Notes under the pieces: generated by a model | Seen by the model: the letters and a program-made list of their open reading frames with translations, nothing else | Told to the model about the DNA's origin: nothing | The model's database searches: none | In this document: piece after piece, positions 1 to 64,000 of the stretch | Position numbering within the stretch: the first letter of the stretch is position 1 | Layout of the letters: each line of letters begins with the position of its first letter | Position numbers and translations under genes: made by a program | Assembly: GCF_000318095.2 (NCBI RefSeq) | Contig: NZ_KB290717.1 | Location: forward strand, 429,930-493,929 | Source of the DNA: Alloprevotella sp. oral taxon 473 str. F0040 | Lineage (GTDB): Bacteria > Bacteroidota > Bacteroidia > Bacteroidales > Bacteroidaceae | Length of the DNA stretch: 64,000 bases | Direction of reading: 5' to 3'

Positions 1-288
1 CCAGAGGTACAACGCATTATTGTGAAAAGTCAGCAACTGACAGCTCAAGATAAAGGAAGGCTCCTTTCTAAAGCAAGAGAGTGGCAACAACTTCCACATG
101 GAAAATCTATGATTGTTGGCACATATTCTACCCACGTAGTAAAAGCAGGCGAAAGTCTTCCACGCTTAGCTAAGCATTATTATGGGAATCCGAACTACGC
201 CAACTACATTATTCTACATAATCACATTGAACATCCTGATGTAATTAAAGTTGGCCAGAAACTCAAAATACCACAATTGCTTCAATAA
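1..288 (+). CDS. LysM-domain protein, C-terminal fragment (5' end outside window)
   Basis: The reading frame is open from base 1 to TAA at 286-288, so this is the 3' end of a longer gene. An internal GTG at 22 is not needed as a start. The last ~55 residues form a LysM module: a 'THVVKAGESLPRLAKHYYG' stretch, then 'NYIILHNHIEHPDVIKVGQKLKIP', with the usual G-x-L-x-x-I-P ending. LysM modules bind N-acetylglucosamine-containing glycans such as peptidoglycan. In Bacteroidales such a module is often at the C-terminus of HU-like or cell-wall-associated proteins, but the upstream domain is not visible, so the whole protein cannot be named. A strong inverted repeat follows at 348-398. Confidence 0.8.
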   Translation, partial: PEVQRIIVKSQQLTAQDKGRLLSKAREWQQLPHGKSMIVGTYSTHVVKAGESLPRLAKHYYGNPNYANYIILHNHIEHPDVIKVGQKLKIPQLLQ

Positions 289-347
289 ATAAAGGCAATC
301 CGGGAATTCTTGACAGGAAAGCTCTCTCATTATTGCTATATTTCTCC

Positions 348-398
348 AATACCCCCATCTAACGACCACGACATCGCGGTAAGTTAGACGGGGGTATT
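348..398. terminator. Bidirectional intrinsic terminator between LysM gene and cdd
   Basis: Bases 348-363 (AATACCCCCATCTAAC) pair with 383-398 (GTTAGACGGGGGTATT), a 16-bp stem with one mismatch and a 19-nt loop. It lies between convergent genes (LysM + and cdd -). T-rich sequence follows on the plus side (CTTGTTGTTA). The 253-bp gap holds nothing else I can name. Confidence 0.7.
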
Positions 399-541
399 CT
401 TGTTGTTACTAAGAATTCGTTTCTAACAGGCGCCCCTGCCTCAAACAGCACATGATTTCACAGCTCGTTCACGAACAATAGTAACAATCAATTACAGAAA
501 GGTGATTGAAGGCAACTTAATTAGTTTACTATCTTTTCTAG

Positions 542-1027
542 TTATAGTGCAGAGGAATCAAATTGAAAAGGTAGAAGATAACTTATTCCATCGAGCTCGT
601 AAACCGCATTCTCACCGTAAAGCAAAACACGAATAGGCACTTTATAGCGAGTTTCCGTTTCGATAAGAACTTGTCGGCAGATGCCACAGGGACTAATAGG
701 TTGCTCCAAAAAATTAACCTCATCAGCTCTTCTCGCAGCAATGGCAATACACACTGGAGCTACATCAGGATATTGAGCATTAGCATAAAACATGGCCGTA
801 CGCTCTGCACAAGATCCAGCAGGATATGCAGCATTCTCTTGATTGCTACCACAAACGACGACACCGTTCTCTAAGCGAAGAGCAGCCCCCACACAAAAAT
901 GAGAATATGGTGAGTAACTTGTTTGAGTGGCAGCCTTAGCTTGAGTCACCAAATCACAATCTTCTATTGATAAACCTTCACCTTTGGGATAGACAGTATA
1001 AGGAAGGATATGTTGAGCTTTAGGCAT
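542..1027 (-). CDS. cdd: Cytidine deaminase
   Basis: A 161-residue cytosolic enzyme that hydrolyses cytidine and deoxycytidine to uridine and deoxyuridine for pyrimidine salvage. The zinc signature is complete: C73-A-E75 with E75 as the proton shuttle, and P113-C114-G-I-C117 supplying the other two cysteine ligands. 'YSPYSHFCVGAAL' near residue 40 and the N-x-E-N-A element at 62-66 are typical of the homotetrameric family. The length is slightly above the usual ~135 because of a ~20-residue N-terminal addition. The gene is monocistronic, with its own promoter (1059-1090) and a shared terminator (348-398). A uridine phosphorylase that could use its product lies at 14388. Confidence 0.95.
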   Translation of the reverse strand: MPKAQHILPYTVYPKGEGLSIEDCDLVTQAKAATQTSYSPYSHFCVGAALRLENGVVVCGSNQENAAYPAGSCAERTAMFYANAQYPDVAPVCIAIAARRADEVNFLEQPISPCGICRQVLIETETRYKVPIRVLLYGENAVYELDGISYLLPFQFDSSAL

Positions 1028-1058
1028 GATACAGATGAATAAACGTGATACTTCTATG

Positions 1059-1090
1059 CAAATATAAGGATAATCTCTAAAATTACCACG
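1059..1090 (-). promoter_or_regulatory. Bacteroidetes-type promoter for cdd
   Basis: On the minus strand TATATTTG (1066-1059) matches the -7 consensus TAnnTTTG. CGTGG (1090-1086) sits 19 bp upstream in the -33 position. The predicted start is about 30 bp before the cdd ATG. The -33 element GTGG recurs at the sus and guaB promoters. Confidence 0.65.
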
Positions 1091-1342
1091 ATAGAACTCA
1101 TCTTTTTACAGTATTAATCTCCGAAACACACACATCTGAATTTACAGCATCGTATACTAGAATAGAGAGAAAGAATCTTACTAATACCAACTCAGACGCA
1201 ATCGAGAGTAAACTGTTAAATCTGAGACAAAGAAATTGTAGAAGTTTTCCGCAAACTAGACTCTCTCCTATCGTCGTATTATGATAGTTTCTCTTCATGT
1301 GACTTTCATTATTACATTAATATGGGTATCTAACCATTTATC

Positions 1343-1412
1343 TCGGAGAAAAAACTGCATAGCTCTGAGACTTTCTATTTCTTCTAGGAAAAAATCAAGA
1401 CAATCTACGAAG
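1343..1412 (+). repeat. Phased heptamer array A (TCGGAGA-like, 21-bp steps)
   Basis: Heptamers start at 1343 (TCGGAGA), 1364 (TCTGAGA), 1385 (TAGGAAA) and 1406 (TACGAAG), each exactly 21 bp apart and increasingly degenerate. The array lies in the 1028-1705 gap between the divergent cdd and lipoprotein-uvrD units. Its near edge is 316 bp upstream of the cdd start, and read in the cdd direction the motif is TCTCCGA. Apart from this array and two promoters, I see no gene, tRNA or mobile element in the 678-bp gap. Confidence 0.5.
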
Positions 1413-1705
1413 ATTATGTCATAAATCTCAATGTTTTTAAGCATTGTATTCTAAGAACTCCACCCAAAAACCACTATTTTACTGCTATCGAGCGTAGAAT
1501 AACACTAAAATTAAGCCCCTTAGAAATAGAAAATACCGTGCTGGTCTTTCTGAACTCTATTCTGCACGTTAAAATCAAGCTCTTTTTCTGTATAGTTTTC
1601 TTAAAACATCAGCGTATTTTTACTCTTCAATGCTTCAAACAACTACTTTTCTCCCTATCTCTGTCTGCTAAATCTCATGATAACTAGCATTCATAGAGTA
1701 AGTAG

Positions 1706-1736
1706 TTGCTCATCTGCAAGAAAATTCGTAATTTAG
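1706..1736 (+). promoter_or_regulatory. Probable promoter for the lipoprotein-uvrD unit
   Basis: TTG (1706-1708), a 20-bp spacer and TAATTTAG (1729-1736, one mismatch to TAnnTTTG). A start near 1743 falls downstream of the upstream in-frame TTG codon at 1706, which supports ATG 1757 as the real start of the next gene. Confidence 0.5.
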
Positions 1737-1756
1737 CACATCCATATCCCCTAATT

Positions 1757-2188
1757 ATGCCTCACATTTTCCGACATACTCTACTCCTGTTAATGGTCGT
1801 CTTGTCAGCTTGCCAATCTTCCACTCCTCAACAATCTGAGGCACGCCAAAAAGATGAGGCCAAAGCTGTGACTATCTTGGCAAAGGCAAGAACAGCACTC
1901 TATCAAAAACGATACAATGATGCCAAAAAGTATCTTCGCTCTTTGAGGAGCACTTGCCCACTAGCACTCAACGGCAGAGAAAATGGCATTCTGCTCATGG
2001 ATAGTATTGAGATAGCCTCGACAGCCGACCGTCTTCGTGTAGCAGACAGCTTAGTGCAAGATGATATGCAGCGTAGAGGTAGTGTGAATGCTCAAACGCA
2101 AGCTCACTTTGATGAACTTTGTCAACAAGCAAAGTTCTACCATCGCAAACTCCAACACGACAAAGACCAACGCAAGAACCATGACTGA
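1757..2188 (+). CDS. Small putative lipoprotein of unknown function
   Basis: A 143-residue protein. From ATG 1757 the product begins with a basic start, a hydrophobic run (LLLLMVVLSA) and a lipobox, LSAC, with the Cys at about residue 19. This predicts export and lipidation. An in-frame TTG at 1706 would add 17 residues and hide the signal peptide, so I reject it. The mature part is helical and charged, with a tetratricopeptide-like segment ('ARTALYQKRYNDAKKYLRSLRS') followed by a coiled, Gln/Lys/Arg-rich tail. Its stop overlaps the uvrD start by 8 bp, so the two are translationally coupled. I do not recognise a named family. The coupling to a DNA helicase is probably operon structure rather than shared function. 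Confidence 0.7.
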   Translation: MPHIFRHTLLLLMVVLSACQSSTPQQSEARQKDEAKAVTILAKARTALYQKRYNDAKKYLRSLRSTCPLALNGRENGILLMDSIEIASTADRLRVADSLVQDDMQRRGSVNAQTQAHFDELCQQAKFYHRKLQHDKDQRKNHD

Positions 2189-4652
2189 TTTCCACTCCCC
2201 CACGGATGTGCATGCTCCTCGGCCCGACAGCTTTTGGCAATCGGAGCTTAACGAGAGTCAATGGGCTGCAGTTTGCGAATGCGAGCGACCACTCTTAGTA
2301 ATCGCTGGAGCTGGTTCTGGCAAGACACGTGTGCTCACCTACAAAATAGCGTATCTCCTTGAGCGTGGCTACGCTCCATGGGAAGTTCTTGCCCTAACTT
2401 TCACTAACAAAGCTGCCAAAGAGATGAATGAACGCATCAGCAGCATTGTTGGGCCCGGAAGAGCACGAGGACTTTGGAGCGGTACATTTCACAGCATTTT
2501 TGCACGCATATTGAGAGCTGAAAGCTCAAATATAGGTTTTGATAGCAATTTCACTATCTACGACTCTGCCGATTCACGTTCGCTCATTAAGTCAATAGTC
2601 AAAGAGCTCAAACTGGATGATAAGACATACAAACCTTCGAAGGTACAAGGACGCATCTCTGATGCAAAAAACAGGTTGATGTTGCCTCAAGAATACGCAG
2701 CAGATCCTTACTTCACCAGTCGAGATGCTCGCGACAACATGCCTGATTTACACAGCATCTACACGGAGTATTTTCGCCGCTGTCGCACAGCAAGAGCCAT
2801 GGATTTTGATGATTTATTGCTCTACACGTTTCTTCTCTTCGATAAAGTAGAAGAAGTACGAAAAAGATATGCGCAACGTTTTCGGTACATTTTGGTAGAC
2901 GAGTATCAGGACACAAACTATGCACAACATGCCATCGTAAGCTTACTTACTAAAGACAATCACAATATCTGCGTGGTAGGTGATGATGCCCAAAGTATTT
3001 ACTCCTTTAGAGGAGCCAACATCGATAATATCTTGCAGTTTCATCGTCAATACCCTGAAGCTGTGACAGTAAAATTGGAGCGTAATTATCGTTCCACTCA
3101 AAACATTGTTGATGCGGCCAATAGCATCATTCGCCATAATAAGGAACAGATAGAAAAGACTGTCTTTAGTGAAAATGAAATAGGAGAAAAGATTCTTTTG
3201 ATGCCTTCAGCTTCTGATAAAGAGGAAGCGGCAAAAGTAGTAGGACACATCTCTCGTCTTCGTCGCAGTGAAGATGTCCCTCTCAATGAGATGGCGATTC
3301 TCTATCGGACCAATGCCCAGAGTCGCTCATTTGAGGATGCGCTACGTGAACGCAACATCCCTTATCGCATTTATGGAGGATTGTCGTTTTATCAACGCAA
3401 AGAAATCAAGGATATCATTGCCTATTTCCGTTTGGTCACCAACCTCAACGATGAAGAAGCCTTTAAACGCATTGTAAATTATCCAGCGCGCGGCATCGGA
3501 AATACAACTTTACAAAAGATTTTTACAGCATCTCGTGAGCAAAATGTTAGTCTTTGGGCTGTAGCGGAGCAACCTGCACTCTATGGGGTGAACTTAAACA
3601 AAGGTGTGCTCAGTAAACTCGAAGGATTTTGCAATATGATTCTCGATTTTCGCTCGCGCGTCACGAATATCGGTGCCTTTGATTTTGCTACAACTCTCAT
3701 AGACTATTCTGGTATTAAAGCCGATCTTCAAAAGGAAGATGGCCCAGAAGGACAAAGTAAACGTGAGAATGTGGAAGAACTCTTGGGGGCCATTCGTTCA
3801 TTCGAACGAGATACTTTGGAGGAGACAGGGCAACCGACCGTTTTGTTAAATGATTTCCTGCAGCAAAGTGCCTTACAAACAGATGCAGATCAGCAAGACG
3901 ATGGCACCCCTAAGGTTACCCTAATGACCATACACTCAGCTAAAGGACTAGAATTTGGGGCTGTGTTCGTGACAGGTCTCGAAGATGCTCTGTTCCCTGG
4001 GCCCCAAGCACGCTTCTTTCCTAGAGAAATGGAGGAAGAACGACGGCTTTTCTACGTAGCTGTGACCCGTGCGAAACGCTTTTGCTTCTTATCTTACGCT
4101 CAAAGCCGATTCCGCTACGGTCAATTTGAGATTTCAGATCCAAGTCCATTTATAGCTGAAATTAGTCAGCGATACGTACAAGAAGAAGTTTTGAATCTGG
4201 GTGGTGAAAGCCACATCCCAAGTGCACTTCGAAGAGCTTTACTGGGTGAAGATTTGGATGAAGAAAGTACACTCACCTCATCTTTTAGAGCCAGAAGATC
4301 AAATAGCAGCATCCGCACTAAGCCTACTGCTAAACAAGAACAGCATGACTTCACGCCCCAAGATACAAATACCTCTTCAATGATGGGACTTTCTAAATCC
4401 CCCATCACCACCTCTCTGTCTCCCACACTCAAACCCTTGAAAGCTGCTCAGAAGAAACCGACTACCGCAGCAGTTAATGCAGCTATTAATACACTATCTC
4501 AAGGCAGTCATATCGAACATGAGCGTTTTGGCAAAGGGACTATCTTGTCCATTGAAGGGACAGGAGAGAATGCCAAAGCCGAAGTGGAGTTTCTAGCCGT
4601 GGGACGAAAAAAACTATTACTCAAGTTTGCTCGCTTCAAAGTGCTAGATTAG
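2181..4652 (+). CDS. uvrD: UvrD/PcrA-type ATP-dependent 3'-5' DNA helicase
   Basis: An 823-residue SF1A helicase acting in nucleotide excision repair, mismatch repair and clearing of stalled polymerases. ATG 2181 is chosen because the upstream in-frame codons lie inside the preceding gene and the family begins shortly before 'ELNESQWAAV'. Visible motifs are: Q motif (LNESQWAAV), Walker A GAGSGKT at 43-49, 'LTFTNKAAKEM' (Ia), 'ILVDEYQDTN' (II), 'VVGDDAQSIYSFRGA' (III), 'ERNYRST' (IV), 'TLMTIHSAKGLEF' (V) and 'RLFYVAVTRAK' (VI). The C-terminal ~45 residues ('HERFGKGTILSIEG') are the Tudor-like domain that in PcrA/UvrD contacts RNA polymerase. It is preceded by a ~100-residue Ser/Thr-rich linker. 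The lon promoter overlaps the region just after its stop. Confidence 0.95.
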   Translation: MTDFHSPTDVHAPRPDSFWQSELNESQWAAVCECERPLLVIAGAGSGKTRVLTYKIAYLLERGYAPWEVLALTFTNKAAKEMNERISSIVGPGRARGLWSGTFHSIFARILRAESSNIGFDSNFTIYDSADSRSLIKSIVKELKLDDKTYKPSKVQGRISDAKNRLMLPQEYAADPYFTSRDARDNMPDLHSIYTEYFRRCRTARAMDFDDLLLYTFLLFDKVEEVRKRYAQRFRYILVDEYQDTNYAQHAIVSLLTKDNHNICVVGDDAQSIYSFRGANIDNILQFHRQYPEAVTVKLERNYRSTQNIVDAANSIIRHNKEQIEKTVFSENEIGEKILLMPSASDKEEAAKVVGHISRLRRSEDVPLNEMAILYRTNAQSRSFEDALRERNIPYRIYGGLSFYQRKEIKDIIAYFRLVTNLNDEEAFKRIVNYPARGIGNTTLQKIFTASREQNVSLWAVAEQPALYGVNLNKGVLSKLEGFCNMILDFRSRVTNIGAFDFATTLIDYSGIKADLQKEDGPEGQSKRENVEELLGAIRSFERDTLEETGQPTVLLNDFLQQSALQTDADQQDDGTPKVTLMTIHSAKGLEFGAVFVTGLEDALFPGPQARFFPREMEEERRLFYVAVTRAKRFCFLSYAQSRFRYGQFEISDPSPFIAEISQRYVQEEVLNLGGESHIPSALRRALLGEDLDEESTLTSSFRARRSNSSIRTKPTAKQEQHDFTPQDTNTSSMMGLSKSPITTSLSPTLKPLKAAQKKPTTAAVNAAINTLSQGSHIEHERFGKGTILSIEGTGENAKAEVEFLAVGRKKLLLKFARFKVLD

Positions 4653-4654
4653 CC

Positions 4655-4685
4655 TTTGGCCAAACCAATATAATGAGTAATTTTG
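4655..4685 (+). promoter_or_regulatory. Bacteroidetes-type promoter for lon
   Basis: TTTG (4655-4658), a 19-bp spacer and TAATTTTG (4678-4685), a perfect TAnnTTTG. The predicted start is about 15 bp before the lon ATG at 4707. The element starts 3 bp after the uvrD stop, so lon has its own promoter despite the short gap. Confidence 0.75.
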
Positions 4686-4706
4686 CAACAATATTGAACA
4701 CCCTAC

Positions 4707-7202
4707 ATGAGTAAAGAAAATACACCTCAAGGCTCCTTCTCCGTGATTGCTGACTTTGAGGGCAATATCAACGACCTCCTCAACGTAAATGTGGAAGGTA
4801 CACTTCCAGTACTTCCCTTACGAAATATGGTACTCTTCCCAGGAGTGGTAGCTTCTGTGGCGGTAGGCCGTGAAAGTTCCCTCGAACTGATACGCTATGC
4901 AGAACAACGAGGAGATGATGCTTACATTGCAGTGTCATGTCAAGTTGATGCTGCTATCGATGTACCCAACATGGGAGATTTATTCCCAACTGGTACACTG
5001 GCAAAAGTGCTACGCGTGGTGGAAATTCCCAACCACCACCCCACTGCCATCTTGCAGTCTTTTGGTCGCGTGACTCTGTCGCCCGAACCTACTCGTATGA
5101 ATCCATTCATACGCACACATGTTACCACCCTTCCAGAAGAGTTGCCTGAGGACAATGATCAGGAATTCAAAGCACTCTTTGAAACTTTCCGCGAAGCAAC
5201 ACTGCAATACATCAAACTCAATGAGAATTTGGGCATGGAAGCCTTTATGGCTGTTCAAAATATCTCAAACCCTATCTTCTTCATCAACTTTGTAGCAACA
5301 AATCTACCTTTTAATACTGAAGAAAAGGCGTTGTTGCTTGAAGATGGCAACATGATGAGTCGTACATTCTCCTTACTGCGCATTTTGCAACGTGAGTTGC
5401 AGTTTGTACAACTTAAACAGAATATCAGCGAACGTACACGCGAAGAACTCGATCAACAACAAAAAGAGTATTATCTCCAACAGCAGATTAAGAACTTCCA
5501 AAAAGAACTGGGCAATGCTGAAGGTAACGATGCTAAAGAGTTAAAAGATAAGGCCAAATCCTTGACCTTACCAGACAATGTGCAAAGAATCTTCGAGAAA
5601 GAAGTCACAAAACTGGAGCGGATGAACGCTTCAGTGCCAGACTATAGCGTGGTGTACAATTATCTTGACACGATTTTGGCACTGCCTTGGGGAAAATGGA
5701 CCACCGACAACCTTGATTTGCGACGCGCTCAGCGAGTGCTTGACCGCGACCACTATGGTATGGAGAAGGTGAAAGAGAGAATCTTGGAGCATTTGGCTGT
5801 GATGAAGGTAAGTAAACAGCACCCCACTACAATTCTTTGCCTTTATGGCCCTCCAGGAGTAGGTAAAACTTCCCTTTGCCGTAGCATTGCAGAAAGTCTT
5901 GGGCGCAAATATCAACGCATTTCTCTCGGAGGCGTACACGACGAAAGCGAGATTCGCGGTCACCGTCGCACCTACATTGCTGCAATGTGTGGGCGAATAA
6001 TGAAGACTATCATTAAAGCAGAGAGCAATAACCCTTTGTTGGTGCTTGATGAGATTGACAAAGTGGGTGGACGCACGCACCATGGTGACCCACAGGCTGC
6101 CTTATTGGAACTTTTAGATCCTGAGCAAAACAATACATTCCACGACAATTTTCTCGATTTCGACTACGATCTTAGCCACGTTTTCTTTATCGCTACAGCT
6201 AATAGTTTGAGTAGCATTCCTGCTCCCTTACGTGACCGTATGGAGCTCATCAATGTTGAAGGTTATCTCACGGAAGAAAAGAAAGAAATAGCAAAGAAAC
6301 ACCTTTTCCCACAAGCACTTGCTCATCTTGAATTGCCTTTCTCCTTTAAAATATCTCCTACGGCTACAGAATTTCTCATTGAGAAGTACACTCGTGAAAG
6401 TGGAGTACGACAATTGGAAAAGCAGATTGCAAAATTAGTTCGGAAAGTTGTGCTAAACTATCAAACTGCCGATGAGAAACAACAGGCAGAAATGGCCAGT
6501 AAAACGCTGAAACCGGCGGATGTAGAAGAGATTATGGGAACACCCCCTTACAATCGGGATGCCTATCAAGGCAATGACTATGCTGGTGTAGTTAATGGCT
6601 TAGCTTGGACCTCTGTAGGCGGAGAAATGCTCTTCATAGAAAGTGGTGTGAGTCGCTCAAAAAATCCTCGTTTGGCTCTTACAGGAAATCTTGGCGATGT
6701 GATGAAAGAAAGTGCACTCTTGGCGTTAGAATATGTCAAGTCGCATATTTCAGAACTCGGGGTGGATTATCATGTTTTTGAACACTGGAATATTCACCTC
6801 CATTTCCCTGAAGGAGCTGTACCTAAAGATGGACCTTCTGCAGGCATCACTATTGCAACCTCGTTGGCTTCTACGCTCACTCAACGCAAAGTTCGCCCAC
6901 GTCTGGCCATGACAGGCGAAATCACTCTCCGTGGCAAGGTGCTTCCTGTGGGCGGTATCAAAGAAAAGATACTTGCCGCCAAGAGAGCTGGCATCACAGA
7001 CATTATTCTTTCTCAAGACAACGAAAAAAATGTACTTGACATCCCGGAACGCTATGTTAAGGGTTTAACTTTCCACTACGTTTCTACAGTTAGCGAAGTC
7101 TGGAAAATTGCACTACTTGATGAAAAGGTAGCCAACCCTATAGACTTAGTTATTCCTTCTTCCAAGAAAAAGCATTCAGACAATGAGCAACACAACTCCT
7201 AG
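4707..7202 (+). CDS. lon: ATP-dependent protease Lon
   Basis: An 831-residue cytosolic AAA+ protease that degrades misfolded and regulatory proteins. The LON substrate-binding domain spans ~30-235 ('[15 protein letters not shown]'), followed by a coiled-coil helix ~235-275. The AAA+ module has Walker A GPPGVGKT at 381-388, Walker B 'LLVLDEID' at 444-451 and sensor-1 'FFIATAN'. The LonA protease domain has the catalytic Ser711 in 'PKDGPSAG' and Lys754 in 'GGIKEK', the same 43-residue separation as E. coli Ser679/Lys722. Length is normal for LonA. It has its own promoter and heads the run lon-tgt-lptG-like. Its last 20 bp overlap tgt, so the two are coupled. Confidence 0.97.
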
Positions 7203-8361
7203 TCTTCGACCTACGTGGCGCAAAGGCGAACCACTCTTTCAATTGCAACATACTGACACAGGAAGTTCCGCGCGTGCTGGTCGCATCACGACTGATCACG
7301 GCACCATTGAGACTCCTATTTTTATGCCAGTCGGTACACTCGGCACTGTAAAGGGTTTGCACACTCATGAAATTCTAGATGAGGTTAAAGCTCAGATTAT
7401 CCTCGGCAATACATATCACCTGTATCTTCGTCCTGGACTAGAAGTTTTAGAAGCTGCTGGAGGTTTACATAAATTCAACGGATTCCATAAACCAATGCTC
7501 ACGGACAGTGGTGGTTTCCAAGTATTTTCACTTACGGGTATTCGCAAATTGAGCGAAAATGGTTGCGAATTCCGTAGCCATGTGGATGGTTCTAAACATT
7601 TATTTACTCCTGAAAATGTGATGGATATCGAGAGGATCATCGGTGCAGACATTATGATGGCTTTCGATGAATGCCCTCCTGGTACTGCCGACTTCGGCTA
7701 TGCTCGCAAAAGTCTCGATCTAACCCACAGATGGCTTGACAGGTGCATTAAGAGATTTTCTGCAACGGAGGATAAATATGGCCATCACCAGGCACTCTTT
7801 CCCATTGTTCAAGGTTGTGTTTACCCAGAATTACGTCGCGAAAGTGCCCAATTTATGGCAGAACGTGATGCAGAAGGCTATGCCATTGGGGGACTTGCAG
7901 TAGGAGAACCAGCGGAGAAGATGTACGAGATGATTGAGATCGTCAATGAAATTCTTCCAACCGACCGTCCTCGATATCTCATGGGGGTAGGAACTCCAAT
8001 GAACATTCTCGAAGGCATCGAACGGGGTGTGGATATGTTTGACTGTGTGATGCCAACGCGCAACGGACGCAACGGTCAAATTTTCACGTGGAATGGTATC
8101 ATCAACTTTAGAAACGCAAAATGGGCCAAGGATTTCTCTCCAGTAGACCCATTGGGTACTGCACATTGTGACCATGCTTACACAAAGGCTTACCTACATC
8201 ATCTGTTTAAGTGCAAAGAACTTTTGGCTCTTCAGATAGCTTCCATTCATAATCTTGCTTTCTACCTTGAACTAGTAAGAGTTGCACGCGAACATATCTT
8301 AGCTAATGATTTTGCTGAATGGAAGCGAAGCATCCTTCCTCAGCTGGCTCACCGACTTTAA
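7183..8361 (+). CDS. tgt: tRNA-guanine transglycosylase (queuine tRNA-ribosyltransferase)
   Basis: A 392-residue enzyme that exchanges guanine for preQ1 at position 34 of GUN-anticodon tRNAs, a step of queuosine synthesis. The TIM-barrel landmarks are present: D108 in 'TDSGGFQ' and the nucleophile D287 in 'MFDCVMPTRNGRNG'. ATG 7183 overlaps lon by 20 bp. The next in-frame Met is 47 residues in, past conserved sequence, so the start must be here or at a rarer codon. The N-terminus is ~15 residues longer than usual. The family's C-x-C-x2-C zinc site is absent: the positions equivalent to E. coli C302/C304/C307 are G325/A327/D330, with only the fourth ligand H356 kept. A nearby Cys329 is out of register. 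The rest of the fold looks intact. Confidence 0.95.
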   Translation: MSNTTPSLRPTWRKGEPLFQLQHTDTGSSARAGRITTDHGTIETPIFMPVGTLGTVKGLHTHEILDEVKAQIILGNTYHLYLRPGLEVLEAAGGLHKFNGFHKPMLTDSGGFQVFSLTGIRKLSENGCEFRSHVDGSKHLFTPENVMDIERIIGADIMMAFDECPPGTADFGYARKSLDLTHRWLDRCIKRFSATEDKYGHHQALFPIVQGCVYPELRRESAQFMAERDAEGYAIGGLAVGEPAEKMYEMIEIVNEILPTDRPRYLMGVGTPMNILEGIERGVDMFDCVMPTRNGRNGQIFTWNGIINFRNAKWAKDFSPVDPLGTAHCDHAYTKAYLHHLFKCKELLALQIASIHNLAFYLELVRVAREHILANDFAEWKRSILPQLAHRL

Positions 8362-8377
8362 TCCTCACATCTACTTC

Positions 8378-9877
8378 ATGGATTTCAAAGATAACGATGC
8401 GGAACTTTTCCGAGGTGTGACTCCAGACTCAGAGAATAGCACAGGAACGTCAAATTCCTCAGTAAAACATAATGAGTTTAATAACGAGTTAACAAACTCA
8501 GAGAAAGACATTTCCGACAATTCTTTTGAAGCGAGTCAACAAGTAAATTTCTCTACCCCTGGAGATAGAGAAAAAAGCTCTACAGACGAGGCGACATCAC
8601 AGACGGATGAGACTGAAGAGTCTCTTTCGCCTGTGGTGTCGCGCACTGCTTCTGAGAGAAAATGGCGTAAATTGTTACGGTGGTTCTTTTTTTCTCCTTG
8701 GTATCTCTTTAAGGGTATACGGCGGATCATACAAATCTTTTCCCGCGGCTTAGCTTGGTGCTTTCGAGGTGGCCTAAGATTAATAGGTTTTCAGAGAATA
8801 GATCGATACATCCTCAATAAATATCTAAGCACCTACTTTTTCCTTTTAGTTCTCATTATCACAATTGCCATTATCTTTGACTTCAACGAGAACATTGATA
8901 AGATAACGAATGGTGGCGCCAAATGGACGGAGATTATTTTTGATTACTACGCTAATTTTGCTCCCTATTTCGCAAATATGTTCTCGCCTTTGTTCGTTTT
9001 CATAGCGGTGATTTTCTTTACGACCAACTTAGCAAATCATTCGGAAATCATCGCGATGAAATCCACGGGTATGAGTTTTCGTCGTCTTCTTCGACCATAT
9101 ATGTTTGGAGCAACGTTTATAGCTGGCATCACCTTCGCTTTAGGTGCTTACGTAATCCCTAAAGGCAACGTAGCCCGTGTGAACTTCTCGAATAAATACA
9201 TCAAAAAACAGTTGGTAATTGATGAAGCAGACAACGTGCAAATGCAAGTAGATACTGGGGTTGTGGCTTATATTTCGCATTTTGATAATAGAACTAAATC
9301 TGGATCTGGCTTTTCGTTGGACAAGTTCTCTGAAAAGAAGCTCGTGTCACGTCTTACAGCCCAAACCATACAATATGATACCCTTGCAGATCATAAGTAT
9401 TCATGGACATTACACGGATACATGATTCGCACACTTACTGGAACAAAAGAGAAAATCAAGTCTGGTGACAAACTGGATACGACGATTGTGATGGAGCCAA
9501 AGGACTTTTTCTTTATCCGTGGTCAACAGGAAACAATGACTGTGCCAGAACTTGACGCTTTTATCGAGCGTCAACGACTACGCGGCGCAGCTGGCTTAAG
9601 CACATTCGAAGTGGAATACCACAAACGCTTTGCTTCTCCTTTTGCAGCTTTCATTCTTACTCTCATAGGTGCATCTATTTCTGTACAAAAACGTAAGGGA
9701 GGTATGGGAACTAGCATTGGGCTTGGTCTCGCGCTTACTTTTACCTACATTCTCCTCCAAACCATTTCTTCTTCTTTTGCCACAAATGCAGGCATGGTAG
9801 CTTGGTTAGCTGTATGGTTGCCGAATATACTCTATACCTTTATTGCATTTTGGTTCTATAGAAGAACTCCTCAATAG
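8378..9877 (+). CDS. LptF/LptG-family lipopolysaccharide export permease
   Basis: A 499-residue inner-membrane protein of the YjgP/YjgQ family, which with LptB2 drives LPS from the inner membrane to the periplasmic bridge. ATG 8378, 16 bp after tgt, is chosen over an upstream codon inside tgt. The family portion starts only at ~137 ('IGFQRIDRYILNKYLSTYFFLLVLI'). Then come two more N-terminal TM segments, a periplasmic beta-jellyroll-like region (~215-385) and three C-terminal TM helices, ending 'FWFYRRTPQ'. The first ~95 residues are Ser/Thr/Asp/Glu-rich and look disordered, followed by an aromatic-rich amphipathic stretch (~100-135). LptG homologues usually begin right at the first TM helix, so this extension is unusual. 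LptF versus LptG cannot be decided. Confidence 0.88.
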   Translation: MDFKDNDAELFRGVTPDSENSTGTSNSSVKHNEFNNELTNSEKDISDNSFEASQQVNFSTPGDREKSSTDEATSQTDETEESLSPVVSRTASERKWRKLLRWFFFSPWYLFKGIRRIIQIFSRGLAWCFRGGLRLIGFQRIDRYILNKYLSTYFFLLVLIITIAIIFDFNENIDKITNGGAKWTEIIFDYYANFAPYFANMFSPLFVFIAVIFFTTNLANHSEIIAMKSTGMSFRRLLRPYMFGATFIAGITFALGAYVIPKGNVARVNFSNKYIKKQLVIDEADNVQMQVDTGVVAYISHFDNRTKSGSGFSLDKFSEKKLVSRLTAQTIQYDTLADHKYSWTLHGYMIRTLTGTKEKIKSGDKLDTTIVMEPKDFFFIRGQQETMTVPELDAFIERQRLRGAAGLSTFEVEYHKRFASPFAAFILTLIGASISVQKRKGGMGTSIGLGLALTFTYILLQTISSSFATNAGMVAWLAVWLPNILYTFIAFWFYRRTPQ

Positions 9878-9893
9878 CTTAGCACCTAAGCTA
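9875..9893 (+). other. Perfect 8-bp hairpin at the end of the lptG-like gene
   Basis: TAGCTTAG (9875-9882), loop CAC, CTAAGCTA (9886-9893). It includes the stop codon and is followed by AATATATAG rather than a T run. It could be a weak terminator or an mRNA end-stabilising hairpin. Confidence 0.35.
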
Positions 9894-9924
9894 AATATAT
9901 AGCATCACTCCTATTTCTATAATA

Positions 9925-11610
9925 ATGAGCAACGATAAAACCTCCTCTACTGAGGAACAACGATACACAGCTTCAACTAGTCTTTCATCTGAAACTAGCT
10001 CTAATCTTTATCCTGCAGCTGAAGTAATTCCCCTTGACAGTGATAATCTCTCGGTTATCACAGAAATAGCTTCAAATGGTTCAGAGAGATTGCCCGAAAC
10101 ATCTGAACAGACGAACCAACCTCTGGCTACATCACTTCAGTCCTCAAAAGACTCTCAAGAAAATGTTGATGAAGTGAGCCTGGACAACATGAAACCTACC
10201 CCCGAACCTACGGTATATTTCGAGGATTTGGCTTTGAGCGACGATGTACTCGATGCACTCTGGGATATGCGATTTGAGAAATGCACTCCCGTACAAGCGA
10301 AATGCATCCCACACATCCTTGAGGGCAAAGACATGATAGGCATTGCACAAACAGGAACAGGTAAGACAGCAGCCTTCCTCCTGCCTATGCTCACCCTACT
10401 CCACAAAGAACCGCATCCTGCAGATGCAGTAAACTGCTTGATACTCTCTCCAACGCGCGAGCTAGCTCAACAAATCGACCAGGCTCTCCAAGGTTTTGCC
10501 TATTACACTAAAACTAACAGCGTGGCTGTCTACGGAGGCAATGATGGCATCCGATTTGAACAAGAGCGCAAAGCCTTTTCACAAGGGGCTGATATCATTG
10601 TTGCCACACCTGGCCGTCTTATTTCTCACCTCCAATTGGGGAATCTCGATCTTTCTCGCACCACGCACATCATTCTAGACGAAGCTGACCGCATGCTCGA
10701 CATGGGATTCTTTGATGATATCAAAACTATCATGAAGCAACTTCCTGAGCACAAGCAGACCATTCTGTTTTCTGCAACCATGCCTCCCGAGATTGCAAAG
10801 ATGGCACGTGAGATGATGCATAATCCTGTAGAGGTTAAGATTGCAGTCTCTAAGCCTGCTGAAAAAATAGATCAGAGTGTCTATGTGTGTCGCGATAGTG
10901 ATAAGACACCTATCTTGAAGCATATCTTCACCGAACAACCTCCTGAGCGCGTGATTGTCTTTGTGTCTTCTAAGCAGCGTGTGAAGGAACTTAACGTCAT
11001 TCTAAAACGCAAAGGATATAACTGCGCTGCCATGCACTCAGATCTAGACCAAGCTGAGCGTGATGTTGTGATGCTAGGCTTCAAACAGCGCAATATCGAC
11101 ATGCTCATTGCTACTGACATCGTGAGTCGTGGCATTGACATCGACGACATTCAGATGGTCATCAACTACGATGCACCACGCGATCCCGAAGACTACGTGC
11201 ACCGCATCGGCCGTACGGCACGTGCTGGACGTGAAGGACGAGCTATCACCCTCATTGGTGAGAAAGATCGCTATCCACTCTCAAAAATAGAGAAACTTCT
11301 TGAAAAGAAGATTGCACGCAATCCCTTACCCGAAGGCTGTCTTCCTCCTGAAGAGCCAGCTGAACACGAAGGTCGAGGCAAGAATCACCGAAAAGGAAGT
11401 GGAGGAAGCAAAGGAAATACAAGCAATCGCAGACGTGGAAGAAGTGAAAAGTCTCATGCTGGCTCCGCCAACAACCGCGGTCAACGCAAGTCTTCGCCTA
11501 CAGAAGATGGCATCAAGGGACAATCTGCCAATAAACAGCGTCATCACCGCCGTCGCCCCAATCAAAAAAAATCCTACTCGACTAATAACTCCACCCCAAG
11601 TCAAGACTAA
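9925..11610 (+). CDS. DEAD-box RNA helicase (RhlE-like)
   Basis: A 561-residue ATP-dependent RNA helicase, probably acting in ribosome assembly or RNA turnover at low temperature. The core runs from ~98 to ~465. Motifs: Q motif ('YFEDLALSDDVLDAL...CTPVQ'), Walker A AQTGTGKT at 141-148, 'PTRELAQQ' (Ia), 'TPGRL' (Ib), 'DEADRMLDMGF' (II), 'FSAT' (III), 'TDIVSRGIDI' (V) and 'YVHRIGRTARAG' (VI). The first ~95 residues are an acidic Ser/Thr-rich extension without family similarity. The last ~85 are Arg/Lys/Gly/Ser-rich, like the RNA-binding tails of RhlE and CsdA. The stop codon overlaps the rsmG start by one base (TAATG), so the two genes are translationally coupled, consistent with a ribosome-related role. 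Confidence 0.93.
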   Translation: MSNDKTSSTEEQRYTASTSLSSETSSNLYPAAEVIPLDSDNLSVITEIASNGSERLPETSEQTNQPLATSLQSSKDSQENVDEVSLDNMKPTPEPTVYFEDLALSDDVLDALWDMRFEKCTPVQAKCIPHILEGKDMIGIAQTGTGKTAAFLLPMLTLLHKEPHPADAVNCLILSPTRELAQQIDQALQGFAYYTKTNSVAVYGGNDGIRFEQERKAFSQGADIIVATPGRLISHLQLGNLDLSRTTHIILDEADRMLDMGFFDDIKTIMKQLPEHKQTILFSATMPPEIAKMAREMMHNPVEVKIAVSKPAEKIDQSVYVCRDSDKTPILKHIFTEQPPERVIVFVSSKQRVKELNVILKRKGYNCAAMHSDLDQAERDVVMLGFKQRNIDMLIATDIVSRGIDIDDIQMVINYDAPRDPEDYVHRIGRTARAGREGRAITLIGEKDRYPLSKIEKLLEKKIARNPLPEGCLPPEEPAEHEGRGKNHRKGSGGSKGNTSNRRRGRSEKSHAGSANNRGQRKSSPTEDGIKGQSANKQRHHRRRPNQKKSYSTNNSTPSQD

Positions 11611-12230
11611 TGGAACAAATACTCCGATATTTTCCCGATCTCTCAGATAAACAGAAACAACAGTTTGCTGCTCTAGATGCACTTTATAGAAATTGGAATG
11701 CTAAAATCAATGTCATTTCTCGAAAAGACATTGACAATCTGTATGAACACCACGTATTGCACTCGCTCGGACTCGCAAAGGTCATTCGTTTTCGTCCAGG
11801 TTCTTCCATACTCGACATTGGTACTGGCGGAGGTTTTCCTGGCATTCCCCTCGCCATCCTCTTTCCAGAAGTAAAATTCCACTTACTTGACTCCATCGGT
11901 AAGAAAGTAAAGGTTGCACAAGCCGTGGCGGAAGCTATCGGCTTGGAGAATGTGCGCTGCTCTCACCGCAATGTCATGGAAGAAAAAGAAAAATATGACT
12001 TCGTGGTCAGTCGTGCAGTCATGCAAATGAGTGATTTAGTAAAGCTCATTCGTAAGAATGTGCACCACGAACAAAAGAACTCACTCCCCAATGGTGTAAT
12101 TTGCTTAAAAGGAGGAGATATTCAGCTAGAGATGCGTCCATTTAAGAACTGCTGTGAGGTGTGGACACTCTCCACTTACTTTGAAGAAGAATTCTTTGAA
12201 ACAAAGAAAGTGGCCTACGTATCGCTATAA
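11610..12230 (+). CDS. rsmG: 16S rRNA (guanine-N7) methyltransferase G
   Basis: A 206-residue cytosolic SAM-dependent enzyme (GidB) that methylates N7 of G527 in 16S rRNA. The loss of this modification is known to give low-level streptomycin resistance in other bacteria. The SAM motif 'ILDIGTGGGFPGIPLA' is at 67-82, with the acidic ribose ligand in 'FHLLDSIGKKVKVAQ' following at normal spacing and 'YDFVVSRAV' as motif IV. The length is typical. Its ATG overlaps the stop of the DEAD-box helicase gene by one base. A long hairpin with a T tail (12229-12303) probably ends the transcript. Confidence 0.95.
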   Translation: MEQILRYFPDLSDKQKQQFAALDALYRNWNAKINVISRKDIDNLYEHHVLHSLGLAKVIRFRPGSSILDIGTGGGFPGIPLAILFPEVKFHLLDSIGKKVKVAQAVAEAIGLENVRCSHRNVMEEKEKYDFVVSRAVMQMSDLVKLIRKNVHHEQKNSLPNGVICLKGGDIQLEMRPFKNCCEVWTLSTYFEEEFFETKKVAYVSL

Positions 12231-12303
12231 TTAAGCTCTAGAAAACAACGACAAGTCACAAGATGAAGGCTAATGCTTTTCATCTTGAGAAGCTTAATTT
12301 TAT
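12229..12303 (+). terminator. Probable terminator after rsmG
   Basis: Nested stems: outer AATTAAGCT (12229-12237) with AGCTTAATT (12291-12299), inner CAAGATGAA (12259-12267) with TTCATCTTG (12279-12287). TTTTAT follows directly. The outer arm begins in the rsmG stop codon. Confidence 0.6.
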
Positions 12304-12361
12304 ACGCTTGGCTTCAAAATTCGTTTGAATCAGTTTTTCACCCTATATTATCTGCAACCTA

Positions 12362-13009
12362 ATGCTGACTGTCAAAAGCTTTTTCATGGAAATGCTGGGA
12401 GAGAACACCTATCTCCTCCACGATGAAACACAACAAGCTGTACTCATCGATTGTGGTGCGCTTTATCCTCAAGAGCAACAAACCATCGCTAATTATGTAG
12501 CCGCCCATCAACTACAACTATCTCAGGCTTGGTTAACGCATGGCCACTTTGACCACATATTTGGTTGCCAATGGGCGTACGAAACATTTGGTATTCGTCC
12601 GCTGCTTCACCCTGCAGATGAACACCGATATCAGCACTCAGGTGAAGAGCTACAGCTGTTTCTACACCAACGAGTAGACATTCCTGTTCCTCCTCTATCT
12701 GGTTATCTGGAAGACGGTCAAAGGTTGAAGTTGGGAAATCTAGAATTTGAAGTAATAGCCACGCCTGGACACACACCTGGAGGCGTGTGTTTCTATAGCG
12801 CAGCGGAAAAAGTTTTGATTTCAGGCGATAGTTTATTTGAAGGAAGCATCGGTCGCTGCGATTTGCCCGAAGGTGACATGGATACTTTGGTTCATTCGCT
12901 TCAAACTCGCATAATGACTTTACCTGATGATGTCCGCGTATATCCAGGTCATGGAGGAAGTTCTACCATCGGTCATGAACGTACCACTAATCCTTATTTT
13001 ATTTCCTAA
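12362..13009 (+). CDS. Metallo-beta-lactamase-fold hydrolase (glyoxalase II-like)
   Basis: A 215-residue cytosolic metallohydrolase of the glyoxalase II / MBL-fold group. The metal-binding motif T-H-G-H-F-D-H is at 59-65, then 'GHTPGG' (~136-141), 'SGDSLFEGSIGRCD' (third ligand Asp) and 'YPGHGG' (last His). It lacks the C-terminal HAGH substrate domain, which places it with the short YcbL-like enzymes rather than true hydroxyacylglutathione hydrolase. Substrate is unknown; thioesters or S-lactoyl conjugates are the usual guess. The start is the first ATG after the rsmG terminator. The next gene begins 14 bp downstream, so they are probably co-transcribed. Confidence 0.85.
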   Translation: MLTVKSFFMEMLGENTYLLHDETQQAVLIDCGALYPQEQQTIANYVAAHQLQLSQAWLTHGHFDHIFGCQWAYETFGIRPLLHPADEHRYQHSGEELQLFLHQRVDIPVPPLSGYLEDGQRLKLGNLEFEVIATPGHTPGGVCFYSAAEKVLISGDSLFEGSIGRCDLPEGDMDTLVHSLQTRIMTLPDDVRVYPGHGGSSTIGHERTTNPYFIS

Positions 13010-13023
13010 CATTTTCTTTGCTT

Positions 13024-14301
13024 ATGAGCCTCACCAGAATCCTATTTCTTTGTTGCCTACTTCATGCTGCTTTGGGGATGCAGGCACAGCAACGTAAGAA
13101 TACTACGCGACAAGCACGTACTGCTGTGCATGCAGGGAGTAAGACTACCACAGATGTGCAACATCTCATTGAGGTTTATGACTGGGCCAAAGCTAGTTCT
13201 GCACTACAAGCCTTATTAAACAACACGAAAGATGCATCTGCTAAAGATTCACTCCAAAACTTACTTGAAAGGGTACGCCGTGCAGACCATATGATGGCTT
13301 CAACCCAACAGATCGTTTTTGTTGATAGTGTAGTAGTTGAGAAAAGTCAATTACTTTCAGCTTTAAAAATGAGTGAAGAAGCAGGAAAATTACTACCAAC
13401 TGCTCAGGTCTTTCCTAATCGTAACAACAACATGCTATGGTCTGATGTTACTTTTGTGAATCCTCTTGCAACCACTGCTATCTTTGCAGCACCTAGCGAC
13501 CATACTCAACGCCTGCACTCAGTATTTCGTGCAGGCAATGGCTGGACACCAGCCACACCTCTAGCGGGAATAGACAGTCTTTTTAATGCTCCCGACTATC
13601 CTTTTTTACTCTCAGACGGCACCACTCTCTATTTTTCAGCAAAAGGACAGGAATCCATAGGAGGATATGATATATTTGTGACACGGTATAATCCCGAAAG
13701 TCGCCAGTATGTCAAACCAAGCAATATAGGTATGCCATTCAACTCTCCAGCCAATGAATATCTCTACGCTGTTGACCCCACCTCAGGCATTGGATATCTT
13801 GCCACAGACCGCAGACAAGCCGAAGGGAAAGTCTGCATCTATTCTTTTATCGTCCCTACAGAGCGCAAGGATTACGACAAAGAAAGTATCTCTCTTTCAG
13901 AATTAAGCCAATATGCTCAGATTGCATCGATTGCACGTAGCCAAGTAGGTCAATCAGCCACCATAAAATCTGTTCAGCTACGCAAACAGCAGCAGAAAAG
14001 TCGGAAACAGACCAACAGTATTTCAACTTTCCGCTTTGTAATCAACGATGATAGAGTTTGCCGTTCCGAACAAGATTTCCAAAATAAGGAAGCGCGTGCC
14101 TTAGTACCAGAATGGTTCAAAGCTTATCAACAAAAAATTGAGTTACAACAACAATGTGATGCTGCAGAATTAGCTTATGCGCGACAACGATCAGATAGAA
14201 ATCGACAGATGCTAGCTACTCTACAAAAACAACTTATTGCACTTTCAGCTCGAGAAAAGGCCTTATCTCAACAAATTAGACAGTTAGAAACTGCACAATA
14301 A
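13024..14301 (+). CDS. Secreted PD40-repeat protein
   Basis: A 425-residue exported protein. ATG 13024 gives a clean signal peptide ('SLTRILFLCCLLHAALGMQAQ', cleavage after QA). Residues ~40-95 are helical and TPR-like ('WAKASSALQALLNNTKDASAKDSL'). Residues ~130-280 carry WD40-like PD40 strands, of which 'YPFLLSDGTTLYFSAKGQESIGGYDIFVTRY' and 'GIGYLATDRRQAEGKVCIYSF' are diagnostic. These resemble TolB-type beta-propeller blades and the periplasmic part of Bacteroidetes OmpA/PorE-like proteins. No OmpA domain follows; the C-terminus is instead a long Gln-rich coiled coil (~365-425). Function is unknown; a periplasmic cell-envelope scaffold is my inference. Confidence 0.75.
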   Translation: MSLTRILFLCCLLHAALGMQAQQRKNTTRQARTAVHAGSKTTTDVQHLIEVYDWAKASSALQALLNNTKDASAKDSLQNLLERVRRADHMMASTQQIVFVDSVVVEKSQLLSALKMSEEAGKLLPTAQVFPNRNNNMLWSDVTFVNPLATTAIFAAPSDHTQRLHSVFRAGNGWTPATPLAGIDSLFNAPDYPFLLSDGTTLYFSAKGQESIGGYDIFVTRYNPESRQYVKPSNIGMPFNSPANEYLYAVDPTSGIGYLATDRRQAEGKVCIYSFIVPTERKDYDKESISLSELSQYAQIASIARSQVGQSATIKSVQLRKQQQKSRKQTNSISTFRFVINDDRVCRSEQDFQNKEARALVPEWFKAYQQKIELQQQCDAAELAYARQRSDRNRQMLATLQKQLIALSAREKALSQQIRQLETAQ

Positions 14302-14387
14302 AGAATGCTCCTCCCTTGAGTAAGAAATCATAAACTAACCTATTGATTTCTGGAATAGAAAACCTCACTCTATAAAACAATTTTATC

Positions 14388-15269
14388 ATGGACAACACGT
14401 ATTTTCCCGAATCTGAACTCATCATCAATGGTGATGGTTCGATTTTTCACCTTCATCTTCTTCCAGAACAGCTTGCTGACAAGGTCATTCTCGTAGGTGA
14501 TCCTGGACGAGTGGCCTTAGTGGCCTCACATTTTGAAGAGAAAGAATGTGAAGTTGAAAGCCGTGAATTCAAAACAGTCACTGGCACATATCAAGGCAAG
14601 AGAATTACCGTACTCTCCACTGGCATCGGCTGTGACAACATTGACATTGTAATCAATGAACTAGATGCTTTAGCCAATATCGACTTTGCAACACGCCACG
14701 AAAAGCCCAACTTCCGTCAATTAGAACTTGTGCGCATCGGTACTTGTGGTGGACTACAAGCACATACCCCCGAAGGCACATTCATTGCTTCTCAGAAAAG
14801 CCTCGGCTTTGATGGTTTGCTTAATTTTTATGCTGGCCGCGATGAAGCATGCGACCTAGATTTCGAGAAAGCATTCCTAGCGCACATGCAATGGCAAGGA
14901 AGTCAATGCATCGCACACCCTTACTGCGTAGATAACAATGAAGAACTTCTGGACCGCATCGGACAAAACGACATGGTGCGTGGTGTAACTATTGCTTGTG
15001 GTGGTTTTTTCGGTCCTCAGGGACGTAGACTTCGCGTACCTCTTGCTGACCCTACAGCAAATGACAAAATCATGTCTTTCCGTCATGGCGACCTCTGTTT
15101 CACCAACTTCGAGATGGAAAGCAGTGCTCTCGCAGGTTTGGCCAAACTGATGGGACATAAAGCGATGACTTGCTGCATGGTAGTTGCCAATCGCGTAGCT
15201 GGCAAAGCCAATCCGAACTACAAGAATAGCATCGACTCATTGATTTCTCTCGTTCTTGAACGTATTTGA
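14388..15269 (+). CDS. udp: Uridine phosphorylase (nucleoside phosphorylase family)
   Basis: A 293-residue cytosolic enzyme cleaving uridine with phosphate to uracil and ribose-1-phosphate. PNP/UDP family landmarks: phosphate-binding 'ILVGDPGRV', 'STGIGCDNIDIVINEL', 'RIGTCGGLQ' and the ribose/base loop 'FTNFEMESSALAGLAKLMG'. It is slightly longer than E. coli Udp (253) and matches the Bacteroidales form. It could use uridine made by the cytidine deaminase at 542. An 8-bp inverted repeat, AGAAATCA/TGATTTCT (14323-14330 with 14344-14351), lies in the 86-bp leader and may be regulatory. A strong terminator follows at 15377. Confidence 0.9.
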   Translation: MDNTYFPESELIINGDGSIFHLHLLPEQLADKVILVGDPGRVALVASHFEEKECEVESREFKTVTGTYQGKRITVLSTGIGCDNIDIVINELDALANIDFATRHEKPNFRQLELVRIGTCGGLQAHTPEGTFIASQKSLGFDGLLNFYAGRDEACDLDFEKAFLAHMQWQGSQCIAHPYCVDNNEELLDRIGQNDMVRGVTIACGGFFGPQGRRLRVPLADPTANDKIMSFRHGDLCFTNFEMESSALAGLAKLMGHKAMTCCMVVANRVAGKANPNYKNSIDSLISLVLERI

Positions 15270-15376
15270 TGCGACATGACTTTCTACTATTCTTCGGGTT
15301 TGTCCTAGCTATCATAGCATGCATCCTTTATTGTACCTCATTGGATGCTGTCCTGTTTACGCTATAATACACAGAT

Positions 15377-15424
15377 AACATGCCGATAAGCTGCGATATA
15401 CCGTAACTTATCGGCATGTTTTTT
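15377..15424 (+). terminator. Strong intrinsic terminator after udp
   Basis: A perfect 14-bp stem, AACATGCCGATAAG (15377-15390) with CTTATCGGCATGTT (15407-15420), followed by TTTTATGTTTTAT. A second very tight palindrome, TTTTATGCTG/CAGCATAAAA (15428-15449), lies 3 bp further. Confidence 0.85.
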
Positions 15425-15478
15425 ATGTTTTATGCTGCACAGCATAAAAAAATATTTGGGAAAATAGTCCAAAACACC

Positions 15479-15585
15479 GAACTTTGCAGACGTTATCCGT
15501 TTGGTTCGTTCCTTCTTGAACGGACCACTTCTAACTTCTTGTTAGAAATCAAAACGACGCGCTAGTGAGCGCGTCGTTTCTTCTT
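15479..15585 (+). ncRNA. Candidate small RNA with its own promoter and terminator
   Basis: Upstream lie TTTG (15455-15458), a 20-bp spacer and GAACTTTG (15479-15486, one mismatch to TAnnTTTG), predicting a start near 15493. Three hairpins follow in series. The first pairs GGTTCGTTC (15503-15511) with GAACGGACC (15518-15526) around loop CTTCTT. The second pairs TTCTAAC with GTTAGAA (15529-15547) around loop TTCTT. The third pairs AACGACGCGCT with AGCGCGTCGTT (15553-15578), with tail TCTTCTTT. The transcript would be about 93 nt. Two loops and the tail share C/U-rich CUUCUU. The third hairpin is also followed by TTTT on the minus strand, so a back-up terminator for minus-strand readthrough is the main alternative. 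Confidence 0.45.
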
Positions 15586-15681
15586 TGTATTCTCAGGAAC
15601 AAAACCTCATCATTGCGGCATACAATTGCTTTACTCAATCGATTAATACGTAGTACCTCTCTAATTGTTAATTATCTGAGA

Positions 15682-15750
15682 CAAAAAAAGCAAGAGTTTC
15701 CTTCCAACTAGCGTAGCACTTTGAGACTACTAATGGATGAAACTCTTGCT
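15682..15750 (-). terminator. Terminator of the sus operon (minus strand)
   Basis: On the minus strand AGCAAGAGTTTC (15750-15739) pairs perfectly with GAAACTCTTGCT (15700-15689) across a 38-nt, partly paired loop and runs straight into TTTTTTTG. It lies ~380 bp after the amylase stop, giving the operon a long 3' untranslated region that contains repeat array B. Confidence 0.75.
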
Positions 15751-15840
15751 CATCAAGTAAACCATTCCGTTCTTTGGAGAAAAATCTTCGATTTTCAACA
15801 AAAGCTCAAAAGAAGTCTACCTTGGATTCGTTCTTAAATT

Positions 15841-15952
15841 AGGGAGTTAATCACGTTTTCGTCGGAGAAGATATCAAAAATCTCAGAGACAATTTCTAAA
15901 AAGTAGGAGATAATCTTGAAAATGTCGGAGAGACTGGTGGCAGACCCTGAGA
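15841..15952 (+). repeat. Phased heptamer array B (six copies at exactly 21 bp)
   Basis: Heptamers start at 15841 (AGGGAGT), 15862 (TCGGAGA), 15883 (TCAGAGA), 15904 (TAGGAGA), 15925 (TCGGAGA) and 15946 (CCTGAGA). Each step is exactly 21 bp. A-runs of 4-5 bases sit between them at 15876, 15898 and 15919. The array is in the 3' untranslated region of the amylase gene, before the sus terminator. Otherwise the 15751-16132 stretch shows no gene. Confidence 0.6.
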
Positions 15953-16132
15953 GTTACCCGAAATCTCCTCCAAAGGAGTGCAAGACATTGCCTGAGAATC
16001 GCGTATAAAGCCCATGAGAGATAAAGACGCTCGTAGACACGTTAAAATATCGTGCTTAGAGTGTAAAGTTTTCTCAATGAAACGGAATTGTAAGCATTGT
16101 AATGAGAGCAACATCTTCCTATTGCAAGCACA

Positions 16133-18136
16133 TTAGAACATTTGTTTTTGGCCTTGTGCGTTGATATAGATTTGTCCTGCTTGGGGTTGCTCCACACGTT
16201 GTCCTTGAAGGTTGAACCATACGTTGGGAAGAACCGTTGGACGTAAAGGAGAAAGGTGTGTGACAACATCCGTTTCATCACGTACCACATACTTCCCTCC
16301 GCGCTGTTCTGTGGTAATCACGAAATAGCGATCACCTGTGATCTCCGTGACATCGACAGATTGTGGAGACCCATTGTCGGTAGAGAATACCACATTCACG
16401 AAATAATCCTTAGAGGTAATATCAAAGGTCTGATAGTTCCAGGTATATCCTTTCACCTCCTTCGTGTCCGTGATGGTTTTACCTGGCCAGTTGCCATTCA
16501 TATTGTTGTTGCCCTTGTTGTTCCAAACGTGGAAATTGAGCGAAGGCCAGTTGTTTTCATTGCGCACATGGATAGTCGCAGTATGTTCTACAAAAGGACG
16601 AATGGTATAGGTGCGCGATACCACATTGGAAACTTCGCCTTCTGCAGAAAGCACACCCACTTGCAACGTAGCATCTTGGGTGATGCTAATGTTTCCATCG
16701 GCGGGTACACGAGAAGATTGAGCAGTGGGAAGAGTGCCATCTGTGGTATAGACTAGCGTTTGTTCACTTTCTGACACACTGGTCACCTTTGCAGTAAACG
16801 CAGCTTCATATTCTCCCGAAGGTTTATCCAACAAGAGTGTTTTAGTGCTGCGAGAAAGGAAATAGGCACAATGCTGACCGCTGAGCACCTTTACATATTT
16901 TGTAGCATCAGGTGCGTAGTTCTCAGCCTCATCGCCTAAGACATAGAGCAGAGTGCCTTTGGTGCCCGCCACCGAAACGACATACTGTTTGGGTTCACGC
17001 GACACGATGGTTGGAACAGACGTATTAACAATGCCTGCTGCACGACGCACCTCAATCATCGCCTTAATAGCCTGCTTATGGTCGAGCCAATGACGGTAGA
17101 ATACACATGGAGTACCAGGCATGGCAAGGAGATAGGCATTAGCTGCAAGGGTGTCTTTCTTGATAGGATCAAGTGGTTCGCTAGCACTGCGCATTTGCGT
17201 GTCGTGATTCTCCACGAAAGTCACGGCGTATTGGCGGAATAGGCGAGAATTGATGAGAGGGGCATTACTGGCATTCTCTAGTTTGCTCCAGTCTCCACTA
17301 TTGGCAGCATCACGCACGGTGTAGCGGAAAGGGAAGTCGAAGGCCGCAGACTGCGGTACGTTGTTGACTTTTGTACCATTGACCCAAAGTTTTGTAGCAG
17401 TACTATTGTCCCAATACTCTCCCACACTGAATTGTGGTTGAACTGTTTGGTTATATTGAGCCACATACTCAGGAGCAAAGCCTTTGACCATATCGTAGCG
17501 GAACCCTGCATAGCCTAGGTCTTCAAGGAGAAACTTGAGGTAAGCATTGTAGTTGTTGCGCACATTGTCACTTTTGTGGTCGATATCGCGACATCCTGGC
17601 CAACCTTCGCCCGTATCTTTGTTGCTACTGAGGGACTGACGATGGCTTGCTGCCCACGTTGCCGTCTGACCACCATCGTCGTCACTTACGATATCGCTAG
17701 GCAACATCTGATAATCTACACCTTTGTAGGTCTCTTTAGGATAATCGGTCCACGCCCCATTCACGCCGAGATTATTGCGATGGTTGATGACAACATCAGC
17801 TATGATGCCAGTGCCTTTCGCCTTGTAGGTCTTAATCATCGAACGCAATTCAGCTTCAGTGCCAAATGAACTGTTTTGATTAAAGAGATAGACGGGAAGA
17901 TAACCCATCACATTATCGTTCGTATTGCAGTTTCCACTTTGAGGCACCCAGATGAGTTGAAAGTATGGCGCAATTTCGCTGCTTCGGGCTTCGAGCTTTG
18001 TCCAACGCGAATCGTTGAACGAGTCCCAATAAAAGCCCTGCAGCATGACCCCTTCATAGGCAGCGGGCCAACCTTGTGCTTGAGATTGAAGAGAAACTCC
18101 AGCAGAAAGGGCGAGGAGAAGTAGAGATTTCTTCAT
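16133..18136 (-). CDS. Secreted GH13 alpha-amylase with CBM26-like domain (SusG counterpart)
   Basis: A 667-residue exported amylase. The start is placed at MKKSLLLLALSAG, giving a type I signal peptide ending ...QSQAQ. There is no lipobox Cys, unlike SusG. GH13 motifs: 'DVVINH' 114-119, nucleophile D215 in 'GFRYD', acid/base E240 in 'VGEYW', and D312 in 'ENHD'. Residues ~440-512 look like a chitobiase C-terminal-type beta-sandwich ('YTTDGTLPT'). Residues ~518-612 resemble a CBM26 starch-binding module with exposed Trp ('NFHVWNNKGN...NWPG'). The last ~30 residues ('VWFNLQGQRVEQPQAGQIYI') resemble the short C-terminal element of secreted Prevotella proteins. It is the last sus gene, set off from the previous one by a terminator-like hairpin. 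Confidence 0.92.
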   Translation of the reverse strand: MKKSLLLLALSAGVSLQSQAQGWPAAYEGVMLQGFYWDSFNDSRWTKLEARSSEIAPYFQLIWVPQSGNCNTNDNVMGYLPVYLFNQNSSFGTEAELRSMIKTYKAKGTGIIADVVINHRNNLGVNGAWTDYPKETYKGVDYQMLPSDIVSDDDGGQTATWAASHRQSLSSNKDTGEGWPGCRDIDHKSDNVRNNYNAYLKFLLEDLGYAGFRYDMVKGFAPEYVAQYNQTVQPQFSVGEYWDNSTATKLWVNGTKVNNVPQSAAFDFPFRYTVRDAANSGDWSKLENASNAPLINSRLFRQYAVTFVENHDTQMRSASEPLDPIKKDTLAANAYLLAMPGTPCVFYRHWLDHKQAIKAMIEVRRAAGIVNTSVPTIVSREPKQYVVSVAGTKGTLLYVLGDEAENYAPDATKYVKVLSGQHCAYFLSRSTKTLLLDKPSGEYEAAFTAKVTSVSESEQTLVYTTDGTLPTAQSSRVPADGNISITQDATLQVGVLSAEGEVSNVVSRTYTIRPFVEHTATIHVRNENNWPSLNFHVWNNKGNNNMNGNWPGKTITDTKEVKGYTWNYQTFDITSKDYFVNVVFSTDNGSPQSVDVTEITGDRYFVITTEQRGGKYVVRDETDVVTHLSPLRPTVLPNVWFNLQGQRVEQPQAGQIYINAQGQKQMF

Positions 18137-18227
18137 ACGTATGTAAAAATGATTAGGGACACAGCGGAAATGTGAAATCAAAAATCCATTCGTCCGTGTT
18201 GTCCGCCTAGTGATATCTTAGAAAATA

Positions 18228-18259
18228 GAGCGGATGTGCCGCAAAAGACACATCCGCTC
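18228..18259 (-). terminator. Attenuating terminator between SusE/F-like gene and amylase
   Basis: On the minus strand GAGCGGATGTG (18259-18249) pairs perfectly with CACATCCGCTC (18238-18228) around a 10-nt loop, then TATTTTCT. It lies in the 225-bp gap before the amylase ATG, so it probably reduces readthrough into that gene. A small hairpin, AGGAGC/GCTCCT (18274-18288), precedes it. Confidence 0.6.
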
Positions 18260-18361
18260 ATAGGAAATGCTATAGGAGCCAAGCTCCTGCAGTGCTAGAG
18301 ACAGGACAAAGGTTGGGGATACATTCTACTATAAACGTAAGGCAACGATTGTCCTCTGTGC

Positions 18362-19411
18362 TTATTTAGCAGTGAGAGTGGCATAAATGCCACGACCATT
18401 GAGTTGTTCGAGATAGAGACGAACGACATAAGTGCCAGCATCGGCCTTGAGGTTAGCACCACCAAAGGTGAGATTAGTGAGTGAACCACCAAGGTTGATG
18501 GGCCAATCTCCATTGAAGCGGAACTTAAATTCGCCACCTGACTGGAAGTTAACTTCTGCTTTATAGCAACCTTCGGCAGCATTGTAAGTGAGCTCTGCAT
18601 CGCCAGCCCAACTATTGAAGCCACCTATCATACCCACCTTAGAGATTGCCACAGGGGCAAGAGTCTGCTTAGTGGCATCTTTGAGATCTGCACGTAGGTA
18701 ATAGAGTCCTGCAGCAGGAGCTACAATGTTCTGTTGCGCATCTGCATCAAAGTCTCCATCAAGCAAAGCGAAACTATTGGCCCCAAGGTCAACAATCTCA
18801 TTACGATAATTATACGTGAGACGGAAAGGAGAGCTAATGCGAGCAAAACCTTGATAGAATCCATCAAAGTCAATAGTTGAGAGGTTAGCCACTGCTACTC
18901 CCTTGACACGAACACCCATATACTCAGAGTAGTTAGGAGCAGTAAGAGTGAAGCGAACGGCTGTTTCTCCATCAAAACGATAAGACTCATCGTTGATGTT
19001 GGCTAATGCTACTACCCTGGCATTGAGCTTTCTTTGGCGGGGTGCCTTACCATAATACGAACGAACGGCTGTCTGAAGTTCCTCAAGAGAAACATTACCT
19101 AAAGAATCAGCAGTAAGGACTGTGGCCTTCTGATCGCCAGACAATCCTTCAGCTGGAGTGAGGGTGATTTGATAAGAAAAAGCAGATCGAGGCGCACCTG
19201 TCACTGTAGACTTAAGTACTGTGACTGTAGGGTTAGGCCCTTGAACATCTAGCCCATTCATATCAATCGCCTTGACACTATCAATGGTGGCCGTAATGCT
19301 CTTAGACTCACCTTGGGCGTGAGTTTGAGGAGAAGCCCAGTCTGTATAATCTTCAGTACATGCTACGACGAGGGTCGTCATCGCAAGTCCTAGGAATAGA
19401 GGTTTCAACAT
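18362..19411 (-). CDS. SusE/SusF-like starch-binding outer-membrane lipoprotein
   Basis: A 349-residue surface lipoprotein. The signal peptide ends in a lipobox, LVVAC, with the Cys at 18. The following Asp/Glu-rich stretch ('TEDYTDWASP') fits surface export in Bacteroidetes. Residues ~35-165 form the SusE-type N-terminal immunoglobulin-like domain. Then come one beta-sandwich region (~170-255) and a C-terminal starch-binding module with the hallmark 'VGMIGGFNSWAGDAELTYN' and 'FKFRFNGDWPINLGG', whose Trp residues would stack on glucose rings. It is shorter than SusE (387) and SusF (485), so it is probably a single-binding-site form. It lies between the 423-residue paralogue and the amylase. 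Confidence 0.82.
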   Translation of the reverse strand: MLKPLFLGLAMTTLVVACTEDYTDWASPQTHAQGESKSITATIDSVKAIDMNGLDVQGPNPTVTVLKSTVTGAPRSAFSYQITLTPAEGLSGDQKATVLTADSLGNVSLEELQTAVRSYYGKAPRQRKLNARVVALANINDESYRFDGETAVRFTLTAPNYSEYMGVRVKGVAVANLSTIDFDGFYQGFARISSPFRLTYNYRNEIVDLGANSFALLDGDFDADAQQNIVAPAAGLYYLRADLKDATKQTLAPVAISKVGMIGGFNSWAGDAELTYNAAEGCYKAEVNFQSGGEFKFRFNGDWPINLGGSLTNLTFGGANLKADAGTYVVRLYLEQLNGRGIYATLTAK

Positions 19412-19450
19412 AAGAATTAAGTGTTAGAAAGTGAATACCTTTATGCCCTC

Positions 19451-19483
19451 CTAAATGCTTTCCAATAAAAGGAAAGCATTTAG
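19451..19483 (-). other. Intercistronic 13-bp hairpin without T tract
   Basis: CTAAATGCTTTCC (19451-19463) pairs perfectly with GGAAAGCATTTAG (19471-19483) around a 7-nt loop. Neither strand has a T run after it. In the 101-bp gap between two sus lipoprotein genes, an RNA-processing or 3'-end stabilising role is more likely than termination. Confidence 0.6.
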
Positions 19484-19512
19484 ACTAGGGACATAGGGAG
19501 ATTCGATAACGA

Positions 19513-20784
19513 TTATTGGGCTGTTTGTTGGATGAAGTTGTATTGTCCTGTGAGGTCGTTGAAGTAAACCTTGTAGGTTCCCTTCTTGAGCTTCATGTTT
19601 GGACCACCCTTAGTAGCTACACCATAGGGAAGCACAGTAGCAGAACCCCAACTTAGATCCCATTTCGCGTTAGCACGGAACTTAACTTCAGAAGCTTTCT
19701 CCAGCTTTAGTTCAGCAGTCCACACGTGATTCTTTGCGTTTGCTGCAGTAGATGCAGCAGTCATAACGACATCATTGTCCCAACTGCTGAACTCACCAAC
19801 AATACCAATACTACCCTTTTCTGTTTCATCAATTTCAGTAGCTTCGGTCATCGTGAAGGTGTGCTTCACATTGTCAATGACGATAGTGTAATAACCAGCC
19901 TTAGGTGCTGTGATGTTAGGACCATCATCACCACCATCACGATAACGTGCAGTACCAGGAGTACCTTCTACACCAACGTAAGCATAATCCCAGGCAAAGC
20001 TTTTACCATCTGCACTATACTTGGGAGAGAATACCTTAAACTCTGCCTTGTCAGCAAAATAACCAGTATAGCTTACACTTCCAAGGCCAGTCTTCTTGTC
20101 GTAGTTAGCATTAGCGATGGGGAAGAAAGGAAGAAGTCCCTTGCCTGCATCTGCAACATTATTGCTCCAAGAGCCAGCTACGTCTTGACCTACAATGTAG
20201 TTGAGGGCTACAGGGGCATCGCTCAGTTCGATGTAGTAAGGAGCTACTTGCACCTTCACGACATTAGAGGCTATGCTCACAGAACCATCTTCAAGAGGAG
20301 CGTTTGTTCCTGCGAAATGTGCATAAACACGAAGGTGGAGTTCCTGTTTTGCAGGCATGTTATCTTCGCTTTCCCAAGCAAACAACGTATTTATAGCCTT
20401 GTCGAGAGCTTCTGCATTAACATCTACAGCTGTACTGAAATACTTTTCTTCGAGTTCGATGTAGTCTGCAACCGTTTTACCAGTCTTATCAGCAGCTGCT
20501 TCTGCCACAGAAGCAGTGAATTTACCATCTTTAGAAACTTGGATAGCATAAAATCCAACACCAGCAAGGGGTGCTCCCTTGTCAGTCACATTGGGCTGAG
20601 ACCAAGTGAGGCTTACATGCTTTGAGGTTCTGAGATCAAGCAATTGATTAGCATAAACAGGAGTGTTGAGTACAAACTCCGTGGGCTGCACCAAGGTGGG
20701 ATTGGAATCCCTATCGTCAGCGCACGCGGTGAAGAGACTAGTTGCTGCAAAAAGCACGAGTCCCATTGTTAATATTTTGTTCAT
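19513..20784 (-). CDS. susE: SusE-like starch-binding outer-membrane lipoprotein
   Basis: A 423-residue protein with a lipobox, LFTAC (Cys at 20), then 'ADDRDSNPTL', consistent with an exported and surface-displayed lipoprotein. Residues ~30-180 form the SusE N-terminal domain ('FVLNTPVYANQLLDLRTSKHVSLTWSQP'). A second module follows (~185-320). The C-terminal module (~325-423) has 'GSIGIVGEFSSWDNDVVM' and 'KFRANAKWDLSWGS', the aromatic platform of SusE/F starch-binding domains. It follows susD by ~20 bp, the position of susE in Bacteroides thetaiotaomicron. Its role would be to hold starch at the surface beside SusCD. Assignment as E rather than F rests on gene order. Confidence 0.82.
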   Translation of the reverse strand: MNKILTMGLVLFAATSLFTACADDRDSNPTLVQPTEFVLNTPVYANQLLDLRTSKHVSLTWSQPNVTDKGAPLAGVGFYAIQVSKDGKFTASVAEAAADKTGKTVADYIELEEKYFSTAVDVNAEALDKAINTLFAWESEDNMPAKQELHLRVYAHFAGTNAPLEDGSVSIASNVVKVQVAPYYIELSDAPVALNYIVGQDVAGSWSNNVADAGKGLLPFFPIANANYDKKTGLGSVSYTGYFADKAEFKVFSPKYSADGKSFAWDYAYVGVEGTPGTARYRDGGDDGPNITAPKAGYYTIVIDNVKHTFTMTEATEIDETEKGSIGIVGEFSSWDNDVVMTAASTAANAKNHVWTAELKLEKASEVKFRANAKWDLSWGSATVLPYGVATKGGPNMKLKKGTYKVYFNDLTGQYNFIQQTAQ

Positions 20785-20805
20785 ATCTGTGATGTGCTTG
20801 CGTGA

Positions 20806-22413
20806 TTAATAACCATGATTCTGCTTGAGATTCGAGTTAGTGTTGATTTCAGTGTTAGGCAATGGGAAGAGATTCATGTCCTTGCTGAAGTTTGCACCAG
20901 TGGCAACACCACTCTTCCAAGACCAATTGTAATTGTTGTTACCACCGAAACGGTCAAAACGAATGAGGTCTGTGCGACGACGACCCTCAAAGTAGAACTC
21001 GCGAGACCATTCATCTAGAATTTCTATGAGCGAATAGCTTGTAAGTTGACTAGCCGCTGCACGAGCACGAACTTTATTGATAGCAGCAGTACCCTCAGAA
21101 GTTGTAGTACCACCGTTCAAACGTGCATCGGCTTCACCATAGGTAAGATATGCCTCAGCAGCACGCATGAAGAAGAAGTCAGCATCAGGGAAGAGGGAGT
21201 TCTTAGTTTTTGCACCATCTGTGCGATAGTTGTTGAACTTCGTCACGCTATAGCCTTGTTTGAACTTTGTGGGTTCAGCTATCTTGAGCGTACGATCCTT
21301 TCCCCAGAAAAGAGCGCGGTTGTCACCAGCAGCTTGTTGCATGTCGGCTGTTGTCACTTCTGGTGCATTACCTTGTGGGAAGAACTTAGCTACGAGCTCG
21401 GGACGCGCACGATGGCCTTCCCACTTACCAGTGGTATTGTTACCAGAAATGAACTGCGAGTCGTTCATATCATCATTGAACGCACCAGCCATGAGGAAGA
21501 GTGAAGTACCATAAGACGTGGTTTTCTCACCATCTTGCAGGAGGGCAAGGACAGCTTCTTCAGAAGCGCCGTTGCTACCATTGTCTGCCATGAAGAGTTG
21601 TTGGTAAGCCGTCCATCCATTCACTGTACTACCGGTGTGGAGCTTATAAGAAGAGTCCATGACCTTCTTAGCATATTCTTTGGCCTTTGCCCATTCAGCT
21701 TTACCAGTATAAACTTCTGCATTGAGATAGAGGCGAGAGAGAAGCAACCATGCAGCCGCCTTATCAGCTCTACCATAACCTTCTTCTGTGTCTTTCTCAG
21801 GTTTTGCAGCTGCCATGTTTTGTTCAGCAGCGAGCAACTCTGATTCAATCCACTTGTAAAGATCAGCACGGCTCATCTGTCCTGGTTTATCAGAACCAAC
21901 GGTGGTGCGGAATCCGATGTTTCCCCAACCATCCATGAGATAATAATAATAGAGAGCACGCAGGAAACGAACTTCGGCAGTCATCGTTGCATCGTAGTTT
22001 GAAGCTACGTCCAAATAATGGTTACACACGGTAACACCAAAGAACAGACGATAGTAGAACCCACGCAAGAAGGGATGTTCAGAGTTCCACTGGTTTTTAT
22101 TGAGGGGTTGCACACCTTCGTCTCCCCAAGCACTGATTGCTTCGTCAGCTGTAAGCTCTTGAGAATTGAAGAGTTGGCGCAAGAAGCCCGATGTACCTCC
22201 ATCAATACCATCAATATCAGAATCGCCATTGGCACCACCATTACCAGCGACAGCCATATTGGCATAGCACTTATTGAAGAGGTTCTGAGGATTGACGGTC
22301 ATATTGGTGCTAGGGTCAATGGGCTTCACGTCCAAATCACCTACGCAGGAAGTAAGTCCCAAACTGAGCGCAATAGCTGCAACAGGAAGGAGGGATTTAA
22401 TATATAGTTTCAT
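20806..22413 (-). CDS. susD: SusD-family starch-binding lipoprotein
   Basis: A 535-residue RagB/SusD-family lipoprotein forming the lid over SusC. The signal peptide ends with lipobox LTSC (Cys at 23) and 'VGDLDVKPIDPS', a typical SusD start. TPR-like helices are visible ('FLRALYYYYLMDGWGNIGF', 'AAAWLLLSRLYLNAEVYTG'), as is the conserved C-terminal 'EFYFEGRRRTDLIRFDRFGG' and 'NLFPLPNTEINTNSNLKQNHGY'. It lies 21 bp downstream of susC, as in nearly all polysaccharide utilisation loci. The surrounding GH13, GH97 and SusE-like genes indicate starch or malto-oligosaccharide as ligand. Confidence 0.95.
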   Translation of the reverse strand: MKLYIKSLLPVAAIALSLGLTSCVGDLDVKPIDPSTNMTVNPQNLFNKCYANMAVAGNGGANGDSDIDGIDGGTSGFLRQLFNSQELTADEAISAWGDEGVQPLNKNQWNSEHPFLRGFYYRLFFGVTVCNHYLDVASNYDATMTAEVRFLRALYYYYLMDGWGNIGFRTTVGSDKPGQMSRADLYKWIESELLAAEQNMAAAKPEKDTEEGYGRADKAAAWLLLSRLYLNAEVYTGKAEWAKAKEYAKKVMDSSYKLHTGSTVNGWTAYQQLFMADNGSNGASEEAVLALLQDGEKTTSYGTSLFLMAGAFNDDMNDSQFISGNNTTGKWEGHRARPELVAKFFPQGNAPEVTTADMQQAAGDNRALFWGKDRTLKIAEPTKFKQGYSVTKFNNYRTDGAKTKNSLFPDADFFFMRAAEAYLTYGEADARLNGGTTTSEGTAAINKVRARAAASQLTSYSLIEILDEWSREFYFEGRRRTDLIRFDRFGGNNNYNWSWKSGVATGANFSKDMNLFPLPNTEINTNSNLKQNHGY

Positions 22414-22434
22414 ATGAGTATGCTATGTGAAGAG

Positions 22435-25400
22435 TTAGAAATTGAGCGACACACCAGCCAGGATGCTGAAAGGACGAGGATAAACGTTGTTGTCGATTCC
22501 GCCAAACACGTCGGGATCTAAGCCCTTATACTTGGTGAGTGTGAAGACGTTGCTAGCAGTAACGTAGAGACGACCATTGATGCCTTCGTATCGAGATCCT
22601 TTGAGGAGGTTCTCAAAGGAGTAACCAAGAGTGATATTCTCCATACGGAGGAACGAACCATTCTGTACAAAGCGATCAGAGAACACGTTGTCGTCAGTGG
22701 TCCAGCGAGGTTGGAGGCTATAAGTAGGACGATTGCTCAAGAAACCCTTACTAAAGACAGTGGACACATTGGCAGAACGTGCCTCAAGATCATTGTAAAC
22801 GTAGTTGCCAATGGAAGCACGCATACTAAATCCAAAGTCCCATTGCTTATACTGAACTTTTGAGGTAAAACCTGCTGTCCAAGGAGCCATAGGACTCTTA
22901 TAGAAATACTTGTCGGCATTGTTGATCTTACCATCTCCGTTGCGATCGACATAGACACCTTCGAGGGGTACACCATTCTTGTCATAGACTTGCTGATAAA
23001 CGAAGAAGCTACTAGCAGGATGTCCGACAGCATGTGCTTGAATATTACCACCAGTACCAGCTGAAATACCACCAGTAGGCACATAATAGTTTTCACCAGT
23101 ACCACCTACTAGCTCAGTTATTTCATTCTTATTGTAAGTGGCATTTACACCTAAATCCCAATACAGATCCTTCTTAGAGATAGCCTTCCAGCTAAGAGCC
23201 AATTCTACACCAGTGTTTGTGAGCGAACCGATGTTGCTCGTTACACGATTCTTGAAGTTAGAACCTGCTGGCACGTCAACCGTATTGATGAGGTCTGTAG
23301 TCTTACGATAGTAGTAATCGATGCTACCAGACAGACGTTGATTCCAGAATCCAAAGTCAAAACCTGCATTATAGGTGGTTGTGGTTTCCCAAGTGAGTTG
23401 AGGATTGTAAGCGTTGGGACGGTCAATATTACCTTTGCCTACAAGAGGATAGTAAGAGTCAGCTACTAAGTTTGTGTTATATGAAGCAAAGTAGTTGTAG
23501 TCGCCAATACCTTCCTGTTGTCCTGTCTGGCCATAGCCAAGGCGCAACTTCAAGTCGCTGAGCCATTCTGCCTTCTTGAGGAACTTTTCGTTGTTGATTT
23601 TCCAACCGAATGCAAAGGATGGGAACATCGCCCAGTGGTTTTCAAAACGACTTGAACCATCATAACGGAACGTTGCCGTAAGCAGATAACGATCTAAAAT
23701 TGAATAGTTGGCACGACCAAAGAAGCTCACTAGGTAGTTCTCTGTCTTCCATTTTCCATCTTTCGCTTGATAAGCCTTACCTCTGAGGGCAGCGTTGTTG
23801 TTAGTTTCTGGATATACACCAGATCCATAACTCTTGCCTTCACGATAGAAGTGTTGCCACTCATAACCCGCCATAATGTCGAAGTGGTGAACTTCATCGA
23901 ACGTCTTATTATACTGTGCATACGCGTTGTACGAGAGATTATATTTGTCTATCTTCTCCCAACCATTGTAGCCATAGTAAGTATTAGTGCCAGAAGCAGG
24001 GCTCACCTCTGTGTCTTGGCGACCACCAGACACGTCAGCACCCATATTCATGTGCAAGCGCAAATCCTCTAAGCCATGAACTTGGTAGTCTAACTCCATG
24101 TTGCCGACAAATGCGTGAGATTTCGCCACGTCATTCTTCAGGTCAAGCATAGATACAGGGTTAGCAGTAGCTAGGTCGATTTTTGTTTCTGGCCATTTGC
24201 TGTCACCAAGCACACTACCATTTTGCAACCATTGGAAATATCCTCCAAAGTTTTTATAGCGAGCATCGGATGTACGCACTGGTTTTGTGGGATCCATGCC
24301 AAGTGCTGCCCCCATAGCACCACCATCAGCGTAGTTAGTCTTCGCATACATGTACTTCGCACTGAGATTCACCTTCAAGTGATCTTCCAGCATCGAAGGA
24401 TTAATATTCAGACTTCCTGTATAGCGATTAAACTCAGAGGTGCGAAGGATACCTTCTTGATTCGTTGCTCCTAGGCTCGCACGGAAAGGCACGCCTTTCA
24501 CACTGCCAGTAACGGTGACATTATTATCAAATGAAACTGCAGTGCGATAGATTTCCTTCTGCCAATCGGTGTTGTAGAACTTTTGTACACCGTTCTCCAT
24601 TACTCCAAGAGCCTTATAGGCATCAGAATCTTCACCATAATAACGCTTGACAAACTCAACGAATTGATCACCCGTCATTACTTCTTGGGTCTTGTGCTTT
24701 TGGCTGACAGTAACACTACCATTATAACTTACCTTAGCACGAGATCCTTTGCGTCCCTTCTTGGTCGTAATGATGATGACACCATTAGAACCACGGCTAC
24801 CATAGATAGCTGTTGCAGAAGCGTCTTTAAGTACAGTGAAACTTTCAATATCGGCAGGATTTACCATAGAGAGAGGGTTAGAAAGCCCCTTTACTCCTTG
24901 GTTATCCATCGCTAAACCGTCAATTACAATCAACGGATCATTAGAAGCATTCAAAGAAGAACCACCACGAATGCGGATAGTTGCACCTGCGCCAGGGATA
25001 CCACTACTAGTTGTCACATTGACACCAGCAATTTTACCCTGGATCATGTCTTGTGCGTTAACAACAACGCCCTTATTCTTCTCATCTGGTTTGATGGCTG
25101 TCACAGAACCAGTCATGTCGTTCTTCTTTGCAACACCATAACCGATGACAACAGCCTCGTTCAGACTGTTTTCTATTTCCTTTAGTACGATATCAAGAGA
25201 TTGTCCTTCCCATTTCACATCTTGGCTCTCGTAGCCAATATAAGAAATACGGAGGATTTGTCCCTTCTTCACTCCTTTTACAATGAAGTTACCTTCAGTG
25301 TCTACTGTAGCACCGTTGCCAGTACCTTTCACCATTACTGACGCCCCTATGAGAGGCTCTCCACTTGCGTCTTTCACAGTACCCTTGGCCACTGTAGACT

Positions 25401-25512
25401 GCTGCTGTTGCACTGCTACACTCTCTGAGGGAGCATTAGCAGCAACCATAGCTCCCGTAGGAAGAGCCATCAACAGCGTCATAAGACTTACAGATTTAAA
25501 TTGCTTATGCAT
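22435..25512 (-). CDS. susC: SusC-family TonB-dependent outer-membrane transporter
   Basis: A 1025-residue transporter importing malto-oligosaccharides with SusD. After the signal peptide (~1-26) come a carboxypeptidase-regulatory-like domain (~40-115, 'KGTVKDASGEPLIGASVMVKGT'), a TonB-box-like segment 'NEAVVIGYGV', and the plug (~125-240) with the SusC signatures 'IRIRGGSSLNASNDPLIVIDGL' and 'ATAIYGSRGSNGVIIITTKKG'. A 22-strand barrel follows, ending in 'FSILAGVSLNF' with the terminal Phe used for BAM insertion. It is separated from the upstream susB by a 114-bp gap holding a 17-bp palindrome. Confidence 0.96.
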   Translation of the reverse strand: MHKQFKSVSLMTLLMALPTGAMVAANAPSESVAVQQQQSTVAKGTVKDASGEPLIGASVMVKGTGNGATVDTEGNFIVKGVKKGQILRISYIGYESQDVKWEGQSLDIVLKEIENSLNEAVVIGYGVAKKNDMTGSVTAIKPDEKNKGVVVNAQDMIQGKIAGVNVTTSSGIPGAGATIRIRGGSSLNASNDPLIVIDGLAMDNQGVKGLSNPLSMVNPADIESFTVLKDASATAIYGSRGSNGVIIITTKKGRKGSRAKVSYNGSVTVSQKHKTQEVMTGDQFVEFVKRYYGEDSDAYKALGVMENGVQKFYNTDWQKEIYRTAVSFDNNVTVTGSVKGVPFRASLGATNQEGILRTSEFNRYTGSLNINPSMLEDHLKVNLSAKYMYAKTNYADGGAMGAALGMDPTKPVRTSDARYKNFGGYFQWLQNGSVLGDSKWPETKIDLATANPVSMLDLKNDVAKSHAFVGNMELDYQVHGLEDLRLHMNMGADVSGGRQDTEVSPASGTNTYYGYNGWEKIDKYNLSYNAYAQYNKTFDEVHHFDIMAGYEWQHFYREGKSYGSGVYPETNNNAALRGKAYQAKDGKWKTENYLVSFFGRANYSILDRYLLTATFRYDGSSRFENHWAMFPSFAFGWKINNEKFLKKAEWLSDLKLRLGYGQTGQQEGIGDYNYFASYNTNLVADSYYPLVGKGNIDRPNAYNPQLTWETTTTYNAGFDFGFWNQRLSGSIDYYYRKTTDLINTVDVPAGSNFKNRVTSNIGSLTNTGVELALSWKAISKKDLYWDLGVNATYNKNEITELVGGTGENYYVPTGGISAGTGGNIQAHAVGHPASSFFVYQQVYDKNGVPLEGVYVDRNGDGKINNADKYFYKSPMAPWTAGFTSKVQYKQWDFGFSMRASIGNYVYNDLEARSANVSTVFSKGFLSNRPTYSLQPRWTTDDNVFSDRFVQNGSFLRMENITLGYSFENLLKGSRYEGINGRLYVTASNVFTLTKYKGLDPDVFGGIDNNVYPRPFSILAGVSLNF

Positions 25513-25569
25513 ATATGGTTTAGACTTTTAGATTGAAAATCTACATTAATAACATTTGAATTATGCATG

Positions 25570-25586
25570 TCTTCTTATTAAGAAGA
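25570..25586. other. 17-bp palindrome between susB and susC
   Basis: TCTTCTTA (25570-25577), a central T, TAAGAAGA (25579-25586). It lies 58 bp upstream of the susC start. It may be an operator or a small RNA hairpin that adjusts susC relative to susB. Confidence 0.35.
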
Positions 25587-25626
25587 TTACATTTGAAACA
25601 TCTAGCAAAGAAAGCTGTCTCTGTTT

Positions 25627-27846
<2,220 letters not shown>

Positions 27847-27935
27847 TTAGTAGTAAGTTCTTTGCTCAAAGATGATTGAAGACAAAAGCCAAAACAGAGA
27901 ATACTTACACGCCTATTTCGCAATGTCTACAACGC

Positions 27936-27967
27936 AAATTTACACATTTAAGTCGAACTAACCACAT
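27936..27967 (-). promoter_or_regulatory. Promoter of the sus operon
   Basis: On the minus strand TGTGG (27967-27963), a 19-bp spacer and TAAATTTG (27943-27936), a perfect -7 element. The start is predicted near 27929, giving a ~134-nt leader before susB. The guaB promoter has the same TGTGGTTA -33 block and an identical -7 octamer. Confidence 0.7.
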
Positions 27968-28044
27968 CAATCAGAAAAAATATAGATTAGAAGCATGATA
28001 AAATTAGACTTATAATCTGTATTTCTAATTGTTATTGATAATAC

Positions 28045-28060
28045 ATATTGAATTCAATAT
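28045..28060. promoter_or_regulatory. Perfect 16-bp palindrome upstream of the sus promoter
   Basis: ATATTGAATTCAATAT lies ~80 bp upstream of the sus -33 element. A second possible minus-strand -7 (TAACTTTG, 28077-28070) precedes it. It is a candidate operator for the missing sus regulator. The remaining ~640 bp between the sus and guaB promoters shows no convincing gene. Confidence 0.4.
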
Positions 28061-28561
28061 AGATGTAAACAAAGTTATAAGACGAAAAAATGAGGTTATA
28101 CTGCTCTATTTATAGAAGGTTTTACCATATACAGTTGACAATTTACAGTCATAATCTTTGATTTCTAACACCTAATAGAACGAGAGCTTTCTCAAGTCTT
28201 TCAATAGTTATATATACACATTTTATACTATTAGAATTTTGCATGAATATATAAGGTAGTACTACAACTAATAACATCGAATTCAGATCTGAGGCCGTCT
28301 TTATACCTTTACTTTCTTTGATAGACGAGCTTGATGTTCTACAAAAGGATGATTCGCATAAACGAAGCTAAGGATAGACAAACATATTGTTGTGCCACCA
28401 TAACCATCTTTCATGATCACAAACTAACATCCACGTCAGTCTTATATGATGAAGTTTCTGTTCCTTCAATCATAGAATATCCAAGCAATTCCACACCTTC
28501 GTCAACTTCTGCTTAGCTAAAATAGCTTTAGTTTAAAATGGCACCATAAGTACTTTACTGA

Positions 28562-30154
<1,593 letters not shown>

Positions 30155-30233
30155 ACACATAATTAAAAGCTTAAGTCCTCTCTATAGAATGGATTAGAGT
30201 CAATGAGCTATTGTAAAGAAACAATTAAATAAC

Positions 30234-30286
30234 GCCGTTTTGAAAGGGTCTTTGAGAGTTTTCAGCTCTTAAAGACCTTTCACGGC
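30234..30286 (+). terminator. Long hairpin after guaB
   Basis: GCCG (30234-30237) and TGAAAGG (30241-30247) pair with CCTTTCA (30276-30282) and CGGC (30283-30286), with further near-complementary sequence (GTCTTTGAGAG / CTCTTAAAGAC) inside. ATAGAATAAAATTC follows, so the T tract is weak. Confidence 0.5.
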
Positions 30287-30424
30287 ATAGAATAAAATTC
30301 ATTTCTATCTAGTCTCAAGGACTGCAAACATCAAAATTTGAAGAATTCTCCTATACATCTACATAAGGAATTCTGACTTATTCTATTCTTAATTTAATCT
30401 GTTTCAGACACTCTTTTAGTTCCT

Positions 30425-31861
30425 ATGAAACAAATCCTTGTCTTCTTTTGGTTGTTGTACTCCACCCTTTCAATAGTGGCACAACCCACGGCTGATGCGA
30501 CAATAGCCATTGTCAATGGCCGTCCCATTTCTCGCAATGAGTTTGTATATGCCTACGAGAAGAACAAGGCTATTAGTGGCCAAAGTTCACTCAGTCCACA
30601 AGAATATCTCAACTTATATATAGACTACCAATTAAAGCTATCTGATGCTCTATCTCTAGGATTGGATACAACAAAGAATTTTCTCCGGGAATTTCACCAA
30701 TATCGAGATCTACAGCTCTCGAAGCAACTGGTCAGTCCTCTTTACATTGATTCTATAGCTAGAACAATCTATCTAAAAGAAGAACAACAACTTGGGGGAA
30801 AGGACTTACTTAATGTCTCACATATTCTACTCACCATTCCATCCACAGCAACCTCTACCCAGAGAGACCATGTTGCTCAACGGGCTGACAGCCTCTATCA
30901 AGCCATTATCTCAGGTGCAAATTTTGAGGATGTAGCTCGCCGCTTTAGCGAGGATAGAGGAACAGCTCAAGAAGGAGGACGTTTGCCCACTATTTATCCA
31001 GGAATGACAGTTGCTTCGTTTGAAGAAACCGCATATAGTTTGCAACCCAACCAAGTAAGTCGACCAATACTTTCTCCTTTTGGGTATCATATAATCCTCA
31101 TGCGAGATCGCCATCCATTACAACCCTACGAGGAACTTTACCCTTCATTATTACAATATCTTCGTAAAAACCACGTTGAAGAAGCAGCAGCAAACCAAAG
31201 TATAGCTCAACTTCAAGCGATAACAGGCCAGTCTCGAACAAGCATTATGGACAGTTTAATGCGAAACCTGTCTGCAAGTGATACACAATTGACCTATCTT
31301 ATCAAAGAATACCACGATGGACTACTAGTCTACGAAATTTCCAAACATAAAGTATGGGATGCTGCTGAAAATTCCCCAGAAGTACTAGCAGAAGTATTCA
31401 AGCGCAACCGTAAATCTCTAAAATGGGCGCAGCCTCGTTTTGTAGGTTACATCATTGGAGCACAAAATAAGAAGCTAGCTAAACGTGCCCAAAAGCTTTT
31501 ACGTAAGGGCGTTCCTGCAAATATCGATATACGCTCTTTCCTATATGCTCCTTTTAATAAAGACAGCGTAGTCGTTGATGCCAAAGGACGTTATGTTGTT
31601 CAGAAAGGTGAAAATAGCACCATTGACAATTTAGCCTTTGGGGTTAAAGCATCAAAGGTTTATCAACTGCACGAGGGTTTGCCTATCACATTGCTAGCAG
31701 GCCGCATTGAAAAGCAACCCAAGACGTACGAAGATGCTCGAAGTGAAGTTCTTGAATTACTTCAAAAACAATTAGAAGATTCTTGGTTACAACAGCTTAG
31801 ACGTACATATACGGTAACTATCAACCAAGATGTTCTTAAGTCCATTCCTATGGCCAAATAA
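30425..31861 (+). CDS. Periplasmic parvulin-type peptidyl-prolyl isomerase
   Basis: A 478-residue exported protein with signal peptide 'MKQILVFFWLLYSTLSIVAQ'. An N-terminal SurA-like helical region (~20-120, 'VNGRPISRNEFVYAYEKNK') is followed by a parvulin domain (~125-232) with 'VSHILLTI', 'DFEDVARRFSEDRG'-like sequence, 'GGRLPTIYPGMTVASFEE' and 'SPFGYHIILM'. Residues ~240-478 have no obvious catalytic domain. It is probably a chaperone/isomerase for outer-membrane proteins. A SurA-like paralogue with two parvulin domains follows 153 bp downstream. In Bacteroidales this pair commonly sits between guaB and mutL. Confidence 0.85.
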   Translation: MKQILVFFWLLYSTLSIVAQPTADATIAIVNGRPISRNEFVYAYEKNKAISGQSSLSPQEYLNLYIDYQLKLSDALSLGLDTTKNFLREFHQYRDLQLSKQLVSPLYIDSIARTIYLKEEQQLGGKDLLNVSHILLTIPSTATSTQRDHVAQRADSLYQAIISGANFEDVARRFSEDRGTAQEGGRLPTIYPGMTVASFEETAYSLQPNQVSRPILSPFGYHIILMRDRHPLQPYEELYPSLLQYLRKNHVEEAAANQSIAQLQAITGQSRTSIMDSLMRNLSASDTQLTYLIKEYHDGLLVYEISKHKVWDAAENSPEVLAEVFKRNRKSLKWAQPRFVGYIIGAQNKKLAKRAQKLLRKGVPANIDIRSFLYAPFNKDSVVVDAKGRYVVQKGENSTIDNLAFGVKASKVYQLHEGLPITLLAGRIEKQPKTYEDARSEVLELLQKQLEDSWLQQLRRTYTVTINQDVLKSIPMAK

Positions 31862-31892
31862 TTCCCATACATGGACAATTCTACATTTAGTC

Positions 31893-31910
31893 TATAGTAT
31901 GTATACTATA
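31893..31910. other. 18-bp inverted repeat between the two PPIase genes
   Basis: TATAGTAT (31893-31900), GT, ATACTATA (31903-31910). It is AT-rich with no T tail, ~105 bp upstream of the next ATG. Function is unknown; it may be an operator. Confidence 0.3.
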
Positions 31911-32014
31911 ATAGATCGTATTAGATTTCACAATGCGACTTCCTCTAGACTCTTATAGATGAGTTACTAATCTAAGACGACCATTATTCATTAAACTCCC
32001 CAACAAGCAACTAT

Positions 32015-33376
32015 ATGAACAAACGCTTCGCTATTTTTGCCGCAGGTTGTCTCCTGCTCGGTGCAACATTTGCCCAAATTCGTCAAAAGAACATTGTAGA
32101 CGAAGTGATTTGGGTAGTGGGAGACAGTCCTATTCTTTTGTCAGACGTGGAAGACTATCGTGTTAATGCAGAAGCTGAAGGACAAACTTTCAAAGACCCT
32201 TACGCTCAAATACCTGAACAGATAGCTATCCAAAAGCTTTTTCTTCATCAAGCAGAAATTGATTCAATAGAAGTAAGCGATGCAGACGTAACCGCCTACG
32301 CTGATGCTCTACTTGCTGAGAACGTGCGAAAAGCAGGATCAAAAGAGACTCTTGAGGCTATTATGCACAAAAGTTACGCACAAATACGTCAACGTTACAT
32401 CCAACAAACCAGAGAACAACAACTCATGGATGGAGTGCGCAGAAAACTTACGGCAAACATTAAAGTCACCCCAGCTGAAGTTCGTGATTATTTCTCGAAA
32501 CTCCCTACCGACAGCCTCCCTACGATACCGACAGAAGTAGAGGTACAAATTATAACTCAACAACCTAAGATTGATCGCGACGAAATAGAACGTATCGAAG
32601 AACTTCTCAACGGCTATGCTAAACGTATAAACGAAGGAGAAGATTTTGCTCGACTTGCTCGCATGTATTCTCAAGATGGAAGTGCTCGTAACGGAGGAGA
32701 GTTAGGTTTAAGTGGTCGTAATCAATGGGTAAAGCCTTTTGCTGATGTAGCTTTCTCTCTCAATGACCCAAAGAAAGTTTCCAAAATTGTAAAGACAGAA
32801 TTTGGATATCACATCATTCAGCTCATTGAAAAACGTGGCGACAAGGTAAATGCACGTCATATCCTTCTTAAACCAGAGATTAAAGCGGAGGAGGTAGAGC
32901 GTTGTATCTCTCGTTTAGATTCCATCGCTACAGACATTCGAGAGAAAAAATTCTCTTTTGAAGATGCAGCGCGTCAACTGTCTGACGATAAGGACACACG
33001 CAACAACCATGGACTAATGGTACAAATGAATCCGATGCAGCGCGAAATTCAAGCGCGCTTCGAGATGAAGGATTTACCACAAGAAGTGGCAAAGGTAGCA
33101 GACACGCTTAAAGTAGGACAAGTATCAAGTGCATTCACTATGATAGACCCCAAAACAGGTCAAGAGGTGTGTGCTATTGTGAAACTTCGTAGTCGTATCG
33201 AAAGTCATCCCGCAAATCCTACAGAAGACTTCCAGACGCTTCGCAATGTTTATCTCAATCGCCGTAGACAAGAAGTTATTCAAAAATGGATAGTTGACAA
33301 AATCAAATCCACCTATACTCGCATTAGCCCCGAATGGCGTAACCATAAGTTTGAATATTCTGGCTGGATTAAGTAA
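32015..33376 (+). CDS. SurA-like periplasmic chaperone with two parvulin domains
   Basis: A 453-residue exported protein, signal peptide 'MNKRFAIFAAGCLLLGATFAQ'. The SurA-type N-domain (~28-165) has 'VVGDSPILLSDVEDYRV', equivalent to the SurA 'VNDGVVLESDVD' element. The first parvulin domain (~175-285) has 'EDFARLARMYSQDGSARNGGELG' and 'TEFGYHIIQLIEKRG'. The second (~285-385) has 'ARHILLKPEI' and 'FEDAARQLSDDKDTRNNHG'. This N-P1-P2-C layout matches SurA, which escorts outer-membrane beta-barrel proteins to BAM, a clear need in a genome with large SusC-type barrels. The second domain lacks some typical residues and may be inactive. Confidence 0.88.
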   Translation: MNKRFAIFAAGCLLLGATFAQIRQKNIVDEVIWVVGDSPILLSDVEDYRVNAEAEGQTFKDPYAQIPEQIAIQKLFLHQAEIDSIEVSDADVTAYADALLAENVRKAGSKETLEAIMHKSYAQIRQRYIQQTREQQLMDGVRRKLTANIKVTPAEVRDYFSKLPTDSLPTIPTEVEVQIITQQPKIDRDEIERIEELLNGYAKRINEGEDFARLARMYSQDGSARNGGELGLSGRNQWVKPFADVAFSLNDPKKVSKIVKTEFGYHIIQLIEKRGDKVNARHILLKPEIKAEEVERCISRLDSIATDIREKKFSFEDAARQLSDDKDTRNNHGLMVQMNPMQREIQARFEMKDLPQEVAKVADTLKVGQVSSAFTMIDPKTGQEVCAIVKLRSRIESHPANPTEDFQTLRNVYLNRRRQEVIQKWIVDKIKSTYTRISPEWRNHKFEYSGWIK

Positions 33377-33395
33377 TCTCCTCCCCTATTATGCA

Positions 33396-33434
33396 GATAA
33401 GGTAAGTGCGAACCTATATTCGCAAGACCTTATC
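33396..33434 (+). terminator. Hairpin after the SurA-like gene
   Basis: GATAAGGT (33396-33403) and TGCGAA (33407-33412) pair with TTCGCA (33419-33424) and ACCTTATC (33427-33434), separated by a symmetric internal loop. ATCTAAGTTC follows. The T tract is weak, so readthrough into the OstA-like gene is possible. Confidence 0.5.
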
Positions 33435-33491
33435 ATCTAAGTTCTCTATGTCCAATAGGATAAGCTATTACCTAGACCTCTTCTTATTATT

Positions 33492-35435
33492 TTGAAGCAT
33501 TTCATTCCCTTTCGCCGTTCATATTTATTTGCAGTAGGCTTACTTTTCGTATGTCTACTGCAAGCTTATGCACTCACCATGATGCCTAGTCGTAAGCGTT
33601 CCAAGCCCCGCGATGAACGCATCCAGATTCATCATGCCGACCTCTTGTTTCGTGATGTTGCCACCACAGGAGATGGACAAGTGCTCAAAGGAAACGTACA
33701 ACTATCCCACAGCGGGATGCGACTCACCTGCGATAGTGCAGTGTTTTATGAAGCATCCAATTCTTTTATGGCCTATGGCAGCGTAAAGTTTCGTCAAGGA
33801 GACACACTTTCCCTTATAGGTGACTCCTTGTATTATGACGGCACTTCGCAGTTTGCTCGTGTATTCCGCAATGTAGAAATGCGACACCACAAGATGACGC
33901 TTTATACAGAATTGCTAAACTATGATAGAATCAAAGGAAGCGGATTCTACGACACTGGAGGAAAAATCGTAGATGGTAAAACGGTTCTCACTTCGCAAAA
34001 AGGGGAGTACTTTACCGACAAACGTGATGCTCAATTTAATGAGGACGTTCTTCTAATCAACAATAAAAAAGACAGTCTCCTCACCAACGATCTCCACTAC
34101 AACACACGAAGCAAATGGGCGCATGCCACTGGCCCCACCAACCTTTTTAGTGGTGGTAGCCATATATACACCATTGATGGACAATACAATACAAGAACAG
34201 AGCGAGCACATCTCACACAACGCCCACAGTTGTTTAATAAGGGACGTAAATTAGTCGGAGACAGTATCAGCTATGACAAGAACACTGGCTATTCAGAAGC
34301 ATTTCGCAACATTATTTTCATTGATTCAGTAGACATCAACAACAAGAATATCCTACTAGGAGACTATGGCTACTATAATGAACCAAAAGGTGAAGCGATG
34401 GTGACAGAGCGCGCACTAGGAAAAAACTTTTCTAGAGGCGCAGACACCCTCTTTGTTCATGCAGACACTCTGCGTTTATATTCATATAATCTCAAGACAG
34501 ACTCGGCCTATCGAGTTCTTCACGGCTATCCCCACGTACGCTCCTATCGTACAGATGTCCAAGCAATTTGTGACTCTCTAGTCTTTAATTCAGCGTTCAA
34601 TGTTCTATCTCTCTATCGTGATCCAATCGCTTGGAGTGACGACCGTCAAATCTTGGGAGAAGAAATCAATGTTTACGCGAATGACTCTACAATAGACTCT
34701 ATTTATATAGAACGCCAAGCCCTCATAGTTCAATCTTTACCTGATAGTACCCTTTTTAATCAAGTAGCTGGCAACTTGATGCAGGCGTATTTTCGTAACG
34801 GAGATCTTTATCAAACGCGCGTTGATGGCAATTCCATCTTGGTTAACTACCCAATGGAAAAAGATACCAGCTTCTTATATCAGAACTATTGTGAAGCTGC
34901 AAAACTGCGCGTTGACGTACGTGACAAAAAGATGCAACGCTTTTGGGCTGGTCCAAGCCCTATTGCCAAGACTTATCCTATAGGCATGGCACCTCAAGAG
35001 CACAACCGTTTGTCAAACTTTGCCTGGTTTTCTCATATCCGTCCCACAGGGCCAGACGATTTGTTTGAATGGAAGCCCAAAAGTACTGCAATGCGCTTAA
35101 AAGAGATGCCAAGGCGCAACGCTCCACTTCAATCTCTGCAATCCTCTTCTCTATCGCCACTTAACAGTGCCTCGACCAATTCGGATAGCACAACCTCATT
35201 TCTCAAAAAATCTGCGGACTCTTCACTAGATAATTTACAAAGTACAGACAGTTCGGGAGAGATTAAGATTAAGGACTCAGAGGATACAATCAACAATCAC
35301 GTAGATGAAGATTCGACTACAGCAATTAGTAAAGAATTCTCTACTAAATCAACCTCAGCATCTACGTCATCAAATTCAAGAACCTCAAAGACTTCAGCTC
35401 GAAAATCGCACACGAAGAGTGGCGTACACAAATAG
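33492..35435 (+). CDS. OstA/LptA-like LPS-transport protein
   Basis: A 647-residue exported protein. The best start is TTG 33492, because only this start keeps the signal peptide ('KHFIPFRRSYLFAVGLLFVCLLQAYA'); the first ATG lies after it. Residues ~45-180 are an OstA domain ('IHHADLLFRDVATTGDGQVLKGNVQLSHSG'), with repeated beta-strand pairs of the LptA/LptD jellyroll type continuing to ~530 ('VRSYRTDVQAICDSLVFNSAFN'). Residues ~555-647 are Ser/Thr-rich low complexity. Bacteroidales carry such long OstA proteins before mutL. The likely role is LPS transport across the periplasm. It may act with the LptF/G-like protein at 8378. Confidence 0.85.
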   Translation: MKHFIPFRRSYLFAVGLLFVCLLQAYALTMMPSRKRSKPRDERIQIHHADLLFRDVATTGDGQVLKGNVQLSHSGMRLTCDSAVFYEASNSFMAYGSVKFRQGDTLSLIGDSLYYDGTSQFARVFRNVEMRHHKMTLYTELLNYDRIKGSGFYDTGGKIVDGKTVLTSQKGEYFTDKRDAQFNEDVLLINNKKDSLLTNDLHYNTRSKWAHATGPTNLFSGGSHIYTIDGQYNTRTERAHLTQRPQLFNKGRKLVGDSISYDKNTGYSEAFRNIIFIDSVDINNKNILLGDYGYYNEPKGEAMVTERALGKNFSRGADTLFVHADTLRLYSYNLKTDSAYRVLHGYPHVRSYRTDVQAICDSLVFNSAFNVLSLYRDPIAWSDDRQILGEEINVYANDSTIDSIYIERQALIVQSLPDSTLFNQVAGNLMQAYFRNGDLYQTRVDGNSILVNYPMEKDTSFLYQNYCEAAKLRVDVRDKKMQRFWAGPSPIAKTYPIGMAPQEHNRLSNFAWFSHIRPTGPDDLFEWKPKSTAMRLKEMPRRNAPLQSLQSSSLSPLNSASTNSDSTTSFLKKSADSSLDNLQSTDSSGEIKIKDSEDTINNHVDEDSTTAISKEFSTKSTSASTSSNSRTSKTSARKSHTKSGVHK

Positions 35436-35504
35436 AAAGCCTACAGCTTCTCCACTAAGTATAACCACTTTCTAATTTTATCTCTCAAACTCTCTGATTG
35501 TCCT

Positions 35505-37511
35505 ATGGCAGATATCATCCATCTTCTCCCCGATTCTGTAGCTAACCAGATTGCTGCTGGCGAAGTGATACAACGCCCCGCATCGCTAATCAAAGAGTTA
35601 GTAGAAAACAGCATTGACGCTGGTGCTGACCGCGTTCAAGTTATAGTGACTGATGCAGGAAAAACTTGCGTACAAGTCATTGATAACGGTAAAGGGATGA
35701 GCGAAACAGATGCGAGACTATCCTTCGAACGTCATGCTACCTCGAAAATTCGTCAAGCCGACGATCTCTTTTCACTCAAAACCATGGGATTCCGAGGAGA
35801 AGCCTTAGCTTCTATAGCAGCAGTAGCCCAAGTGGAACTTCGCACTCGAACTGCCGAAGAAGAATTAGGAGTGAGTATTCAGATTGAAGGGTCTAAAGTC
35901 ATAAACCAAGAAGTTATCGCTTGTCCTGTAGGAGCGAACTTTTCTATTAAGAACCTCTTTTTCAACATCCCGGCTCGTCGCAAGTTCCTAAAGAGCAATC
36001 ACACGGAACTCTCCAACATCATCGCTGAGTTTGAGCGAATTGCTTTAGCTCATCCTGAACTAACATTCCAACTTCATACTCCTGATGCTGTTCTTCTCGA
36101 TTTACCTTCAGGCAACTTTCGACAGCGCATTGTCAATATCTTTGGTAGAAACATTGACAAACATCTCATTCCTCTAAAAGTCGAAACACCGATGGTTTCT
36201 ATCATCGGTTTTGTAGGAAGTCCAGAAAGTTGTAAAAAGAAAGGTGCTCGCCAATTTTTCTTTGTCAATGGTCGCTACATGCGTCACGCCTACTTCGCCA
36301 AAGCTGTTCAGAATGCCTATGAACGTCTAATCCCAGAAGGAGATCAAGTGCATTTCTTTCTGCAAATGATAGTGGATCCAGCTCGAATCGATGTTAATAT
36401 ACATCCAACCAAAACAGAGATTAAATTTGAGGACGAACAAGCTATTTGGCAGATTCTTCGAGCAGCAGTGAGAGAGTCTTTAGGAAAATTCAATGCAATT
36501 CCCACAATCGACTTTGAAGCAGGTGATCCTCTTGATTTACCCGTCTTCCCAACGGGAGATTTTTCAGAAGTTCAAGAACCAAGCATTTGCATTAACCAGG
36601 ATTTCGATCCTTTCGTTATGAGGAACTCTGGTTCAACCTCTCCTTTTACCTCTGAAACACTAGACAATAGCTTTTCGTCTTCCCAGGCCAATCGCTTTGC
36701 AGCCTTGTCTGCATCAACTGGGGCTGCGACTTCAACTAGCACTACTCACTCACCCAAAAGCTCTCATCGCGGTTGGGAAGAAGTTTTTGCAGCTTCACAA
36801 GAAGAACTTTCCACCAACTCATTTGATAAACATGGAGTGGGTTCCTCCAACGAACACTCATTCCAATGGGAAACTTCTCCAACGGACGAACACCAACCAA
36901 CATTATATAGTCAACTAGCTCAAGGTGAACAGCCTGTGTGGGAAATTGCCACTCAAGATTTCCTACAATACCAAGGACGATACTTACTATCGCCTACTAA
37001 AGAAGGCTTACTCATTATTGATCAACATCGCGCGCACATGCGCATCCTATTTGATGATTATGTTAATCAAATAGCTAGGCACGCTCATGCCTCCCAAGGC
37101 TTGCTTTTTCCTCAAATCCTAGAAGTTGCTCCCAATCAACTAGCCATCATTCAGGCCATTGAGGCGGAACTCACAGATATAGGATTTGAACTATCCTATT
37201 TAGGCAACAATAGCTATTCAGTGCTCAGTGCACCAGCAGATATTGAAGGTATAGATCCAGTTGTACTACTCCAAAGCATATTAGAAGATGCCCAACAACA
37301 CGACGTTGCAGTGCACGAAGAAGTGGTGAACAGCATTGCTCTCTCTATGGCACGTAAGTCTGCACTCCCCATCGGTCAACTGCTAAGCATGGACGAAATG
37401 CGCGATCTGGCCACCAAACTGTTCCAAAGCAGTCAACCCTCTTTTGCTCCCGATGGGAGAAATATATACCAGATACTCCCACATCGTCTAATAACTCAAA
37501 AACTAGACTAA
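35505..37511 (+). CDS. mutL: DNA mismatch repair protein MutL
   Basis: A 668-residue GHKL ATPase linking MutS mismatch recognition to downstream repair. The N-terminal ATPase has 'IAAGEVIQRPASLIKELVENSIDAGA' (motif I), 'VIDNGKGM' (II) and 'TMGFRGEALASIAAVA' (III), then the transducer domain with 'FVNGRYMRH' and 'DVNIHPTKTEIKF'. A ~125-residue Ser/Thr-rich linker (~355-480) leads to the C-terminal dimerisation domain. The endonuclease motif D-Q-H-A-x2-E-x4-E is not conserved: the sequence from D506 reads DQHRAHMRILFDD, with M512 and D517 in the glutamate positions. This MutL may lack nuclease activity. No mutS is nearby. Confidence 0.96.
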   Translation: MADIIHLLPDSVANQIAAGEVIQRPASLIKELVENSIDAGADRVQVIVTDAGKTCVQVIDNGKGMSETDARLSFERHATSKIRQADDLFSLKTMGFRGEALASIAAVAQVELRTRTAEEELGVSIQIEGSKVINQEVIACPVGANFSIKNLFFNIPARRKFLKSNHTELSNIIAEFERIALAHPELTFQLHTPDAVLLDLPSGNFRQRIVNIFGRNIDKHLIPLKVETPMVSIIGFVGSPESCKKKGARQFFFVNGRYMRHAYFAKAVQNAYERLIPEGDQVHFFLQMIVDPARIDVNIHPTKTEIKFEDEQAIWQILRAAVRESLGKFNAIPTIDFEAGDPLDLPVFPTGDFSEVQEPSICINQDFDPFVMRNSGSTSPFTSETLDNSFSSSQANRFAALSASTGAATSTSTTHSPKSSHRGWEEVFAASQEELSTNSFDKHGVGSSNEHSFQWETSPTDEHQPTLYSQLAQGEQPVWEIATQDFLQYQGRYLLSPTKEGLLIIDQHRAHMRILFDDYVNQIARHAHASQGLLFPQILEVAPNQLAIIQAIEAELTDIGFELSYLGNNSYSVLSAPADIEGIDPVVLLQSILEDAQQHDVAVHEEVVNSIALSMARKSALPIGQLLSMDEMRDLATKLFQSSQPSFAPDGRNIYQILPHRLITQKLD

Positions 37512-37600
37512 GCTTTTCAGGAGGAGGCCACAATCATAAAACACATATCTCTTTAGGGGAACTTGTATAGTTCTAATCACCCTACTCTATTCCTATTTCA

Positions 37601-37804
37601 ATGAGTGACGGAAATTTTAATCGTAGCATGCTACCTAGCAACAGCTTTCAAAGCGGTTTGCGCGCTGGTCAAGCTCGCATGCAGCAGTTTGCTCTAGAAG
37701 CTTTAGAGCTCGCTCTACAACAACATCCAGAGTTTCTTTCTGAACCTGCTGCAGCTGAGCAGCTACAAGCAACCTTTCGCAAGCTACTACAACAACGCTT
37801 GTAG
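37601..37804 (+). CDS. Small acidic/amphipathic protein of unknown function
   Basis: A 67-residue protein starting at ATG 37601. The first half has Asn/Ser-rich sequence; the second half is a predicted amphipathic helix rich in Leu, Ala and Gln ('ARMQQFALEALELALQQHPEF'), then 'LQATFRKLLQQRL'. There is no signal peptide or membrane segment. I do not recognise a family, but codon use resembles the neighbours and the helix is regular, so it is probably real. The last ten codons and stop are duplicated exactly 69 bp downstream. A terminator at 37935 closes the unit. Confidence 0.55.
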   Translation: MSDGNFNRSMLPSNSFQSGLRAGQARMQQFALEALELALQQHPEFLSEPAAAEQLQATFRKLLQQRL

Positions 37805-37880
37805 ATATAACGCACGTGTGGCCAAGATAGACGACATCGCTTTTTTCGCAAGCTACTACAACAACGCTTGTAGATATAAC
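37775..37880 (+). repeat. Exact 37-bp direct repeat duplicating the 3' end of the small gene
   Basis: Bases 37775-37811 and 37844-37880 are identical (both begin TTTCGCAAGCTACTACAACA and end AGATATAAC). The offset is 69 bp. Each copy holds a small CAAGC/GCTTG hairpin and the stop codon. Perfect identity suggests a recent local duplication. Confidence 0.85.
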
Positions 37881-37934
37881 CATTTCATTTTGTCTGGAAC
37901 ATGTAGAGTACTACAATTGTTTTTCCAAAACTAG

Positions 37935-37968
37935 ATGCGACAATCCACCCGGTTTGTCGCATTTTTTT
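37935..37968 (+). terminator. Intrinsic terminator after the small gene
   Basis: ATGCGACAA (37935-37943) pairs with TTGTCGCAT (37954-37962), then TTTTTT. The sequence TGTCGCATTT recurs directly after it. Confidence 0.8.
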
Positions 37969-38169
37969 GTCGCATTTATTCAATACACAATCTCATCATT
38001 TTAAGAAAACTCAATATATTTCGCGATAGAATTTAACACGAATGCCACAAATCTCCACAATCTGTACGCATTGAGCGCAATCATCACAAAGAAATATCTA
38101 CTAAATCGCAACAGAAAAACGCAGAAAAACAGAAATATAGAACAGACGATGCTCAACAAATCGAAATTA

Positions 38170-38262
38170 TCTCCCATTTTATGCAGGAATATCTCGCAAG
38201 GAGTATAGAGTTTTCTCCTAGAAAACTGAAAAAAACTCCAAGCTTTTGTTAGAAACTTCCGA
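38170..38262 (-). repeat. Phased heptamer array C (five copies, 21-22 bp steps, inverted)
   Basis: On the plus strand heptamers start at 38170 (TCTCCCA), 38192 (TCTCGCA), 38214 (TCTCCTA), 38235 (ACTCCAA) and 38256 (CTTCCGA), with steps 22, 22, 21, 21. These are complements of the TCGGAGA motif of arrays A, B and D. The near edge is 270 bp upstream of the sensor-regulator start. Apart from this and the sensor-regulator promoter, the 37969-38531 stretch shows no gene. Confidence 0.5.
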
Positions 38263-38444
38263 CGCCTTCTCTAAAAGGCTTACTTTTTCGATTTTAGAAC
38301 CTGCAATTCATGTATAAGGCAAAGCTAAAAGTATGAAAACTCATGCTATATTAGCCCTATTGATTTAACAGATATGACTTTAGGAATCACTAAATTTCAT
38401 TGCGTATCAAAGGAATATTTACGTAGAAAATATGTGGTTAGATA

Positions 38445-38474
38445 GTTCTGATCAAGAACAAATGCTTAACTTTG
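38445..38474 (+). promoter_or_regulatory. Promoter of the hybrid sensor gene with a candidate operator
   Basis: TAACTTTG (38467-38474) is a perfect -7 element, with the ATG 57 bp downstream. The -33 region is instead covered by an inverted repeat, GTTCT-GATCA-AGAAC (38445-38459). This arrangement fits an activator- or repressor-controlled, possibly autoregulated promoter. Confidence 0.5.
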
Positions 38475-38531
38475 CAGCATAGATAAAAATGCATTACTGC
38501 AAGTTTTTATAATTCGGATAGCAACATAGCC

Positions 38532-41213
38532 ATGAAAGTACTACGCATTCTTCTCCTGGCACCCCTCATCGTTTCTCTACTTGCTGCTTGTCAACGCAGC
38601 GAGAAGCGATATCTTGTCGGCGTTTCTCAATGTTCCAATGACATCTGGCGAGACAAACTCAATACCGAGCTGCGTATTGGCTCTTATTATTACAACAATC
38701 TTGATATTACCATTGCTTCTGCCAACGATAATGACGATGAGCAGATTCATCAAATCGACAGCCTTGTAGATATAGGGGTCGATCTATTGGTCGTATCTCC
38801 CAATAAGTTAAGCACTATCTCTGAGGCAATCGACCGGGCATACGACAAAGGTATACCAGTCATCTTGTTTGACCGCAAAAGCGATTCACCCAAATATACA
38901 GCCTACATGGGAGCTGACAACTATGAGATAGGGCGCACTATGGGCAGCTACATTGTAAGTAAGCTGAAAGGACATGGCAATGTAGTGGAGATCATGGGAC
39001 TCAAGGGATCGTCACCAGCCATAGAAAGGCACCGTGGTTTTGTCGATGTACTGAAGAAATACCCCAACATTCATCTGCTTGAAAGTAGAAGTGCTGATTG
39101 GACTGCTCCTAATGCCAGCAAAGAAATGGACATTCTCATGGCACATCATCCTGTGATAGATGCCGTATTTGCTCACAATGACCGCATGACTCTAGGAGCT
39201 AGAGATGCGATGAAAGCAGCCTCGCGTAAAGACAGTGTAATCTTTGTTGGTATTGATGCACTGCCCATGCCTGATGGTGGCTTAGATGCTGTGCGAGAGC
39301 GTAGAATGTCAGCATCATGTATCTACCCCACTCGAGGAGACCGTGTCATAGAATTAGCTATGAATATCCTAGAAGGTCGCCCTTACGTTCGTAATAATCA
39401 ATTGCCAGCAGCACTAGTGACCCAAGAGAATGCAACACTATTACTCATACAGGCAGAAGAATTAAAACGACAATATGCACGATTGGAAAATATCCATGGT
39501 AAAGTAGACGACTATCTTACACGTTATCGACTACAGACTCTGTTTATCATCCTATTGGTGGTCTTTATTGTTCTCATCCTTGGTGCCGCTGTATGGCTTT
39601 TCCGATATTTTGCCTTCAAACATCGATTAGCAGAAGAGGCCACAAAGGCAAAGCTCCGTTTTTTCACTAATGTAAGCCATGAATTCCGCACCCCTCTTAC
39701 GCTAATTTCTGATCCTATTGAGCGGTTGTTAGAGGATAGCAGTCTCTCTTCCCAGCAACATAGCATTCTCGAAGTGGCTCATAAGAATACTCGTGTACTA
39801 CTAAGGCTAGTCAACGAGGTTCTTGACTTACGTAAGGCGCAAAGCGGCAATATGACCACCAGGCCATCATCCTTTGATTTGCGACTTCAACTTCAACAAT
39901 GGGTAGATAGTTTCCAAAGCATTGCTCATCAACGAAATATCTCCTTATTGCTCACTGCCCCCAAGCAGCTGAATTTTGTTGGCGACCTTCATAAAGTAGA
40001 ACGCATCTGCTATAATCTACTGTCTAATGCTGTAAAATTCACCCCAGAGGCTGGTGAAGTGAAAGTAGAAGCAGACTATCATGACAAAGGCGTTCTTATA
40101 AGTGTGAGCGACACAGGAAAGGGAATCGAGAAGTCGGATATCCCACTCATTTTTGAACGGTTCTTTCAAAGCACTAGCAACAACCACGGAGGCACAGGCA
40201 TAGGTTTAGCCGTTGTAAAGGCTTTTGTAGAAGTACATGGAGGTTCGGTGACAGTGGAAAGTGAACTGGAGCAAGGTACAACTTTCAAAGTTTATCTTCC
40301 ACAGCTTGATTTGAAGGAAAAAACACTCCTAGCATCAACAGAAGAAAAATCGAGTATTCCATCTAGTAATGAAGACGTTACAGACTATCTATCACCGTCT
40401 GCTCCTTCATCTAGCCAATCTCAAGCGAAACAACAACTCACTAGCCTAGATACCTCAGAACAAAACCAAGCCCATGTGCTCGTTGTTGATGACCATGAAT
40501 CTATTCGTGACTACGTGTCTCAGTTGCTCACCGATGCCAACTATAAAGCTTTCACAGCAGCTGACGGAGAAGCAGGATGGCAGCAAGCCTTACGTCTTGT
40601 TCCTGATCTGGTAGTGTGTGATGTATCTATGCCCATTTTAGGAGGACTTGAATTATGTAAACGACTCAAAACTCACGAAATCACCTCGCACATTCCAGTT
40701 ATTCTTCTTACGGCTAATGCTCTTGATGATCAACGTGCTGAAGGCTACGAGCATGGTGCTGATGCTTATATCACCAAACCCTTTAGTGGTAAGGTCTTGA
40801 TTTCACGAATTGAGAATCTTCTTCATAATCGTCGTATCCTTAAAGACCTCTTTGCACACAATGGTGAGTCAGAATCGAACACTGCACCAGATGCTGATGC
40901 TTTATTTATTGAGCATTTTAAGTCCAAGATTAAAGAAAAACTCTCAAATCCAGAGTTGAATGTAGAGGATTTAAGTGCAGATTTGGGTATGAGTCGTGTG
41001 CAACTCTATCGTAAGATAAAAGCGCTTACAGGATCTTCACCAGTAGAACTTATTCGCATCACGCGATTGAAACGCGCTGAAGTTCTACTCATGCATGGTG
41101 GCAAGACTATAGCAGAAGTGGCCTACGAAGTAGGATTCTCCTCTCCTTCTTATTTCTCTAAATGTTTCAAGGACTATTTTGGCTGTCTGCCTGGTAGCAA
41201 GATTCGGTCATAG
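38532..41213 (+). CDS. Hybrid two-component system sensor-regulator with sugar-binding periplasmic domain
   Basis: An 893-residue single-protein phosphorelay. Residues 1-20 are a signal/anchor ending LLAAC. Residues ~27-310 are a LacI/RbsB-type periplasmic binding domain ('YLVGVSQCSNDIWRDKLNTEL', 'VSPNKLSTISEAI', 'DRKSDS', 'VFAHNDRMTLGARDA'). TM helix ~336-357. The HisKA has H383 in 'SHEFRTPLT', and the HATPase has 'NLLSNAVKFTP', 'DTGKGI' and 'GTGIGLA'. The receiver has D697 ('VCDVSMP'), and the C-terminal AraC HTH domain covers ~800-893. This layout matches B. thetaiotaomicron BT1754, which senses fructose for fructan use; the adjacent GH32 and fructokinase genes support the same signal here. 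A strong terminator follows. Confidence 0.93.
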   Translation: MKVLRILLLAPLIVSLLAACQRSEKRYLVGVSQCSNDIWRDKLNTELRIGSYYYNNLDITIASANDNDDEQIHQIDSLVDIGVDLLVVSPNKLSTISEAIDRAYDKGIPVILFDRKSDSPKYTAYMGADNYEIGRTMGSYIVSKLKGHGNVVEIMGLKGSSPAIERHRGFVDVLKKYPNIHLLESRSADWTAPNASKEMDILMAHHPVIDAVFAHNDRMTLGARDAMKAASRKDSVIFVGIDALPMPDGGLDAVRERRMSASCIYPTRGDRVIELAMNILEGRPYVRNNQLPAALVTQENATLLLIQAEELKRQYARLENIHGKVDDYLTRYRLQTLFIILLVVFIVLILGAAVWLFRYFAFKHRLAEEATKAKLRFFTNVSHEFRTPLTLISDPIERLLEDSSLSSQQHSILEVAHKNTRVLLRLVNEVLDLRKAQSGNMTTRPSSFDLRLQLQQWVDSFQSIAHQRNISLLLTAPKQLNFVGDLHKVERICYNLLSNAVKFTPEAGEVKVEADYHDKGVLISVSDTGKGIEKSDIPLIFERFFQSTSNNHGGTGIGLAVVKAFVEVHGGSVTVESELEQGTTFKVYLPQLDLKEKTLLASTEEKSSIPSSNEDVTDYLSPSAPSSSQSQAKQQLTSLDTSEQNQAHVLVVDDHESIRDYVSQLLTDANYKAFTAADGEAGWQQALRLVPDLVVCDVSMPILGGLELCKRLKTHEITSHIPVILLTANALDDQRAEGYEHGADAYITKPFSGKVLISRIENLLHNRRILKDLFAHNGESESNTAPDADALFIEHFKSKIKEKLSNPELNVEDLSADLGMSRVQLYRKIKALTGSSPVELIRITRLKRAEVLLMHGGKTIAEVAYEVGFSSPSYFSKCFKDYFGCLPGSKIRS

Positions 41214-41317
41214 ACGACAGCACAAGTTACCTTCAAGAAGCCCTATCTTTAAAACTTGATTATTACGATTAAATCTCCCTTCACCCAAAGAATACTGTAC
41301 AGATTCTTCTATAATTT

Positions 41318-41357
41318 TGCTCCTTATCTTAATTTGATAGATAAGGGGCATTTTTAT
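41318..41357 (+). terminator. Intrinsic terminator after the hybrid sensor gene
   Basis: TGCTCCTTATC (41318-41328) pairs with GATAAGGGGCA (41340-41350), including one G-T wobble, then TTTTTATTTAT. Confidence 0.85.
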
Positions 41358-41430
41358 TTATCAGAATCTAACTCTCATATTCTCTGATATTTGCATAAAA
41401 ACATAGAATGCTACAAATCGTACATTGTCT

Positions 41431-41458
41431 AAAATATATGATACATGTACTATATTTT
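41431..41458 (+). promoter_or_regulatory. Inverted repeat, candidate regulator site before the barrel gene
   Basis: AAAATATA (41431-41438) and TATATTTT (41451-41458) flank a nested palindrome, TACATGTA (41442-41449). It lies ~97 bp upstream of the barrel gene ATG, a plausible position for the AraC domain of the neighbouring sensor. No clear TAnnTTTG follows. Confidence 0.4.
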
Positions 41459-41554
41459 CTATGATTAGAAACAAGTGTTTCAGCGTTCTAAGACTTGAAC
41501 CTATACATTTGCATTGCTATCCTAAACTAATCTCTACTTATACCACCGAAAACC

Positions 41555-43846
41555 ATGAGAAAGACCATTATCTCTGCCTCACGTGTTCACGCACTAATCG
41601 TGGCACTAGCAGTATCTGGCGCTATCTCAGCGCAAGTAAAAAAAGATTCCAATAAAAAGGAAGAAAACAATCGCAATGTAATGCTCAATGCAGCCAGTGC
41701 CAATGGTCCTCGCGAGATTCAAATTGGTCTGCCTTCAGCTGATGTTAATGTTCTTGAGAACGGACTTCCAGTGACCTTTGCGACTAACCCTCATAGTGTC
41801 AATAGCAATTGGCGCTCTGATGCTAGTCTCTCTCATGTTGGCCTGCTCAAAATTTCAGAGACAGCCATCACAACTGGTAATATAGGCTATACCGTAAATT
41901 CATTCACCAAACTGGGACAAAAAGGGTTTCATGGTCAATTGGATTACAAAACGAATCATTTCGGACTGAACGAATATTCTCTCAATCTAAATGGTTCTCT
42001 TGGGCAAGGATGGTACTATAGTGCCAACATGTACCAAGACTTTGATCCTGGTACTTTCGACATCAAATCTAGCCAATACCAAGATCGAACTCAAATCTAT
42101 AAAGGTGCTCTCACAAAAGTGTACGACAATGGTCGCGGTAAATTTACAGCAATATACCGCAACTCAAGAAGTCATCCAGTATACACATTCGCCACACAAT
42201 CTGCTCCTTTTATTTATGTAGGTGATGGAAGTGTCCAAGAATATGGGCAATTCAGACTCGGCACAACATCCTATCTTCCTGTTGATCCTAATATGACCTA
42301 CATGGACATGCGTACAGGTGAGATTAAGGAAACCTCTCTCTACGATGCTTCTAAGAACACATCTAGTGAAGTTTTTCTTTCCAACGATTATCATTGGGAC
42401 AATGGACTCACATGGCGATTAGCAGCTCGCTACGATCATGCGCATGGAGCCTTGGTTTATCAAACACCAATGTCGCTTATTCGAGCCCAAAAAGGCGGAT
42501 ACAATTATCGTTACCGCAACATGCTTGGCATAACCAACCGCTATGATGGAGAATATGTGCAAACTCGCATGTCTTGCCTAAACTCTGGTGACATTGACGA
42601 GGTTCTTGTAACCTCTGAACTCATTAAAAAGTTTGATCAATCCACGTTTCGTCTCGGACTAAATGAATGGAACTATGAGGTGGACTATACCTCAAACACC
42701 ACCATGTACGATCAGACAGTGCCAACTGATGGAGATTATGCGAAACGCGTGTATGATGCTAATCTTCGTTCAGGGTATTTCTACGACTTCAATCGTAATG
42801 CCTCCGAATACTATAAAGGCAACGAGAATAAACTTGCGCTGTACTTCACACACGATTGGGATATAAATCGTAATCTCAATCTCTACTATGGCGGACGCTT
42901 GGAGTGGCAACGTCTAAATGGAGAAAATGCTGCGGTAAAGAACGCAATGGGGGAATATGTGAATAGATTCAGCAACTACCATATTGGTGCAACTGCAGCA
43001 GATGGAACAAAAATTTCTCCTGTAGCCTTAGACTATAATTGGTTGAATTACGATTTATCAGCTGCAGCTACCTATAAGGTTAATCCCAATTTTGGCTTAA
43101 CAGGTGACTTTACCTACATAGTACAACATCCACGTTTTGAAAACTTCTCACCTGCGACTCTGCCTAATACGGACAAAGTGATTGTGCCGCTCGGTCGCGC
43201 TGGAGTATATTACAATAACTCTTGGCTCAGTCTCACCTCGCTCTTTTCTTACATATCGAAGACTAACAACAACACGACGCTTAATCTCCAGCATAATGGA
43301 GAAATCAAAGCAGCTCCTCTCACCTATGATATCCAAACACTTGGATGGACAACTGACATCGTAGCTTCTCCCTTACAAGGCTTTAATATACACTTACTCT
43401 TCACTTACCAACGACCAACCTACAAGAAGTTTGAAACAGAAGTAGTTTTCTCTGATGGTCATCGTGATGGTATTAATGCCACAGGAAATATTGTTGCAGA
43501 GATTCCACAATATATCGTGGAGATAGATCCAAGCTACATGATAAGCCCCAAAGTGCGCCTTTGGACAAGTTTCAGATACCAAAGCAAACGCTACGCTAAC
43601 ATCAACGAAGCCTATTATTTCAATGGATATTGGGAAAGTTTTGGGGGTGTAAATTGGAAAGTAAATAACAAACTTGATTTAGGATGTACAGTAGTAAACT
43701 TCCTCAACCAAACAGGGGCGAAAGGTACCATCGCAGGTGCAGAACTCATAACCAAAGATCAAGCGAAAGACTACAAGAACGTACTTGTAACTGGAAGTTA
43801 TCTCCGTCCCTTTACCATTGAGTTCTCAGCTTCTTTGAAATTCTAA
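41555..43846 (+). CDS. TonB-receptor-like outer-membrane barrel, plug domain not recognisable
   Basis: A 763-residue exported protein with signal peptide ending 'GAISAQ' (~26). Only ~90 residues precede the first clear barrel strands ('GYTVNSFTKLGQKGFHGQLDYKTN'). A stretch 'DVNVLENGLPVTF' recalls the start of a plug, but the hallmark plug motifs and the carboxypeptidase-like N-domain are missing. Many alternating aromatic strands follow, ending 'RPFTIEFSASLKF' with a terminal Phe for BAM. No susD follows. Position between a fructose-type sensor and GH32 suggests uptake of sucrose, fructose or fructo-oligosaccharides. It could be a passive porin-like barrel or a receptor with a degenerate plug. 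Confidence 0.75.
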   Translation: MRKTIISASRVHALIVALAVSGAISAQVKKDSNKKEENNRNVMLNAASANGPREIQIGLPSADVNVLENGLPVTFATNPHSVNSNWRSDASLSHVGLLKISETAITTGNIGYTVNSFTKLGQKGFHGQLDYKTNHFGLNEYSLNLNGSLGQGWYYSANMYQDFDPGTFDIKSSQYQDRTQIYKGALTKVYDNGRGKFTAIYRNSRSHPVYTFATQSAPFIYVGDGSVQEYGQFRLGTTSYLPVDPNMTYMDMRTGEIKETSLYDASKNTSSEVFLSNDYHWDNGLTWRLAARYDHAHGALVYQTPMSLIRAQKGGYNYRYRNMLGITNRYDGEYVQTRMSCLNSGDIDEVLVTSELIKKFDQSTFRLGLNEWNYEVDYTSNTTMYDQTVPTDGDYAKRVYDANLRSGYFYDFNRNASEYYKGNENKLALYFTHDWDINRNLNLYYGGRLEWQRLNGENAAVKNAMGEYVNRFSNYHIGATAADGTKISPVALDYNWLNYDLSAAATYKVNPNFGLTGDFTYIVQHPRFENFSPATLPNTDKVIVPLGRAGVYYNNSWLSLTSLFSYISKTNNNTTLNLQHNGEIKAAPLTYDIQTLGWTTDIVASPLQGFNIHLLFTYQRPTYKKFETEVVFSDGHRDGINATGNIVAEIPQYIVEIDPSYMISPKVRLWTSFRYQSKRYANINEAYYFNGYWESFGGVNWKVNNKLDLGCTVVNFLNQTGAKGTIAGAELITKDQAKDYKNVLVTGSYLRPFTIEFSASLKF

Positions 43847-43864
43847 CAAGCTACATCACACTAA

Positions 43865-43947
43865 GAGTCCCAGTTCTGTGCTCTCTCCATTACCATTCAA
43901 CATCCCTCACAGAACAGAACATTATATAATATGCACAACTGGGACTC
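43865..43947 (+). other. Nested inverted repeats after the barrel gene
   Basis: GAGTCCCAGTT (43865-43875) pairs perfectly with AACTGGGACTC (43937-43947). Overlapping it, GTTCTGTG (43873-43880) pairs with CACAGAAC (43908-43915), the latter shared with the first TCCCTCACAGA copy. The two stems share bases 43873-43875, so they compete at the junction. Confidence 0.5.
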
Positions 43948-44202
43948 CTATGTTTATACCGCTCTGTCATCATCTATTCCCTCACAGACTTACCATTGGC
44001 CAACACAAATCATTGCCTTTCCTTGGTGAAAGGCTATTCATTCCCTCACAGACAAAAGCAACAGGCCACCAGACCATAAACTAGCACGACTACAGAGCGA
44101 AGACATTCCCTCACTGAACTTGAAAACGTCCTATACAGAGCTATAGCCAATCAAAGCACTTAACACTTTTCTAGCTCGTTTTTACTTAGATTCCCTCACA
44201 GA
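43903..44202 (+). repeat. Five dispersed copies of TCCCTCACAGA upstream of GH32
   Basis: Copies start at 43903, 43978, 44042, 44107 (TCCCTCACTGA) and 44192. The last four are extended by a preceding AT. Spacings are 75, 64, 65 and 85 bp, close to whole helical turns. They fill the 443-bp gap between barrel and GH32 genes, and I saw no other copy in the window. No CRISPR-like uniform spacers or long repeats are present. Confidence 0.75.
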
Positions 44203-44289
44203 AGCTCTATAAGAAGTGAGAGAGATTTAGACCTTTGATAAGGGATAAATCCTAATTCACTCTAAAAGGCGACCTCTAACTCTTTAGCC

Positions 44290-46197
44290 ATGAACAGAAA
44301 TTCAATACTCCTAACCACCGCATTTGTGTCAGTTTTGAGTGGGACTAATAGCACATACGCCCAACAGATTCAACAGGAACAGCGAGGAGATACAACAGTA
44401 CTCCGTATAACTAATCCCACGAAATATCTTCTCCTTCCCGTAGAAGAAGAAAAGGAAGAAGCCAAAGTACTACTTGATACGGGAAACTCTGCTGACACAT
44501 GGATGGATGTAAGGTTAGCACAAGGAAAAATAGATTATTACGTTCCTTTTCTTTTATATCCCCAAGGAAAGGAAGTAATAGTACGTATCTTAAACTTACC
44601 CCACAACGCTACTGCCCTTCAGAATTTGAAACTCAGTGATGAGTGGAAACCTGTGAATACCGACTACTATCGCCCTGTTTATCATCATACTCCATCATAT
44701 GGATGGATGAATGATGCCAATGGTCTAGTATACAAAGATGGTGAATATCATCTCTATTTTCAATACAATCCTTATGGTTCTAAATGGGGAAACATGCACT
44801 GGGGACACTCTGTAAGTCGGGATCTCGTGCATTGGCAAGAACTCTCTCCAGCCATTGCACGTGATACACTAGGGCATATATTCTCTGGAAGTTCAGTGGT
44901 AGACTTTAATAACAGTGCAGGATATGGGAAAGATGCTATCATAGCTTTCTATACTTCTCATAGTGAGAAGAATGGACAGATTCAGTGCATGGCTTATAGC
45001 ACAGATAATGGTCGAACATATACTAAATATGAAGGAAACCCAATACTTAAACCTTTTGATGGTATAAAGGATTTCCGTGACCCTAAAGTTTTCTGGTATG
45101 CTCCACAATCGGCATGGTACATGATAGTTTCAGCAGACAAAGAGATGCGTTTCTATCGTTCCACCGATTTGAAGAAATGGGACTATGTAAGTGCTTTTGG
45201 TCAGGGATATGGAGCACAACCCAACCAGTTTGAATGCCCAGACTTCTTCCCACTCTCCATTGATGGACAAGAGAAGTACGTAATGATCGTAAACATCAAT
45301 CCTGGATGTCCATTTGGTGGAAGTGCCACCCAGTATTTCATAGGAGAATTTGATGGTAAGAATTTCATTCCTGACACACCTAAAAGTACTGTTAAATGGC
45401 TAGATTTTGGCAAAGATCACTATGCAACTGTGACTTTTTCCAACACACCAGGTCGGGTGCTTGCAATGCCATGGATTAGTAATTGGCAATATGCGAATGT
45501 AACTCCCATCCAACAATATAGAGGAGCAAATGGTCTCCCTCGTGAACTCTCATTATATAGGCAGAATGGCCAATTGTATGTCGCGGCAAATGTGGCATCT
45601 GAAGTAAAACAACTGCGTAGAAAAACGACACATGTTAGTCCACTAACGGTTACAGCCCAAAGGAATAAATCCACATCGAGAGCAATGGAAGATGCACTCC
45701 GAGATGCAGAAGGTATCTTTGAACTGGAAGCGGATCTTACCCCCAACGATAACAATGGAAAAGCTGGGATTCGCCTTTATAATCTTAAGGGAGAAGAAGT
45801 GCTTATCTACCTAGATTTCGATCAACAACGGCTTGTTATGGATAGAACTAAGAGTGGTTTAATAGATTTCGGTAATAAGGCTACTCCTCATGATATCGAA
45901 AGGAACTATGACAACCAGCATAAAGAGAAAGACGGTCTGACATTGCGCCAAAAGAATTCAATTAACTATGTTAACGATTTTGCTTTAGGTACGTGGGCTC
46001 CTCTCAACCTCCTCAAAGGAAAGGCCTATCATTTTGATATTTTTGTAGATAAATGCTCTGTAGAAATCTTTGTTGATGGTGGACGGATTGCTATGACCAA
46101 TCTTGTTTTCCCGACTCAACCATATACATCAGCTGAATTCTACACTTCAGGTGGCAAAGCTAAGCTGAATAATATCAAAATTCACTCTCTACATTAA
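44290..46197 (+). CDS. Exported GH32 fructan/sucrose hydrolase
   Basis: A 635-residue enzyme hydrolysing terminal or internal beta-fructosyl bonds (inulinase, levanase or invertase type). The signal peptide ends near 'STYAQQ' (~25), with no lipobox. Residues ~28-125 form the extra beta domain found in Bacteroides GH32 proteins such as BT1760. The five-bladed catalytic propeller has nucleophile D142 in 'WMNDANG', D264 in 'FRDPKVFW' and acid/base E315 in 'FECPDFF'. The C-terminal beta-sandwich (~470-635) has 'FVDKCSVEIFVDGG'. It is followed 142 bp later by fructokinase. Linkage preference (inulin versus levan) cannot be read from the sequence. Confidence 0.95.
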   Translation: MNRNSILLTTAFVSVLSGTNSTYAQQIQQEQRGDTTVLRITNPTKYLLLPVEEEKEEAKVLLDTGNSADTWMDVRLAQGKIDYYVPFLLYPQGKEVIVRILNLPHNATALQNLKLSDEWKPVNTDYYRPVYHHTPSYGWMNDANGLVYKDGEYHLYFQYNPYGSKWGNMHWGHSVSRDLVHWQELSPAIARDTLGHIFSGSSVVDFNNSAGYGKDAIIAFYTSHSEKNGQIQCMAYSTDNGRTYTKYEGNPILKPFDGIKDFRDPKVFWYAPQSAWYMIVSADKEMRFYRSTDLKKWDYVSAFGQGYGAQPNQFECPDFFPLSIDGQEKYVMIVNINPGCPFGGSATQYFIGEFDGKNFIPDTPKSTVKWLDFGKDHYATVTFSNTPGRVLAMPWISNWQYANVTPIQQYRGANGLPRELSLYRQNGQLYVAANVASEVKQLRRKTTHVSPLTVTAQRNKSTSRAMEDALRDAEGIFELEADLTPNDNNGKAGIRLYNLKGEEVLIYLDFDQQRLVMDRTKSGLIDFGNKATPHDIERNYDNQHKEKDGLTLRQKNSINYVNDFALGTWAPLNLLKGKAYHFDIFVDKCSVEIFVDGGRIAMTNLVFPTQPYTSAEFYTSGGKAKLNNIKIHSLH

Positions 46198-46339
46198 TCG
46201 GACTGATAAGATAGAGGCAAACATAAAGGCTGTTGTATGAAGGTTATTAAGCCATCGTATATACGTTATAAATAAGTTCGAAGTAAATAATGGCTGTAAG
46301 GATTTGCAGCTTTCTAATCAACATAATAGCTCTAAAGTC

Positions 46340-47218
46340 ATGAATCCCTATATCGTCGGATTGGGAGAAGTTCTTTGGGACGTTCTCCCCGAAGGTAAAC
46401 AACTTGGTGGTGCTCCTGCCAATTTTGCCTATCACGTGTCACAGTTTGGTCATGAAGCGTTAGCCATCAGTGCTGTAGGCAATGACTCTCTTGGAGATGA
46501 AACACTTGAAGCTCTAAACGAACGAAACCTACAATACTTGATGCCACGAGTGGACTACCCTACTGGCACTGTGCAAGTGACTCTTGATAATGAAGGAATT
46601 CCTACCTACGTCATCCGCGAAGGAGTGGCTTGGGATAATATACCTTTCACTGCAGAACTTGAAGATGTAGCTCACAACACTCGTGCTGTATGCTTTGGCT
46701 CCCTTGCACAACGAAGTACAGTGTCTCGTGCAACTATCCAAGCCTTCCTAAAAGCTATGCCTAAGCACAGCTTGAAGATTTTCGATATAAACCTGCGACA
46801 AAACTTTTATACGAAGGAGATTATTCAAGAAGCTCTTAAAGCATGCAACATTCTTAAAATCAATGACGAGGAACTCGTTCTTATGGGACGCATGTTTGGT
46901 TACCCTGGTCTTGATATAGAGAATAAATGCTGGTTGCTACTTGGTAAGTATAATCTAGATATGCTTGTACTCACTTGTGGAGTCAATGGTAGCTACGTTT
47001 TCACTCATGGTGCGATGTCCTTTCAAGAAACTCCAAAAGTGGAAGTTGCAGATACAGTTGGGGCAGGAGACTCTTTTACTGGTGCTTTCGTTTCTGGTCT
47101 TCTCTTAGGAAAGTCTATCGAAGAGACTCACCGCCTTGCAGTAGACGTTAGCGCATTTGTCTGCACTTGTAAAGGGGCAATGCCTCAACTTCCTAAAGAA
47201 TTGATTAACCGATTGTAA
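46340..47218 (+). CDS. Fructokinase (PfkB/ribokinase family)
   Basis: A 292-residue cytosolic kinase phosphorylating fructose, probably to fructose-6-phosphate. ATG 46340 is chosen over an upstream TTG because 'NPYIVGLGEVLWDVLPEG' is the family N-terminus. The PfkB signature 1 is 'QLGGAPANFAYHVSQFG'. Signature 2, 'DTVGAGDSFTGAF', has the catalytic Asp in GAGD. 'SLKIFDINLRQNFY' and 'NILKINDEEL' are typical of bacterial fructokinases. It lies directly after GH32 and ends the plus-strand fructan unit, with a terminator at 47240. Confidence 0.92.
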   Translation: MNPYIVGLGEVLWDVLPEGKQLGGAPANFAYHVSQFGHEALAISAVGNDSLGDETLEALNERNLQYLMPRVDYPTGTVQVTLDNEGIPTYVIREGVAWDNIPFTAELEDVAHNTRAVCFGSLAQRSTVSRATIQAFLKAMPKHSLKIFDINLRQNFYTKEIIQEALKACNILKINDEELVLMGRMFGYPGLDIENKCWLLLGKYNLDMLVLTCGVNGSYVFTHGAMSFQETPKVEVADTVGAGDSFTGAFVSGLLLGKSIEETHRLAVDVSAFVCTCKGAMPQLPKELINRL

Positions 47219-47239
47219 ACCTGTATCTCTTTTGGAGAG

Positions 47240-47279
47240 TCCGCGTTGTAACTTTCGTTATGGCGCGGATATTTTGTAT
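47240..47279 (+). terminator. Terminator after fructokinase
   Basis: TCCGCGTTGTAAC (47240-47252) pairs with GTTATGGCGCGGA (47257-47269) through Watson-Crick and three G-T pairs around loop TTTC, then TATTTTGTAT. Confidence 0.75.
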
Positions 47280-47316
47280 AAAAAAAGCCCACAATGCTGA
47301 TTAGCATTGTGGGCTT
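47280..47316 (-). terminator. Terminator after the MFS transporter gene (minus strand)
   Basis: A perfect 14-bp stem, AAGCCCACAATGCT (47285-47298) with AGCATTGTGGGCTT (47303-47316). On the minus strand it runs into TTTTTTT. It lies back-to-back with the fructokinase terminator. Confidence 0.9.
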
Positions 47317-47342
47317 GTGCTCTGAACAGAACTAAATAGAAT

Positions 47343-48719
47343 TTACTTCTTAGCAGGTCGAGCTTGAAGACCATAGTTATACTTCTTATCCAACAATAAG
47401 AGAAGAATTGCAAGTACAACTGAAATTGCTCCAAAACAAGCAAAAATCATCATTGATGTATGATAGGTTGGGTCAGCTTGATTTTGACGACCAATCCACA
47501 TAGGCACAAGTGAAAGACCGATGTTTTGGATATAGAAAATGATGGCAAAAGCAGAACCCAAAAGTTTCATTGGGATGATCTTAGGAACACTGGGCCACAT
47601 GGCAGAAGGTACCAAAGCAAATGCGATACCAAGAACCACCATCAAAATGACTGCAAACCAACCATAGGGAAGAACATTAGTCATGAAAGTAAAATGCACT
47701 GCTGTAAGCATCGTTGCACCGATGATCATAAGCGTTGCTCCCTTACCAATGCGGTCGTAAACTGTGCCAAAGATTGGGGTCAAAATAATCGTACCAAAAG
47801 GAAGAACACCAGGGATAAGACCCGCAAAATCCTCAGGTACATGATAGTTATGTACCATCAACTTGGTAGCAAATTTGAGGAAGGGGAATACTCCGCTATA
47901 GAACAATAAGCAAAGGAATGCTATAATCCAAAAACCTGGATTAGAGAAAATCGCACCAAGGTCAGAGAACTTAAAATTCTCTTCTCCTGAGTCTTCAGTT
48001 GCATTTTTCCCTTCTACAGCAGCTATTGAATCATCAAGCTTTCTATCCATTACATTATAGACCATGAAGCAGAGTAAACCGATGGTCAAAAGGCAGATAG
48101 CAACTAAAACAGGAAGCTGAAGACCAAAAGATTTTGCCAAAGGAAGGTTTATACCTAGAGCAGCGGCTGTGCCCAAACGAGCAAGTGCAACCTGTACCCC
48201 CATAGCCATGGCAAGTTCATGACCAGTAAACCATTTTGTTATAGTCTTTGAAATCGTGATACCTGTGATTTCAGCTCCTACACCAAAAATAGCAAAACCC
48301 AAACTAGCTACAGCAGCTGACATGGGAAGATGAAAATCTAAGGCAGAGATACTGAAAACAGCATCACCAAAGTCTACAGAGACAGCAAAATACTTGATGA
48401 CAACACCAGCAAGCATAAGCGATGCACTAAGGAGTCCCGTAAAACGGATGCCAAGCTTGTCAAGGATAAGACCTCCAAAGAAGAGCATCAACAAAAAGAC
48501 ATTGATGAGGCCATAACTTCCAGAGAAGAAACCATAGTCACTAGCAGTCCAACCAAGACCACCCTCAGCAGTTGCCTTAGTAAGGATGCTCTCAAGTGGT
48601 GAAAGAAGGTCAGTGACATAATAGCCCATCATCATCGTAACTGATACGATGAGAAGAGCTGTCCATCGCGCTTTAGGCGAATCATTGAGCTTTTGAGTGA
48701 TAGATGTTGAAAGGTTCAT
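47343..48719 (-). CDS. MFS transporter, probably for small peptides
   Basis: A 458-residue inner-membrane carrier with about 12 predicted TM helices. Motif A-like sequence is seen after TM2 ('GGLILDKLGIRFTG') and in the second half ('GTVYDRIGKGATLMI'). A ~45-residue cytoplasmic loop between the two halves is charged ('DRKLDDSIAAVEGKNATEDSGEEN'). It lies 70 bp after an S9 dipeptidyl-peptidase gene on the same strand. That pairing and a general resemblance to the MFSD1-like dipeptide carriers suggest uptake of di- or tripeptides. The alternative is sugar uptake for the adjacent fructan locus, but it is on the opposite strand with a terminator between. Confidence 0.8.
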   Translation of the reverse strand: MNLSTSITQKLNDSPKARWTALLIVSVTMMMGYYVTDLLSPLESILTKATAEGGLGWTASDYGFFSGSYGLINVFLLMLFFGGLILDKLGIRFTGLLSASLMLAGVVIKYFAVSVDFGDAVFSISALDFHLPMSAAVASLGFAIFGVGAEITGITISKTITKWFTGHELAMAMGVQVALARLGTAAALGINLPLAKSFGLQLPVLVAICLLTIGLLCFMVYNVMDRKLDDSIAAVEGKNATEDSGEENFKFSDLGAIFSNPGFWIIAFLCLLFYSGVFPFLKFATKLMVHNYHVPEDFAGLIPGVLPFGTIILTPIFGTVYDRIGKGATLMIIGATMLTAVHFTFMTNVLPYGWFAVILMVVLGIAFALVPSAMWPSVPKIIPMKLLGSAFAIIFYIQNIGLSLVPMWIGRQNQADPTYHTSMMIFACFGAISVVLAILLLLLDKKYNYGLQARPAKK

Positions 48720-48789
48720 ATTATTTAAAGTGATTAATAGATAAGCTAAACAAGAGCTGGCTAGACGAGGTTTTGGTAAATGGTCTGAT

Positions 48790-50976
48790 TTAACTCTGCT
48801 TCAAATAGCGATCAAGCCAACGGAAGAAAGTACGCTGCCAAAGAATTCCATTTTGCGGACGTAGCACCCAGTGATTCTCATCGGGAAAGAGAAGAAGTTG
48901 CGCAGGAACTCCTCTGAGTTTTGCAGCAGTAAATGCGCTTTCTGCTTGTGTGTACTCAATACGGAAGTCTTTCTGACCATGGATACAAAGGATGGGAGTA
49001 TCCCAACGATCGACGTAGAGATGGGGTGATGTACGGAAGACTTTTTGCTGCTGTCCTTCAGCATTCTTGTGCCAAGGTGCTGCTCCCATATCCCAGTTAG
49101 CAAACCAAAGCTCCTCGGTTTCCGTGTATTGCTGTTGGGTATTATAGATGCCATCATGAGCAATAAAGGCTTTGAAGCGCTTATTATGATTACCAGCTAG
49201 CCAGTATACACTAAATCCGCCAAATGACGCACCAACGGCACCAAGACGCTCACGATCCACATAAGGTTCGTTTGCGATATCATCGATGGCAGAAAGATAA
49301 TCTTGCATACATTGTCCAGTGTAATCACCACTGATTTCCTCAAGCCATTCTTGACCAAAACCAGGAAGACCACGACGGTTTGGGGCAATAACGATGTAGC
49401 CTTGTGCTGCCATAATTTGGAAGTTCCAACGATAACTCCAGAATTGGCTCACAGGACTCTGAGGCCCACCCTCGCAGAAGAGCAAAGTGGGATATTTCTT
49501 CGCAGGATCAAAGTGTGGAGGATAAATCACCCAACTGAGCATTTCCTTGCCATCAGTGGTTTTCGTCCACCGCTCTTTGACTTCGCCCCAAGAGAGATTG
49601 TCGTAGAAGTATTTATTCTCCTCTGTCAACTGAGCAGGACGACCTGTTTTCGTATCAACAAGGAAAATTTCATCGGCAGCAGCCATAGAATGACGCTTTG
49701 CGAGCAGTTGTTTTCCGCCATTCAAAGGAGCTATCAATGAATAGTCGGCTTGTTCGTTTGTGATTTGTCGCAGGTTTCCCTTAAGGTTCGTCACATGAAG
49801 ATTCGCTTTTCCATGCCAAACCCCTACAAAGAAGAGTTGCTTACCATCCGGAGCCCAAACAAAGCCATCTACTCCACTATCAAAAGTTTCTGTAACATAG
49901 CTTTTTTTACCAGTTTTCAAATCATAGACACAGAGACGAGCACGATCACTTTCGTAACCATCACGCTCCATACTGCTCCAGGCTATATATTTACCGTCTG
50001 GTGAAAATTGTGGATTGATATCGTAACCTACATTAGCATCTATCTTAGAAAGGTTTACAGCTTGATACTGAAGACTACGTGTAAAATCTGTTGCTGATGG
50101 TGCTTTCCAACCTTCTGGTTTGCAAAGATTGCGTGTTATCCCAGAAGTGATATCATAAAGGAAGATATCGCTATCAGTAGAAGTGGCATAATCACGTCCC
50201 ACCTTCTTTCGACAAGTATAAGCTATCTGCTGACTATTTGGACTCCAGGCCAATTGTTCATTTCCTCCAAAGGGCATCATTGGAGACTCGAAAGGTTCAC
50301 CCTCTAAGAGATCCTTTGCAACAATAACTTTGTCACCATCAAAATTGGCTAAAAATGGATGAGGAGCAGTCGTCACATATTGATCCCAATGCTTATACAT
50401 CAGGTCATTTATTACCATGCCAGTAGCCTTGGGTAGATCAACTTCTTTAGGCGAAATAGCCGTATGCTGAGGTACTTCTTTTACAAGAATCACACGTTTA
50501 CCATTAGGAGAAAAAAGGAAGTCCAAGACATCATCACTTTCGTGGCTAATCTGCTTGCGATCTGTACCATCGGACTTCATGCTCCACAACTGGCTACTTC
50601 CACTCTCACTGGATAAGTAAATGATGCGTTCTTCATTTCCGATACGCACCCATACTGCTCCTGATTCACTTTTAGTAGAAGTAGTAAGCTGCTCTGATTT
50701 TTTGCTTTTAAGATCTAACAGATAAAGCACTGAATGCGATTTGTTCTCTGGAACACTATAATAGCTAACTGAATAAACGGCGTGGGTTCCTGCAGAATTG
50801 GGAGCCACAGTACCAATACGTCCCATAGCCCAGAGAGCTTCAGGAGTCATACGATCAGAAACTAAGGTCGGCGTTTGGCGACCGATGAATGATTCAGCTA
50901 CTGCTTCCGTGGATGTAGTGGCAGACAAAACAGCAATGGCTAAAGCAGTGGTGGCAATCATAGAAGGTAAAGACAT
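48790..50976 (-). CDS. S9-family dipeptidyl peptidase (DPP5-like), exported
   Basis: A 728-residue exported serine peptidase with a signal peptide ending ~28 ('STEAVAES'). A beta-propeller (~50-440) with PD40-like blades ('SPNGKRVILV', 'SPDGKYIAWSSME') caps an alpha/beta-hydrolase domain. The catalytic triad is visible: S584 in 'GASFGGF', D670 in 'GQKDFRIEY' and H702 in 'DENHWVL'. It resembles Porphyromonas gingivalis DPP5, a periplasmic enzyme releasing dipeptides with Ala or hydrophobic residues at P1; this specificity is inferred. It is upstream of the MFS carrier in one unit. Confidence 0.9.
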   Translation of the reverse strand: MSLPSMIATTALAIAVLSATTSTEAVAESFIGRQTPTLVSDRMTPEALWAMGRIGTVAPNSAGTHAVYSVSYYSVPENKSHSVLYLLDLKSKKSEQLTTSTKSESGAVWVRIGNEERIIYLSSESGSSQLWSMKSDGTDRKQISHESDDVLDFLFSPNGKRVILVKEVPQHTAISPKEVDLPKATGMVINDLMYKHWDQYVTTAPHPFLANFDGDKVIVAKDLLEGEPFESPMMPFGGNEQLAWSPNSQQIAYTCRKKVGRDYATSTDSDIFLYDITSGITRNLCKPEGWKAPSATDFTRSLQYQAVNLSKIDANVGYDINPQFSPDGKYIAWSSMERDGYESDRARLCVYDLKTGKKSYVTETFDSGVDGFVWAPDGKQLFFVGVWHGKANLHVTNLKGNLRQITNEQADYSLIAPLNGGKQLLAKRHSMAAADEIFLVDTKTGRPAQLTEENKYFYDNLSWGEVKERWTKTTDGKEMLSWVIYPPHFDPAKKYPTLLFCEGGPQSPVSQFWSYRWNFQIMAAQGYIVIAPNRRGLPGFGQEWLEEISGDYTGQCMQDYLSAIDDIANEPYVDRERLGAVGASFGGFSVYWLAGNHNKRFKAFIAHDGIYNTQQQYTETEELWFANWDMGAAPWHKNAEGQQQKVFRTSPHLYVDRWDTPILCIHGQKDFRIEYTQAESAFTAAKLRGVPAQLLLFPDENHWVLRPQNGILWQRTFFRWLDRYLKQS

Positions 50977-51081
50977 AACTTAGAAGAATTATCTGAAAAA
51001 CCTATATGCCTATAAATCATTATGTTCTTACAAATAGATTTAGACAATCATAGAAGATAAAGACACACAACAAATAGGCGC

Positions 51082-51111
51082 AGAGACGCACCCATATTGG
51101 AGCGCGTCTCT
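51082..51111 (-). terminator. Possible terminator after yidC
   Basis: AGAGACGC (51082-51089) pairs with GCGTCTCT (51104-51111) in the gap between yidC and the S9 peptidase gene. On the minus strand GCGCCTATTTGTTG follows, a weak T tract. Confidence 0.4.
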
Positions 51112-51130
51112 ACCTAAGTTCTATATAGTA

Positions 51131-53035
51131 TTATTTCTGTTGTGCATTGCGCTTGCGTTGCTCTTCTACCAACTTTTGTTGTTCAGCAGCCAATGCGGCA
51201 AGACGTGCGCTAAGGCCAGAAGGTTTCTTCTGAGGATTATTCTTATTGCGCTCAAAAGTAGCTTCCAACTTCGCCAAGAGTTTAGCATCATCAGTGCTCC
51301 AACGCAAATACCACATGGTAATTGCACTACTGAGAAGAGAAATGAAATAGTAGAAGTTCAAACCAGAACTATACTTATTAAACATGAAGAAGAACATCAC
51401 AGGCATGAGGAACATCATGTACTGCATAATCTTCATCTGCTGCGCTTGTTGACCAGCAGCAGCCATAGAGTCACGCTGTTGGCGCATGGTCATTACACTA
51501 TAAAGCACATTCGAGAGGCAGAAGAGGATGCAGAACAACGAGAGATGGTTACCCAATCCCCAAATATCTGTAGACCAACTGATGAGATCATCATAAGCCG
51601 ACAGGTCATCAGCCCAAAGGAAACTTTGCTGACGAAGCTCAATAGCGTTAGGAACAAAGTTGAACATGGCAATCCAGATTGGCATCTGGATAAGCATGGG
51701 TAAACAACCTCCCATCATGCTCACGCCATGTTGAGAATATAAACTTTGTATCTCCTGCTGACGCTGGAGTGCATTGTCGCTGTCTTTATATTTCTCATTG
51801 ATCTTCTCAACCTTAGGACGAAGCACTCTCTGCTTTGCACTACTCATGAAGCTCTTCTTCGTAGAAGGGTAAACAATCACACGGAGTATTAGCGTGATGA
51901 GTACCAGCACAAGCCACATTGGTAGATTAAATGAGGTAAGAAAGTCAAAGACGTAAATCGTAAAGAAACGATTCACCCAACGAACCACTGGCCAACCAAG
52001 ATAAACTAACTTTTCTAGGTCAATATCATGTTCTGGAGTAAGAGAATGTTTGTCCATAGACTGGAGCAAACGGAAATTATTAGGTCCAAAATACCACTGG
52101 AACTGTGCGGGAGTCTTACCAGAAGGATCAAAAGCAGTCTCCATCTGCGCAGAATACTGCTTAAGATATCCCTTAGGATTCTTTTCGTCTTCACTCACAC
52201 TGGTGAGTTTCACATTAGACAATGGTTCCTTGGCAATAAAGCAAGAGCTGAAATACTGATTCTTAAAAGCGACCCACTCCACTGATTCTTCTAGCATCTG
52301 TTCATCGTCTCCATGTTCTTTCAGATGATCACTGCTACCATCAACATCTTTATAGCTAAGAGTGGAATACTGGTTCTCAAAATAAAAACCTTTTTCAAAC
52401 TGGCGCACATGGTCTGTCAACTCTACTCCTATTGTCTTTGTCTTAGGAGAGACCTCTTGAGACAAGCCTTCAGAACGCAGGCTCATATTGAGCATATAGT
52501 CCTCAGACAATACATAATCAAAGGCCAATTTCTCTCCTCGATTTCCCACAGCCTCCATGGTTACTGAATTCTTACTAACATTTACTGCGTTAAAGTAGAG
52601 ATCTTCAGTTGCAATATTTAGCTGTTTAGTTTCAAGGGTGAAATTCATTGAAGCATCATTCGAATTATACAGCACTAAATCATTGTTATTTCCAACTTTA
52701 TAGTCCTCATAAGTTTTATATCCTTTGAGAACAACTTGACTAATCTGGCCACCTTTGGGAGCAATTGTTACTTCAATTTTGTCATTACTCAAAATGATGG
52801 GCTTGACAGAATCATTTGCCACTTTGGCTTGTGCAAAAAGGCCAGTACTATCAAGCACTGTTGCAGCAGCTACATGCTTAGCTGCTGCATTAGCAGTTGT
52901 TTTCTTCTGCTCTACCAGTTCTGTTGCCTCTTTAGTCTGTGCTTGTTCAGCAGTATTGTTACGCGATGACCAATAAGAAAATCCGAAGACTACCAAGGCC
53001 ATAAGAACAACGGCTGTGATTGTATTTCTATCCAT
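51131..53035 (-). CDS. yidC: Membrane protein insertase YidC
   Basis: A 634-residue inner-membrane insertase acting alone or with SecYEG. The N-terminal TM (~5-22, 'ITAVVLMALVVFGFSYW') is followed by the large periplasmic beta-sandwich (~75-350, 'IEVTIAPKGGQISQVVLKGYKTY'). The five-helix insertase core starts at ~365 and includes 'CLPMLIQMPIWIAMFNFVPNAIELRQQSFLWADDL' and 'MKIMQYMMFLMPVMFFFMFNKYSSGL'. The C-terminus is a Lys/Arg/Gln-rich tail that could contact ribosomes. It lies 122 bp after pyrG in the same direction, with a hairpin in between. Confidence 0.97.
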   Translation of the reverse strand: MDRNTITAVVLMALVVFGFSYWSSRNNTAEQAQTKEATELVEQKKTTANAAAKHVAAATVLDSTGLFAQAKVANDSVKPIILSNDKIEVTIAPKGGQISQVVLKGYKTYEDYKVGNNNDLVLYNSNDASMNFTLETKQLNIATEDLYFNAVNVSKNSVTMEAVGNRGEKLAFDYVLSEDYMLNMSLRSEGLSQEVSPKTKTIGVELTDHVRQFEKGFYFENQYSTLSYKDVDGSSDHLKEHGDDEQMLEESVEWVAFKNQYFSSCFIAKEPLSNVKLTSVSEDEKNPKGYLKQYSAQMETAFDPSGKTPAQFQWYFGPNNFRLLQSMDKHSLTPEHDIDLEKLVYLGWPVVRWVNRFFTIYVFDFLTSFNLPMWLVLVLITLILRVIVYPSTKKSFMSSAKQRVLRPKVEKINEKYKDSDNALQRQQEIQSLYSQHGVSMMGGCLPMLIQMPIWIAMFNFVPNAIELRQQSFLWADDLSAYDDLISWSTDIWGLGNHLSLFCILFCLSNVLYSVMTMRQQRDSMAAAGQQAQQMKIMQYMMFLMPVMFFFMFNKYSSGLNFYYFISLLSSAITMWYLRWSTDDAKLLAKLEATFERNKNNPQKKPSGLSARLAALAAEQQKLVEEQRKRNAQQK

Positions 53036-53100
53036 TGAAATTTATTTGAACGCTATACTGATGAATCTCTTCGATAGTAAGCGATATCGATTTATAAAGA

Positions 53101-53126
53101 GGAGCGCTTCTTAGCGACAGCGCGCC
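53101..53126 (-). terminator. GC-rich hairpin between pyrG and yidC
   Basis: GGAGCGCT (53101-53108) pairs with AGCGCGCC (53119-53126) with one mismatch. On the minus strand TCTTTATAAATC follows. It may be a partial terminator between pyrG and yidC. Confidence 0.4.
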
Positions 53127-53157
53127 TTTACTCTATGTTATCTCTCGTCTTGGCTTG

Positions 53158-54786
<1,629 letters not shown>

Positions 54787-54813
54787 TTATACTATATTAT
54801 GAATAGGAAGAAA

Positions 54814-55086
54814 TCAAGAGATGACCACTCCTTCTTGTTTCATTTCTTGGATTAAGCGCGCCACATCAGCTGCAACAAGGGTAGTAGTAGCACCATCATA
54901 ATGCTGAAGAAGAAATGATTCTACATCAGCAATTTGAAAATCCTTATTTGCAAACTCCTGATAAATATCAAAGGCCGTGTCATTCAGGGTTACTAGACGA
55001 TTGAAATCTACGAGTTCTGCACCTGTAGCTAACAATACATGTTCGCCACACACAGTGCGTAGTTGAAAAGAAGGGTTGAACTTCAT
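54814..55086 (-). CDS. PqqD-like peptide-binding protein
   Basis: A 90-residue protein. The start at ATG 55086 begins 'MKFNPSFQLRTVCGEHVLL'; the longer open frame upstream overlaps the protease gene and has no similarity. The order of a small three-stranded sheet followed by helices, with 'ELVDFNRLVTLNDTAFDIYQE' and a C-terminal winged-helix-like part ('LVAADVARLIQEMKQEGVV'), fits PqqD, the family of RiPP precursor recognition elements that bind leader peptides. It is third in a row of HPr-kinase-like, protease and PqqD-like genes. No precursor peptide or cyclase is visible nearby, so its ligand is unknown. Confidence 0.75.
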   Translation of the reverse strand: MKFNPSFQLRTVCGEHVLLATGAELVDFNRLVTLNDTAFDIYQEFANKDFQIADVESFLLQHYDGATTTLVAADVARLIQEMKQEGVVIS

Positions 55087-55111
55087 TGAGATATTGTGAT
55101 GTTCAGTGGGG

Positions 55112-55594
55112 TTACTTAAAATTAGAAATACGAATTGACATGTGATGCAACAATTCATAAGCAAGGAGCAATGGACGGCGCAAGTAAACCAAGGTTTGCC
55201 ACACATTAGCATATATTTGCCAAATCCAATGGTCAACAGAAAACTGGCGAGTTTTACGCTGAAATGAGACTACTCTACCAATGATATCAACACGTTGACA
55301 TTCTTCTTGTTGGCCTACATTGCCATCACCTTGAAGCGTACACTTCAGCTTGTCACAACGAACAATGCGATGTAATACCCAGCGTTGATCGGAAGTACTA
55401 GCCAAAACAATATCACCACGACGATAACAATGAGCTGGTTTGTGCTCTAGGGTCACCAAGTCTCGCTCGTGTTCAAGCATTGGCCGCATACTCCGGCCAC
55501 GCACCCTCAGTTGCACTTGACTTCCTTGAGAGAGCATACTGCGTATCTCAGCAAACAGGATGTCTTGCGCCACTTGTTTGACGACATTAGACAT
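55112..55594 (-). CDS. S24/S26-type serine protease (signal-peptidase-like)
   Basis: A 160-residue protein. S35 lies in 'VRGRSMRPML', the S24/S26 Ser-Met-x-Pro box, followed by 'RRGDIVLA' and 'WVLHRIV', where H75 takes the place of the general-base lysine, as in SipW/eukaryotic-type signal peptidases. The fold is therefore a minimal Ser-His signal-peptidase-like protease. The C-terminal ~40 residues are amphipathic to hydrophobic and could attach to the membrane. Its first codons overlap the 3' end of the HPr-kinase-like gene by 8 bp, and the PqqD-like gene follows after 25 bp. The substrate is unknown. Confidence 0.78.
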   Translation of the reverse strand: MSNVVKQVAQDILFAEIRSMLSQGSQVQLRVRGRSMRPMLEHERDLVTLEHKPAHCYRRGDIVLASTSDQRWVLHRIVRCDKLKCTLQGDGNVGQQEECQRVDIIGRVVSFQRKTRQFSVDHWIWQIYANVWQTLVYLRRPLLLAYELLHHMSIRISNFK

Positions 55595-56489
55595 GGTGTT
55601 TCTTACATAAGTATTGATGACTTAACTCCGCTGCCTCATGATTGGGCAAACATTTTAGATGATAAGCAGGCACTTGGGACACCACCTTCTCTACTGTTGC
55701 ACAAATAGCCGCGTACGAGTTTTTATCCCAAATCATTGTCGAACAAGAAGCCAGCAAAGAAGCAAAGGCTTCGAGAGGGCGAAGCTGCTGAATATTATTT
55801 TCTGGAGCTTGTTCCAATCGCATCACCCCACCCAACCGACAACATACATTGCGATAACACGGAGTCTTCCCACTCCAGGGAGTACCCCAAACTTGTATAC
55901 TGCCATCGGTAGCTATTCGCACCACTGGATTATCATCATTAAGTAACTCCACTTGTGGGATATACTTAAGCCATAGTTGAGAATGCGTACTTTTGCCTGT
56001 CCCGCTCAAACCTTGAAACAAAAAAGCCGTTCTTCCAATCTGAGGAACAGAAGCATGAACTAAAAGCGTCTGTTGATAAGCTCCTGCAAATGCATAACAA
56101 AGCATAATAGCATTATTCAACAATACGTCTGGTTGGACAGCTTCGGCCGATAAAACCATTTGAGCTTTCCGAAAATTACAATCGGCATAAATGAGAGAAC
56201 GAGAGAATCCTGTTTCGTCAGAAACCTCAAACACATAATCTCCACACTTATTGCTCCACACTTCAAACCTTAAGTCAGTGGGTTGTACACTAGCGACATG
56301 GTCATAAGAAGATAGAGATAGACATGTAGATCCGAATTCTACAGAAAGCTCAAACAGCACATTGCTTACCTCCAAGGCTTCAATACGAAAACCATCATAA
56401 CATTGTGCTAGCTGCTCTTTAAGAATATTGCAGCCATACGGCAATTCAACAACAAAAGTGTGGTCAGCAACAGAATAGAAGTATTTCAC
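55587..56489 (-). CDS. HPr-kinase-like P-loop protein
   Basis: A 300-residue protein. The C-terminal half has the HPr kinase/phosphorylase Walker A, 'GLSGTGKST' at 160-168, then 'LLNDDNPVV' (184-190, paired Asp) and 'GTPWSGKTP' (202-210). The first ~140 residues are a beta-rich domain without clear similarity. True HprK has a capture domain and acts on HPr. This shorter form belongs to the group found with PqqD-like proteins; in lasso-peptide clusters related kinases phosphorylate precursor peptides. Here it overlaps the protease gene by 8 bp and follows a small secreted-protein gene by 37 bp. Its substrate is unknown. Confidence 0.75.
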   Translation of the reverse strand: MKYFYSVADHTFVVELPYGCNILKEQLAQCYDGFRIEALEVSNVLFELSVEFGSTCLSLSSYDHVASVQPTDLRFEVWSNKCGDYVFEVSDETGFSRSLIYADCNFRKAQMVLSAEAVQPDVLLNNAIMLCYAFAGAYQQTLLVHASVPQIGRTAFLFQGLSGTGKSTHSQLWLKYIPQVELLNDDNPVVRIATDGSIQVWGTPWSGKTPCYRNVCCRLGGVMRLEQAPENNIQQLRPLEAFASLLASCSTMIWDKNSYAAICATVEKVVSQVPAYHLKCLPNHEAAELSHQYLCKKHHV

Positions 56490-56526
56490 AGCAACATTCT
56501 ATACAGCAAACGAGGTGCGAAAGCAG

Positions 56527-56976
56527 TTAGTTACTGCCAGCCACCTCTAGTTTCTTGAATTGAAATTGATCTTTGAAGATATCTTTGACCACAATTTTGT
56601 CAAGGCCTAATTTCTGTCCAGCCAGCTTGATACGCAGCTTTTGGCGCATTTTTTCTAGCTTTACAATCTTCTTATCATAAAACACAACTGCTGTCTGATG
56701 TGGAGATGCAAAAGTCTGCTCCACATAGACTCGTAGCTGTTCAGCATACAAATCGCGATCTGTAAAGAATTTCTTTTGCAGCAAATTGGGTGCCGTGATA
56801 GCGACGATATCTGTGACATAAGCTACAGAGTCACGGAGATTTTGTGACACCCCAAATATAAAGAGTGTCTGCTCCTTGGGTTCAGGGGTGATATTATCAG
56901 CGGCTGTTGTAATATCAGCGCGAGACATTCCCGTGAAACCAACGAGCAGCAATAAGAGCCATAAAACTTTTTGCAT
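56527..56976 (-). CDS. Small secreted protein of unknown function
   Basis: A 149-residue protein with signal peptide 'MQKVLWLLLLLVGFTGMSRA' and no lipobox. The mature part has 'QTLFIFGVSQNLRDSVAYVTDIVAI', 'FFTDRDLYAEQLRVYVEQ' and a charged C-terminal half rich in Lys and Gln. It resembles a small conserved Bacteroidales secreted family as I remember it, but I cannot name a domain. It is the first gene after the promoter at 57099-57130 and precedes the HPr-kinase-like gene, so it may be part of the cassette. Confidence 0.7.
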   Translation of the reverse strand: MQKVLWLLLLLVGFTGMSRADITTAADNITPEPKEQTLFIFGVSQNLRDSVAYVTDIVAITAPNLLQKKFFTDRDLYAEQLRVYVEQTFASPHQTAVVFYDKKIVKLEKMRQKLRIKLAGQKLGLDKIVVKDIFKDQFQFKKLEVAGSN

Positions 56977-57098
56977 AGATGGTCGTGAGCTTGATCGAAT
57001 AACGCTAATACTTCTTCATCACAATTAGCTAGGCTTGGTGAGGAACACAAAAACCATGCTTGCATAAGTTAAGCGTATATCGAGAATAAACTATTGTG

Positions 57099-57130
57099 CA
57101 AAGTTAGAGATTTCTATTCAATCTCACAAA
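57099..57130 (-). promoter_or_regulatory. Promoter of the secreted protein/HPr-kinase-like/pyrG unit
   Basis: On the minus strand TTTG (57130-57127), a 20-bp spacer and TAACTTTG (57106-57099), a perfect -7. The start is predicted near 57092, leaving a ~115-nt leader. Confidence 0.75.
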
Positions 57131-57262
57131 CAGAATAGACGGATATTTACTACAACCAAGCATTTGTCTAGCAAATCTTCATTTGTTTCCCTTTTTCCAT
57201 GATTCGTATCTTGACATTTGCCACCTAAAACATCCTCTTCCGCAAAAAGACAACCAAAATGA

Positions 57263-57376
57263 ACCGAGAGATTGTTCATAGGCTAAGAGAAATGACATAA
57301 AAAAGTCGGAGAATTGTCCTTAAAATCTCGGAGAAAGATAAAAATATCTCGGAGAATTTCGCAAAAAACTCCGAGA
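57263..57376 (+). repeat. Phased heptamer array D (six copies, 21-22 bp steps)
   Basis: Heptamers start at 57263 (ACCGAGA), 57284 (TAAGAGA), 57306, 57328 and 57349 (all TCGGAGA) and 57370 (TCCGAGA); steps are 21, 22, 22, 21, 21. A-runs lie between copies. The array occupies the middle of the 57131-57514 gap, 287 bp upstream of the secreted-protein start and 3' of the nuclease-helicase gene. I see nothing else in the gap. Confidence 0.6.
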
Positions 57377-57514
57377 TAAATTTGAACTTCTGGATGATTT
57401 GTGATTATCTCCACGAAAATCACTTAAACAAGACCTAGAGAAGACTTTAAAAAACAAAGGGGTAGGCTTCTCCCAAGCACTTCCGTTTCTCTAGAACAGA
57501 AGTCCAAACTCTGA

Positions 57515-60500
57515 TTATGTTTTTAATTTACCAATGTCTCCTCTCGGAACTTCAGCAATCAATTTAGCAAACAGGGGCACTGATTCTAAAATTTCAGGAT
57601 TACCCACGAGCAAAGTACGTTCTCTCGCTCTGGTAAGTGCCACATTAAGTTTCCTATCTATTAGCAGCCCTTGCTGGTCTATAAACTGGGAATCACAAAG
57701 GAAGCTCAATTGTGAAGGTCGACTCACTGTGAATCCATAGATAATGACATTCTTCTCTGAACCTTGAAATCGTTCCACTGTATCTATCGTCACGTTGGCC
57801 AAAACAGGATAAGCAGAAGTTTGCAAAAGACTTCTCACCATAGTAATCTGATGTCGATACGGAACTATAATTCCCAGTTCCTTATCCAAGTCAAATGGAA
57901 CTCCTCGATGCTGTATCTCTTTATAGATGTGTTCCGCCAGATGAACGATTAATTGAGCCTCATCCAAATTCAGTTTAGCCGAAGGAATTCCAGCTTGTTG
58001 AGTTTTAGTATCACTATTCTTAGGACAACTCTTCCTTGAGGTAACACTCAGCAAATCACTATCAGAAGAGGGTGTGCAAGTATAAAATAAGACTCTAGGC
58101 TGAGGAATAGCAAGCACCTGATGCTGCAAACCACAAGCTTGCAACTGTCCATTATAAAATTGCTTGTTCGCAAACTCAGCTACCTCTGGATGCATGCGGC
58201 CTTGCTTCGTAAACTCATGGATGCAACACTTGGGCACACTATGATAAAGACGTTCAAACAAAGATTTACGACAATCATCCAAACCTATAGTCTTCAATTC
58301 TTCTTCAGACACTCGGCTGTCCTGCGGTGTCTGCTGTACCACGGCAGGCAATTGTTTGTGATCACCAATCAACACGAAACGGCGGATGGCTAATTCCTCA
58401 TTCTCGCCTGCCATCAATAGAGGAAGCAAATGAGGTTCTAACAACTGTGAAGCCTCATCGACAATGGCTAGAGAAAAACGTTTACGCATGAACAAAGCAG
58501 TCATCCCCGAGAGCGAAGCTACAGTTCCTACGAGAATTCGTGTGCTTCGAATCAATTCCCCAACCTTATTGACATCGGACAATTGAGAAACCTTGTGCTC
58601 TAACAAATACTGATGATACAGGGGATCACAATTGTGCTTATTGCCCACTCGGAGAAAATCAATTTCATCTTTTGCGAGCTTACTACAGATTTCATCGACT
58701 GCACGATTGGTATACGCCGCTAACAAGACATTGCAATCAACATCACTAGCCAGTTCTTCACGCAAAATTGACATCAACCCGAAAGAGGTTTTCCCTGTAC
58801 CAGGAGGCCCTACTAACAGAAAAAAGTCTCTCGCCTGCTTAGCCTTAAGCACCATCATATTTCTCTCATCATCTTGATGGTCAAGCACTAGAACTTGAGT
58901 CTCATCCACCAATGAAAGAGAAGGATTTAACAACACCTCTCTTCGATGTTCTGATCCAGAGAGAAAAGAAAACAGACCTCGAAACAAAGAAGTAGAGGCT
59001 GAATCCATAAAATCCTTTTCAATTGCCCACAAACGTCCAGGTCTAGTGTCAAACACCACTGAATTGGTTTGTGGGGCACGCAATTGTAACATGATTTTCT
59101 CCGAAGATATAGCAATAATTGTTGCTCGAAAGACAAGGCCTTTTCGCATATCTGGCGCGAAATGCTGATCGTAGGAATACAACACAACAATGTCACCTTC
59201 TCTAAAATTTGGAGCTATGATCAACTGATTCTCGGTTTGTGGAAGTTTCAAACACAACGATTCTACTGCACCATCTTCATTACACACACAACCTCCTGGT
59301 TCTGCAAAAGACAAATTCGCTATGATGTCACCCACTTCTTGCTTCTCTTCAAAAGTAGCATTCCAAGCAGAAGCAAATCCACTACACTCGCGTTGCTGAT
59401 TGCCCACCATCCCCAAACGACGCTCAAGCGAGAGGAAACGATGAAATCTATTGAAATAACTGCGTGCCAACTCGTTGGACCGACGATACACTCCGATAAA
59501 AGACTCTAGTGCAGGGCGTTTATAGCTCGACCAAAGCTTGCTAGCCCCTCCATCTGTAAAACTATCTATATCAAAGTGATCGAGATAATCAGCAATACCT
59601 TCGGTAGAAAACAGAAGTTCTCGTGCCACAATTTCATTACGTATTTGTAGGGCTTCACGAAGATAGTCCATGATTGTTTCGATACGCATCAATCCATATT
59701 CAGGAGAATACTTAGAATAAAGCAGGTAGGCGCGCATATCATTGAAGCGCACCTTGTGGTTAAAATGAAGAATTGCTCGATAAAGTTGCAACTGAATGTT
59801 ATGAGAAAGTTGTGCACGGCGTGTCCATTCATCCATTTTCCCACTCTTCTGCTCTATAACAGTCGTAAAATCGCGACTCAACAAGTCCATACGCCCTTGT
59901 AATCCCAACAATTCACAGAAGAAGGTCGGCTCAAGTAGAACATCAGAAAGCGCATTCAGATGCAGATCATTGCGCAACTGATGCTGCACCATACTCCTAA
60001 GATGCAATTGTTGACTTTGAGCATTGATGTGAAAATCACGACGTCCTTCATTTGATGCAAGCTCCGTACAAGTGTAACACTGCACAGCATTTTGCGCAAA
60101 GAAACGGCGGGCTGTGTCAGGGTAAGAAGATTCATAACCATGCAATTCCTCGTCAAGCATTTGACCAGCCAAATGTCCCAAGAGAATCGCACTAGTAACT
60201 GGCACTGGTTGCAATCTATTGACTACATCATATTGTGAACAAACCCCTGTAGCCTGAAAACAATTAGCTACCGTTGTCACTGGTATGAGATAATCGGGTT
60301 CCAGTACGATGAGTGTGGGTTCAAGAGCTTCATCCACCCATCGCGTATCCACTAAATTCAGATTGGAGTTCTTCTTGAGGAGTGGAAGTAAAGCTGTAAA
60401 ATCATTTTTATCATCTGTCCTACTTCTAAGTCGTACTTTCTGCTCTAGACCTTCGTTAACGCAAAATACGAGCAGATAGTCCTCGTGTTTCTCTAATACT

Positions 60501-60934
60501 ACAACACGAAAATCACCTACGAAACGTCCTTTTCTCCGTCTCACCTCTGGTAACAACTGAGGAAGTCTGTCTTTTAATTGAACTGGAATCTGAACCTTCG
60601 TGCGCCAAGAAACCATACGTGCCAAACGCAGCATATCATAAGGAAAATCTGCTTGTAACACATTCTCATTCGCTCCAGATAACCCCTCCATTCGGACACG
60701 ATAATCATTGAGACCAACGTAAATCTGCTCGTCTGATGCTTTGCTTTCCTGAAATAAATAGTGAAGCTTAGAGAAAGTCCCAGAAAGATACACACCTGCA
60801 TCACTAGTTTCTTCCCTAAGAAATTCTTGAAACAACAGGTAACCACTCTTACAACGCTCATGAATAGGAAGATTAACGCGAAGCAGCTGGTTCAATATTT
60901 CTTGATAATAATAAGAAGCAAGAACTGTAGACAT
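57515..60934 (-). CDS. Dna2-like nuclease-helicase (PD-(D/E)XK plus SF1B helicase)
   Basis: An 1139-residue protein, probably for DNA end or flap processing. The middle contains a Cas4/Dna2-type PD-(D/E)XK nuclease: 'GLQGRMDLL' (D350), 'VIEQKSGK' (E361, K363) and 'IQLQLYRA' (Q381, Y385). The SF1B helicase follows: Walker A 'GPPGTGKTS' at 709-717, 'AYTNRAVDEI' (Ia), 'IVDEASQLLEP' (II, D826-E827), 'IGDHKQLPAVV' (III), 'QGRMHPEVAEFAN' (IV) and 'ERFQGSEKNVIIYG' / 'NVALTRAR' (V/VI). The first ~280 residues show no family I recognise. An iron-sulphur cysteine set is not evident. Bacteroidales homologues have the same size. It is transcribed after the recF terminator. Confidence 0.85.
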   Translation of the reverse strand: MSTVLASYYYQEILNQLLRVNLPIHERCKSGYLLFQEFLREETSDAGVYLSGTFSKLHYLFQESKASDEQIYVGLNDYRVRMEGLSGANENVLQADFPYDMLRLARMVSWRTKVQIPVQLKDRLPQLLPEVRRRKGRFVGDFRVVVLEKHEDYLLVFCVNEGLEQKVRLRSRTDDKNDFTALLPLLKKNSNLNLVDTRWVDEALEPTLIVLEPDYLIPVTTVANCFQATGVCSQYDVVNRLQPVPVTSAILLGHLAGQMLDEELHGYESSYPDTARRFFAQNAVQCYTCTELASNEGRRDFHINAQSQQLHLRSMVQHQLRNDLHLNALSDVLLEPTFFCELLGLQGRMDLLSRDFTTVIEQKSGKMDEWTRRAQLSHNIQLQLYRAILHFNHKVRFNDMRAYLLYSKYSPEYGLMRIETIMDYLREALQIRNEIVARELLFSTEGIADYLDHFDIDSFTDGGASKLWSSYKRPALESFIGVYRRSNELARSYFNRFHRFLSLERRLGMVGNQQRECSGFASAWNATFEEKQEVGDIIANLSFAEPGGCVCNEDGAVESLCLKLPQTENQLIIAPNFREGDIVVLYSYDQHFAPDMRKGLVFRATIIAISSEKIMLQLRAPQTNSVVFDTRPGRLWAIEKDFMDSASTSLFRGLFSFLSGSEHRREVLLNPSLSLVDETQVLVLDHQDDERNMMVLKAKQARDFFLLVGPPGTGKTSFGLMSILREELASDVDCNVLLAAYTNRAVDEICSKLAKDEIDFLRVGNKHNCDPLYHQYLLEHKVSQLSDVNKVGELIRSTRILVGTVASLSGMTALFMRKRFSLAIVDEASQLLEPHLLPLLMAGENEELAIRRFVLIGDHKQLPAVVQQTPQDSRVSEEELKTIGLDDCRKSLFERLYHSVPKCCIHEFTKQGRMHPEVAEFANKQFYNGQLQACGLQHQVLAIPQPRVLFYTCTPSSDSDLLSVTSRKSCPKNSDTKTQQAGIPSAKLNLDEAQLIVHLAEHIYKEIQHRGVPFDLDKELGIIVPYRHQITMVRSLLQTSAYPVLANVTIDTVERFQGSEKNVIIYGFTVSRPSQLSFLCDSQFIDQQGLLIDRKLNVALTRARERTLLVGNPEILESVPLFAKLIAEVPRGDIGKLKT

Positions 60935-60990
60935 AGGCTATGGATAGATCTTCTCAATAGAAAGAGAAAAAGGAGAAAATACGTTTGGGC

Positions 60991-61030
60991 TATAAAAAAC
61001 ACAGAAATACGCAGAACGTAGATCTGTGTT
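60991..61030 (-). terminator. Terminator after recF-DUF721
   Basis: On the minus strand AACACAGA (61030-61023) and TACG (61020-61017) pair with CGTA (61011-61008) and TCTGTGTT (61005-60998), then TTTTTATAG. Confidence 0.75.
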
Positions 61031-61102
61031 GCATGACATCAGTGAATTCCTTAGGAGAAAGCAAATAAGGGAAATATGATAGCGTAAAAGAGTCACAGAA
61101 TT

Positions 61103-61393
61103 CTAGACCAACTTAATATCATAAATAATAATACTTCCCACAATGGCATTAAGCTTTTGCACCAATTGTCCACGCATCATAGCAAGCTGAGTGCGCAATG
61201 CAGGAACCTCAACACGTACCCACAAACTTTGTTCGCGCACCGCTAAGGCTTGTGTAGACTGTGCTATAACTTCGTCTACAACATTAGGCCAAGCTTGTAC
61301 CAACTTATACTGTAAATAAGGAGTTTCTAAGCCGCTTGAGTGCAAAAATTCCGCTACTACACCATCCACTCGCCTCGTTTCTCGTCTGTCCAT
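61103..61393 (-). CDS. DUF721 / DciA-like protein
   Basis: A 96-residue protein of the DUF721 (DciA-like) family. 'YKLVQAWPNVVDEVIAQSTQALAVREQSLWVRVEVPALRTQLAMMRGQLVQKLN' carries the family's Trp-containing helix and the V-x-V-x-x-P-A-x-x-x-x-L core. DciA is the ancestral loader that interacts with the replicative helicase DnaB; the Bacteroidetes members are short and not well studied. It starts 3 bp after recF, a conserved arrangement that supports a role in replication. Confidence 0.88.
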   Translation of the reverse strand: MDRRETRRVDGVVAEFLHSSGLETPYLQYKLVQAWPNVVDEVIAQSTQALAVREQSLWVRVEVPALRTQLAMMRGQLVQKLNAIVGSIIIYDIKLV

Positions 61394-61396
61394 AAG

Positions 61397-62575
61397 TTAG
61401 TTTGCTTGAGAGGTTGAAACATAAGATTCAGAATCGTCCAAAGTCGCCAAAGAAGAATTTGCGCTATGGTTTTCTAGTAAAGCCACTTCCCCCCTCTTCA
61501 CCTCAAAAAGTCTGTAGTCACGGTGGGTAGCAGCTAAAATACTATCTAGATGCTCTCGATTGGTGTCAGTAATGAAGATTTGCTCAAAATCATCCCCACT
61601 CACATAATCCACAATACATGCTACACGACCTGCATCTAGTTTGTCAAAAATATCATCGAGCAGTAGGATGGGAGTGCGATGTTCACCCACAGACTTGAGA
61701 TAAAGGAACTGCGCCAGCTTCATAGCAATGAAGAATGTCTTGGTCTGACCTTGTGAAGCCTCTCTTCGCACGTTGTGCCCATTCATCAGTAGCTCAAGAT
61801 TATCTTTATGTGGACCATGGAGTGTATGACCTACGATACGCTCCTTCACACGATCTCTCACCAACATTGGAAGTAGTTCACCGCGGGTTGCATGAGTATC
61901 ATAGATAATAGAGACTTCTTCAACTGCGGCATTACAGAAGCGAGCGTACATCTTCTGGAAAATAGGAATAAAATCAGCAACAAACTGCTGACGTTCTTTA
62001 TAAATCACATCAGCATCTATAGACATCATTTCCTCCAACACTTCAAATAGTTGTGCATCGGGCTCGTCTTCTTGCTTCAACATTGCATTTCTCTGTTGGA
62101 GGGATTTGTTATAGCGAATCAAGGCTTCTAGATAACAAGGAGACACTTGTGAAAGCACAGTATCCATGAAACGACGACGTTCCTCGCTTCCTCCTGACAC
62201 CAACTGCTCATCGGCAGGAGAAAGCATGACCAAGGGTATTACACCAACATGCTCACTCAGTCTTTTGTATTCTTTGTCATTACGGCGCATACGTTTGCGC
62301 TGACCTCGCTTGATACCACAAGAGATTTCTTCCTCTTCATTTAAAGCTGTACGATACTTTCCTTGGAGCATCATAAATTCAGCTTCATGACGAATACAAG
62401 CTCCGTCTGTAAGTGCAGTAGCACTCTTGCCAAAAGACAAAAAATAAATAGCATCAAGCACGTTAGTCTTACCTTGTCCATTAGCTCCTATCAGACAGTT
62501 CACATTAGGAGAAAGTGTAAGCTGAGCTTGCTCAATGTTCTTATAATTGAGGAGAGAAAGATGCTCTAATATCAT
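61397..62575 (-). CDS. recF: DNA replication and repair protein RecF
   Basis: A 392-residue SMC-like ATPase that helps load RecA at gaps via RecO and RecR. Walker A 'GANGQGKTN' is at 30-38. The coiled insertion is ~100-260 and includes 'SPADEQLVSGGSEERRRFMD'. The signature region is 'REASQGQTKTFFIAMKLAQ', and Walker B 'ILLLDDIFDKLD' precedes 'QIFITDTN'. A ~25-residue Ser-rich C-terminal tail is extra. It has its own -7 element (62616-62623), diverges from the TPR gene and is followed by the DciA-like gene. Confidence 0.96.
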   Translation of the reverse strand: MILEHLSLLNYKNIEQAQLTLSPNVNCLIGANGQGKTNVLDAIYFLSFGKSATALTDGACIRHEAEFMMLQGKYRTALNEEEEISCGIKRGQRKRMRRNDKEYKRLSEHVGVIPLVMLSPADEQLVSGGSEERRRFMDTVLSQVSPCYLEALIRYNKSLQQRNAMLKQEDEPDAQLFEVLEEMMSIDADVIYKERQQFVADFIPIFQKMYARFCNAAVEEVSIIYDTHATRGELLPMLVRDRVKERIVGHTLHGPHKDNLELLMNGHNVRREASQGQTKTFFIAMKLAQFLYLKSVGEHRTPILLLDDIFDKLDAGRVACIVDYVSGDDFEQIFITDTNREHLDSILAATHRDYRLFEVKRGEVALLENHSANSSLATLDDSESYVSTSQAN

Positions 62576-62615
62576 ATTTTGAAGGAAAATGCTGAGATTG
62601 CAAAGAATATGAGTA

Positions 62616-62623
62616 CAAAGATA
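62616..62623 (-). promoter_or_regulatory. -7 element of the recF promoter
   Basis: TATCTTTG on the minus strand (62623-62616), a perfect TAnnTTTG, 41 bp upstream of the recF start. No convincing -33 element is visible. Confidence 0.5.
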
Positions 62624-62673
62624 CGAAGAATTCTCACTATTTTTTGAGACTAGAACTAAAAAAACTATGTTTT

Positions 62674-62705
62674 ATTTCGTCACTCGCTTACTATTTAGTA
62701 TTTTT
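62674..62705 (+). promoter_or_regulatory. Promoter of the TPR-protein gene
   Basis: TTTCG (62674-62678), a 19-bp spacer and TATTTTTG (62698-62705), a perfect -7. A start near 62712 excludes the upstream in-frame codon at 62644 and supports ATG 62779. Confidence 0.6.
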
Positions 62706-62778
62706 GCAGGCAAAACGCATACGCTCCACTATTAGAGCTGAGTGCCTATTCTTTAGCAAAATAAACTTATACATACTC

Positions 62779-63474
62779 ATGAGTCAATCTAACAAATCAC
62801 TCGATGTAAACGAAACTCTCGTTAGCACTGAGGCTTTTCTTATCAAGAACAAACAAAAACTCATCATGGCTTTGGTAGCCGTTGCCGTTGTGTTTGGTGC
62901 TTTTTTTGGTGGTCGCTACTATCTTAATAGCCAGAATGAAGAAGGACAAGCAGCTATAGCCCTTGGCCAAACGTATGTGCAACAAGGTGATTGGAAGAAA
63001 GCTGTAGAAGGTGACGGCGCTCAGTTTAAAGGATACAAGAAGCTGGCTGACACTTACTCATGGACAGACGCAGGCAACGTGGCCCACATGTATGCAGGAA
63101 TTGCCTATTTCAACTTAGGTGAATACAAAAAAGCCATTGAAGAATTAGAAAGTTTCTCTGCTAAAGGAGATGCTACTGCTTCTGCAAACGCACTTGCAGC
63201 TTTAGGCAATGCCTACATCGCTGACAAACAACTTGACAATGGTGTGAAGAACTTGAAAAAAGCTGCTGATAAAGCCGATAACGAGGCCCTCTCGCCTGAA
63301 TATCTCATTCAAGCTGGCCTTGTCCTTGAAAGCCAAGGCAAGAAGTCGGAAGCTAATGCTTTGTATGTACGCATCAAGAACGACTATCCACGTAGCCGCT
63401 ACTCTCAGAATTCTCTTCAGAATGGTGTTGCTACCAGCCCTGAGATTGACAAATATATAGAACGCACGAAATAA
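62779..63474 (+). CDS. Membrane-anchored tetratricopeptide-repeat protein
   Basis: A 231-residue protein. From ATG 62779 a ~30-residue cytoplasmic N-terminus precedes one TM helix ('LIMALVAVAVVFGAFFGGRYY', ~34-54), and the rest would be periplasmic. At least three TPR units are visible: 'AHMYAGIAYFNLGEYKKAIEELESF', 'ANALAALGNAYIADKQLDNGVKNLKKA' and 'YLIQAGLVLESQGKKSEANALYVRI'. The layout (short N-terminus, single TM, TPRs) resembles YfgM, which contacts the Sec translocon and periplasmic chaperones. It lies before ribH, as in other Bacteroidales. A specific role is not established. Confidence 0.85.
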   Translation: MSQSNKSLDVNETLVSTEAFLIKNKQKLIMALVAVAVVFGAFFGGRYYLNSQNEEGQAAIALGQTYVQQGDWKKAVEGDGAQFKGYKKLADTYSWTDAGNVAHMYAGIAYFNLGEYKKAIEELESFSAKGDATASANALAALGNAYIADKQLDNGVKNLKKAADKADNEALSPEYLIQAGLVLESQGKKSEANALYVRIKNDYPRSRYSQNSLQNGVATSPEIDKYIERTK

Positions 63475-63527
63475 GCAGCAAAATCTTTCACACTGAAAAC
63501 ACAACAGCTGCGCAATAGCATGTAGAA

Positions 63528-63588
63528 GTAATGAGGAATTAGGAATAAAGAAAGGGTTGCACCCTCTCCCCTCCTAACTCCTCATTAC
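63528..63588. repeat. Imperfect 61-bp palindrome between the TPR gene and ribH
   Basis: GTAATGAGGA (63528-63537) pairs with TCCTCATTAC (63579-63588), TTAGGA (63539-63544) with TCCTAA (63572-63577), and AGGGT (63553-63557) with ACCCT (63561-63565). It resembles repetitive extragenic palindromes common in Bacteroidetes; it could also stop transcription before ribH. I saw no second copy in the window. Confidence 0.5.
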
Positions 63589-63636
63589 GCATTACCAAGA
63601 ATATTCTCTAAACAGAGATTCCTTTCATATTTGATT

Positions 63637-64000
63637 ATGTCCTCTTTCAATTTTCTTCAACACAATGCGGCTAACATCCCTGATGCTTCGATGATGCGTT
63701 TTGGCATTGTTGTCACAGAATGGAATGCTCATATCACCGAAGCCATGCTCAAGAGTGTCATTGCCACACTCACCGAACATGGTGCATCTGAAACAAGCAT
63801 CTCTGTACGCTATGTGCCTGGAGCTTTCGAATTGGTCTATGGCTGCGCTCAGCTCGCTGAACATGGATATGTAGATGCGATTATTGCACTAGGCTGTGTT
63901 ATAAAAGGAGACACCCCACACTTTGATTACATCTGTCAAGGTACTACTGCTGGTCTAGTGCAACTGAATGCTGCTGGAAAAATCCCAATGATTAATGGTG
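63637..64000 (+). CDS. ribH: 6,7-dimethyl-8-ribityllumazine synthase, 5' part (runs off the window)
   Basis: The frame from ATG 63637 is open to the last base (121 codons seen; the family is ~155). The enzyme condenses 5-amino-6-ribitylaminouracil with dihydroxybutanone phosphate to form the riboflavin precursor. Visible landmarks are 'RFGIVVTEWNAHITEAML' (substrate-binding Trp), 'VRYVPGAFELVYGC' and 'ALGCVIKGDTPHFDYICQGTT', with the conserved G-D-T-x-H-F-D substrate loop. It follows the TPR gene after a 162-bp gap containing a palindromic repeat. Confidence 0.96.
   Translation, partial: MSSFNFLQHNAANIPDASMMRFGIVVTEWNAHITEAMLKSVIATLTEHGASETSISVRYVPGAFELVYGCAQLAEHGYVDAIIALGCVIKGDTPHFDYICQGTTAGLVQLNAAGKIPMING

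Follow-up and report, generated by a model that had tools for sequence, protein, structure and literature searches.

Evenly spaced intergenic arrays of a 21-bp palindromic unit in an Alloprevotella genome

Plasmid iterons and par centromere arrays are tandem binding sites of about 20-22 bp set two helical turns apart. REP and BIME elements are dispersed intergenic palindromes that go with RAYT transposases in Enterobacteria and others, and they are tied to gyrase in E. coli (PMC3733652, PMC2817692). BrickBuilt of Porphyromonas gingivalis is a minisatellite/MITE with a 23-nt unit, AGAYCATARTATCCTCTCRTRTG, and inverted repeats like those of the IS5 family (PMC4596501). There are 23 matS sites in Ter and 50 SlmA sites, and these are single sites restricted to macrodomains (PMC3116907, PMC4726725). 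A literature search found nothing on arrays of the kind described here.

The window is the whole 64,000-nucleotide stretch introduced above, which is 429,930-493,929 of contig C17. The draft genome it comes from (G000) is 2.55 Mb in 24 contigs and 96.7% complete, and some of its N runs fall within arrays or inverted-repeat elements. Gene positions are simple ORF calls. Array statistics come from 1.204 Mb of contiguous stretches, about half of the genome. A sequence-only reading of the window had reported heptamers at 15841, 15862, 15883, 15904, 15925 and 15946. All six are present at exact 21-bp steps. It had also counted four arrays, and a lattice PWM recovers each of them (Table 1). No array scoring at least 19 was found with this PWM in 40 Markov-simulated windows.

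Table 1. Arrays in the window, and loci of a second tandem family elsewhere in the genome
Feature	Position	Unit centres	Score	Flanks and remarks
Array A	1335-1376	1345, 1366	20.5	Two clear units; cytidine deaminase ORF / PcrA/UvrD helicase ORF
Array B (six heptamers)	15841-15952	15864, 15885, 15906, 15927	44.9	Six units in register, 21-bp steps; detector core 15854-15937; convergent genes, phosphorylase 14388-15269 (+) / alpha-amylase 16133-18181 (-)
Array C (weak)	38166-38270	38218, 38239, 38260	19.4	Scored units span 38208-38270; mutL / hybrid two-component regulator
Array D	57298-57382	57308, 57330, 57351, 57372	62.7	3' of helicase gene 57515-60934
(A/C)GTTAGA family, L156	C14:8420
(A/C)GTTAGA family, L160	C14:80944
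(A/C)GTTAGA family, L163	C14:157321
(A/C)GTTAGA family, L171	C14:302725
(A/C)GTTAGA family, L185	C16:183737
(A/C)GTTAGA family, L198	C10:81681

A lattice of palindromic units

The unit consensus is nAAAAAnTCTC-S-GAGAnTTTTn. This is a palindrome: the PWM of 119 units is symmetric around TCTC-S-GAGA, with A/T tracts on the flanks. The sequence-only reading had described a directional heptamer, and the palindromic core describes the motif better. The lattice is exactly 21 bp, which is two helical turns. Across 824 kb (stretches of C14 and C16 plus the window) same-strand motifs recur at 21, 42, 63 and 84 bp, with the opposite half-sites in phase. An array usually has 4-6 units, modally 5, and covers about 105 bp. 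When the half-site GTC replaces CTC the centre is nearly always G, which completes GGAGA. Array C has weaker in-register units at 38197 and 38176, read by eye, which carry its left edge to about 38166.

Genome-wide there are 179 pairs of TCNGAGA motifs with a step of 20-23 bp, and the reversed pattern gives 1. There are 16 three-unit runs and 0 in the reversed control. The sequence-only reading had staked itself on an excess of such spaced runs, and since the runs exceed the controls it survives its own test. The lattice detector is the unit PWM chained at 21 bp. C14, C16 and the window served as its training set, to which neither contig C10 nor the part of C17 preceding the window contributed. 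Its scores are bimodal, with 66 arrays at 20 or above in 1.204 Mb and 0 in reversed sequence. Contig C10 alone holds 15 of the 66. At this density the genome total would be roughly 140 arrays.

There is also a second dispersed intergenic tandem family in G000. It is built on the heptamer (A/C)GTTAGA at lags of 14, 21 and 28 without the 21-bp palindrome.

Even spacing and conserved positions

The arrays repel one another along the chromosome. Their spacing in the G000 sample has a mean of 18.0 kb (SD 8.0) and a minimum of 6.0 kb. The CV is 0.445, against 0.76-0.86 for random placement in the real intergenic gaps, and a CV this low arose in 0 of 3000 simulations under each of four nulls. One distance below 8 kb was observed when 15-20 were expected. 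Inside the window the distances from A to D are about 14.5, 22.3 and 19.1 kb, and array C falls in what would otherwise be a 41-kb array-free gap. The median length of intergenic gaps is 728 bp for those with arrays and 135 bp for all.

The tests of spacing cover two closely related species. The second, G153, is of the same genus and is represented by a 2.76-Mb contig whose median protein identity to G000 is 92% (reciprocal best hits of at least 50%). Over 800 kb with 37 arrays its CV is 0.553 against 0.87-0.93 expected (P about 0.001), with 1 distance below 8 kb versus about 10 expected. Over its whole chromosome there are 3 short distances versus 14.9 expected, among the matches listed.

Positions are conserved between these species as well. 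Among syntenic gaps 100 bp or longer, 12 have arrays in both genomes, 1 in G153 only, 0 in G000 only and 76 in neither (Fisher P 5e-14). The G153-only class rises to 2 when short gaps are counted. Every G000 array in a gap syntenic with G153 is kept (12/12), all four window arrays included. The counterpart of array B scores 91 and that of array A has 4 units. With 66 arrays in the sample, all this bears out the earlier suggestion of a dispersed intergenic element family. Identity between the two genomes overall is 0.79 in the cores and 0.70 in both spacers and flanks. In the more diverged gaps the spacers are at 0.44-0.59 and the flanks at 0.55-0.64, and the cores and usually the register persist. 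Core positions -2, -1, +1 and +2 are the best conserved (0.80-0.90).

G153 has a 51-kb stretch (C6:392-443 kb; L232, L273-L275) between blocks that are contiguous in G000, with arrays of its own spaced as elsewhere. We considered a mobile element and rejected it: the genes searched are mostly housekeeping (tRNA synthetases, RF3, ribonucleotide reductase). The stretch is probably a rearrangement.

Because the arrays are evenly placed between genes and kept in a related species, they point to an undescribed set of putative docking sites for proteins, with a possible part in organising the chromosome. We hold with moderate confidence that they are DNA-level docking arrays for a putative dimeric protein with an architectural role. 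The protein binding, the dimer and the role are what we infer. The multimeric protein-binding site that the sequence-only reading had offered agrees with the exact 21-bp lattice, the palindromic core, the intergenic location and the syntenic conservation. Each array would be a nucleation site on duplex DNA for a palindrome-recognising dimer. Since the units are two helical turns apart, about five dimers would lie side by side on one DNA face. Neighbouring sites keep a distance of about 17-20 kb, seldom falling below about 6-7 kb, and would in this way punctuate the chromosome. The likeliest role would be to anchor or bridge chromosomal loops, to mark topological domains or to space out a nucleoid function. 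It could also be that the even spacing stems from how the arrays spread and not from function.

Companion inverted repeats and competing readings

A second element accompanies the arrays. It consists of inverted 22-mers, TTTTTGCTTTCACAACCTTCAC ... GTGAAGGTTGTGAAAGCAAAAA. The G000 sample has 27 clusters of them, all within 900 bp of an array, and G153 has 5 pairs, all at arrays. In total 32/32 copies adjoin or surround an array. The array lies within the pair in some cases and 110-270 bp to its side in the others. The whole G000 genome has 45 forward and 42 reverse boxes, perfect in 71 of 87 cases, and the rest of the inverted-repeat element has drifted to about 50% identity. In most pairs, runs of alternating CG/CA lie on the outer side of the boxes. 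The distances between the arms fall into clusters at 178, 188-190, 199-201, 211, 271-273, 292-293, 314-315 and 336-337 bp, and their best period in the range 8-14 bp is 10.4 bp (R 0.71). Phasing at 10.5 bp has a naive Rayleigh P of 2e-8, but the distinct distance classes alone give P 0.27. Since they are not significant and the copies may be related, helical phasing of the arms is suggestive. The distance from the nearer box to the start of a nested array is often 52.5 or 73.5 bp, equal to 2.5 or 3.5 array units. The window and the remaining C17 sample have no 22-mer pair, and a literature search met the 22-mer in no relevant paper. At some sites a second protein may bind the invariant 22-bp boxes, an inverted pair that would lie on the same helical face and either enclose the array or stand next to it. 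This companion, the even spacing and the positional conservation are all new relative to the sequence-only reading.

The inverted repeats raise another scenario. The arrays could be cargo or ends of a miniature transposon with target immunity, as in Tn7 and Mu, and the spacing would then record insertion instead of function. The ends of Tn7 and Mu have repeated transposase sites of about 22 bp, and immunity would impose a minimum distance. About a third to half of the arrays are in or beside an inverted-repeat element. Several nested copies are 60-77% identical, so arrays were copied along with it. However, 31 of the 66 arrays have no inverted repeat, and the 12/12 syntenic arrays kept in two species mean there was almost no gain or loss. 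The boxes have stayed perfect as the remainder of the element decayed, which dead transposon ends would not do. We recognised no autonomous copy, the inverted pairs measured all being 118-637 bp apart, and no insertion element matching the 22-mers was found. Viral contigs have no 22-mer and nothing of the array core beyond scattered single pairs; plasmids have no match to array A. Target immunity accounts for spacing, but not for stability and turnover at fixed sites. We consider a transposon origin unlikely.

Supercoil domains have a size of the same order as the array spacing. The arrays might be strong wrapping sites for gyrase or a topoisomerase that set supercoiling at 17-kb intervals, in the manner of E. 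coli BIME-2. The gyrase motif is 130 bp with a 10.75-bp GC periodicity (PMC6379681), and the array length is near this. G000 arrays have GC periodicity at 10.5 bp, along with AA/TT phasing at 10.5 bp that is twice that of other intergenic DNA. Of the intergenic Z-DNA-like alternating runs in the sample 46 of 47 are near arrays, most of them as part of inverted-repeat elements. But the 10.5-bp GC phasing was not found in the relatives' arrays, which have other cores, and an enzyme that wraps DNA with little regard to sequence needs no conserved 9-bp palindrome. We find this scenario improbable. The same data divide the curved DNA proposed by the sequence-only reading: the AA/TT phasing leaves curvature as a possible contributor, and the lack of GC phasing in the relatives' arrays counts against it.

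The operators of a large regulon would also be palindromic and intergenic, and some arrays are within 300 bp upstream of a gene. The sequence-only reading had put them 270-316 bp upstream with the motif toward the gene. This is not general, since all orientations occur, distances to the start codon run from 0 to 1177 bp and array B sits between convergent genes. The 48 arrays in clean gaps comprise 13 tandem on the plus strand, 13 tandem on the minus strand, 13 convergent, 8 divergent and one at a contig end. These contexts are all near background proportions, convergent gaps included, and nothing would require operators to be evenly distributed along a chromosome. We give ordinary operator arrays little chance of being right.

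Being palindromic, the arrays can fold on either strand (z-score about -3.3 on each), but transcribed hairpin ladders such as terminators, mRNA 3' ends or a small RNA are very improbable, as the would-be paired bases around spacer or core do not covary (except in one conserved module, GTCGGAGATTTCnnnnGAAATCTCCGAC), the signal is equal on both strands, Rfam has no match to the arrays, and transcription units are far more frequent than the arrays, of which there is one per about 17 kb. The structured RNA end of the sequence-only reading falls with the absent covariation and with a location that is independent of gene ends. The absent covariation instead favours recognition of double-stranded DNA.

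Relatives and known systems

Intergenic arrays of the same 21-23-bp pitch also occur in more distant Bacteroidales. The G000 array model has matches in G198 and G185 and weakly in G114, one weak match in G015 and essentially none in G043. Motif-free intergenic self-similarity peaks at lags of 21-23 in G000, G153, G114, G015, a Tannerellaceae MAG and the Prevotella MAG RGIG1607. G000 and RGIG1607 show additional heptamer lags of 14 and 28. A contig scan for TCGGAGA triples revealed many arrays in RGIG1607 and Tannerellaceae Cf509_bin38; among the matches listed, most are protein-coding or simple repeats. The relatives with a 21-23-bp pitch, a thin sample, have other palindromic cores, several per genome. 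Since these lags are shared by different cores, pitch and symmetry seem to be more general than sequence. This variety of cores counts against our main reading, since it is hard to reconcile with one conserved protein. We offer, as a tentative extension, that Bacteroidales chromosomes may be punctuated every ~17-20 kb by arrays conserved in architecture and divergent in sequence. Their cores would co-evolve with the putative binder, and in this lineage a second phased box pair would complete the complex.

Several individual loci are worth recording. In a Tannerellaceae MAG (G201, C11:63.7-63.95 kb, L256) there are more than 10 TCTCSGAGA-type units at 21-22 bp, and other arrays on the same contig have 23-bp palindromic units. 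In a complete genome of the same genus (G082, C1:800001-900000, L243-L247) about nine gaps per 100 kb hold long composite intergenic repeats on a 9/18-bp GAAGTTAAC/GTTAACTTC lattice. The arrays L294 (G185), L300 (G198) and L293 (G114), which lie downstream of the helicase gene, have a 21-22-bp pitch and unrelated cores (TTCTCACC-GGTGAGAA, TTTTCTCATCGCGATGAGAAAA, ATAAACCAAAGTTTGGTTTAT). We rejected deep positional conservation downstream of the window helicase: clear arrays are present in 3 of 13 genomes (G114, G185, G198), which is not clearly above the long-gap expectation.

Evenly spaced, position-conserved sites at about 17 kb are what one would expect of a sequence-coded system for chromosome folding or supercoil domains. 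To our knowledge, none has been described in Bacteroidales. Since the arrays are short, numerous and easily deleted or tagged, they allow a direct test of whether sequence fixes bacterial topological domains. If the spacing reflects transposition immunity instead, they would preserve an unusually clear trace of it in a genome.

The arrays resemble REP and BIME in being dispersed intergenic palindromes, and REP/BIME are likewise high in copy and tandem or mosaic. However, REP are 20-40-bp hairpins, whereas the arrays are a strict 21-bp lattice of 9-bp cores, evenly spaced. They are not a REP/RAYT system. G000 has 0 matches to the RAYT domain (Y1_Tnp, PF01797), which was found in 5 of 14 control genomes, and the unit PWM lacks a GTAG/CGTC tag beside a 20-40-bp hairpin. 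BrickBuilt is also from Bacteroidales and is an intergenic tandem repeat of about 23 bp within an inverted-repeat element, but its ends are of the IS5 family where G000 has the 22-mers. The G000 consensus differs from the BrickBuilt unit, so the two are not the same. Iterons and par sites share the tandem spacing of two helical turns, but they occupy one locus per replicon and the arrays about 140 chromosomal loci in G000. If our best explanation is right, the closest likeness in function would be to matS/MatP, SlmA and Noc, where a protein that organises the chromosome or division reads dispersed short palindromes. Like those, the arrays are dispersed palindromic sites, and their positions are kept between species. 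The difference is that matS, SlmA and Noc use single, restricted sites, whereas here there are multi-unit arrays at even distances on every sampled contig.
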